Position numbers and translations under genes: made by a program. A model generated the notes under the pieces. It was not told where the DNA came from, did not search any database, and was given only the letters and a program-made list of their open reading frames with translations. Shown here in pieces: positions 1 to 33,776 of a stretch of 33,776 nt of DNA; the first letter of the stretch is position 1, and every line of letters begins with the position of its first letter. This DNA comes from a virus. The stretch lies in IMG/VR virus record IMGVR_UViG_3300007265_000004, positions 1 through 33,776 of that record, one strand, 5' to 3'.

Positions 1-2
1 AT

Positions 3-125
3 GCCCGCATGGTGCGGTTGTCTCATGATAGCAACCAAACCGTTAGTGAGAAGCGCGATTACTACGTGACGCTGCGTCAACTGGAAGAAGCCTTTGTTCA
101 GATGCGCGATGAGGTGAGACGATGA
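3..125 (+). CDS. C-terminal end of an unidentified protein (cut by window edge)
   Basis: The third frame is open from the left edge and ends in TGA at 123-125, giving about 40 residues that end in QMRDEVRR. The start lies outside the window. The stop overlaps the ATG of the next gene by the ATGA arrangement used throughout this region, which supports it as a real gene tail. No domain can be recognised from so short a fragment. Confidence 0.6.
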   Translation, partial: ARMVRLSHDSNQTVSEKRDYYVTLRQLEEAFVQMRDEVRR

Positions 126-916
126 ATTGCCAACCATTTATTTGCGACGAATGCAGGAAGCTGGACAGGAATTGGTACGACTCTTGCCCTCACGCACCCC
201 AGCAAAACGGAGGCAGCGCGGGAGCAGCGAGCGCGTACAAGGAGCTCCTCAGCGACATGTACGAGGAGCTTAAGCCGGGACCGACTGGCGGGAATGATTA
301 CAGTGACGCTTGGCAAGTATTCGGCGAGAGGCTTACTGCGGCGGCGGAGGGCAGGCTAACTTATTTTACTGCGCCAGTCACACCAGGCAGCGCAGGATTG
401 AGAGTTACTGGCGAGCAGTTTAAGGCTGCATATTGGGCTGGATATAAAGGCCCCGCCGAAGAGATGTGGAATCGCATGGCCAATGCGCTCAACGCGAGTT
501 CGTTAGACGCACCTGCCTTTCTCAGCGGATTAGGCAATGAGACGGTTGCTGAGTTTGATGCGCGAGAGCTTGCCGCGGCCCCGCCCCTAGCGGAACTGTT
601 CAAGAACCGCTTTAACGCTGAATACACGCCCGAGTTGGAACAAGAGCTAATCGCCATTATCGAGCGCAAGCGGACTGCGCCTGCGGCCCCGCGTGACATG
701 GAGGACTTGTTTAATGCGCTGACTCCAGAGCAAATAAAGCGCGTCTCGCAAGAAGCTCAAGGCATCCGCTATTCAGACTTCTGGTGGAACGATCTCGCCA
801 AGCGACTAGCTGCGCTGGCCCCTGCACCAGCAGCGGGAAAGTGCCCTAGTTGCGGCCATCGTAACCATGATGGAGTCTCATGCTTGGAGTCGGATTCTTG
901 CGGGTGTGGACAATGA
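122..916 (+). CDS. Hypothetical protein with terminal Cys clusters (zinc-ribbon-like)
   Basis: This is a 264-aa protein of unknown function. It starts at an ATG overlapping the previous stop. The N-terminus has a CDECRK knuckle near residues 8-13. The last 25 residues hold a Cys/His cluster (CPSCGHRNH followed by CLESDSCGCG) that looks like a metal-binding ribbon. The middle is Ala- and Glu-rich, helical-looking and of unknown fold. It opens a run of overlapping small accessory genes typical of phage early regions. A role in DNA, RNA or protein binding is possible from the Cys clusters but unproven. Confidence 0.75.
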   Translation: MNCQPFICDECRKLDRNWYDSCPHAPQQNGGSAGAASAYKELLSDMYEELKPGPTGGNDYSDAWQVFGERLTAAAEGRLTYFTAPVTPGSAGLRVTGEQFKAAYWAGYKGPAEEMWNRMANALNASSLDAPAFLSGLGNETVAEFDARELAAAPPLAELFKNRFNAEYTPELEQELIAIIERKRTAPAAPRDMEDLFNALTPEQIKRVSQEAQGIRYSDFWWNDLAKRLAALAPAPAAGKCPSCGHRNHDGVSCLESDSCGCGQ

Positions 917-1065
917 GTGGGTGTAGCGTTTGCGGCAAGCCATCGAATCCAGTCTACATGTGTGACCGCGATGAGTTCGACAACCAGTATTGCGGCGAGT
1001 GCTTTGAGAAAACGGGCTGTAATCAGGAACACGATGAGGACTGCGCAACAGCGATTCGAGACTAA
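913..1065 (+). CDS. Small Cys-rich zinc-finger-like protein
   Basis: This 50-aa product has the pattern CSVCG, MCDRDEFD, YCGECFEKTGC and a late Cys (CATAIRD), so at least two CxxC-type knuckles. I chose the ATG at 913 because it overlaps the previous TGA (ATGA). A longer in-frame start at 880 would lie deep inside the upstream gene. It is probably a treble-clef or ribbon mini-protein; the function is unknown. Confidence 0.65.
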   Translation: MSGCSVCGKPSNPVYMCDRDEFDNQYCGECFEKTGCNQEHDEDCATAIRD

Positions 1066-1162
1066 TAGCTGGAACTCGGCATTTATCGCCATGCGAATTT
1101 ACGATGAAGTGTTAGCCGATTTGCAGGCGCTGGCTGAAGCACCAAAACAGGAGGGGAAGTGA
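1034..1162 (+). CDS. Small hypothetical protein
   Basis: This is a 42-aa product (starting MRTAQQRFE) in a different frame from the preceding gene, overlapping its 3' end by 32 bp. The ATG at 1034 is preceded by AGGAA with short spacing. A later ATG at 1091 would give only 23 residues. The C-terminus (YDEVLADLQALAEAP) is amphipathic helical. Its stop overlaps the GTG of the next gene. No family is recognised; the ORF could be shorter than given. Confidence 0.4.
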   Translation: MRTAQQRFETNSWNSAFIAMRIYDEVLADLQALAEAPKQEGK

Positions 1163-1629
1163 CGAAGCAGAACGAAGCACTGAAGCTGATTTACGGCAAG
1201 ATTTCCAGCCGAGGATTCTACGACAAGAATGACCTCATCGACATTGCCCTATTGCAGTGGATTCGGGACACAGCCGAAGCTGCGGTAGGTCAAGCGGCCA
1301 CCCCCGAGGCGAACTTGACGGGGCGACTCACGCGCAAGGAACGCGATGAAGTACTGGTGCTGGCCTCGAATTGCTGGGACCGCGACTGGTTTCCTGAGCA
1401 GGAAGCGCAGGATGGATTTATCGCGTGGATTGATAAGCGGCTGTGTGGCGCGGGGCTGCGCGCCAAGCTGGAGGCGAAGGTGAAGGAGTGGCGCACGAAC
1501 TGTAGCGAGAATAAAGACGCGCACAAAGCGGAAAATAATCTGCTTGGATATGAATACCATCGCGGTGCATGTGAGGCATACCGTCGCGTGGAGCAACTGT
1601 TAGGCGAGGGGAAGGAGACGCGCCCATGA
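1159..1629 (+). CDS. Hypothetical protein, 156 aa
   Basis: It starts at a GTG overlapping the previous stop, with a good Shine-Dalgarno (GGAGGGG) just upstream. The product is soluble, mixed-charge and helical-looking, with no signal peptide or membrane segment. I do not recognise a family. The stop overlaps the ATG of the next small gene at 1626, so translation is probably coupled along the cluster. Confidence 0.65.
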   Translation: MTKQNEALKLIYGKISSRGFYDKNDLIDIALLQWIRDTAEAAVGQAATPEANLTGRLTRKERDEVLVLASNCWDRDWFPEQEAQDGFIAWIDKRLCGAGLRAKLEAKVKEWRTNCSENKDAHKAENNLLGYEYHRGACEAYRRVEQLLGEGKETRP

Positions 1630-1736
1630 CCACTAAGCAGGAGCGCAAGCCGAAACCCTGTAGCTGCCGCGACCGCATCATCTGTCCCATTTGCGGACTA
1701 TGCGAACGTTGCGGAAAGGAAATAAAGAAGCCATGA
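1626..1736 (+). CDS. Mini zinc-finger protein, 36 aa
   Basis: The 36-residue product has the Cys series CSC, CPICG and CERCG within 20 residues, flanked by Lys/Arg-rich ends (starts MTTKQERKPKP, ends GKEIKKP). This matches a single treble-clef or rubredoxin-like knuckle. Both ends use ATGA overlaps with neighbouring genes, which supports translation. It may be a nucleic-acid-binding or protein-modulating mini-protein; the function is inferred only from the Cys pattern. Confidence 0.55.
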   Translation: MTTKQERKPKPCSCRDRIICPICGLCERCGKEIKKP

Positions 1737-2062
1737 CGCAAAAGCTGGAAGAGAGAGCGCGAAAGTTGGCAAAGTTGCTGGAGCCTCATTTGGGTGATGC
1801 CGAGTGGTACACCGAAGAAACAGCAGTAGAGACGATTGTGGGGTGGCTGGCCGGGGCGCTGGCCGCGTGTGCGCTGGAAACGTCTAAGCCGCTAATTGAA
1901 GCTGCGACTGCTTTACTCGCTAAGCTTGATGAAATTGAGAGGGACACGTCTGGCATATTCGTGATGGCTCACGTTCACGGAATGCCCTACAAGGGTCCGA
2001 ATTGGGCGGAAGAATACAAAGCGATGCGCACCACGCTAGAACGCGCAGCGGAGGGGAAATGA
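1733..2062 (+). CDS. Hypothetical helical protein, 109 aa
   Basis: I placed the start at the ATG overlapping the TGA of the preceding gene (ATGA at 1733), with GGAAAGGA-like purines upstream; the frame is open further 5' but that would run back into the other gene. The product is mostly helical, with a Leu/Ala-rich middle (VGWLAGALAACALE) too short and charged at its flanks to be a sure membrane span. No recognised domain. The stop overlaps the next gene. Confidence 0.6.
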   Translation: MTQKLEERARKLAKLLEPHLGDAEWYTEETAVETIVGWLAGALAACALETSKPLIEAATALLAKLDEIERDTSGIFVMAHVHGMPYKGPNWAEEYKAMRTTLERAAEGK

Positions 2063-2379
2063 AGCGACGTAAACGAGAGGTATTCCGCGGCATTCAGGTG
2101 CAGCCGCCGATCTTTACCCCGGCAATGGCAGGAGGTTGCGGCGTGCCAGCAGTTCTGTCGGAGACAGTCTTTACCTACAACATCCCCGTCTACCACTCTG
2201 GCGACATGCTGATAAATATTCCGCCGCTGAAAAAGTTCAAAGCTGGTGACAAAGTACGGGTCACTGTGGAGCTGGAACGCGCAGCCCAGCCAGAGACAGG
2301 GCAGGGGAGGGGGTCTTCTCACAAACCGAGCGGCGGGCAGCAGCATGGCGACCGCATCAAGGAGGCTGAGCGTGGATGA
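2059..2379 (+). CDS. Hypothetical protein, 106 aa
   Basis: It starts at the ATG at 2059 overlapping the previous TGA, after a GGAGGGG Shine-Dalgarno. The first residues are very basic (MKRRKREVF). A central stretch is beta-rich (INIPPLKKFKAGDKVRVTVE), like a small barrel or SH3-type fold. The C-terminal 35 residues are Gly/Gln/Ser-rich and probably disordered. The function is unknown. Confidence 0.55.
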   Translation: MKRRKREVFRGIQVQPPIFTPAMAGGCGVPAVLSETVFTYNIPVYHSGDMLINIPPLKKFKAGDKVRVTVELERAAQPETGQGRGSSHKPSGGQQHGDRIKEAERG

Positions 2380-2650
2380 CAAGCGCAAGGGCATGAAGCG
2401 AATGATTTGGTATGCCGCTACAGGGCGCTGCATGTGCTGTGGGTGGCCGCTGGCAAAGGACAGGGACTCCGGTTGCGTTCAAGGAGATTGCTCGTTCCGT
2501 CCAGCGCATAGCGATTTCATGTACGACGATTGGCGTCTGCATATGGAGATTTTGAAAAACATAACCACGCCGAGGCCAAAACAGGCGATAGCCATGACTG
2601 AATCCACGCCGCTGGGTGAAAAAAGGCCGGGGAAGGAGCAGCAGCCCTGA
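2372..2650 (+). CDS. Cys-rich hypothetical protein, 92 aa
   Basis: I chose the GTG at 2372 because GGAGG lies 6 nt upstream; a longer ORF to 2246 would overlap the previous gene for over 100 bp. The product has a Cys cluster (GRCMCCGWP, then SGCVQGDCSF followed by RPAH) that could bind one zinc ion. The C-terminal tail is Lys/Pro-rich. No known family. Its stop TGA lies inside the CCCTGAG that seems to start the next gene. Confidence 0.55.
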   Translation: MDDKRKGMKRMIWYAATGRCMCCGWPLAKDRDSGCVQGDCSFRPAHSDFMYDDWRLHMEILKNITTPRPKQAIAMTESTPLGEKRPGKEQQP

Positions 2651-2931
2651 GCGATATTAAGCTGAAAACTGGCAAGGTATTACGAGCCAATCGCGGCATA
2701 TTAGGCCTAACGCCCGATCTGGAACTGACTGAAGGCTATGACGGTGGATTCTGGTTTGAGGATGATGACCCGGACCCGCAATACCAGCCACTAACTCCAG
2801 AAGAGCGAGCTGAAATAGCCGATATGATGATTGACCGCTGGCAGAGGTGGAAAGCCGGGAAAACAGCCCGCCCAGATATAGCAATCCCTGGTGAGGAGTG
2901 GCGTGAGAATGAGGCGGAGGGGAGCGTTTGA
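2647..2931 (+). CDS. Hypothetical protein with apparent CTG start, 94 aa
   Basis: The frame is open from the previous stop to 2931 and encodes an acidic soluble protein (FEDDDPDPQYQP near residues 36-47, then an amphipathic helix EERAEIADMMIDRWQRW). There is no ATG, GTG or TTG before the Met pair near residue 60. The CTG at 2647 overlaps the previous TGA and has GGAAGGAG 7-8 nt upstream, so it is the likely initiator. Protein-like composition and coupling to both neighbours support a real gene that a standard gene caller would miss. Function unknown. Confidence 0.55.
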   Translation: MSDIKLKTGKVLRANRGILGLTPDLELTEGYDGGFWFEDDDPDPQYQPLTPEERAEIADMMIDRWQRWKAGKTARPDIAIPGEEWRENEAEGSV

Positions 2932-3128
2932 CGGATCGCCGGCGCAAATTGACCGAAGACCAAGTGCGAGGGATACGGGCAGCGCGTGCGGCCGGCCGAA
3001 CCTACGGACAAATAGCCATTCACTTCAAAGTCGATAGAGCAGTCATCTGGCGCGTAATCAACGGCTTCAGCTACAAATCGTCAACGGAAAATCGTCAACA
3101 CCTGCCAGAAACACTTGACTCGCCCTGA
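2928..3128 (+). CDS. Small helix-turn-helix DNA-binding protein
   Basis: This 66-aa protein starts at a TTG overlapping the previous TGA, with GGAGGGG upstream. Residues about 8-46 match an HTH_7/Hin-resolvase-type C-terminal HTH: LTEDQVRGIRAARAAG, then YGQIAIHFKVDRAVIWRVIN, with the usual Ala-x-x-(F/Y) turn and an 'IWRVING' recognition-helix end. The tail is polar. It probably binds DNA as a small phage regulator; its target is unknown. Its stop sits in the CCCTGAG associated with the next gene. Confidence 0.7.
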   Translation: MTDRRRKLTEDQVRGIRAARAAGRTYGQIAIHFKVDRAVIWRVINGFSYKSSTENRQHLPETLDSP

Positions 3129-3559
3129 GTCATAGCGAATCATCAACTTACCACTCTGCATCACGCTGGGGCGCTGGTCGGCCTCCTCCGCTGGCGCCCA
3201 GAGCGGGAAAGAGTGGGAAAGCAACACCTTGCGCCTGGGTTCGACAGGCAGCTCCCCATGAAGGAATTCCCATCCCTAAACCCCGCGTAGCCGTCATCCT
3301 TGAGGACGGCAGTAATCCTGCCCATCTGTATCAATTCGAAGCGAAATCCCGTGTCGACGAAGGCAAAGCCTTCTGGGATGGAATCGCTTGCGGCTACGAC
3401 AGCCAATACGATGCCATCCGTATGTTATCCAAACGGGTGAGCGTGCGTGGTGTTTTCGATGAGTGGAAGGCGCGGCCGAGCGGCAATAGCTTACCGGGCT
3501 TCAGCTTCACAAGGCATGACAAGGCCCTGCGCGGAGAATTGGTGCTTCAGCTTGTCTGA
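3125..3559 (+). CDS. Hypothetical protein without a standard start codon
   Basis: The frame is open from before 3125 to TGA at 3557-3559. From about 3279 it is clearly protein-like (RVAVILEDG, FEAKSRVDEGKAFWDGIACG, a basic C-terminus). No ATG, GTG or TTG precedes that part. One possibility is CTG at 3125 overlapping the previous TGA (144 codons), but the first 45 residues would be low in complexity. Another is ATG at 3258 (MKEFPSLNP) with a -1 shift at A-AAC-CCC (3278-3284). A third is an upstream mutation or sequence error. Function unknown; the exact 5' end is uncertain. Confidence 0.45.
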   Translation: MSHSESSTYHSASRWGAGRPPPLAPRAGKSGKATPCAWVRQAAPHEGIPIPKPRVAVILEDGSNPAHLYQFEAKSRVDEGKAFWDGIACGYDSQYDAIRMLSKRVSVRGVFDEWKARPSGNSLPGFSFTRHDKALRGELVLQLV

Positions 3560-3602
3560 ATCGCGCGAGCACATTGCAGATTACGCATGAGCGGGTATTG
3601 AT

Positions 3603-4019
3603 GTGCGAAAGCGAACAGCCCAATCCATTGAGGAACACAAGGCAGCGGTTTCCACTGAGCCCAAAGGGAAGAACAAACGAGGCGACGGGCGTGGCAAGCA
3701 CCCAAACTCCCGAAAGGGAGACACTAATCTCAAACCGTTCCCCCCTGGCGTGTCAGGAAACCCCGGAGGCTTACCCGGTACGGACATTGCTGCGCTTATC
3801 GCTCGCCGCGCCTTCGAGCAGAATGAACAGCAGGTCACAGAGGGCATGGTCGCTCAGCTCCGTAAAGGCAATGCCTACGCTTTCAGCGTCCTCGCGGACC
3901 GAGCCTACGGGAAAGTGAAAGAGACGCAGCAAGTGGAACTGACTGGGCCTGGCGGCAAGGCATTGGCGATCACGATAAAACTGGTGAAGGGCGATGGCGG
4001 CGGCAAGTCCAAGTCTTGA
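3603..4019 (+). CDS. DUF5681-type protein, probable small terminase subunit
   Basis: This 138-aa protein contains the signature of the DUF5681 family: a basic, Gly/Pro-rich segment (KPFPPGVSGNPGG near residues 44-56) followed by a helical part (IAALIARRAFEQNEQQ) and a linker to RAYGKVKETQ. Such proteins commonly lie directly before a large terminase and are thought to act as the DNA-recognising small subunit. Here the end overlaps the large-terminase start by 26 bp. The GTG at 3603 follows an in-frame TGA, so it is the first usable start. Assignment rests on motif and position. Confidence 0.75.
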   Translation: MRKRTAQSIEEHKAAVSTEPKGKNKRGDGRGKHPNSRKGDTNLKPFPPGVSGNPGGLPGTDIAALIARRAFEQNEQQVTEGMVAQLRKGNAYAFSVLADRAYGKVKETQQVELTGPGGKALAITIKLVKGDGGGKSKS

Positions 4020-5322
4020 ACTCACGGCTGAGTTTCCCGAGAAGCTGCAATTTCTCTTTGAGCCTCATCGGTACAAAGTTGCGAAAGGCGGGCGAGCTGG
4101 CGTGAAGTCGTGGAATTTCGCGCGGGCATTGCTGCTGATTTGCGCGCAGCCGTCTTTGCTGTGGCCGGGACGGACAGAGGCTCCGCGTATTCTTTGCGCC
4201 CGCGAAACGCAGAAGTCTATTGGGGAGTCAGTCCATCATCTCCTTGAGGAGCAGATCGGCCTATTAGGATTGGGGAAGTTTTACGAGGTCCAACAGTCGG
4301 TAATCCTATGCAAGAACGGTGGGCAATTTGCCTTTGCGGGGATTCGGCAGAACGTTGCGAATATCAAGTCGTTCGAGGGGTTTGACATCGTTTGGGTAGA
4401 GGAAGCGCAGCGCGTCTCGAAGAATAGCTGGAACGTGCTCATTCCTACCATCCGCAAAGAAGGCTCTGAGATTTGGGTATCGTTCAACCCGGAGCTTGAG
4501 AGCGATGAAACCTTTCAGCGGTTCGTGGTGGCGCCGCCGACCAATGCGGTGGTAGTGCATACCACGTTCCGTGACAATCCCTGGCTGTCTGAAGTCATTA
4601 AGCAGGAGATTGAGGACTGCCGGCGACGTTCAGACGACGATTATCAGCACGTGTATGAGGGTCACTGCAAGCAAGTGGTAGAGGGCGCGATTTACAAGAA
4701 AGAGGTTCTCGCCGCCGAAAAGAATGGCCAGTTTACCCGCGTGCCTTACGATCCAACCCATCCTGTCAATACGTTTTGGGATTTAGGATTTGGCGACAAT
4801 ACCTCCATTTGGTTCGAGCAGAGCATTGGGTTCGAGTTTCGATTCATTGACCACCTGAGCGGGTCATTACAGGCGCTGAGCTACTACCTCAAGGCCATGC
4901 AGGAGCGCGGATATACCTACGGCCTGCATTACCTGCCGTGGGATGGTGCGGCGAAAGAGTTGGGCACTGGGCGTTCGATCCAAGAGCAAATCCAGGCGGT
5001 CTACGGCAAAGAGAATGTACGCTGCGCGAAGAAGCTCGCCGTAACGGATGGTATTGAAGCGGTTCGCGCGATCTTCCCCAAGTGCTACTTTGAGCGTGAG
5101 AAGTGTGCGGACGGCCTGCAATCACTTCGGCACTATCGCTACGCCTACGATGAGAACTTGCGTACCTTCAAGCGCGAGCCTTTGCACGATTGGGCCTCGC
5201 ACGACGCGGATGCATTGCGCACAGCAGCGGTGGCCGTGAAAGAAGAAGCGCGGCCAAAGCAGACGAGTGAGCCAGTGACTAGTTCTTATTTTCCCCGCGG
5301 TGACGGCGCATGGATGAGCTGA
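3994..5322 (+). CDS. terL: Phage terminase large subunit (PBSX/Terminase_3 type)
   Basis: This is the 442-aa ATPase-nuclease motor that pumps DNA into the procapsid through the portal. The Walker A loop is at residues 32-39 (GGRAGVKS, a variant of GGRGSGKS). Walker B with the catalytic Glu pair is in FDIVWVEEAQ near residue 130. The C-terminal RNase H-like nuclease carries FWDLGFGDNTSIW near residue 260 and a late DWASHDADALR. Length is normal for the family. GAAGGGCG precedes the ATG. The GroES-like and portal genes follow within 1 kb. Confidence 0.95.
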   Translation: MAAASPSLELTAEFPEKLQFLFEPHRYKVAKGGRAGVKSWNFARALLLICAQPSLLWPGRTEAPRILCARETQKSIGESVHHLLEEQIGLLGLGKFYEVQQSVILCKNGGQFAFAGIRQNVANIKSFEGFDIVWVEEAQRVSKNSWNVLIPTIRKEGSEIWVSFNPELESDETFQRFVVAPPTNAVVVHTTFRDNPWLSEVIKQEIEDCRRRSDDDYQHVYEGHCKQVVEGAIYKKEVLAAEKNGQFTRVPYDPTHPVNTFWDLGFGDNTSIWFEQSIGFEFRFIDHLSGSLQALSYYLKAMQERGYTYGLHYLPWDGAAKELGTGRSIQEQIQAVYGKENVRCAKKLAVTDGIEAVRAIFPKCYFEREKCADGLQSLRHYRYAYDENLRTFKREPLHDWASHDADALRTAAVAVKEEARPKQTSEPVTSSYFPRGDGAWMS

Positions 5323-5333
5323 AGGAGGCTCCG

Positions 5334-5597
5334 ATGGACAAAGGCGTAGCGGTAGCAGAATCAACAAAGAGCAAGAAAGTTCCGAAAGTTATCGACCATT
5401 TGCGTATTAGCCGATCGCTCGAAGGCGGCCATGTGATTGAGCACCACTACACCAGCTATCAGCATGAGCCGAAGCCGTACAAATTCGGCAAAGAAGAAGG
5501 CGGGCGCGCAGCGGCACATATTGCGCGTCACGCTGGCCTACCACATCCGAAGTTGGGCGAGCAAGAGGGCTCCGAATCCGAATCAGAGGTCGAATAG
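5334..5597 (+). CDS. Hypothetical protein, 87 aa
   Basis: I chose the ATG at 5334 because GAAGGAGG ends about 6 nt upstream; the in-frame ATG at 5310 would overlap terL. The product is Lys- and His-rich in the middle (VIEHHYTSYQHEPKPYKFG), with an acidic C-terminal tail (SESESEVE). It lies between the terminase and the co-chaperonin/portal genes, a place where phages often keep small head-associated or accessory proteins. No family recognised. Confidence 0.6.
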   Translation: MDKGVAVAESTKSKKVPKVIDHLRISRSLEGGHVIEHHYTSYQHEPKPYKFGKEEGGRAAAHIARHAGLPHPKLGEQEGSESESEVE

Positions 5598-5774
5598 ATG
5601 CCCGCCTTCCTCGAAGCCAAGCTTAAAAAAGAGTATGGCAACAACAAGCACGCCATCTACGGAACCATGAACAAGGTCGGTGCTATGCGCGGCAATAAAG
5701 AAACCAAGAAGGGCCGCGCGATGCAGAAGAAGCATGACCGCAAGATGAGCGGAAAGCTGAGCGAGATGGCATGA
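5598..5774 (+). CDS. Small basic hypothetical protein, 58 aa
   Basis: It begins with the ATG directly after the preceding TAG (TAGATG). The product is strongly basic and polar (KLKKEYGNNKHAIYGTMNKVG, then KKGRAMQKKHDRKM). Similar short Lys-rich proteins with a 'YG-xx-NKIGAMRGN' flavour are common before portal genes in phages, so it is probably real. It may bind DNA, but that is an inference from charge alone. The stop overlaps the next ATG. Confidence 0.6.
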   Translation: MPAFLEAKLKKEYGNNKHAIYGTMNKVGAMRGNKETKKGRAMQKKHDRKMSGKLSEMA

Positions 5775-6328
5775 AGGACTTTGCCGAAATAATCGGCGAG
5801 CCCTACGTGGGCCGCCAAAAATCCAAGCGGGAAATTCGCGACACCACGCATGGCAAGCCTGAGAAGCCTGCGAACTATGTGTATGGCCAGAAGCTCTCAG
5901 AGTGGGATTCATCGCTACCAGTGGGCAGTCTCTCGCGCGATGCATTTATCCGCCGCGTCGAGCCGATGCGGGACCGTATTTTAGTGCAGCTCATTTCGAC
6001 TAAGCAGCAAGGCTCAATCACGCTGACGGACCCTGAGCCACTGATCGGCGGGTGCCGCAAGGCGGTGGTGCTCAAGACGGGGCCTGGGAAGCGCGTGCCG
6101 GGTGAGTGGTGGAAGCGCAGTAAGCCGCTGTTCCTCTCGATGGATGACGCTGAAACTAGCAAGGAAATATCCGTGCCTGTGGTTGGAAGCGACTGGGAAT
6201 GGATTCTCGGCTATCGCCAGCCTCTAAGCGTGCAACCCGGCAACGTCGTGCTCATTGGCAACTGGGTAGACCTCGAAGTGGAAGATGTAGCGCTGTGTCA
6301 AGAAGCGGATATTCGCGTTCGACTCTAA
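5771..6328 (+). CDS. GroES-like co-chaperonin domain protein
   Basis: This 185-aa protein has the order of a GroES chain in its last 125 residues. VEPMRDRILVQL (63-74) resembles the GroES start 'RPLHDRVIVK'. A mobile-loop-like stretch carries the hydrophobic tripeptide ITL (residues 81-89, GSITLTDPE; GroES has IVL). CRKAVVLKTGPGK (95-107) matches 'GEVLAVGNG'. VQPGNVVLIGNW (154-165) matches 'VKVGDIVIF', with a final strand near EADIRV. It has a 60-aa N-terminal extension and a 45-aa insertion that GroES lacks. Phage co-chaperonins such as T4 gp31 help the host GroEL fold capsid protein; its place just before the portal gene fits that. Confidence 0.75.
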   Translation: MKDFAEIIGEPYVGRQKSKREIRDTTHGKPEKPANYVYGQKLSEWDSSLPVGSLSRDAFIRRVEPMRDRILVQLISTKQQGSITLTDPEPLIGGCRKAVVLKTGPGKRVPGEWWKRSKPLFLSMDDAETSKEISVPVVGSDWEWILGYRQPLSVQPGNVVLIGNWVDLEVEDVALCQEADIRVRL

Positions 6329-8506
6329 ATGGCCGTAGTCCTTTCCTCGAAATCCAAGAAGCGCGATAAGAAGCTGGACGCTGATGACGAGCTTATCGCC
6401 AAATCCCTGAAACGCTTTCAGATCACGGCTGATACTGAATCCGAAAGCCGCAAAAAAGAGCTTGAGGACTTGCGCTTCTCTATCGGAACAGGCCAATGGG
6501 ATGAAGCGGTCAAGGCCAACCGGGAAGTCGAAGGCAAGCCCTGCCTCACCGTTAACCGCGCCAATGCGTTTCTTCGTCAATACACTGGCGATGAGCGCCA
6601 GCACAGGCCGTCCATGCTGGTGAATCCCGTTGGCTCAGGCGCCGACATCGAAGTAGCCAAGATTCACCAGGGAAGCTTACGGCACATCGAAGTGGCCAGC
6701 TTTGCCGACATCACCTACGACGATTCCTACGACATGATGATGCGGATTGGCCGCTGTCCGTGGCGCATCAAGACGGACTTTGTTTCGGATATGTCGTTCG
6801 ACCAAGAGCAGCGCATTGAGCCAATCGCTAATCCCTTTGCCGCTTACCTTTCGCCCGTTCGCAACATGCTTGGGCAAGACCCATTGTGGGCGCACGTTGT
6901 CGAGGATCTGAGCAAAGAAGAGTACGAAGCTAAGTACGGCAATTCGCAGATGGCCCAGCTTCATTTCCCGACAGACATTGGCAATCCAGCGCCTGATTGG
7001 GTGACGAAAAACGGTGCGCGCATCGCGGAGTATTGGTGGATTGAGCTCCAGCCAGAAACAATCTGCCAGCTTGCCGATGGCAGCGTGAAGCTGAAGAAGG
7101 ATTTGACCCGCTTAGAAGCGATGGCCATTGACGACGAGCGCGAGACGGTTGTTCGTAAAGTCTGCTGCGTGAAACACAACGCCATCGAAGTGCTGGAGAC
7201 CTACGAATACCTCGGGAAATACATTCCGCTGGTCGAAGTGAACGGCCTACGCCTGAACGTCAACGGGAAAATCTACAGCGCCGGCATGGTGCGCGACTAC
7301 CGCGATGCGCAGCGTATTTATGACTTCATGGTGACGCGCCAGGTTGAGCAAATCGACGCGCAAGGCAAAGATCCACTGTTTGCGGCAGTGGGAAGCACCA
7401 CGAATCTGGAAGAGATGTATCGGATGATGAACCGCAAGAACTTCCCGATCGTTCCCTACTATGCGTATGACGAAAACGGCAAGCCGCTGCCCCCGCCGAG
7501 CCGCGCGAATCGCAATGTAGACATTCAGGGCATGGGAGAAATCATCAAGCAGGCCGATTACGACATGAAGGCGGTAATCGGCATTTACGGGCCGCGCGTG
7601 GACGAGCCGGGGATGCAAGCGGAATCCGGTTTCGCCATCATGACGCGGCAACAGCAGTCGGATACTGGCATGGTGAGTTGGTCAGACAACCTCAACCGTG
7701 CGATCCGCTGGCAAGGCACGATTTTGTTGGACCTGTGGCCACGCTACGTCACGGTGCCTAAGTTGCAGCGCATTATCAATCCCGATGACAGCGTGAAGCA
7801 TGCGGCAATCTTTAATTCACAGCTTGGCGCAAGCCAAGAAGATGCCGCGCATTTGCTCGACGGCGAGGCAATCAAAAAAGCCTACGACGTTGGCAAGGGC
7901 GAGTACGACATAACGCTATCGAGCGGCCCGATGAATCAGACCGCGCGCCAAGAGGCGTTTAAAGCGCTCACCTATGTCATCACGCAGAAGCCCGAAATGA
8001 TTCAGTTTCTTGGCGATATTTGGATGCGTAACGCAGATTTCGCGGATGCCGACATTGCCGCCAAACGATTCAAGAAGATGCTGCCTCCACAGTTGCAGGA
8101 CGATAACGCGGACGACGCTCAGGCGCAGGTTACGGCCTTGCAATCGCAGCTTGCGGCGTTGGGCCAGCAGCAGCAACAGCTTGTCGCGGAGTTGGCGAGG
8201 GCCAGCGATACGATTCGCACTGACCGGCTGGGCAATGAAACCAAGGAACGCATTGCCGGATTGAACTCCCAGACGCAGCTTGCTTTGCAGATTCTCAAGA
8301 CCGAGGGAGCGGCTGGGCTCGCTCATGCTCAAGCGGTTTACGACACCATCAGCCATCGCATGGAATTGCTGCATGAATCCATGACGCCGGAGCAGGATGC
8401 TGGCGCCGCTCCGCCGACGCCGGAATTGCCCGGTAAGGTAGAGCCCAAGGTTCAACCAATCACGCCGGCTGCGCCGACCGTACCAGTTCCAGGGAGCACA
8501 GGTTAG
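6329..8506 (+). CDS. P22-like portal protein
   Basis: This 725-aa protein matches the P22-type portal family in length and sequence features: an acidic N-terminal part with FSIGTGQWDEAVKANRE and the NRANAFLRQYTGDERQ helix, the motif near RIEPIANPFAAYLSP, and a late SGFAIMTRQQQSDTG segment of the ring. The C-terminal 150 residues are Gln/Ala-rich and helical (LQSQLAALGQQQQQL), like the barrel of long P22 portals, then a Pro-rich tail. It forms the dodecameric vertex through which DNA enters and leaves. It begins directly after the co-chaperonin stop. Confidence 0.9.
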   Translation: MAVVLSSKSKKRDKKLDADDELIAKSLKRFQITADTESESRKKELEDLRFSIGTGQWDEAVKANREVEGKPCLTVNRANAFLRQYTGDERQHRPSMLVNPVGSGADIEVAKIHQGSLRHIEVASFADITYDDSYDMMMRIGRCPWRIKTDFVSDMSFDQEQRIEPIANPFAAYLSPVRNMLGQDPLWAHVVEDLSKEEYEAKYGNSQMAQLHFPTDIGNPAPDWVTKNGARIAEYWWIELQPETICQLADGSVKLKKDLTRLEAMAIDDERETVVRKVCCVKHNAIEVLETYEYLGKYIPLVEVNGLRLNVNGKIYSAGMVRDYRDAQRIYDFMVTRQVEQIDAQGKDPLFAAVGSTTNLEEMYRMMNRKNFPIVPYYAYDENGKPLPPPSRANRNVDIQGMGEIIKQADYDMKAVIGIYGPRVDEPGMQAESGFAIMTRQQQSDTGMVSWSDNLNRAIRWQGTILLDLWPRYVTVPKLQRIINPDDSVKHAAIFNSQLGASQEDAAHLLDGEAIKKAYDVGKGEYDITLSSGPMNQTARQEAFKALTYVITQKPEMIQFLGDIWMRNADFADADIAAKRFKKMLPPQLQDDNADDAQAQVTALQSQLAALGQQQQQLVAELARASDTIRTDRLGNETKERIAGLNSQTQLALQILKTEGAAGLAHAQAVYDTISHRMELLHESMTPEQDAGAAPPTPELPGKVEPKVQPITPAAPTVPVPGSTG

Positions 8507-10620
8507 TGAAAATAAAACTCGCGGTCTTCCTCATCATTGTACTGATGATTGGCGGAAGTGTGTTCGCCCAGATCGGCAATATCACCAACCCCGTTACTGG
8601 CGTTCTGTCTGTGCAAGATGGGGGCACATGCTCGACGGCCAATTCCTACGTCACGCAGCAGCTCCCCGTAAATGCTTCCACTACAACGGTCAACCTGGCC
8701 GGAACCTTTTCCGCAACACTGACCGTGCGCGAATCGAACAATGGCGGAGCAAGCTGGACGACGGCAGGAACTTTATCGTCTGCCGGTACTAGCACCTATT
8801 CCACTAACGGCTTCTCACATCTCTGCGTGGACCTCACGGCGTACACGTCTGGCAACATACAGGTGTCGATCTCCACGGGCCTCTTGCAAGTGCAAAGCGT
8901 AGTGTCAGGCGGCTCCTCTTCAGTGAGCAGCCTGAAGGGCGTAATCGATGCCACTATTGCTGGGCAAGGATTTACGCCTGCTACGGGTGGTGCGCGATGG
9001 GTGTCTGATGCGGTTCTGACGGTTAGCAGCCCGACAGTCACATCCGCTACGGCTGGATGGTCCGCTGCAACCGACCAAGGGGCAGGGCATGTCATCTGGT
9101 GTACGTCTGGCGGTTCCGTCGGTGGAGGGCAGGTCAATGGCGTCCTGAACGTTCCGAAGTCCTCTATCACGGTAGTAAATGCCACCACGGTAACGGCGGG
9201 AAGCAACGCCTCCGCCAACGCTACCGGAGCGTCCTGTGCTTTCGGCGTGGACAATGACGACGTTGGACTCAATGCGGCATGGACACAGACTGGGAGCAAG
9301 GGTGGCGGTCCCTGCGGTACGGTCCTGCTAAGTTCCAGTTTCATTGTCGAGAATGCGGTTTTCGTTTCCACCCCAGCCTGTAATAACGCCCAGACAGGCG
9401 GCAGTAGCCGAGGCATGCAGGTTATGGGCTGGAGTCGCACGCAGAATCAGCTTCTCATTGCCCCAACTTTCGTTACCACGAGTTGCACTGGCGTGCTTCA
9501 GAGTTGTGTGGGCGGCGTACAGGGCACAACCCTGATGCACTTCGGTGTCTTTGGCTTGAACTACTGCAATGTCCCGAATCCCGGCTCGCTCATCAGCGTT
9601 TTTGGGCTGACGACTGATACCTATATCTACGATGTGTTAGGGGAGGGCTGGGCTTGCGGGGTCGCGGATACAAACGTCATGGGCGTTCGGCTCGGGACTG
9701 TCGGAGAGATTGTTTGGTACGGAGTATTTGACGCGATAGGAAACGTTACCTGCCGGAACGAAACGGGTTCCGGCAGCGTAATGACCGATACATTTTGCGG
9801 AGACTCTTACGCTGAGTCTCTCATTATCATGCCTAACTCATCGTTGCAAACCAAGGGCGGAGGGTACGGCATCACTTCCAAGCCGAATGGTGCCATTGTC
9901 CACAATTTTGGGATTTGGTGGAGCAACCACGAAAGAATTGCGGGCTATGGCGGCAACGCTCAGGTTGCAGTTCAGACAGAACCGGGAGGCGGAACGACAA
10001 ACATCACCTACCTTGACGGTATGAATTTCGGGATGACTGGGAACGCCAGCTCGACCGGGCTTTACTGTCCAGCCACAGGAACAAGCTCCACCGTTTATTC
10101 ACGAAACGGATTCCTGCAAGGCGGCTCCAGCAACTTCGCCGTGTTTAACACCGCCTCGTCCAACGTCTGCAAGTTCCACGACCAAGGTGGTAACACCTTC
10201 GTAAACAATGTGAGCAACGGAGCGGGTAGCGCATGGTTTACGGACACCCCAGGGAGTACGTTTGGCGGAACGCAGGCGGGGATTGCTCCAACGTGCGCGG
10301 CGACAACTGGCGGCACCGCCTGTTCCTTGGTGGCTGGCAGCACAAACGAAAAAGGGACGGTCAGGATTACTGCCAGCGCGGTTGCAACGGGCACCGTGAC
10401 TCTAACCTATGCCGGGACGTTCGCGGGGGCGACGAATACAACGCCATCCTGTCATTTCGACTATGCCAATACTGGAACTGGCGCATGGTCACTGACTGCG
10501 ACCACGCCCATTGTGCTAACGACGCGCTCCACGACCGCTCCAGTCATCAACTGGAATCAAACCGGAGCACTTACAGCAGCTTCAACCTACGACATTGATT
10601 ACACCTGTTGGGCGAGGTAA
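8506..10620 (+). CDS. Secreted tailspike-like beta-helix protein
   Basis: This 704-aa protein starts at a GTG overlapping the portal stop. It opens with a clear Sec signal peptide (MKIKLAVFLIIVLMIGG, likely cut in VFA|QIG). The remainder is Gly/Ser/Thr/Asn-rich with repeating short beta strands, as in right-handed beta-helix tailspikes, and a beta-sandwich-like C-terminus ending YTCWAR. By hand count the mature part has 18 Cys, often in close pairs, unlike the cytosolic virion proteins here. No catalytic motif is recognised. A spike between portal and scaffold, and with a signal peptide, is unusual. It may be a receptor-binding, polysaccharide-binding or secreted surface protein. Confidence 0.7.
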   Translation: MKIKLAVFLIIVLMIGGSVFAQIGNITNPVTGVLSVQDGGTCSTANSYVTQQLPVNASTTTVNLAGTFSATLTVRESNNGGASWTTAGTLSSAGTSTYSTNGFSHLCVDLTAYTSGNIQVSISTGLLQVQSVVSGGSSSVSSLKGVIDATIAGQGFTPATGGARWVSDAVLTVSSPTVTSATAGWSAATDQGAGHVIWCTSGGSVGGGQVNGVLNVPKSSITVVNATTVTAGSNASANATGASCAFGVDNDDVGLNAAWTQTGSKGGGPCGTVLLSSSFIVENAVFVSTPACNNAQTGGSSRGMQVMGWSRTQNQLLIAPTFVTTSCTGVLQSCVGGVQGTTLMHFGVFGLNYCNVPNPGSLISVFGLTTDTYIYDVLGEGWACGVADTNVMGVRLGTVGEIVWYGVFDAIGNVTCRNETGSGSVMTDTFCGDSYAESLIIMPNSSLQTKGGGYGITSKPNGAIVHNFGIWWSNHERIAGYGGNAQVAVQTEPGGGTTNITYLDGMNFGMTGNASSTGLYCPATGTSSTVYSRNGFLQGGSSNFAVFNTASSNVCKFHDQGGNTFVNNVSNGAGSAWFTDTPGSTFGGTQAGIAPTCAATTGGTACSLVAGSTNEKGTVRITASAVATGTVTLTYAGTFAGATNTTPSCHFDYANTGTGAWSLTATTPIVLTTRSTTAPVINWNQTGALTAASTYDIDYTCWAR

Positions 10621-10623
10621 ACG

Positions 10624-10950
10624 ATGAAACTGATTTTACTTCTCGCGCTTTTCCAGCACATCGACGGGCGCATTCTAACCAGCGAACCGTGGGACTTTTC
10701 CGGCGTAGTGACGGAGCGGGTATCGGGCTATGGTCAAGGCGAAGGAATCATTTCCGTGGACCTACCGGAATCTGTGACGACTCCAGCGTGTACCTGGGTA
10801 GACACCGAAGACAATAAGCATTTGCGATTCGGCAAGGTCACAAAGCAGCGCGTGACCATCATCACCACTGGCATTGGGCACCACATCACCGCGAAGTGTC
10901 ACATTACGAAATACAGGCCATTTATCAAATGGCCCAAGGATGTGCAATGA
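10624..10950 (+). CDS. Small, possibly exported hypothetical protein
   Basis: The 108-aa product begins MKLILLLALFQHIDG, a short hydrophobic N-terminus like a weak signal peptide or membrane anchor. The rest is beta-rich, with only two Cys (PACTWVD and AKCHIT), which could form one disulfide. It follows the spike gene by 3 bp and lies before the scaffold gene, so it is in the late operon. No family recognised. An exported partner of the upstream spike is a guess from position. Confidence 0.6.
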   Translation: MKLILLLALFQHIDGRILTSEPWDFSGVVTERVSGYGQGEGIISVDLPESVTTPACTWVDTEDNKHLRFGKVTKQRVTIITTGIGHHITAKCHITKYRPFIKWPKDVQ

Positions 10951-11012
10951 AACCCCTCCTCCTCCTCGCTCTCCTGCTTGGAAACAAAACGAAAGGAAAC
11001 ATAAATGTCTAA
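10947..11012 (+). CDS. Possible 21-aa hydrophobic leader-like peptide
   Basis: An ATGA overlap at 10947 opens a 21-codon frame whose first 10 residues (MKPLLLLALL) look like the start of the preceding gene's signal (MKLILLLALF), followed by a short polar tail. It ends inside the start of the scaffold gene. It may be a duplicated or decayed signal-peptide remnant, or may merely couple translation to the scaffold gene. Evidence for a real product is thin. Confidence 0.3.
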   Translation: MKPLLLLALLLGNKTKGNINV

Positions 11013-11967
11013 AGGAATCATCCTGAAGTCTGCCAGCCACGAAGAAAGCGATGAGGTACGCCAGGCAAACCTCGAAGCCGTAATGACAAAAGCTGGCTAC
11101 GAGGTCGAGAAGCCCGAAGGGGCTGCTCCTGAAGTCGTTGCGGAGCCGGAGCGCGATGCCTTCGACACCGAAGAGGAATTTGAAGTGGCGCATGTCGAGT
11201 GGCAAGAGAAACAGGAAAAGCCAGCCGCAAAAGCTGACGAGGATGACGAAGAGGAAGAGGCTCCGAAGAAGCCGAGCCGGAAACAGCGAGCCATCGACCG
11301 CGCCACTCGTCAGCTTCAGGACGAGCTGAAAGAAACAAAAGACCGCCTCGCGGCCCTCGAAGGAAAGAAAGAGGCAAAGGTCGAAGCCCCGAAGGAGCAG
11401 GCGCGGCCAAAACGTGCCGACTTTGACACGGACGAAAAATACGAAGATGCGTTGCTTGCTTGGGGCACGCAAAAGGCCCTCGCTGACAAGGCTCTGAAAG
11501 ACGCTGAATCTGCAAACAAGACGCGCTTCGACCAAAACCTCGCCAACTATGCCTCTCAGCTCGAAGAGGCGAAGGAAAAGTACGAAGACTTCGATGAAGT
11601 CGTCAATCAAGACATTTTTATTGGGAAAGAAGCCCAACTAGCGATCTTAGAACTGGAGAATGGCGCCGAAGTGATTTACTACCTTGGGCGTCACCCAGTT
11701 GCAGCAGCAAAACTCGGTGAATTATCTCCAATCTCCGCCGTTATGGAAGTCGGTCGCCTCTCCGCGAGGCTGAAGACTGGCTCGCCTGCAACCAGCGATG
11801 CTAACGACGGAGCTCCTATTAAACCCAAACCCAAAGTGCCGGCTCCGGTGCGGACCGTGAACACTTCGGGAACCACATCCGCTCTCACCTTTGCGGAAAT
11901 TGCCGCCAAGCCCAGTTATCCAGGCAAAGCCAAGGATCTGAAGCGCGCAGCGTCCGCAGGGCGATAG
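11005..11967 (+). CDS. Capsid scaffolding protein
   Basis: This 320-aa protein lies between the portal region and the coat gene, where P22-like phages encode the scaffold. Composition fits: very acidic and Lys/Glu-rich (DEDDEEEEAPKKPSRKQR near residues 75-92), long coiled-coil helices (ATRQLQDELKETKDRLAALE near 100-119), and no Cys. A basic C-terminal tail (AKDLKRAASAGR) resembles the coat-binding helix-turn-helix end of P22 scaffold. GAAAGGAAAC precedes the ATG. It would direct procapsid assembly and then leave the shell. Confidence 0.85.
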   Translation: MSKGIILKSASHEESDEVRQANLEAVMTKAGYEVEKPEGAAPEVVAEPERDAFDTEEEFEVAHVEWQEKQEKPAAKADEDDEEEEAPKKPSRKQRAIDRATRQLQDELKETKDRLAALEGKKEAKVEAPKEQARPKRADFDTDEKYEDALLAWGTQKALADKALKDAESANKTRFDQNLANYASQLEEAKEKYEDFDEVVNQDIFIGKEAQLAILELENGAEVIYYLGRHPVAAAKLGELSPISAVMEVGRLSARLKTGSPATSDANDGAPIKPKPKVPAPVRTVNTSGTTSALTFAEIAAKPSYPGKAKDLKRAASAGR

Positions 11968-11984
11968 AGCAGAAGGAGCCTTAA

Positions 11985-13253
11985 TTGGCAAACGTACTTC
12001 TTACCCGACAGGAGATCAGTTGGAAGAACCTATTGGTTCTCGAAAACTCGATTTCCTTCACCAAAAAGGTTGACCGCCAGTACGACGATAAATTCGGCAA
12101 AGCTGGCGCGAAAATCGGTTATCTCATCAACATCCGCAAGCCCGCGCGTGCAGTCAGTACCGCAGGGCAGGGCATTCAGTTGCAGGACTACATTGAACGC
12201 TCTGTGCCTTTGGTGCTGAACAAGCAATACCAGCAGGCGCGCGGATTCACCTCTTCCGATATGGCATTGAGCCTCGATGACTTCACGAACCGGGTCACCA
12301 AGCCGCTCATCGTCCAGATCGCCAATGACATCGATTACGACGGTTTGCAGCGTTTCATCGACGTGCCTGCTGAAGTTGGGACGCCCGGTACGGTCCCCAG
12401 CACCGCAGACACGTATCTGAACGTTTTGCAAATCCTCGCAGACGAAGGCTTCCCGATTGATGACGAAGAGAGCTTGTCAGTTCACATCGCGCCGCGTATG
12501 CAGCGGGCCATCTTCCCTGCATTGCAGGGATTGATCACCAATGCGGGCGGCACGGCGTCTCTGGGCTTCTTGCGCAACTTGAAGCCTGGCAAGGGCGGCC
12601 AAGATGATTACATGAAGGGGCTCGTCGCTGAAGGGCTGGGCTTCGAGTGGTTCATGTCGCAGAACGTTCCGACGTTCAAGACTGGAACGCAAGGCGGCAC
12701 GCCTCTAGTCAACGGAGCGAACCAGACTGGCTCCAACATCGTCACAAACGGCTGGACCGCAGCAACTCAGGTGCTGAACGTTGGCGACATCATTTTCTTC
12801 GCTGGCGTCCACCGCATCAACCCGCTAACCCGTCAGTCCACTGGCGACCTACGGCCTTTCGTCGTACTCGCCAACGTGAACTCGGATGGCGGCGGCAACG
12901 CCACAATCCCAATCGCGTGCGTGGACGGTGACGGCCTCACGCTTGGCGGTCCCTACCAGACTGTAGACGTTTCACCGGCCAACGGTGCGGCGATTACGGT
13001 ACAGGGCGCAAGCGCGGTGCAGTCCTACCGCGGCATCGGCTTCCATCCTACCGCTTTCACTTTCGGCTGTGCGGACCTCGAGACTTACGAAGGCCAGCAC
13101 ATCATGGAAATGGCCGCGGATAAGGAACTTGGCTTGGCGATCCGCATGTGGGCGCAACCCGACATCAACACCGACCGTTTGCTGATGCGCTTGGACACGC
13201 TTGGCGGCTGGCTAACCCAGTATCCGCAGGGCGCAGTCAGGATCGCGAGCTAA
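11985..13253 (+). CDS. Major coat protein, P22 gp5-like
   Basis: The 422-aa product begins at a TTG preceded by AGAAGGAGCC. It resembles the P22 coat family from the start (MANVLLTRQEISWKNLLVLE, FTKKVDRQYDDKF) and has the GQGIQLQDYIERSVPLVL segment of the N-arm/E-loop region. A central insertion-domain-like part (GDIIFFAGVHRINPLTRQST) and the C-terminal DTLGGWLTQYPQGAVRI also match. Length is close to P22 gp5. It forms the icosahedral shell on the scaffold encoded just upstream. Confidence 0.9.
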   Translation: MANVLLTRQEISWKNLLVLENSISFTKKVDRQYDDKFGKAGAKIGYLINIRKPARAVSTAGQGIQLQDYIERSVPLVLNKQYQQARGFTSSDMALSLDDFTNRVTKPLIVQIANDIDYDGLQRFIDVPAEVGTPGTVPSTADTYLNVLQILADEGFPIDDEESLSVHIAPRMQRAIFPALQGLITNAGGTASLGFLRNLKPGKGGQDDYMKGLVAEGLGFEWFMSQNVPTFKTGTQGGTPLVNGANQTGSNIVTNGWTAATQVLNVGDIIFFAGVHRINPLTRQSTGDLRPFVVLANVNSDGGGNATIPIACVDGDGLTLGGPYQTVDVSPANGAAITVQGASAVQSYRGIGFHPTAFTFGCADLETYEGQHIMEMAADKELGLAIRMWAQPDINTDRLLMRLDTLGGWLTQYPQGAVRIAS

Positions 13254-13270
13254 GGGAGAAAACAACGAAC

Positions 13271-14113
13271 ATGAAAACACTACAAAAAGCAGTTCTCATT
13301 CTCGCGGCGGTCCTGAGTTTCTGCGGAATCTCGCAGGCCCAGGTCGCACTGACACAAACCACGCTCACATCAAGCGTAAACGGCCCCGCGCTGTATGCCG
13401 GCACTTCGGCGACGATTGACCAGTGCATGTTCCTTGCTTCTGTGACTGGTATCAGCACGCCTCCTTTGCCGGGTTCGCCGGTCAGCGTTATTTACGTTGG
13501 CAGGGAAGCGCTGGGCGTGCTGACGGTCAACACCTCCATCAAAAGCGTCTGCGGTTTTCGTGGCTATCTTGGTACGCAAGCCGCTCCGCATCCGTCTGGT
13601 GACATGGTGTTGATTTCTAACGCCTATCAAACAAACGTCCAGTATGGAGCGAACCCCATGCCTTCTGGGTTCTTCCAGCAAGACCCGCCGATTGGTGGCG
13701 GTTGCACGGCAGCGAACATACCTACTACGCCGTGGGTGAATATACTCACGGGCGCTCAGTGGTTGTGTTCTCCGATCACCGGCACTTGGGTTCCTGGTTT
13801 TCAGAACCCCTGGGCTATTGATTCCGCTTCGCAGACGGCAACGGTTCCTGCGGCTGCTGGTACGGTAACTCCCACTGGCCCGTTATTTGTCATCAGCGGC
13901 GCTGGTGCCATCACTGGCTTCGTTGTCCCGATTGGCTGCAATGCTACGGCGGTGGGCGGTTGCTCCTTCACCGTGATTGCTGCTGCCGGTTCGACGTGGA
14001 CTTGGACCGCAGCTGGAAACATCATGACGGCGGGAACTGGAACCCCTGGCCACACATTCACGTTTACGTGGTCGGCGAGCTTGTCCAAGTTCGTGCCTTC
14101 GTCCTTCACGTAA
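13271..14113 (+). CDS. Secreted hypothetical protein following the coat gene
   Basis: This 280-aa protein starts at the ATG at 13271, after GGGAGAAAACAAC. The N-terminus is a classical Sec signal peptide (MKTLQKAVLILAAVLSFCG, cut in SQA|QVAL). The mature part is Gly/Thr/Pro-rich and beta-like, with 6 Cys by hand count in three nearby pairs (for example GCNATAVGGCSF). In other phages a gene here may encode a head decoration or fibre protein, but the signal peptide argues for export. It is followed by a hairpin. Function unknown. Confidence 0.65.
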   Translation: MKTLQKAVLILAAVLSFCGISQAQVALTQTTLTSSVNGPALYAGTSATIDQCMFLASVTGISTPPLPGSPVSVIYVGREALGVLTVNTSIKSVCGFRGYLGTQAAPHPSGDMVLISNAYQTNVQYGANPMPSGFFQQDPPIGGGCTAANIPTTPWVNILTGAQWLCSPITGTWVPGFQNPWAIDSASQTATVPAAAGTVTPTGPLFVISGAGAITGFVVPIGCNATAVGGCSFTVIAAAGSTWTWTAAGNIMTAGTGTPGHTFTFTWSASLSKFVPSSFT

Positions 14114-14130
14114 TTTAACCTTCAACCAAG

Positions 14131-14155
14131 GGGGATGCGCTTTCCCGGCATCCCC
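14131..14155 (+). terminator. Hairpin, possible attenuator or RNA-processing site
   Basis: An 8-bp perfect stem GGGGATGC / GCATCCCC (14131-14138 and 14148-14155) encloses a 9-nt loop, 18 nt after the stop of the secreted protein gene and before the Shine-Dalgarno of the next gene. It is not followed by a clean T run (TCACTTT only), so it may be a weak terminator, attenuator or mRNA stabiliser after the highly expressed head genes. Confidence 0.45.
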
Positions 14156-14176
14156 TCACTTTAAAAGGAGAAGAAA

Positions 14177-14431
14177 ATGAAATTGGATGGTACAGACACA
14201 ATCAAGCCGACACCTTTCGATGCGCACGAGCAGGTAGTGCGCGCGCCGCATACGCATGAAGCTCCTGCCAATGCGAGCGCCGAAGCTCACGAAGCCAGCG
14301 GCTACAAGCCCGCGGATTATGAGCATCAGGAGTATCCGAAGGCCGTAGCGCACGACAAAGAAACTGGCGATCCGGTCATCGCTAAGGACGAAGCCCACGA
14401 AGCCGAATTGCTGGCTGGAAAGGGGGAATAG
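14177..14431 (+). CDS. His/Glu-rich hypothetical protein, 84 aa
   Basis: AAAAGGAGAAG precedes the ATG. The product is rich in His, Ala and Glu, with nine or so His residues spread through it (AHEQVVRAPHTHEAP), and has a motif HQEYPKAVAHDK near residue 53 that recurs in the next gene's product as HQEYPKVMDK. It is probably soluble and partly disordered. His content could bind metal, but that is speculation. It starts the block after the head genes. Confidence 0.6.
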   Translation: MKLDGTDTIKPTPFDAHEQVVRAPHTHEAPANASAEAHEASGYKPADYEHQEYPKAVAHDKETGDPVIAKDEAHEAELLAGKGE

Positions 14432-14953
14432 ATGGGGAACATCGAAGATCCCGCCAAGCAGGAAAAAATCCGGCGCGGGCCGCACCAGTTTGTGCATGAC
14501 CCGTCCAAGGGGCAATTCGGCATCTACGTCGAAAAGCCCTACCATCACCAGGAGTATCCGAAAGTGATGGACAAAACGCCCTGTCCGCAACTGAAAGACT
14601 TCAAGGGCAAGCCCGACGCCGACATCCTCTTGGACAATGCCCGCAAAGAGTGGGACACACTGCAAACGCAAAGCATCGTCCACAACAAGGCCGAGGAAGA
14701 GAAGTGGCTGGACGAGCACAAAGACGACCAGGCGCTGACGGTGCAGGACCGCCAGTATCCGAAAACGATGGACCGCATGCCTGCGCCGCTACCCGAAACA
14801 TTCGACACCTTGGAGGCTTACCGGGAAGCGAAGCAGGCATGGAAAGAGCAGGTCACCGCGAGCATCGTGCATGACAAAGACGAAGAACAGCTTTGGCTGC
14901 GCGAGCATGGCGGCGAAGCACCGAAGCGCAAGGGCAAGGCAAAAGCGGCCTAG
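14432..14953 (+). CDS. Repeat-module hypothetical protein, 173 aa
   Basis: The start ATG follows the previous TAG directly. The product contains two copies of one module: (a) QEYPKVMDKTPCPQL ... EWDTLQTQSIVHNKAEEEKW and (b) RQYPKTMDRMPAPLP ... AWKEQVTASIVHDKDEEQLW. Each copy is about 65-75 residues and ends WLxEH. The previous gene has a single YPKAVAHDK version. The C-terminus is Lys-rich. An internal duplication is seen directly. Function unknown; position after the coat gene suggests a virion-associated role. Confidence 0.6.
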   Translation: MGNIEDPAKQEKIRRGPHQFVHDPSKGQFGIYVEKPYHHQEYPKVMDKTPCPQLKDFKGKPDADILLDNARKEWDTLQTQSIVHNKAEEEKWLDEHKDDQALTVQDRQYPKTMDRMPAPLPETFDTLEAYREAKQAWKEQVTASIVHDKDEEQLWLREHGGEAPKRKGKAKAA

Positions 14954-15156
14954 TGCCAGCTATTTGTTTCGGAGCAGAGATAAGTTTTCCCGTCAAGTTG
15001 GAGTAATTGGCCAGTGATGCAACTGTTCGGATGTGCCTTCAATTCCAATTCGAGTTGAATGCGCCCTTCATGTTCACCAGATCGAAATGCTCCATAGCAT
15101 CCAGCGAAATAAATACCTAATGCGCCCAACAAAAGCAGGCTGTTTTTAGTGGACAC
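14950..15156 (-). CDS. Minus-strand single-span membrane protein, 68 aa
   Basis: No plus-strand gene fills 14954-15159. On the minus strand the frame encodes a hydrophobic N-terminus (TKNSLLLLGALGIYFAGCYG) and then a short polar domain with two Cys (HPNSCITG and TYLCSE). I placed the start at GTG 15156; the frame is open to an ATG at 15216, which would overlap the gp4-like gene. FAGCYG resembles a lipobox (A-G-C), so it may be a lipoprotein. It is antiparallel to the late operon, like a moron cargo gene. Confidence 0.5.
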   Translation of the reverse strand: MSTKNSLLLLGALGIYFAGCYGAFRSGEHEGRIQLELELKAHPNSCITGQLLQLDGKTYLCSETNSWH

Positions 15157-15159
15157 CAA

Positions 15160-15978
15160 ATGGCTAACCTCGGCGCAAACATTCCCGTTCAGCGGTCTGC
15201 TCAGCAGTTCATCCAAAGCGGGCTGCGTCTAGTCGGTTCCCTGCGTTCAGGGCAAAACCTGAGCGCGGCGGAACTGACAGACTCCCTGCAAGTCTTGCAG
15301 GACATGGTGGACGCATGGAGCGCGGAACGGCTGATGATTTACACCGTTCCGTATACCACGCTTGACCAAAACGGAGTCGCGCTTACCCTCTCTGCGGGGA
15401 AACAGAAGTACACGCTCGGTAACGTCAACGGGAATGAAAATTTCCTGTTGCCGCGCCCGCCGAAAATCGACCGCGCCTCCATCGTAATCAATGCCAGCGC
15501 ATCGACGCCCATCGAAAAACCGATGGAGATGTATGACGATGTGCGTTGGCAGAGCATCCCCAACAAATCGACGCAATCACTCTATCCAGAAGTCTGCTAC
15601 GTGGAACCGACTGTCGATGGCACAGATTGGCTGCTTTACTTCTGGCCCATTCCAACGCAGGTAAGCCCTGTCGTGCTTTATCCGTGGGCCGCGCTGAATC
15701 AGTTCCCGAACTTGCAGGCGAAGTTCTTCTTCCCTCCAGCCTATATCCGGGCGATTCGCTTCAACCTCGCGGTGGACCTAGCGGCGGAATTTCCCTGCGA
15801 CATGCAGAAGCTCCAGCTAGTGATGAAGATTGCAGACCAAGCGAAGAACGTCATCAAGTCGCTGAATCTGGCATCTGTGGCGATGAAGGAAGCGGTTTGC
15901 GATGCGGCGATTGTAGGTGCGAGCGGGTCAAGAGGAAACATCTACAGCGGCTCTGCGTCGCGGAGTCACAACAATTAG
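15160..15978 (+). CDS. P22 gp4-like tail accessory (head completion) protein
   Basis: This 272-aa protein is longer than P22 gp4 but has its features: SAQQFIQSGLRLVGSL at the N-terminus, the helical LTDSLQVLQDMVDAWSAERL segment (residues about 40-58), PPKIDRASIV, and FFPPAYIRAIRFNLAVDLA near residue 190. The family forms the ring that extends and seals the portal after packaging. It directly precedes the gp10-like gene, as in P22. The ATG at 15160 lacks a strong Shine-Dalgarno. The end overlaps the next gene by 62 bp. Confidence 0.85.
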   Translation: MANLGANIPVQRSAQQFIQSGLRLVGSLRSGQNLSAAELTDSLQVLQDMVDAWSAERLMIYTVPYTTLDQNGVALTLSAGKQKYTLGNVNGNENFLLPRPPKIDRASIVINASASTPIEKPMEMYDDVRWQSIPNKSTQSLYPEVCYVEPTVDGTDWLLYFWPIPTQVSPVVLYPWAALNQFPNLQAKFFFPPAYIRAIRFNLAVDLAAEFPCDMQKLQLVMKIADQAKNVIKSLNLASVAMKEAVCDAAIVGASGSRGNIYSGSASRSHNN

Positions 15979-17521
15979 ATTCGGTTTCGTGGGGGGGTCG
16001 GATCAGTCCCAGTCGCCGCTGGCGAATACCGAGCTTTCCATCAATTTCTATCCCGAAAAAACAGAGTCAGAGAATGCACGCACGGGTTGGATGCAACTGT
16101 TCACCCCAGGTGTCAGTCTGCTTGCCACACTTGCCCCTGGCCTGCCTTCGGTGCGCGGCTCGATTACGGTGAGTGGACGAACGTTCAAGGTGGCTGGCAC
16201 GCATCTGTATGAGATCACGGCCAATGGAGTCACAGACTACGGCGGGAATCCCGCAACCGCAAACAACAACATCGTGGATGATGGACTTCCGGCTGTGATG
16301 GTCGCAGGTGGAACTGCGAGCGGCGCTTATCCGGGGCAAATCCTGATTTCGAGCGGTGGCACGCTGACTGCCTTTGTCCTGCCGACAAACTCCTTCGCGG
16401 CGATTACCGGAGCGCCAGCGAATATCCTGATGGTGGACTTTCTTGATGGTTTCTTTATCGCGCTCAGTTCGGGGAATACGTGGCAGGTATCGAACGTCGA
16501 GGACTGCACGAACTGGAGCGGGCTGTCCATTTCCCAGGTGTCTGTTTTCTCTGACCAGCTTCTCTCTCTCATTGCCAGCAATCGCCTCTTGTGGGTGTTC
16601 GGAGCGAAACGCGCAGTCGTCTACTACAATGCTGGCCTGCCCATTTTCCCGTTCGCCGTTGCCAATGGCGGCTTCCTCGAAGTTGGCATCCTCGCACAGT
16701 TCTCCGTGGCGCGTGTTTCCCTGGCTGCAGGAACGACAATTATGTGGCTGGGCGGAGATGAGCGCGGCGCCGGCGTGGTCTACGCGGCAAACGGCTTCAC
16801 GCCTCAACGGTTTTCCAGTCGAGCCCTCGAATACTTCCTCTCGAAGAACACAATCTCCGATGCCGTGGGCTTCGCCACGCAAGAGCAAGGCCACAACTTC
16901 TACTGGCTATGGTTTCCAACCGCAAATGCTACATGGCGACTCGACGCCGATCTGGGCAAGTGGCACCAGCTCAGCTCTCTTGTCAAAGGCCAGCCCGGAG
17001 CGCATCTCGGGCGCTGCCATACCTACAATGCTGCGCTGGGCGGGCACATCGTAGGCGACCGGACCAATGGCAACGTCTACGTGATGGATTCCAAGTTCCT
17101 GAACGAGAACACCGGGGCGGGAGTTTTTACGCCGATCATTCGGACGCGCATCGGGCCAACGATTTCCAGCGAAACGGCAGCGCATACGGTTCCTATAAAC
17201 GAGTTCCAAGTTGATTTTGAAGTAGGGCTTGGGCCGGAACCGCCGCTCAAAGATGCGGTCGGCAATCCTCGTGACCCAATGGCGATGTTCTCGTACTCCG
17301 AAGATTACGGAAAAACGTGGACTCCCGAGCGCATGATTCCGTGCGGACAGGCTGGGAACTTCCAAGTAGAGGCGCGCGACACACGCTTAGGAAGCTGGCG
17401 GCGATGGACACCGAAAGTTACCGTTAGCGACCCGATTCCGTGGCGCATCGTTGACGCCTACACGAACGGCACGCAAGACAGTTCGCCAAGAATGGCGAAG
17501 AGTTACGCGAAGATTCTCTAA
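15917..17521 (+). CDS. P22 gp10-like packaged-DNA stabilisation protein
   Basis: The 534-aa product matches the gp10/Phage_stabilise family in its start region (RFGFVGGSDQSQSPLANTEL, then SINFYPEKTES) and in beta-propeller-like repeats through the middle. It ends with a region such as YSEDYGKTWTPERMIP and LGSWRRW that is typical of these tail-hub proteins. It would form the second ring of the short tail beneath gp4. The GTG at 15917 would overlap the gp4-like gene by 62 bp. Family proteins usually begin just before the IRFGFVG stretch, so a start nearer 15953-15989 (CTG or GTG) is possible. Confidence 0.85.
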   Translation: MRAGQEETSTAALRRGVTTIRFGFVGGSDQSQSPLANTELSINFYPEKTESENARTGWMQLFTPGVSLLATLAPGLPSVRGSITVSGRTFKVAGTHLYEITANGVTDYGGNPATANNNIVDDGLPAVMVAGGTASGAYPGQILISSGGTLTAFVLPTNSFAAITGAPANILMVDFLDGFFIALSSGNTWQVSNVEDCTNWSGLSISQVSVFSDQLLSLIASNRLLWVFGAKRAVVYYNAGLPIFPFAVANGGFLEVGILAQFSVARVSLAAGTTIMWLGGDERGAGVVYAANGFTPQRFSSRALEYFLSKNTISDAVGFATQEQGHNFYWLWFPTANATWRLDADLGKWHQLSSLVKGQPGAHLGRCHTYNAALGGHIVGDRTNGNVYVMDSKFLNENTGAGVFTPIIRTRIGPTISSETAAHTVPINEFQVDFEVGLGPEPPLKDAVGNPRDPMAMFSYSEDYGKTWTPERMIPCGQAGNFQVEARDTRLGSWRRWTPKVTVSDPIPWRIVDAYTNGTQDSSPRMAKSYAKIL

Positions 17522-18052
17522 ATGGACCTCATAGAACAGATGCCCTCGGCTTCGACGTTCGACACTGGAAAGCTGCCGACACTCGGCTGGATTCGCTGGA
17601 TTCAGTCGCTTGTGGACCTCATCAGCCGTGTAGTAGTAAATCGAGTTACTGCGAGCACTAACGCCACAGCCGTGAACTTGAACGGTGCAGCGCAATCAAC
17701 GGGCATTGGGACAGGTACGATTACGCCGAAAAGATATAGCGAATTATGGGTGTCTGCGCGTGCGACGTTCAACATCAGCGCGGGTGGCGCTCTGCGGCTT
17801 CGCGTCTATCGAACGACTGGCGCAATTCCCGCAAACGGTGCCGCACCGAACGGCGGTGATGCGATTGTGGGTGGCGATGACTTCGCCGGGCCTGCAACGG
17901 TGGCAGGCCAGAACACGAACGGCTCTCTGTCATGGATCGACAGCGGACTGAGCGCGAATCAGGCGTACCGCTATTACTTCGCGTTTGTGGGCACGAATGC
18001 TTTGGTGGGGAACCTTGTGAACACGTCTAGCTTGCAGGTGTCGGAGCTTTGA
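17522..18052 (+). CDS. Tail-associated hypothetical protein, 176 aa
   Basis: It starts at the ATG straight after the gp10-like stop. The N-terminus is helical (LGWIRWIQSLVDLISRVV), followed by a Gly/Ala/Thr-rich beta domain (LRLRVYRTTGAIPANG, AYRYYFAFVGTNAL). It has no signal peptide and no Cys, unlike the exported proteins in this window. Its position between tail accessory and ejection genes suggests a tail component or adaptor; no family is certain. Confidence 0.6.
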   Translation: MDLIEQMPSASTFDTGKLPTLGWIRWIQSLVDLISRVVVNRVTASTNATAVNLNGAAQSTGIGTGTITPKRYSELWVSARATFNISAGGALRLRVYRTTGAIPANGAAPNGGDAIVGGDDFAGPATVAGQNTNGSLSWIDSGLSANQAYRYYFAFVGTNALVGNLVNTSSLQVSEL

Positions 18053-18405
18053 TGGAAGTCCGAGCGGCCACCTTCCGCGATATGAAAAAGCTCAGCGACC
18101 TGTCCGTCTCGCTCGGCAATGTTCCGTTTATGTTGGGCCAGTGTTTGGCAAGCCTGCTCATCGAAGAAGATGAAATTGCGGGGTTCGCTGCCGTGCAATC
18201 TGCTTGGCACGCGGCGGGCTCGTGGGTCAAAGAAGAGCATCGCAAGCAAGGCCACACCTACGAACTGCGCAACTGCTTGGACACCGAACTGCGAAGGCTG
18301 GGGATTAAAGTTTATTTCGCCATTCCCGGCAATGACTTCGAGAAGACGCTGTTTGCGAAGTACGGCCACACAACGGAGCACACGGTACAGGTGAGGCACC
18401 TCTAG
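18052..18405 (+). CDS. GNAT-like N-acetyltransferase fold protein
   Basis: The ATG at 18052 overlaps the previous stop (TGATG). The 117-aa product looks like a small GNAT protein: VRAATFRDMKKLSDLSVSLG as first strand and helix, EEDEIAGFAAVQS as beta hairpin, VKEEHRKQGHTYELRN as the acetyl-CoA loop (the usual R-x-x-G-x-G/A appears as RKQGHT), and EKTLFAKYGHTTE as the last strand. Similar short GNAT-like genes occur among structural genes of podoviruses; their substrate is not known. The acetyl-CoA loop is weak, so activity is uncertain. Confidence 0.65.
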   Translation: MEVRAATFRDMKKLSDLSVSLGNVPFMLGQCLASLLIEEDEIAGFAAVQSAWHAAGSWVKEEHRKQGHTYELRNCLDTELRRLGIKVYFAIPGNDFEKTLFAKYGHTTEHTVQVRHL

Positions 18406-19188
18406 ATGCCATTCGGCGGATTGCTCACAGCGGGAATCGGTGCGGCGGGTTCTATCTTCGGCGGACTCTTCGGCGCGAACGCAAGCTCCAAAGCCTCGCA
18501 GCAGTACATCGACGCTCTCAAGCAGGCGCAAGGCTCGCTCACCGACACCGAGAACAAAGGGCTTGCTAATTTCCAGCCTTACCTGTCCGCAGGCTCAGGC
18601 GCGACAGGGATGCTCTCGGACATGCTCAAGACTCCGGGGCAAGGGCTGCTGACGCCGTGGACGAACACCTTCCAAGCGCCAACGGCAGAGCAGGCCGCGC
18701 AGACGCCGGGTTACCAGTTCCAGTTAGAGCAAGGCAACAACGCAATTCAGAACTCTGCGGCGGCAAGGGGCGGATTGCTTTCAGGCGGCACCCTTGCGGA
18801 TATGAACAAGTTCTCGCAGGGGTTGGCGAGTGAGAATTATCAGAACACGTTCAGCAATTCGCTCACGCAATATCAGAACGCTTACCAGTCCTTCCTCAAC
18901 AACCAAAATAACACCTACTCGCGGCTCATGGGCCTCTCGAATAATGGCCTTAGCGCCTCGAACAGTGCGGGGAACCTCATCAGCGGAATCGGCGGCGACA
19001 TAGCGAGCCTCTACGGACAGCAAGGCGCGGCACGAGCGCAGGGAACCATCGGCTCAGCTAACAGCCTCGTAGGAATGATTCCCGGACTCACCGGCAACCT
19101 CTCGGACATCCTCAACATACTCAAGGGCAACGGCGGCGGCAGCGGCGGACCTGGCAACGGTGATTTTGGCGGGGAGGTGACACACTAA
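18406..19188 (+). CDS. DNA ejection (internal virion) protein
   Basis: The 260-aa product has a Gly/Ala-rich hydrophobic N-terminus (GGLLTAGIGAAGSIFGGLFG) and the segment TPGYQFQLEQGNNAIQNSAA followed by RGGLLSGGTLADMNKF, which is typical of P22-group DNA transfer/ejection proteins. The rest is Asn/Gln/Ser-rich and helical. Proteins of this class are packed inside the head and pass into the host envelope to help the genome across. Two larger partners follow, matching the three-protein P22 gp7/gp20/gp16 arrangement. Confidence 0.75.
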   Translation: MPFGGLLTAGIGAAGSIFGGLFGANASSKASQQYIDALKQAQGSLTDTENKGLANFQPYLSAGSGATGMLSDMLKTPGQGLLTPWTNTFQAPTAEQAAQTPGYQFQLEQGNNAIQNSAAARGGLLSGGTLADMNKFSQGLASENYQNTFSNSLTQYQNAYQSFLNNQNNTYSRLMGLSNNGLSASNSAGNLISGIGGDIASLYGQQGAARAQGTIGSANSLVGMIPGLTGNLSDILNILKGNGGGSGGPGNGDFGGEVTH

Positions 19189-19189
19189 A

Positions 19190-20743
19190 ATGGCCTTCCA
19201 ACTCCCAATAATGCCCAACTTCAATGTTCAGCAACCCCCGCCATTTGACCCACTGGCGCAGCGGCAGAAACAGGCCACTCTCAGCGGGATGCTCAGCGAG
19301 AATGCACTCCGCCAGCAGCTTGCTCCGCTTCAGGTGCAGGAGCAGCAGCAAAAGGTGCAGCAGGCCACCACACAGAACCAATTGCAACAGCTCGAACTGC
19401 AATCGCAGCAGGGAATTATTAAGGCATTCAGTAATCCTGACTTCGTAAAAAAGGTTTCGGCTACCGATACTACTGCGCCGGGCGGCGCGGGCTTTGATCC
19501 CGATGCCATGATTAATGAACTCACTACGAATTATGGCGTCCAACCGCAACAGGCGCAGGCCGTTGTTGACCACTACCTGAAACGCTCACAGACGCTGGCT
19601 GAAATTGCCAAAACGAACGCTCAGGCGGGAGAAGCGCAATCCGCGATGCGGGACAAAGGATACAAACTACTCGCCGACAAGATTGGCTCAGTCCTCGACA
19701 CGCCAGCAGCAAAGGCCAAAGATGCCATGACCGCATTGGCTCAGGACCTGGTGAAGAATCAAAAATCCTATGCGGGCGTGCCGCAAGACGATTTGGCGCA
19801 TATTTTTCAGGCCGCCACGGCGGGGGACATCGAAAAGTTACAGGCAGCGGCGGGAGGTATCGGACTCGACGCAAAAATCGCCGACTTCCACAAGTCGAAA
19901 CAAGAAGCGGTAAATGCTACACCTGAAGGCGCGGCGGCGAAGTCATCGGCGGAGGCTAAAGCCAAACTCGCCGTGGAGGGCAGCCCAGAAGCGCTCGCAT
20001 TGGCAGGGAATAAGGCGAAGATAGAGGCGAACGCCCGCCAGCAAGCCGCACAGGGCGATCCGAAAGTAGCAGGGAAGATGCTGGCCGATGGTTCGCTGAC
20101 CCTTGCGGACCTCAAAACTCGCGGGACAACGCCTCAATTCATCGAGCAGGCGACGGCGGAAGCTCAGAAACTCGACCCGAAATACAATCCCGCAGATGAA
20201 ATGATCGCCGAGCACGTTGCGAAGTCAGGAACGGCCAATCAGTTCTTCGGTTCGGCCAACTCTCTCATTACCAAAGGTGGAACGCTCGACCAACTGGAAG
20301 CGCAGGGTAAGAAGATCCCAGAGCACGACTTGCCGGTGCTTAACACGATTGATGATTGGCAGAAGGTCGCACGCGGCAAGGGGCCGCTGGCTGGATATGC
20401 AGCTACGGCGCTCGGTGTAGCTGACGATTACGGCAAGGTCATGGGCGGCGGGAATGCATCAGACCACGCCAGAGATGCGGCATTGCAGTTATTCGCCAAA
20501 GCTGCCAGTCCAGAACAGCGCGCCGATGCAATCCAGTCAACCCGCGATGCCGTTCAATCCCAGCGGGATTCGCGCATCGGGAACAATCAATTCATGAAGA
20601 GGCAGTATGGCGCCGAAGTGTCGAAGGGTGCTGGTGCGGAGGCAACGGGCCACGTCATTGCCATCGGTGACAAGAATTATCAATACAAAGGCTCAGGAGA
20701 CACCGCAGACCTGAAGAACTATACGGAGGTCAAGAAGCCTTGA
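19190..20743 (+). CDS. Second ejection-type internal virion protein
   Basis: This 517-aa protein starts one base after the previous stop. It has a Gln-rich coiled-coil N-terminus (residues about 25-75; QVQEQQQKVQQATTQNQLQQ), and Ala/Lys-rich helices in the rest, with no membrane or signal segment. Composition, length and position fit an ejection protein like P22 gp20 or gp16, though sequence identity to either cannot be claimed. Its stop overlaps the next gene's TTG. Confidence 0.65.
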   Translation: MAFQLPIMPNFNVQQPPPFDPLAQRQKQATLSGMLSENALRQQLAPLQVQEQQQKVQQATTQNQLQQLELQSQQGIIKAFSNPDFVKKVSATDTTAPGGAGFDPDAMINELTTNYGVQPQQAQAVVDHYLKRSQTLAEIAKTNAQAGEAQSAMRDKGYKLLADKIGSVLDTPAAKAKDAMTALAQDLVKNQKSYAGVPQDDLAHIFQAATAGDIEKLQAAAGGIGLDAKIADFHKSKQEAVNATPEGAAAKSSAEAKAKLAVEGSPEALALAGNKAKIEANARQQAAQGDPKVAGKMLADGSLTLADLKTRGTTPQFIEQATAEAQKLDPKYNPADEMIAEHVAKSGTANQFFGSANSLITKGGTLDQLEAQGKKIPEHDLPVLNTIDDWQKVARGKGPLAGYAATALGVADDYGKVMGGGNASDHARDAALQLFAKAASPEQRADAIQSTRDAVQSQRDSRIGNNQFMKRQYGAEVSKGAGAEATGHVIAIGDKNYQYKGSGDTADLKNYTEVKKP

Positions 20744-22329
20744 GTTTACCTCCTGGCGCAACTCTGCTAAGCGGGAAAGTGCCAATGCCGCTGCCACCTG
20801 GCGCAACGCTGGTTTCCGGTGGCGCGTCTACCGCACCAACGGCAAAGCCAGGCATGGGCGCAGCGGCTCTCGGCGACCCCAATGAAGACATCAGCACTGG
20901 GCCAGAAGGCTCAATGCCGCTCAATCGATTGATGTCTCCGGAATCGCAAAGGCAAGCCACCAAGGGCGGCCTTGGTTTTGCCTCGCTGATACCGCTAGCA
21001 TTTGTTCCTGAAACTTGGCCGCTTATTGGCAAGATCGGCGCCGCGGCGGGCGTTGGTGCGGCCACTGGTGCGGCTCAAGGCGCTGTCGCCGAGCATCCAT
21101 CGGGCCGAGACATCCTCAAGAACATGGGCGAGCAGGGAGCTTCATACGGAGGCGGGGAACTAACAGGTGGCCTTCTCCAAAAGGCGTTCGGGTTTCTGCG
21201 TAGTCTCAGGGGCGTCAAACAAGCGGCAGAGGCCAGCAAAGCAGAAGAGGCGGCGACATCGGCGGCGACATCGGCGGCGACCCCACCGAAAACAACCCCT
21301 GAAACCACGGGCACATTGGCCGAGATGGCGACCGCCCCCAGGCCCGCGACGACCGCACCAGCACCAACTTCAAAGCCAGCCGGGGACATCATCGGTGAGC
21401 GCCTCGGAATTCTGGACAAAGATCCACAAAGCTTAATTACCAGCGCCTTAAAGCCGGGCACGAATAACACCAAATGGGCGGCGGACGTGAAGCGGGCGTT
21501 TCCTGATCTAAAGGCCGCTGAATCGGAACTTGGACGGCCCATCAAGACGTTCGATGACGCTGAAGAGGCAATCAAGACAGCCAAAGCAAAGCTATGGTCT
21601 CAGTATGAAGCGAAACTGACCCAGGTAAAAGGGCTTGGCCCGAACGCGCCATCGCTTACGAACATTGACGGGAACCAAGTCGCTGACGCAATGATGAAGG
21701 CTATCGACCAGCGCACGACATTGCAAAACCCGGAATTGGTTAAGAAGATCACTAAGGTTGCCGACACCTACCGTCGCTCCATGTCAGTCGAGGAAGCAGA
21801 AGAGTTCCTGCAATCCGCGAATAATGAACTGAACTCCTATTACGCCAAAAACAAAGTAGGCCAGCAAGTCGCCGCGCGCGACCCAGAGACCGGGCACGTC
21901 GTTGCCGAGGCGAACACGCTGCGCCAAGCACTCTACTCCAAGCTTGACGAACTAACGGGCCCAGGCGCAGCCGATCTGAAGCAGCGATACGGCGCTCTTT
22001 CTAATTTCGATGATGTTCTGTCCAAGAGAAAGAATGTTTCCCTGAGACAGCAGCCACAAAGCATGGCCGAGCAAATCAGCAAGGCCAGAGCTTACGCGAA
22101 GATCGCGGTCGGAGTCGCCCGCGGCGACCCGTGGAGCGTTTATGAAGGCGTACAGCAAAGCGCCGCAGCAACTTGGCTCAAGGAGCGTCAGACTTCAGAG
22201 GCAATGATGGAGCGGGCTTTTGCGAATTGGGGCCGACCCGCCGCAGCACCCGCCCTAGTGGTTTCCGTGCCGAGAACTCCAGGATTAGGCCAAGCCGTAA
22301 GGTCCACGCAGGCTTCACAGGAGCAATGA
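20740..22329 (+). CDS. Third ejection-type internal virion protein
   Basis: This 529-aa protein starts at TTG 20740, 9 nt after GGAGGT and overlapping the previous TGA. Its N-terminus contains the repeat LPPGATLLSGK / LPPGATLVSGG. A hydrophobic Gly/Ala helix follows near residues 80-115 (IGKIGAAAGVGAATGAAQGA) that could insert in a membrane. A Pro/Thr/Ala linker (about 165-215) leads into long helices. This fits an ejection protein that forms part of a trans-envelope conduit. The assignment is positional and compositional. Confidence 0.65.
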   Translation: MSLPPGATLLSGKVPMPLPPGATLVSGGASTAPTAKPGMGAAALGDPNEDISTGPEGSMPLNRLMSPESQRQATKGGLGFASLIPLAFVPETWPLIGKIGAAAGVGAATGAAQGAVAEHPSGRDILKNMGEQGASYGGGELTGGLLQKAFGFLRSLRGVKQAAEASKAEEAATSAATSAATPPKTTPETTGTLAEMATAPRPATTAPAPTSKPAGDIIGERLGILDKDPQSLITSALKPGTNNTKWAADVKRAFPDLKAAESELGRPIKTFDDAEEAIKTAKAKLWSQYEAKLTQVKGLGPNAPSLTNIDGNQVADAMMKAIDQRTTLQNPELVKKITKVADTYRRSMSVEEAEEFLQSANNELNSYYAKNKVGQQVAARDPETGHVVAEANTLRQALYSKLDELTGPGAADLKQRYGALSNFDDVLSKRKNVSLRQQPQSMAEQISKARAYAKIAVGVARGDPWSVYEGVQQSAAATWLKERQTSEAMMERAFANWGRPAAAPALVVSVPRTPGLGQAVRSTQASQEQ

Positions 22330-23561
22330 ACGTGCGAGAGCGAAGAAAGGCAATCGCGACAATGAGGATGAAGAGAATCACCCTGAGCATTGCAGTAATT
22401 TTGTTCCTCTGCGCCTCAGTAGGTCAAGCCCAAACCGTCAGCCCAATGGGCGGCATCGGAACGGTCCAAGTATTCGACAATACAGGGACTTTTGACGTTA
22501 ATGCAGTGATTTATTTTTACCAAGCGGGCACTACTACCCAGCAGGCAACTTACACAGACAGCGGTGGGACAACGCAGAATCCCAACCCAATGCCCATCGG
22601 GTCGCGAGCGACCATCTGGCTTACCACGTCGGCGTTCTACAAAATAGTTTGGTGCCTGCAAAATGACGGTGCCTTCTGTGCTCCAGCGGATGTCTTGGCG
22701 AGCATTGACAACGTTCCGGGCGGCGCAACCTCTTCAGGGGGCGGCGGCAGCTCTCCCTTCACGGGAATCTTTATCAGCTCAAGTGCCAGTCCATCCACCA
22801 GCGGCATTTTGCGACTTGCATCTTCGGATTCTGTCTGCTGGCGCAACGCCTCAGGCTCGACAAACTTGTGCATCAGCAAGGACTCGAACGATCTGCTGAC
22901 ATGGGCGGGTGGGTCGCTAAAACTGCCAGAAGTCGGCGCACCAAGCGCGACGGCTGGTTTCGATGTGCTATGGGCCGACAATACCGCACACCGCTGGAAG
23001 ATGGCGAACAATGGCGGGGGCGCCGTGCAGATCGTCGGTTCTGGCGTGGACATCAACACGTCAGACCAAGTGACGCAGCTACACTTCGGCGCGGCGGCTA
23101 CACCGCTTTCAGGGACGGCACCGACTACGGGGCAGAACCTCCAGTGGAACGGTTCAGCCATTGTCGGGGTCACGCCTACCGCAGCGGCGACCGAGGCCAC
23201 ATTTGGCGGCGGCGATTCTCAATCAACTGGTGCTGGGAATCAGTGCGGAGGTGCCCCTGGCAACGCCTGTGGGTATGCCATTCTAGCTAATGCCCACACC
23301 CTTACGCGGTTCACGGTTCAGTTGAGCACTGCGCCTTCTGGATGCGCAACAAATGCTGTGGTCGGAGTAAGGGACATGACATCCAGTACGAATTTGACAA
23401 GTATTACTATCGTTGCGCAACCCGTAGGATTCCGACTCGATTCAGGAGCGATTTCCATTGCCATGACTGCCGGACATGAATTCGCCGCTGGTTTATTGAC
23501 CGCAGCAGGTGGGTGCGGGACATTCCCGACTATCGGGAGCAGTACGGCTGTCTATCAGTGA
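22326..23561 (+). CDS. Tail fibre/spike with head-binding-type domain and a signal peptide
   Basis: The ATG overlaps the previous TGA. The 411-aa product has a basic lead, then a Sec signal (ITLSIAVILFLCASVG, cut in GQA|QTVS); a start at 22362 is also possible. Residues after the cut match the usual phage spike N-domain: VQVFDNTGTFDVNAVIYFYQ, AGTTTQQATYTDSGGT, then RATIWLTTSAFYKIVW and ASIDNVPGG. This domain normally attaches the fibre to the tail. The mature part has 8 Cys by hand count. A signal peptide before this domain is unexpected for a protein assembled in the cytoplasm. Receptor binding is the likely role. Confidence 0.75.
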   Translation: MNVRERRKAIATMRMKRITLSIAVILFLCASVGQAQTVSPMGGIGTVQVFDNTGTFDVNAVIYFYQAGTTTQQATYTDSGGTTQNPNPMPIGSRATIWLTTSAFYKIVWCLQNDGAFCAPADVLASIDNVPGGATSSGGGGSSPFTGIFISSSASPSTSGILRLASSDSVCWRNASGSTNLCISKDSNDLLTWAGGSLKLPEVGAPSATAGFDVLWADNTAHRWKMANNGGGAVQIVGSGVDINTSDQVTQLHFGAAATPLSGTAPTTGQNLQWNGSAIVGVTPTAAATEATFGGGDSQSTGAGNQCGGAPGNACGYAILANAHTLTRFTVQLSTAPSGCATNAVVGVRDMTSSTNLTSITIVAQPVGFRLDSGAISIAMTAGHEFAAGLLTAAGGCGTFPTIGSSTAVYQ

Positions 23562-23920
23562 CCTTCGCCAAGGTCACAGCGGCAGCGAAGATGCTCAAGT
23601 TCATGCTCTACGGTGTGCCTAAGCAGCACGGTATCGTGAAGAGGCTTGGGACCAATGAAAATGCGTGATTCTTTCCAGTCGGTAGCGGCGGCGACAGTGA
23701 GAGGAAAATGGTGCGCACTCAAGAATCCAGACCAAGGCTTTTCCGCACAAACAACATACAGGTCGAAGGACGGCGCGGATTCTTCTGCGAAGGCGTTGAC
23801 CGCTTCTTGCACGTCGGTTTGGGAGCACCCTTGCATCGGGTAAACATTGCGGGGCCGGGCCTGAACCGAAACCGCGCTCAGGAGCAGGACAGTGAATAGC
23901 AGGAGTTGTCTCATATGCAT
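23555..23920 (-). CDS. Exported small HExxH metallopeptidase-like protein
   Basis: The 121-aa product on the minus strand has a Sec signal (MRQLLLFTVLLLSAVSVQA, cut before RPRN). Near the C-terminus it has VEHELEHLRCRC, where HELEH (residues 106-110) fits the zincin HExxH consensus. Cys32, Cys58, Cys113 and Cys115 could form two disulfides. The start may be ATG 23920 or 23914. A third zinc ligand cannot be identified, so peptidase activity is unproven. It overlaps the spike's stop by 7 bp and its start abuts the divergent fibre gene's start. Likely a moron cargo gene. Confidence 0.6.
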   Translation of the reverse strand: MHMRQLLLFTVLLLSAVSVQARPRNVYPMQGCSQTDVQEAVNAFAEESAPSFDLYVVCAEKPWSGFLSAHHFPLTVAAATDWKESRIFIGPKPLHDTVLLRHTVEHELEHLRCRCDLGEGH

Positions 23921-25024
23921 AGTCTGACACGTAGCAGACGCCTGTCAATCGAACGGGCATCGAAGGTGCTCATCCTGCTAGGGGTGTGCTTTTGGGCACA
24001 ATCCACCTTTGGGCAGGGAGTCTCCGTAGGCCCCCGTACAGTCACCGCGACCGTCAATGGCCAGATGAGGCCCGTAGTAGCGACTGTGACCGTCTGCGCA
24101 TCGGGAGCGGCTGGATTACCTTGCTCGCCAGCTCTTAGCAACGTACTTTTCAGCAATGCCGCGCTCACGCAACCTGTCTCGAATCCCACAACTACCGACG
24201 CCAACGGCAATTACACATTTTTTATCGCTCCGGGTAATTACACGCTTACAGAGACGGCAAGCGGGTTTAGCGGTTACAGCTACCAGACCTCCGTAACTTG
24301 CTCACCATCCTCCTGCACGGTCGGCACCCTTACCACTACTGGTGCGGCCAGCGTCGGCGGCACCTTGTCCGTGAGCGGGTTTTCTACCTTCAGCGGCGGA
24401 ACAAGCCTTGGCCCGCGCTTTCAGCAATTCACCGCAAACGGAACCTTCACGATCCCGATAGGGGTAACCGCTGTCAAAGTGACGGTAGTTGCGGGCGGCG
24501 GCGCAGGCGGTGGCGCAACCAACGCCGCAAACACTGCTGGCGGCGGCGGCGGCTCTGGAGGGATGGGTATCAAATGGCTGAGTGGCCTCACTCCCGGAAA
24601 CACCATTACCGTGACTGTCGGAGCGGGAGGGATTGCGGTAGCGGGTGCTAACGGTGGCAGCGGAGGCAACTCATCGGTAGCTTCTGGAACGCAAACCATA
24701 ACTACAATCACGGCAAATGCTGGAACGTTCGGCTTCGGTGCGGGTGGTGCATTCGGAACGGGCGGTGCAGCGGGGGTAGGGGGCGATTTTAATGTCGCGG
24801 GAAGTCCTGGACTATTTCTGCCTCCCGCAACGAATGCCCTTGGCGGTCACGGTGCCGCTGGCCCATTTGGAGGTGCTGGTCAAGGCAGCGGTGGCTCGGC
24901 GGCTGGTGGTGTTGGAACGGCTCCTGGTGCCGGTGGCGGCGGCGCAGGCGGGGCAGGAGGCGCAGGCAATCTGGCTGGCGGCAACGGCGCAGCCGGCATC
25001 GTGATCTTCGAGTGGGTCAACTAA
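23915..25024 (+). CDS. Exported glycine-rich adhesin-like tail fibre protein
   Basis: I chose ATG 23915, 9 nt after AGGAG; a TTG at 23906 is in frame. The 369-aa protein has a basic start, a Sec-type hydrophobic segment (KVLILLGVCFWAQSTFG|Q), then an Ig/CNA-B-like domain with TTDANGNYTFFIAPGNYTLT. Residues from about 170 show the glycine-rich phage adhesin pattern: FTANGTFTIPIGVTAVKVTV, then many GGGGG runs, ending GAAGIVIFEW. Such domains in tail-fibre tips (T-even gp38-like) bind receptors. The mature part has 4 Cys. The combination of signal and adhesin is unusual. Confidence 0.75.
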   Translation: MHSLTRSRRLSIERASKVLILLGVCFWAQSTFGQGVSVGPRTVTATVNGQMRPVVATVTVCASGAAGLPCSPALSNVLFSNAALTQPVSNPTTTDANGNYTFFIAPGNYTLTETASGFSGYSYQTSVTCSPSSCTVGTLTTTGAASVGGTLSVSGFSTFSGGTSLGPRFQQFTANGTFTIPIGVTAVKVTVVAGGGAGGGATNAANTAGGGGGSGGMGIKWLSGLTPGNTITVTVGAGGIAVAGANGGSGGNSSVASGTQTITTITANAGTFGFGAGGAFGTGGAAGVGGDFNVAGSPGLFLPPATNALGGHGAAGPFGGAGQGSGGSAAGGVGTAPGAGGGGAGGAGGAGNLAGGNGAAGIVIFEWVN

Positions 25025-25029
25025 GCAAA

Positions 25030-25212
25030 ATGAAAATTAAATCGCTGTTTCTCTCGCTGGTCCTGCTGGCGCTTGGCGGTAGCACATTTGGGCAGCAAGT
25101 GCTCAGCATCAGCCCTGCTGGTGAGCGGCGGAGTCAGCGTGTGGCTATCGCGTGGTCAGGCTGGGCGTGCTTGTCAGCTTCCTCTTGGCTGTTCCATGCA
25201 TTGACTCGATAG
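25030..25212 (+). pseudogene. Orphan signal-peptide ORF, probably a truncated gene
   Basis: The ATG at 25030 opens MKIKSLFLSLVLLALGGS, a good signal sequence cut in TFG|QQVL, very like the signal of the 704-aa spike (MKIKLAVFL...). After about 30 residues the sequence becomes unlike a protein and runs antisense into the 25134-25487 minus-strand gene. This suggests a gene whose body was lost, perhaps when the minus-strand gene was inserted. It could still make a 60-aa exported peptide. Confidence 0.4.
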
Positions 25213-25487
25213 ATTTCAACCGCAGCGGCTTCTCGGCCTGCGTGCAAAGTCACTCCAACATCAGCGACCTGGAGTTCCAAATGCCCACCATCGGCAAAGC
25301 GCAAGACGGTTGGCCCAACGAATGTTTGGTAGCTAAGGCGGCAATGGGAGTTGGCGTACAGAATCTCCGTAACTTCATCATGCCGTACACGCGCCTGCTC
25401 AATGCATGGCGGGGGAACAATCCGCGTTGGCGGCATCTGGCATTTACCGGAGGCGAATATGCAGGCCAGTAAAAGTAGGGTATTCAT
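25134..25487 (-). CDS. Exported hypothetical protein on the minus strand, 117 aa
   Basis: I chose ATG 25487, giving a short hydrophobic N-terminus (MNTLLLLACIFASGKC|Q) as a signal peptide; the frame is open to 25571 but the extra residues look unlike a protein. The mature part is a compact mixed domain (EVTEILYANSHCRLSYQTF, LRFADGGHLELQVADVGVTL) with two Cys that could pair. It resembles no family I recognise. A plus-strand ORF covers the same DNA (25152-25472) but is less protein-like. Confidence 0.5.
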   Translation of the reverse strand: MNTLLLLACIFASGKCQMPPTRIVPPPCIEQARVRHDEVTEILYANSHCRLSYQTFVGPTVLRFADGGHLELQVADVGVTLHAGREAAAVEIYRVNAWNSQEEADKHAQPDHAIATR

Positions 25488-25638
25488 GCTTTCTATTGTA
25501 CTCCTTTTGTCAACGTGCGGCTGCGCAGCGCGAAAGGTCCACGACGGCAGCATAGGCGCTCCGCCAAACAACGAGCATCAGTGCTTCAACAATCACGAAA
25601 AATACAGGCCGCTGACGGGGCAATGCGAGAGGGAATGA
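25459..25638 (+). CDS. Small lipoprotein-like protein, 59 aa
   Basis: GGAGG lies about 5 nt before the ATG at 25459. The product has a hydrophobic N-terminal segment (RVFMLSIVLLLSTCGCAA) with two Cys that could be a lipobox, though the -1/-3 residues are not ideal. A short polar tail with HDGSIGAPPNNEHQC follows. It overlaps the 5' end of the minus-strand gene. Placement before lysis genes and the size recall an outer-membrane spanin (Rz1-like) lipoprotein, but no partner is evident. Confidence 0.5.
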   Translation: MQASKSRVFMLSIVLLLSTCGCAARKVHDGSIGAPPNNEHQCFNNHEKYRPLTGQCERE

Positions 25639-25639
25639 G

Positions 25640-25774
25640 TTGACTGTCAAGCTCCCCGCTTGCGACCTCTGCGGGAAGCCCAGCTTTGTGCGCGGCGAGT
25701 TCTGGGGAATTGTGCTGAATATCTGTGCGCGTCATTTTGATGTATTCAAAAACGGCTGGGGAAAGCGAGATTGA
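25640..25774 (+). CDS. Small CxxC protein, 44 aa
   Basis: It starts at TTG 25640, after GAGAGGGA. The 44-residue product contains CDLCGKPS and ICARHFD, a Cx2C...CxxH pattern fitting a one-zinc knuckle, then a basic end (GWGKRD). The stop is 4 bp before the ATG of the next gene. Such tiny zinc-knuckle proteins are numerous in this genome. Function unknown. Confidence 0.5.
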   Translation: MTVKLPACDLCGKPSFVRGEFWGIVLNICARHFDVFKNGWGKRD

Positions 25775-25778
25775 GCAC

Positions 25779-26156
25779 ATGAGAAAACTTATTCTATTCC
25801 TGCTGCTGGCTAGCCCCTGCTTCGCGCAATCCACCAAGCTCCAGCTCGGTCTGTACTGGAGCAGCGGAGCGCAGATCACGAACGCCACAACGACGATTAC
25901 GAACTCGAAAGGCACAGTCATTGCCAAAGCTCCCGGCTCGTGGCCGACAGTCTCAGCGAATCTGCCCGCAGACCTCTACACCATTACCGTGACGGTTCCT
26001 GCTATGAGTGATAAGCCAGCAGTGAATTGGTCCGTGACTCTGCCGCTCGCCTCCAGCGTAGCGGGCTTCGCCATAACGAGCCAATCCGTAAGGATTACGC
26101 TCGACTCCACAGGGCAGCACGGAACGTTGCAGGCCAGCGTAGGGGCGACGTTTTGA
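25779..26156 (+). CDS. Exported small beta-sandwich protein
   Basis: The 125-aa product has a compact Sec signal (MRKLILFLLLASPCFA|QSTK). The mature part is a beta-rich domain with Ig-like spacing: LQLGLYWSSGAQITNA, GTVIAKAPGSW, DLYTITVTVP, SVTLPLASSVAGF, SVRITLDS. It has no Cys after the signal. No enzymatic motif. It lies between fibre and lysis genes. It may be a secreted or periplasmic binding domain. Its stop overlaps the TTG of the next gene. Confidence 0.65.
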   Translation: MRKLILFLLLASPCFAQSTKLQLGLYWSSGAQITNATTTITNSKGTVIAKAPGSWPTVSANLPADLYTITVTVPAMSDKPAVNWSVTLPLASSVAGFAITSQSVRITLDSTGQHGTLQASVGATF

Positions 26157-26389
26157 AGCGAGGCCCGCGCCCAAATGAAAAGCTGGCCCAGCGCGTGGAA
26201 GAACTGCTGCGTCAAGGCTACACCAACAAAGAGATGATGCACGCGCTGAACCTGTCACGAACGGGGGTCCATTACCACGTCGCCAAGCTGTTCAAGCAAG
26301 CGGGACTTTACGGCAATGACACGCGGCGCTTCATGGTTTGGCTGCTGCTCACTAAAAAATTAAACGGAGGCTCCCAGCCCCATGCCTGA
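26153..26389 (+). CDS. LuxR/GerE-type HTH DNA-binding protein
   Basis: The 78-aa product starts at a TTG overlapping the previous TGA. Residues about 12-55 follow the GerE pattern: AQRVEELLRQGYTNKEMMHA, LNLSRTGVHYHVAKLFKQAG. In GerE domains the same positions read 'VLxLLAxGxSNKEIAxxLxISxxTVKxHVxxIxxKLG'. No receiver or ligand domain is present. It would bind DNA as a dimer. In a late operon between an exported protein and the lysis genes it could time lysis or modulate host genes; that is inference. GGAGG for the next gene lies in its 3' end. Confidence 0.75.
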   Translation: MKRGPRPNEKLAQRVEELLRQGYTNKEMMHALNLSRTGVHYHVAKLFKQAGLYGNDTRRFMVWLLLTKKLNGGSQPHA

Positions 26390-26627
26390 ATCCGACCGCG
26401 ACATACTAATCGAACTGAGAACCAAGGTGGGCGAGATTCACCGCGACATGACGCAACCGGAAGGGCGCGTTCCAAAGCTGGAAGTGACGGTAGACGAACA
26501 CTCCTCGCAGATCAATTCATTTGCTGGCGGCTTGAAAGTGGCGCTGTGGGTTATCGGCCTGGTCGGAACTCTTGTATTGGCGTTCGGCGGTGTATTGCTG
26601 GCGCATGTGCTCGGCGGCAAGCAGTGA
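26382..26627 (+). CDS. XhlA-like holin accessory membrane protein
   Basis: The 81-aa product overlaps the HTH gene by 8 bp and has GGAGG about 11 nt upstream. It has a polar coiled N-terminus (DILIELRTKVGEIHRDM) and one C-terminal transmembrane helix (LKVALWVIGLVGTLVLAFGGVLLAHVL, given here as residues about 50-76). This topology matches haemolysin XhlA-type proteins that act with holins and endolysins. The endolysin gene follows by GTGA overlap, supporting a lysis role. Confidence 0.7.
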   Translation: MPESDRDILIELRTKVGEIHRDMTQPEGRVPKLEVTVDEHSSQINSFAGGLKVALWVIGLVGTLVLAFGGVLLAHVLGGKQ

Positions 26628-27109
26628 CCCCTTCTCGGCGGTTATGGGTGCTCGAGACGACCAACCAAGCCCTCGAGGCGAAGCACGTCCACGCGCGCAT
26701 GGCGGCCTGTGAAGCGGCGCTCGAGAGCGACTATGGAACCTCTGCGCTTGCCCGGCTTGGCTTCAACCTTTTCGGCATGAAGCAGCACACGCACCCGGTC
26801 TATGGAACTTTGCCGCTGCCTACTCGAGAGTTCTTAAACGGTGAGTGGAAGCAGGAGATAGGGCAGTGGGTGAAGTACGAGAACCTCGAGGAATGCTTCG
26901 CCGATCGCATGGCAACGCTGATGCGGCTCAGGAGCGTGTACCCACACTATCAGGCCGCGCTCACGGCACCGGACCCGGAAACCTACATCGCGGAAGTCAG
27001 CAAGACGTGGAGCACGGACCCCGCTCGAGCAGCTAAGGTGCTGGCGATTTTCAACGAAGTTTTTCCGCAGGACTCGAGCGGAGACGTTCATTTTACCGAC
27101 GCAACTTAA
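26624..27109 (+). CDS. Endolysin, GH73-type glucosaminidase
   Basis: The 161-aa protein begins at a GTG overlapping the XhlA-like stop. It has the glucosaminidase pattern AALESDYGTSAL with the likely catalytic Glu34, followed by FNLFGMK (residues 47-53), which corresponds to the family 'NLFGIK'. YENLEECFADRMATLMR and YIAEVSKTWSTDP, as in GH73 'DPxYA' lobes, follow. It has no signal peptide, so it needs a holin to reach the peptidoglycan. It would hydrolyse GlcNAc-MurNAc linkages. Its DNA holds seven CTCGAG words, unlike the rest of the genome. Confidence 0.8.
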   Translation: MTPSRRLWVLETTNQALEAKHVHARMAACEAALESDYGTSALARLGFNLFGMKQHTHPVYGTLPLPTREFLNGEWKQEIGQWVKYENLEECFADRMATLMRLRSVYPHYQAALTAPDPETYIAEVSKTWSTDPARAAKVLAIFNEVFPQDSSGDVHFTDAT

Positions 27110-27118
27110 AGGAGAAAC

Positions 27119-27262
27119 ATGTTCCACAACTGGAAAACCACACTCGCAGGACTGCTCACCGCTGTCGGCAATGTCAGCGTCAATGGCGTGGGCTGGAAAC
27201 AGTTACTCGTATCGGCTGGAATCGCGGTACTCGGTGCGTTGGCAAAAGACCACAGTTCTTAG
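27119..27262 (+). CDS. Small holin-like membrane protein
   Basis: AAAGGAGAAAC precedes the ATG at 27119. The 47-aa product (MFHNWKTTLAGLLTAVGN ... KQLLVSAGIAVLGALAKDHS) has the layout of short phage holins: a Trp-Lys start, one or two hydrophobic helices, and an 'AKD' end. It directly follows the endolysin gene. It would form lesions in the inner membrane to release the endolysin. The ORF is shorter than most gene callers keep. Confidence 0.65.
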   Translation: MFHNWKTTLAGLLTAVGNVSVNGVGWKQLLVSAGIAVLGALAKDHSS

Positions 27263-27485
27263 CCTGGCGCTGCTCTGCTCAGGTTGTGCCTCGCACAAGC
27301 GGCCTGTCCACGGCGAAGTTGTCATCCCCAATTCCTGCATAGAGAAGCTGGAACCCACGGAGAAAACCTACTGTCACGGCCCGGACGGGCAGCACATCAA
27401 GTGCGATGGCGTGACGCTTACTCGGCAGGCGGGGTGCGAACGCTACGAAGTTAAGAAGGGCGCTTCTGCGCGAGGAAGGAAGTGA
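27234..27485 (+). CDS. Lysis-region lipoprotein
   Basis: The 83-aa frame starts at GTG 27234 inside the holin-like gene's end. It has a signal II-type N-terminus (RWQKTTVLSLALLCSGC) with an acceptable lipobox (C-S-G|C), so Cys would be lipidated. The mature part has four further Cys (for example NSCIEKL, TYCHGP, IKCDG). An embedded small lipoprotein after a holin recalls Rz1-like outer-membrane spanins. The inner-membrane spanin partner is not identified. The start codon is uncertain. Confidence 0.6.
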   Translation: MRWQKTTVLSLALLCSGCASHKRPVHGEVVIPNSCIEKLEPTEKTYCHGPDGQHIKCDGVTLTRQAGCERYEVKKGASARGRK

Positions 27486-27491
27486 GGCCAC

Positions 27492-27566
27492 TTGATAACA
27501 AACCTGAGTTTCTTTGTATTGGCGATCCTATCGTCTGCAAAGGCTCAGAATGGCGAGGCCCACTGA
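27492..27566 (+). CDS. Possible 24-aa signal-peptide-like micro-ORF
   Basis: TTG 27492 opens a frame reading MITNLSFFVLAILSSAKA|Q then NGEAH and a stop: an almost complete signal peptide with the same A|Q site as other exported proteins here, but no body. It may be a remnant of a gene lost when the adjacent minus-strand gene came in. An alternative GTG frame at 27482 (37 codons) overlaps it, so only one can be real. Confidence 0.3.
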   Translation: MITNLSFFVLAILSSAKAQNGEAH

Positions 27567-27572
27567 ATGCCG

Positions 27573-27818
27573 CTAGGTGGGAGCCGCGAGCGTAGCGGCA
27601 CTTTTCCCCTTGCGAATCGCCGTCCCAACCACCGAATACAGAAGTTTGTCGGCCCACTGCGGCGGCGCAATCTTGTACAGCTTGTAGGTCATATCGGAAA
27701 TCGCCACTGAGCCGTCAACAAGGATTTTTGTAAGGGCGCGTTTGTACTTTTTCTCGCACTTGGCGCAGAACAATCTTTTCCTACGGGTCTTGGACTTGTC
27801 GCAAATCACGCATTTCAT
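27573..27818 (-). CDS. Minus-strand zinc-ribbon protein, 81 aa
   Basis: I chose the ATG at 27818, so the product begins MKCVICDKSKTRRKRLFCAK and shows a four-Cys ribbon (CVIC...CAKC). A basic, helical part (KKYKRALTKILVDGS) and a hydrophobic helix (APPQWADKLLYSVVGTAIR) follow. The region has no plus-strand gene, so it is probably real, and it lies antiparallel between the lipoprotein and the outer-membrane gene. Function unknown; nucleic-acid binding is possible. Confidence 0.55.
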   Translation of the reverse strand: MKCVICDKSKTRRKRLFCAKCEKKYKRALTKILVDGSVAISDMTYKLYKIAPPQWADKLLYSVVGTAIRKGKSAATLAAPT

Positions 27819-27863
27819 CGTGTAAAAGCTTATCTCTGTAAATCCCAAAACGAAAGGTAAAAA

Positions 27864-28388
27864 ATGAAATATCTAGCAACGCTGTTTCTTGCATTGTTTG
27901 TTTCTGCTGTGGCGGTACAGGCCCAGACGGCTCCGGCCGTAAGCACCTTCAGCGTCTCCACCACGGCGGTTTCTCTGCCGGGCAACAAATCCAGTGTGGT
28001 CGGCTCGCTAGACGGCATAACGCTGGGGATCACGCAAAATCTGAGCTTGCGCCAAACGAACCTCATCTCGCCGGGGAACCTGACAGGCTTCTATGGCGGC
28101 TTCGACTACAACATCGCGCCATTCAGCAAATTGCTCAACAATCTGTCGCCACAGCTCAACGGCTACAATTTCCGGCTCGAGCTGACGGGCAGCGCGGGCG
28201 TTGACCGGGTATCGGACTCGAGCGGCACTGTCCACCAGCACTATTCCTTCCTTGGCGGCGGGCGGCTCACTTACGCGATCGGCGGTTCCAAGACCTATAG
28301 CCTGATTGGGGAGGCGCAATACGCCAAGCTGCCCGGCTACGCCAATAGCACGGTCATCGTGTCGCTCGGGCCGGTAATTCGTTTCTAA
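27864..28388 (+). CDS. Phage-encoded outer-membrane beta-barrel protein
   Basis: AAAGG precedes the ATG. The 174-aa protein has a clear signal (MKYLATLFLALFVSAVAVQA|Q) and a mature part with alternating amphipathic strands (FYGGFDYNIAPF, GYNFRLELTGSAGVDRV, HYSFLGGGRLTYAIGG, YSLIGEAQYAKL). It ends STVIVSLGPVIRF. The terminal Phe after an alternating strand is the usual beta-signal read by the BAM complex. About eight strands are expected, as in OmpA/Lom-type proteins. Phage Lom-type proteins alter the host surface; the same could apply. No Cys in the mature part. Confidence 0.7.
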   Translation: MKYLATLFLALFVSAVAVQAQTAPAVSTFSVSTTAVSLPGNKSSVVGSLDGITLGITQNLSLRQTNLISPGNLTGFYGGFDYNIAPFSKLLNNLSPQLNGYNFRLELTGSAGVDRVSDSSGTVHQHYSFLGGGRLTYAIGGSKTYSLIGEAQYAKLPGYANSTVIVSLGPVIRF

Positions 28389-28639
28389 TGGCCCTCTTTT
28401 CCGACTGGAAACGCGCCCTCTGGCGTGCCCCGCTGCACATCCTGATGAGTGCTCCGGTTGCCGCGGCATCCCTGATTGTTCCTCCCGCAGGGAAGGCATA
28501 CATCGGGTGGCGCACCAAAGCAGAGCAGGACGACGAAGCGGCCAAGCGCGACACGCCCGAGAAAGCGCAAATAGACTTGTACACGCAAACGGCGCTAGTT
28601 CGGGGCGCGCTGCGCATTTACGGCATAAAACAGCCTTAG
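28388..28639 (+). CDS. Small membrane-associated protein, 83 aa
   Basis: The ATG overlaps the previous stop (TAATG). The N-terminal half is hydrophobic and aromatic (LFSDWKRALWRAPLHILM, then SAPVAAASLIVPPAG), probably one transmembrane or interfacial segment. The C-terminal half is charged (RTKAEQDDEAAKRDTPEKAQ) and helical. It is the last gene before the strong terminator. It may belong to the lysis cassette; the family is not known. Confidence 0.6.
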   Translation: MALFSDWKRALWRAPLHILMSAPVAAASLIVPPAGKAYIGWRTKAEQDDEAAKRDTPEKAQIDLYTQTALVRGALRIYGIKQP

Positions 28640-28686
28640 CCAAGTTCCTCGGCCAAGAGAAAGCGAGGAAAGCTGTCCATTATAGG

Positions 28687-28730
28687 GGAGCCTCTTTTTT
28701 AGTCAGCGGAGAGGCTCCTTTTCCTTTTCT
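28687..28730 (+). terminator. Strong intrinsic terminator at the end of the late operon
   Basis: The stem GGAGCCTC (28687-28694) pairs perfectly with GAGGCTCC (28711-28718) around a 16-nt T-rich loop and is followed by TTTTCCTTTTC. It lies 48 nt after the last late gene. All genes since 15160 on the + strand read into it. The 28640-28799 stretch otherwise holds no gene. Confidence 0.8.
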
Positions 28731-28799
28731 ACCAGCCGGAGGCCGTTTCAATCGCGGCGACCGCATCATTTCGCTGGAGTCGTGCTAGAATCACTGGAT

Positions 28800-28967
28800 A
28801 TGAAGCGTGATTGGATTACGCTCATCTTGCATATTTCGGCCATCGGCATCATGGTGCTATTCCTATTGAGCATCCTATTTGTAGGCCACTCAGCGCTGAT
28901 TAAGCAAGTTTGGCCTCGCGCCCCGCAATCCCTCCTCAGCCCCTCCAAGCCAGCGTTAACCTTTTGA
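28800..28967 (+). CDS. Single-span membrane protein, 55 aa
   Basis: The ATG at 28800 gives a 55-aa product with a transmembrane helix (LHISAIGIMVLFLLSILFVG) and a basic, Pro/Ser-rich tail; a GTG at 28782 is in frame and could add 6 residues. It sits alone between the late terminator and the next promoter. It could be a small toxin, holin-like or host-membrane modulator; nothing in the sequence decides. A TAGAAT at 28786-28791 could be a -10 box, but no matching -35 is seen. Confidence 0.45.
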   Translation: MKRDWITLILHISAIGIMVLFLLSILFVGHSALIKQVWPRAPQSLLSPSKPALTF

Positions 28968-29012
28968 GCACAAAATTCTAACGTTCTAGTACTTTTTTGT
29001 TTGCGAATTCAC

Positions 29013-29042
29013 TTGACAGCCGTATACGCGTGTCTCTACACT
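29013..29042 (+). promoter_or_regulatory. Sigma-70-type promoter with palindromic operator candidate
   Basis: A perfect -35 box TTGACA (29013-29018) is followed after 18 bp by TACACT (29037-29042) as -10. The spacer contains an 8-bp perfect palindrome CGTATACG (29021-29028). The next gene's ATG is at 29052, so transcription would begin only a few bases before it. The palindrome between the -35 and -10 boxes is in a fitting place for a repressor, perhaps the RHH protein encoded next (inference). Confidence 0.65.
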
Positions 29043-29051
29043 GTCCCCGTT

Positions 29052-29204
29052 ATGAAACCTCAGGCCGATGTCGTACTTGCCGTTCGCGTGCCCCCAGCCC
29101 TCAAGCGCGAACTCATGCGTCTCGCTGCTGCTGATAAACGCTCCCTGTCCAACCTCGTAGAACTCCTGCTCACCGACGTTCTCAAGCAGAAAGCAGCGGC
29201 CTAA
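29052..29204 (+). CDS. Small ribbon-helix-helix repressor-like protein
   Basis: The 50-aa product (start MKPQADVVLAVRVPPALKRE) matches the RHH fold: strand VVLAVRVP, helix 1 PALKRELMRLAAADK, helix 2 SLSNLVELLLTDVLKQK. It would dimerise to put the ribbon in the DNA major groove. The ATG lies about 10 bp after the promoter's -10 box with no room for a Shine-Dalgarno, so its mRNA is probably leaderless. It likely represses its own promoter. Confidence 0.7.
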   Translation: MKPQADVVLAVRVPPALKRELMRLAAADKRSLSNLVELLLTDVLKQKAAA

Positions 29205-29377
29205 CCTCATGACCACCCAGCCCTCCTACTTGACACAGCGTCCTATAAGGAATAACCAGTTTAGTTTCTGTAATTTACGCGCCTCACACCAAGCCTTAAC
29301 TCCCGCCTCTGCAAGTTACCTGCTTACGCGCTACTCAACATATTACCGTAACTTTTCTACCCATTCGGAGGTGGCCT
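29205..29377 (+). promoter_or_regulatory. Non-coding regulatory stretch with repeated words
   Basis: No gene is seen in these 173 bases. A second ACTTGACA lies at 29228-29235, the -35 of a possible promoter, but the best -10 (TATAAG, 29244-29249) is only 8 bp away. TTACGCGC occurs twice (29275-29282 and 29324-29331), and TACGCG also lies in the upstream promoter, so it may be a regulatory word. GGAGGTGG (29367-29374) is the Shine-Dalgarno of the next gene. Confidence 0.35.
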
Positions 29378-29629
29378 GTGGTTGAGCGCTGTCCCTCGTG
29401 CGGTTCCAACATTCACCATCCGCTCCATGCAAAGCGCCATGCCCGTTACCTAGAGCGCCACTTATTGGCCGTGATGCGCAAACAGGCTTCTTATGCCAAG
29501 ACCAAATCACGGTGTCCTTATTGCGGAGCACGATGCGCCCGCAGGTGGGGAAGATTTCTCCGTGTCTGTGAAAATCACCGCGTTTTGCGGAATGCTGCCC
29601 GGAAGCGCTTCGAGAAGAGGGCCGCATGA
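29378..29629 (+). CDS. Basic zinc-ribbon protein, 83 aa
   Basis: It begins at a GTG 4 nt after GGAGGTGG. The product has two CxxC pairs that could form one ribbon (CPSCGSNIHH near residue 5; CPYCGARCARRWG near residue 46), with a long basic part (AKRHARYLERHLLAVMRK) and a basic tail. It is likely a nucleic-acid-binding early protein. It is convergent with the minus-strand gene next to it. Confidence 0.65.
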   Translation: MVERCPSCGSNIHHPLHAKRHARYLERHLLAVMRKQASYAKTKSRCPYCGARCARRWGRFLRVCENHRVLRNAARKRFEKRAA

Positions 29630-29630
29630 C

Positions 29631-29903
29631 TCAACTGGCCTTCCGCATCAGCGCGAACTCTTCAAACCTCAGCGTGGCTTGTTTGCCATCCGCTACGCCC
29701 CGCGCCAGCCGAATGAAATCCTCTCGGTTGTCCATCCAGTACCGCAGCGCTTCCGCTTTGGCTGTCAGCCAGCGAGCCTGCTGCATCTCGGCTTGGGCGC
29801 GTTTCCATGCTTGGGCTGCCAGGTCGAGCAAGGCCAATTCTTCCTGCTGTAAGGCTTGGTCAGACGATTCAATCAAGCGTTCCGGGCTAGGTAGCGAGTT
29901 CAT
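29631..29903 (-). CDS. Minus-strand coiled-coil protein, 90 aa
   Basis: The minus-strand ATG at 29903 has a GGGGGAA Shine-Dalgarno 6 nt upstream. The product is all helical and Ala/Gln/Glu-rich (SSDQALQQEELALLDLAAQA, WKRAQAEMQQARWLTAKAEA). It has no signal or membrane segment. It is divergent from the next plus-strand gene, with a 93-bp promoter/operator region between them. A small regulatory or DNA-associated protein is likely; no family recognised. Confidence 0.65.
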   Translation of the reverse strand: MNSLPSPERLIESSDQALQQEELALLDLAAQAWKRAQAEMQQARWLTAKAEALRYWMDNREDFIRLARGVADGKQATLRFEEFALMRKAS

Positions 29904-29940
29904 TAGGTTCCCCCTGAGCGGCGCATTCTCTGTGCATGTA

Positions 29941-29976
29941 ACAGGCCTGTAATTAGTACCGACGTACCAGGGTCAA
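29941..29976 (-). promoter_or_regulatory. Divergent promoter/operator region with ACAGGCCTGT palindrome
   Basis: Reading on the minus strand, TTGACC (29971-29976) and TAATTA (29950-29955) are spaced 15 bp apart as possible -35 and -10 boxes for the minus-strand gene. ACAGGCCTGT (29941-29950) is a perfect 10-bp palindrome at the expected start site, a good operator place. No clear promoter for the plus-strand gene was found. Confidence 0.45.
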
Positions 29977-29996
29977 TAGGACTAACGGGGATTCTG

Positions 29997-30188
29997 TTGA
30001 AGAAGCCAATCCAATGCGCGACATGCGGCAAGGTCGGCAACGGCAACGGCTGGTTCTGGATTCGCAGGGATGGGCAGTTTTGCGTGGAGCGGCACAGCGG
30101 GGCACCTAAGCATCGGCGGTGGAGCGTTGTCTGTTCGATGGAGCACGCGATTTTGGAGTTGATTCGGTGGGATGACAGGAGAGTGTGA
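29997..30188 (+). CDS. Small zinc-knuckle protein, 63 aa
   Basis: It starts at TTG 29997, after GGGGATT. The product has CATCGKVGNGNGWFW with a CxxC pair near residue 7, then FCVERHSGAP and VCSMEH, so a Cx2C...CxxxH pattern fits a one-zinc ribbon. It is basic and aromatic. The stop overlaps the next ATG. Probably an early regulatory or nucleic-acid-binding protein. Confidence 0.55.
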   Translation: MKKPIQCATCGKVGNGNGWFWIRRDGQFCVERHSGAPKHRRWSVVCSMEHAILELIRWDDRRV

Positions 30189-30715
30189 TGAAGTTTGAGA
30201 TTCGGAATCGCTGGTCGGGCGAAATAGTTTTTAGCGTTGAGGCTGACTCTTGGCGCGTAGCCATCGAGGCTGCTTACAAGGCAAAGGCGGACCTGTGCGG
30301 GGCGAACCTGTGCGAGGCGGACCTGCGCGGGGCGAACCTGCGCGGGGCGGACCTGCGCGGGGCGGACCTGTGCGGGGCAGACCTGCGCGGGGCGGACCTG
30401 TGCGGGGCGGACCTGTGCGGGGCGGACCTGCGCGGGGCGGACCTGCGCGAGGCGAAAAACCTTGAGCGGTTCCCAATCTCCATCCTCGGCCACAAGCACG
30501 GCCTGTTCACAACGATGGATGGCCACCTTGCTATCGGCTGCCATGTTCACAGCTTTGATGAGTGGACGCGCCATGCCGAGAAAATCGGAAGCGTCGAAGG
30601 CTACTCTTCGCTGGACGTAGAAATCTACAAGCTGCATATCCAGCACATTCAAAAAGTTTCGCAACTGCTGTGGAACGCCAAGAAGGAAGAAAAAGCAGAA
30701 GCGGTCAAGGCATAG
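30188..30715 (+). CDS. Pentapeptide-repeat protein
   Basis: The ATG overlaps the preceding TGA (TGATG). The 175-aa protein has a small N-terminal alpha/beta domain (FEIRNRWSGEIVFSVEADSW), 11 uninterrupted A(D/N)L(C/R)(G/E) pentapeptides (about residues 34-88), then an 85-aa C-terminal domain with GLFTTMDGHLAIGCHVHSFD. Pentapeptide repeats form a right-handed quadrilateral beta-helix; some (MfpA, Qnr) mimic DNA and bind gyrase. Eleven repeats make fewer than three full coils, so a protein-interaction role is as likely. Repeats are almost identical, suggesting recent expansion. Confidence 0.8.
   Translation: MKFEIRNRWSGEIVFSVEADSWRVAIEAAYKAKADLCGANLCEADLRGANLRGADLRGADLCGADLRGADLCGADLCGADLRGADLREAKNLERFPISILGHKHGLFTTMDGHLAIGCHVHSFDEWTRHAEKIGSVEGYSSLDVEIYKLHIQHIQKVSQLLWNAKKEEKAEAVKA
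30287..30451 (+). repeat. 15-bp tandem repeat array encoding pentapeptides
   Basis: Eleven 15-bp units based on GCGGACCTGCGCGGG differ only at one to three positions per unit (gac/aac; tgc/cgc; ggg/gag/ggc-like ends). Units are nearly the same in third codon positions, which points to recent unit duplication rather than old divergence. Because the unit is GC-rich and lacks stops, several other frames are also open here. Confidence 0.85.
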
Positions 30716-30725
30716 GAGCACAGCG

Positions 30726-31169
30726 ATGGGCGAGCCAATCCGTGTCGTAATCAGCTTGGACGAAGAGACGCAGCAGCGCCTTGCTCGCTGGCAGGAGCAA
30801 TTCTCCATGCTGGTTGGCGACAACCGATCACGGCTGGTGCGACTCGCGCTCGAAACTCTGGACTGGCTGGGCTTCACACCGGACACGGTAATCGCTGCGA
30901 TGAATCAGGCGCAACGAATAAAAGTTATTAACTTTGCACAAAGCCAATTTAATTTCCCTAGCGCCTCCATCACGCCCCAACAGCTAGGGCCAAAGCCGCC
31001 TGTGAGAGCAATCAATCCCACTACCCCTGGGAGCTCTCGCGGGCGGCGCCTCTCCGCCATTAAACGAGTGGCGGTTGTGGGCCAGGCCAAGGTCCATCGA
31101 ACATGGGGCACCTCCCTTTCTGGGCACCTAAGCCCGTTCAATTCTAACAGTTATGCGAGGGTGGCATGA
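30726..31169 (+). CDS. CopG/RHH-like N-terminal domain protein
   Basis: The 147-aa product has an RHH-like start (PIRVVISLDEETQQRLARWQ, then NRSRLVRLALETLDWLG): strand, helix and turn with an 'NRSRLVR' recognition helix. The rest is basic, Pro/Ser-rich and probably disordered. GGAGCACAGCG is upstream of the ATG. It likely binds DNA as a dimer. The stop overlaps the next ATG (ATGA). Confidence 0.6.
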   Translation: MGEPIRVVISLDEETQQRLARWQEQFSMLVGDNRSRLVRLALETLDWLGFTPDTVIAAMNQAQRIKVINFAQSQFNFPSASITPQQLGPKPPVRAINPTTPGSSRGRRLSAIKRVAVVGQAKVHRTWGTSLSGHLSPFNSNSYARVA

Positions 31170-31516
31170 GCCGAACGATTGAGCGCAAGCTTTACAAGTT
31201 TCGCCATCCTGAATGGCTTCGCGCCAACAGGACGGAATACCAGCGCAAATGGAGGGAGCGCAATCCAGAGAAGCTCGCTGCCCATAAAGCGGTTTCCGTC
31301 GCTCTGTCCAAGGGGGTACTGCGCAGGCCTAGGGTTTGCTCACGGTGCAACGAGCCGTGCAAGCCACACGCGCATCATGCGGATTATTCCAAGCCCTTAC
31401 AGGTGGAGTGGTTGTGCTGGGATTGTCACAACGTCGAACACGGCAATGCCCGCATCGGCCCAAAGGTTAGCCCGGCAGAACTCTACGACATAGTTGAGCA
31501 GGGGCAGACGGCGTGA
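31166..31516 (+). CDS. HNH/treble-clef-like protein
   Basis: The 116-aa product has a basic, helical N-terminus (RHPEWLRANRTEYQRKWRER) and a C-terminal CSRCNEPCKPHAHHADYSKP, then VEWLCWDCHNVEHG. The Cys pair, AHHxDYxKP and the late CxxCHxxEH match treble-clef HNH-like phage proteins. The HxxDYxKPL motif is typical of many phage accessory proteins; nuclease activity needs the second His, seen here as HNVEH. Starts at the ATG overlapping the previous stop. Confidence 0.65.
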   Translation: MSRTIERKLYKFRHPEWLRANRTEYQRKWRERNPEKLAAHKAVSVALSKGVLRRPRVCSRCNEPCKPHAHHADYSKPLQVEWLCWDCHNVEHGNARIGPKVSPAELYDIVEQGQTA

Positions 31517-32199
31517 TTACCCTCCGCCTCATCCCCCTGCTTCTGTCTTGCGTCACGCTGATGCTGGCTACGGGCGCTTCTCTACGCGTTCCGTCTCACG
31601 CTATGCCGTGGACAATTCCGGCCTACCTCGCTGCGCAATGCCTGTGCGACCTCATTAACTTTCTGAATTTGCATCGGGCGCAGAACCATGAGCCGCAGTA
31701 CGTGCGCTGCTTCGCTTTCCTCTTCGCGGCGGGAATGGTTTTAGGTATCGCGGTGACAGTGGTGCTCGTCCGTCCGGCTTTCCAAGGTGCATGGCTGTGG
31801 TTCAGCCTTGCGGCGGCGGCCTACTCCCTTTCTTGGGGAGCGGCAGTTCTGCACAACTTGAAGCCGGCTGGCTGGCTGTACGTCACCGTGGGCTATTCAG
31901 TGCTGATGCTGTGCTGCGGGACGCTGTGCGCATGGGCGGCGCTCGCCAATCTCCAACCCGCGCTCAAGATTGGCGCCATCGTTCTCGGGGTCCGCTGGCA
32001 GGCGCAAGCAGTGTTCGGCTTCGCCTACTCGCTCGGCATCACTAAAAATTTCTGGCTGTGGTTCAAGCTGAATCACTTGGTTCCGTCGCTCATCACGATT
32101 GTTTGCGCGCTGTGGCTGTGCATTTGGTACAGCGGCCTGCGAAGCGAGAGCGCGAAGCCCCTGTGGGCGGAAGTGCAACACGTCGAGGTGCGTCCATGA
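31513..32199 (+). CDS. Polytopic membrane protein, about 7 TM helices
   Basis: GTG 31513 overlaps the previous stop. The 228-aa protein has about seven hydrophobic helices: residues about 5-24, 33-51, 65-87, 93-112, 120-145, 150-176 and 188-208 by eye, separated by short loops (LHRAQNHEPQY between 2 and 3). It has no recognised active-site motif. A multi-spanning protein is unusual in a compact phage genome. It could be a host-membrane modifier or exclusion factor. Confidence 0.65.
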   Translation: MITLRLIPLLLSCVTLMLATGASLRVPSHAMPWTIPAYLAAQCLCDLINFLNLHRAQNHEPQYVRCFAFLFAAGMVLGIAVTVVLVRPAFQGAWLWFSLAAAAYSLSWGAAVLHNLKPAGWLYVTVGYSVLMLCCGTLCAWAALANLQPALKIGAIVLGVRWQAQAVFGFAYSLGITKNFWLWFKLNHLVPSLITIVCALWLCIWYSGLRSESAKPLWAEVQHVEVRP

Positions 32200-32432
32200 C
32201 CCGCTTCCTCCGCTGTGGCCTTCTCTTAGCCGTGCTGCTGGCGTGGGCCGTGGATGCTTGGCTCAAGCCGGCGCCGAAGCCGCAACGCGAGGTGCCAGTC
32301 CTGTTCCCGCACCTTCGGCCACAGCACCGCGAGCGCAAGCCCAGCGACGAATGCAGCGACTACGCAGCGGAGAAGGCACACCCGAACTGGTTTGCTTGCC
32401 CGATTGACGAACAAAAAATGACGGAGATGTGA
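32196..32432 (+). CDS. Membrane-anchored small protein, 78 aa
   Basis: The ATG at 32196 overlaps the previous stop. The product has an N-terminal hydrophobic segment (LRCGLLLAVLLAWAVDAWL) like a signal anchor, a basic Pro-rich middle (KPAPKPQREVPVLF), and ends with WFACPIDEQKMTEM. The same CPIDEQ-x-M stretch recurs after the metallopeptidase gene. Likely periplasmic or membrane-tethered; function unknown. Confidence 0.6.
   Translation: MTRFLRCGLLLAVLLAWAVDAWLKPAPKPQREVPVLFPHLRPQHRERKPSDECSDYAAEKAHPNWFACPIDEQKMTEM
32397..32421 (+). repeat. Left copy of imperfect 25-bp direct repeat around the metallopeptidase gene
   Basis: This stretch (encoding CPIDEQKM) matches 32976-33000 at 20 of 25 bases and flanks the metallopeptidase gene. 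The right copy, in a different context, encodes CPIDEQQM with no proper start codon, so it looks like a remnant of a duplicated gene end. Confidence 0.55.
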
Positions 32433-32445
32433 AGGGAGAAAAGCT

Positions 32446-32970
32446 ATGAATAAGCCGAAACCAAAGAAAGTCAACTTTGAATTAATCGTCAACGAGGAAG
32501 GCGAGCCGTACAGGCTCCTCAGGGAGGTGCGCTCGCAATTCCACGAGGAACTGGAGGAGGCCAGAATAGCCCTTGCTTGGCGCAAGTCTCTGAAGGCCGA
32601 TGTTGATGGCCGCTTGGTCCTCGGCAAATGCGTAAAGGCGTCAGACCTCCAGCGCGAACTTGCTGATTGGGATTTTGTAATCCTCCTGAATCAAGAGGTC
32701 TGGGTCAATAGCGAATTCACCGCAGATAAGAAAAGGGCTCTACTCGATCACGAATTGTGTCACGCCGCGCCCGTTGTGAATGAAGAAGACGAGCAGAAAT
32801 TGGATGAAAGGGGGCGATTGGTTTGGCGCGTTCGCAAGCATGACATCGAAGAGTTCCAGGGAATCGTTGAGCGCCACGGCTGCTATAAGCGCGATTTGGA
32901 GCGTTTCGCGGAAGCCCTACTTAAATCCAAGGAAACCGCAAAGCTATTCGCTATTGGTGGCAGGCGCTAG
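32446..32970 (+). CDS. Putative phage metallopeptidase
   Basis: GAAGGGAGAAAAGC precedes the ATG. The 174-aa protein has the zinc motif HELCH (residues 102-106, in ALLDHELCHAAP), which is typical of the family annotated as 'putative phage metallopeptidase' (HExxH). VWVNSEFTADKKRALLDH and a later HDIEEFQGIVERHGCY fit the family. It has no signal peptide, so it acts inside the cell. Substrate unknown. It is flanked by a 25-bp imperfect direct repeat. Confidence 0.75.
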   Translation: MNKPKPKKVNFELIVNEEGEPYRLLREVRSQFHEELEEARIALAWRKSLKADVDGRLVLGKCVKASDLQRELADWDFVILLNQEVWVNSEFTADKKRALLDHELCHAAPVVNEEDEQKLDERGRLVWRVRKHDIEEFQGIVERHGCYKRDLERFAEALLKSKETAKLFAIGGRR

Positions 32971-32975
32971 AGGCG

Positions 32976-33000
32976 TGTCCGATTGACGAGCAGCAGATGA
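32976..33000 (+). repeat. Right copy of imperfect 25-bp direct repeat
   Basis: See the left copy at 32397-32421. In the frame that runs from a TAA within the metallopeptidase end, this DNA would read ...ALEACPIDEQQMKSF and stop, with no usable start codon. It is therefore best seen as a ghost of a duplicated gene tail rather than a gene. Confidence 0.5.
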
Positions 33001-33021
33001 AGAGTTTTTGAGGAGAAAACG

Positions 33022-33387
33022 ATGCGACTGACGTTGGAGGAGTTGAAGGCGATGAGTGACAGGGAACTGGGAAGTCACTGGTATACCGGAAAGTTCCCCT
33101 TCGATGTCATGGACCGATGCGGCGGATGCCTAGCCTCGCATAGCATTCGCACTTGCCGAGAGCACGGAGATATTTCCGCACCTCCGTTCATGGTCAGTTC
33201 TTCCAACGAGGAAGTTATAGGGGCCTATCTTAATCCGCACCTAGAAGAGTACTTGGCTGCGCGTCTCTTCCATGACTCGCTCTATCCGCAAGAGACGCCC
33301 ACGCCACAAACCGAGCAGGCGGCCGCCGAAAGCGTTGCCAGCCCTGAGCTGGTCGCAAAAGGGGCGCATGGGAGAGATGTGAGATGA
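33022..33387 (+). CDS. Hypothetical protein, 121 aa
   Basis: GAGGAGAAAACG precedes the ATG. The product has an N-terminal helical part (TLEELKAMSDRELGSHWY) and a central CGGCLASHSIRTCREH that could be a CxxC...C/H zinc site. The C-terminal 30 residues are Gln/Ala/Glu-rich and probably disordered. No family recognised. The stop overlaps the next ATG (ATGA). Confidence 0.65.
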   Translation: MRLTLEELKAMSDRELGSHWYTGKFPFDVMDRCGGCLASHSIRTCREHGDISAPPFMVSSSNEEVIGAYLNPHLEEYLAARLFHDSLYPQETPTPQTEQAAAESVASPELVAKGAHGRDVR

Positions 33388-33701
33388 GCAACGAAGAGGT
33401 CGAAAAAATAGAAGCGTTCGTGGCAAGCGACTGGACGCCTGCAATTATCGCCATGCACGAACACGCGCTTAAATTTCACAAGACCGACCCCGGACAGGTT
33501 ACGCGCTTCGCTGGCGAGAAGGTGCGCGTCCGGCTCAACGACGATGCTGACGCGGCATGGCGAGCGGAAAGACACCTGTTCATGGGCTGTGTAGCGCGAG
33601 GGCTGGAAGTTCACCCGGACGACGCGATGAGATTGTGGCCTGACCTGGCAGAGAACAACACGAACGTAACGATTTGCGAATGCGTTTTGCTGATGGATTG
33701 A
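33384..33701 (+). CDS. Hypothetical protein, 105 aa
   Basis: It starts at the ATG overlapping the previous TGA. The product is soluble with a helical N-terminal half (EKIEAFVASDWTPAIIAMHE) and a compact C-terminal half (AWRAERHLFMGCVARGLEVH). No recognised domain. It belongs to the same early cluster. Confidence 0.6.
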   Translation: MSNEEVEKIEAFVASDWTPAIIAMHEHALKFHKTDPGQVTRFAGEKVRVRLNDDADAAWRAERHLFMGCVARGLEVHPDDAMRLWPDLAENNTNVTICECVLLMD

Positions 33702-33713
33702 GGGAGGCGAGCA

Positions 33714-33776
33714 ATGGATAGGAACCAAGAGTACTTGGCGCACGGCAGCGGGGAGATCGAACCCGGCGAACACCCC
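33714..33776 (+). CDS. N-terminal start of an unidentified protein (cut by window edge)
   Basis: GAGGGAGGCGAGCA precedes the ATG at 33714. The first 21 residues (MDRNQEYLAHGSGEIEPGEH...) are polar. The gene continues beyond the window, so no function can be given. Confidence 0.5.
   Translation, partial: MDRNQEYLAHGSGEIEPGEHP

Follow-up and report, generated by a model that had tools for sequence, protein, structure and literature searches.

Gene organization at the spike locus

The window, the complete 33,776-nucleotide stretch of soil phage DNA analysed here (IMG/VR record IMGVR_UViG_3300007265_000004), carries a P22-like virion module with matches to a terminase, a portal (phrog_156), a scaffold (phrog_8865), a major capsid protein (phrog_283), an Hc3 protein (phrog_578) and an ejection protein (phrog_598). 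Three consecutive genes in the positions of DNA-ejection proteins precede the tailspike or fibre gene that is the subject of this analysis (Table 1). None of the three has a signal or a cysteine, and only 18406-19188 is assigned by a family match (phrog_598), those starting at 19190 and 20740 being placed by position. The order of injection proteins followed by tailspike is the same in Xanthomonas phage PBR31, where the gene annotated as the tail spike opens with the head-binding domain and immediately follows those for internal proteins A, B and C. The window also encodes an endolysin (26546-27109) and, on a weak match, a probable Rz1-like spanin (27171-27485).

Table 1. Coordinates of the spike gene, its parts and other genes discussed in the text
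Feature	Position in window	Strand	Basis
Tailspike/fibre gene: signal peptide, head-binding domain and variable C-terminal part	22326..23561	+	Translation, homologues
Sec signal peptide MKRITLSIAVILFLCASVGQA, predicted cut A/Q	22368..22430	+	Own rule; signal type kept in relatives; pN/pS
Head-binding (tail-attachment) domain, P22/Pam1/Pan3 tailspike type, residues 36-132	22431..22721	+	PDB profile, AlphaFold2, Foldseek
Cys pair C110/C118 (CLQNDGAFC), inferred disulfide, at beta strand end	22653..22679	+	Paired Cys columns, strand assignment
Internal ATG, 5 codons past cut; possible, poorly supported alternative start	22446..22448	+	No Shine-Dalgarno match; not conserved
Variable C-terminal part, cysteines gained and lost pairwise among relatives	22734..23561	+	Comparison of relatives
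Second signal-bearing gene, directly 3' of portal, 18 Cys	8506..10620	+	Signal rule
Third signal-bearing gene, directly 3' of major capsid protein, 6 Cys in mature form	13271..14113	+	Signal kept in relatives
Fourth signal-bearing gene, second fibre, directly downstream of spike	23915..25024	+	C-terminus matches phrog_863
Three genes (18406, 19190, 20740) in DNA-ejection (injection) protein positions, directly upstream of spike	18406..22329	+	Position, phrog_598

The spike ORF runs from an ATG at 22326 to a stop ending at 23561, which gives 411 aa counted from the first ATG. Three candidate starts, the ATGs at 22326, 22362 and 22368, all precede the hydrophobic segment and yield the same signal, ...MKRITLSIAVILFLCASVGQA/QTVSP (the slash marks the predicted cut), with the two upstream starts merely extending its positive n-region. 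Cleavage is predicted between A35 and Q36, and the mature protein would begin at nt 22431. A strong Shine-Dalgarno match is absent at every start of this ORF, and the whole protein could not be named: searches of PHROG and Pfam gave no match, and tblastn gave no hit in phages. A preliminary description of the window had drawn attention to a signal joined to a fibre N-terminal domain in this gene, and that arrangement is confirmed here and recurs at 28 other non-redundant loci. Its accompanying statement that no ATG, GTG or TTG exists near the cut was wrong: a TTG at 22401 lies within the hydrophobic stretch and an ATG at 22446 lies five codons downstream of the cut, though the latter is not conserved.

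Identity of the head-binding domain

A profile built from 65 related domains was searched against the PDB and matched the head-binding domain of the cyanophage Pam1 tailspike (7eeq, E 5.1e-16) and the Pan3 tail spike (9vyg, E 2.6e-15; 9vyh was also matched). An AlphaFold2 model of the domain reached a pLDDT of 87 and, when submitted to Foldseek, recovered Pan3 and Pam1 (TM 0.66) and then the P22 tailspike (2vky/1lkt, prob 0.97-0.98), although the fold similarity of the domain itself to P22 is weak (TM about 0.5). The earlier suggestion that this N-domain attaches fibres to the tail is borne out by the PDB profile and Foldseek comparisons, from which residues 36-132 are identified as the tail-attachment domain of a P22-type tailspike.

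Of the features by which a P22-type tailspike is recognized, the profile match, the fold and the surrounding P22-like virion module are all present, but cytoplasmic synthesis without a signal is not. Because this last criterion fails, the window spike is best described as a variant and not as an ordinary member of the type. Attachment to the virion tail as a trimer is expected of P22-type tailspikes and is inferred for the window spike, for which there are no virion data.

Conservation of the signal peptide

Signals were called by a rule of our own (n-h-c regions and a small-x-small cut) together with comparative evidence, and not by SignalP. By this rule the window spike meets the Sec/signal peptidase I criterion. 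Searching for the N-domain with and without signal peptides, a check proposed in the preliminary description, recovered 26 non-redundant IMG/VR or window loci with a signal ahead of the domain (a count that takes in L008, judged by eye), 3 further genes of this kind in Acidobacteriota genomes, and 56 non-redundant homologues without a signal, nearly all of which begin with Met at the domain, the position that corresponds to the cut. Among relatives the type of signal is conserved and its sequence is not: a positive n-region, a hydrophobic core and a small-x-small cut recur, mostly followed by Q. Purifying selection on the signal is read from its codons in these relatives, where pN of 0.08-0.19 compares with pS of 0.48-0.69 (pN/pS well below 1).

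On a tree of the domain, signal-bearing rows form one supported clade that includes two signal-less members, L082 and L094, which have probably lost the signal. As judged from this tree, the signal may have been gained once and then lost in places, or gained two to three times. Because the signal forms essentially one clade, many of the counts are not independent. Export of the spike by Sec is strongly supported by these comparisons of predicted sequences; actual export, cleavage and a periplasmic location are inferred. It had been suggested that the signal might be trimmed prior to tail attachment, or that the protein attaches to virions outside the cell. Trimming fits best, because the trimmed form would share its N-terminus with the signal-less homologous spikes, an argument that rests on sequence comparison only.

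Paired cysteines in putatively exported spikes

As cysteine content alone could follow lineage, parity and pairwise gain and loss were tested. Complete spikes of the putatively exported group contain 8-18 Cys, an even number in 20/20, whereas of the signal-less homologues 15 have an even count and 22 an odd one (Fisher p = 3e-6, uncorrected for shared descent). Within the head-binding domain, 2 or 4 Cys are found in 26/26 exported forms and none in 53/56 signal-less ones. In the clade of the window spike the domain pair lies at columns 86/95, and in the sister clade at 31/95. Both pairs, with an extra Cys, are found together in one relative (31, 60, 86, 95), and three relatives carry an additional 27/30 pair, such that pairs arise, vanish and change partner jointly. 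Similarly, the C-terminal columns 43/54 and 77/88 are each jointly present or jointly absent. Two exceptions, the Acidobacteriota prophage copies G242 and G282, have a signal and a domain without Cys, with 8 and 6 Cys elsewhere. Exported families contain 2.3-2.6 Cys per 100 aa versus 0-0.8 for the scaffold, portal, capsid, Hc3 and ejection proteins; the gp4-like protein has 1.4. The exported spikes meet the criterion of a disulfide protein, namely an even number of pairwise conserved cysteines, and oxidation of these residues is strongly supported by the alignments, while the disulfides themselves are inferred and distances in the model are unmeasured.

Signals on other genes of the same phages

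One fixed, rule-based signal call was applied to appendage-type, core virion/packaging and antisense ORFs. It was positive for 33/43 appendage-type ORFs of these phages, for 0/192 of their core virion/packaging ORFs and for 7/424 antisense ORFs. The signal characterizes these phages and is not confined to one gene: their genomes repeatedly contain further signal-bearing families, one located after the portal, one following the capsid protein and one being the second fibre. Five phage records that share this core, four of which name a host in the Pseudomonadota, were also checked: of 48 virion-region ORFs, only 1 scored a signal (Rhodoferax gp24), and no signal was found on any head-binding-domain spike.

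All through the phage group the post-capsid signal protein (window 13271-14113) is conserved, and it contains 4-8 Cys. It is possibly a capsid decoration protein or a fibre; its model is weak (pLDDT 73) and its Foldseek matches are partial. Further small ORFs lie downstream of the spike. That at 25030-25212 has a clear signal (MKIKSLFLSLVLLALGGSTFGQ) and an early end, and is possibly the broken start of another fibre gene. Another, at 25779-26156, lies downstream of the fibres and has a signal (MRKLILFLLLASPCFA/QST) and no family match. A signal-bearing ORF at 27864-28388 has alternating residues and a C-terminal F and, by eye only, looks like a small phage-encoded outer-membrane beta-barrel. 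A small ORF at 30185-30715 contains a run of pentapeptide repeats (ADLRGADL...).

Probable host

An initial scan of genome contigs with the head-binding domain found nothing. A scan of genomes with the capsid protein located a contig of a Bryobacterales MAG with the same gene order and spike, and among 396 Acidobacteriota genomes two more gave hits: a complete chromosome of 6.4 Mb, within which a prophage remnant encodes ejection proteins as well as exported fibres, and another draft. VKOR, DsbA-family proteins and signal peptidase I are encoded in 3/3 Acidobacteriota genomes holding such spikes. The host of the window phage is probably a member of the Acidobacteriota, with relatedness as the only basis for this assignment.

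A two-compartment model and its alternatives

Retention in relatives of both the signal and strictly paired cysteines suggests that the tail fibres are finished outside the cytoplasm. The reading preferred here, with moderate confidence, is that Sec exports the spike of this P22-type podovirus, probably one of Acidobacteriota, into the periplasm, where it is trimmed and oxidised before it joins virions at lysis. A P22-type podovirus tailspike or fibre would have acquired a cleavable Sec signal. The spike would be translocated and signal peptidase I would cut after ...GQA, exposing an N-terminus that is the ordinary start of a head-binding domain. In the periplasm its cysteines would be joined as disulfides by host VKOR/DsbA-type machinery, and lysis by holin, endolysin and spanin would mix periplasm and cytoplasm, with mature spikes binding the tails of DNA-filled heads. 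The signal, the domain identity, the co-location with a virion module and the paired cysteines are the parts of this model that the sequence supports; that the protein is indeed exported and oxidised, and that it attaches to virions outside the cytoplasm, during lysis or later, is inferred in the absence of proteomics or localisation data.

Completion of loose heads is established for P22, whose heads reportedly accept tail parts in vitro (Israel et al. 1967, cited in PMC3741392 and PMC2989905), and mixing at lysis would for that reason suffice for spike attachment. Against the export model, a spike active in the periplasm could be harmful to the producing cell. The more general proposal is evenly poised between acceptance and doubt: that this lineage of Acidobacteriota tailed phages makes DNA-filled heads in the cytoplasm, folds and disulfide-bonds all of its appendages (spike, fibres and capsid-adjacent protein) in the periplasm, and joins the two only at lysis.

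It is also conceivable that the spike, once exported, remains with the infected or lysogenic cell, in its envelope or in the medium, acting as an adhesin, a decoy or a means of receptor masking or superinfection exclusion, in which case the head-binding domain would be a mere leftover. Signals are indeed found on genes without a proven virion role too, and the ORF at 27864-28388 resembles, again by eye, a signal-bearing outer-membrane protein. However, conservation of the head-binding domain reaches its first residues, and no other module of this highly variable protein is as well conserved; the gene occupies the place of a tailspike in the virion operon, and no second, signal-less spike with a head-binding domain was found in the window. 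A role in the envelope or medium is considered unlikely, if still to be reckoned with.

If translation began past the hydrophobic segment, whether there alone or at the upstream start as well, an ordinary cytoplasmic spike would be produced, with an upstream part that is untranslated or minor; this was the outcome that the preliminary description had named as refuting export. The ATG at 22446 is only five codons past the cut, and many close relatives have an ATG there or immediately beside it (SPFM motif), yet the internal ATG is missing in L007, L010, L011, L051, L061 and G001, and upstream codons in relatives are under strong purifying selection. Moreover, in L024-L030 a Shine-Dalgarno sequence is present at the signal start and none at internal starts, and the paired cysteines would be left unexplained. 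The refuting outcome does not hold for the family, for which an internal start was rejected on the grounds that the ATG is not conserved and that substitutions in the signal region follow the pattern of coding sequence. What remains is very improbable as a general account, and a minor shorter product from ATG 22446 in the window virus alone is not excluded. Finally, that the hydrophobic N-terminus is never cut off and serves to anchor the protein in a membrane, or forms a hydrophobic plug within the virion, is barely tenable: a hydrophobic segment alone cannot tell an anchor from a signal, but in nearly all relatives the segment ends in a small-x-small cut motif, mostly followed by Q, and its retention would add about 20-35 residues ahead of the domain, homologues of which have their first residue at the position of the cut.

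Comparison with known systems

Assembly of tailed phages is assumed to take place entirely in the cytoplasm. In the literature searched, coverage of which was incomplete, there was no description of Sec signals on the fibres of tailed phages, and missing signal peptides have been taken as support for a phage origin of adhesins (PMC6199706). If export, trimming and attachment at lysis are correct, the conservation of an export signal in front of a tail-attachment domain would imply a two-compartment assembly route with disulfide-hardened fibres, and would expose a fault in pipelines that class signal-bearing adhesins as cellular.

The closest known systems are the tailspikes of P22 (gp9; 1lkt/2vky), cyanophage Pam1 (7eeq) and Pan3 (9vyg), whose head-binding N-domains are like that of the window spike in profile and fold; P22-type phages also share with the window a P22-like head, the portal, Hc3 and the ejection gene neighbourhood. 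No Sec signal was seen on the matched P22, Pam1 and Pan3 spikes, and the exported group differs from them by adding a signal and paired cysteines. The same N-domain as in the window is found in the signal-less spikes of PBR31 (orf034), phage DSL-LC05, podovirus ctn9Y15 and freshwater IMG/VR contigs, which have Met at the domain, almost no domain Cys, and odd or even numbers of Cys in the whole protein. In PBR31, orf034 follows three internal proteins, as the spike does in the window, but lacks a signal.

A signal-like N-terminus (MKKLIA...G/ATL) is present on fibre-type genes of two cultured podophages, Burkholderia phage BcepC6B (gp19) and Xanthomonas phage PBR31 (orf035), as judged by eye and under the threshold of our own rule. 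The N-domains of these proteins, which are annotated as tail fiber or putative structural protein, are unrelated to that of the window spike. Both phages (PBR31 orf035, L189:16675-17484; BcepC6B gp19, L194:6001-7074) are ready systems for the study of exported fibres.

Outside of the tailed phages, the coat proteins pIII and pVIII of filamentous phage Ff are virion proteins made with Sec signals. They sit in the inner membrane during assembly and are extruded from there, in a phage that has no tail and no lysis step.
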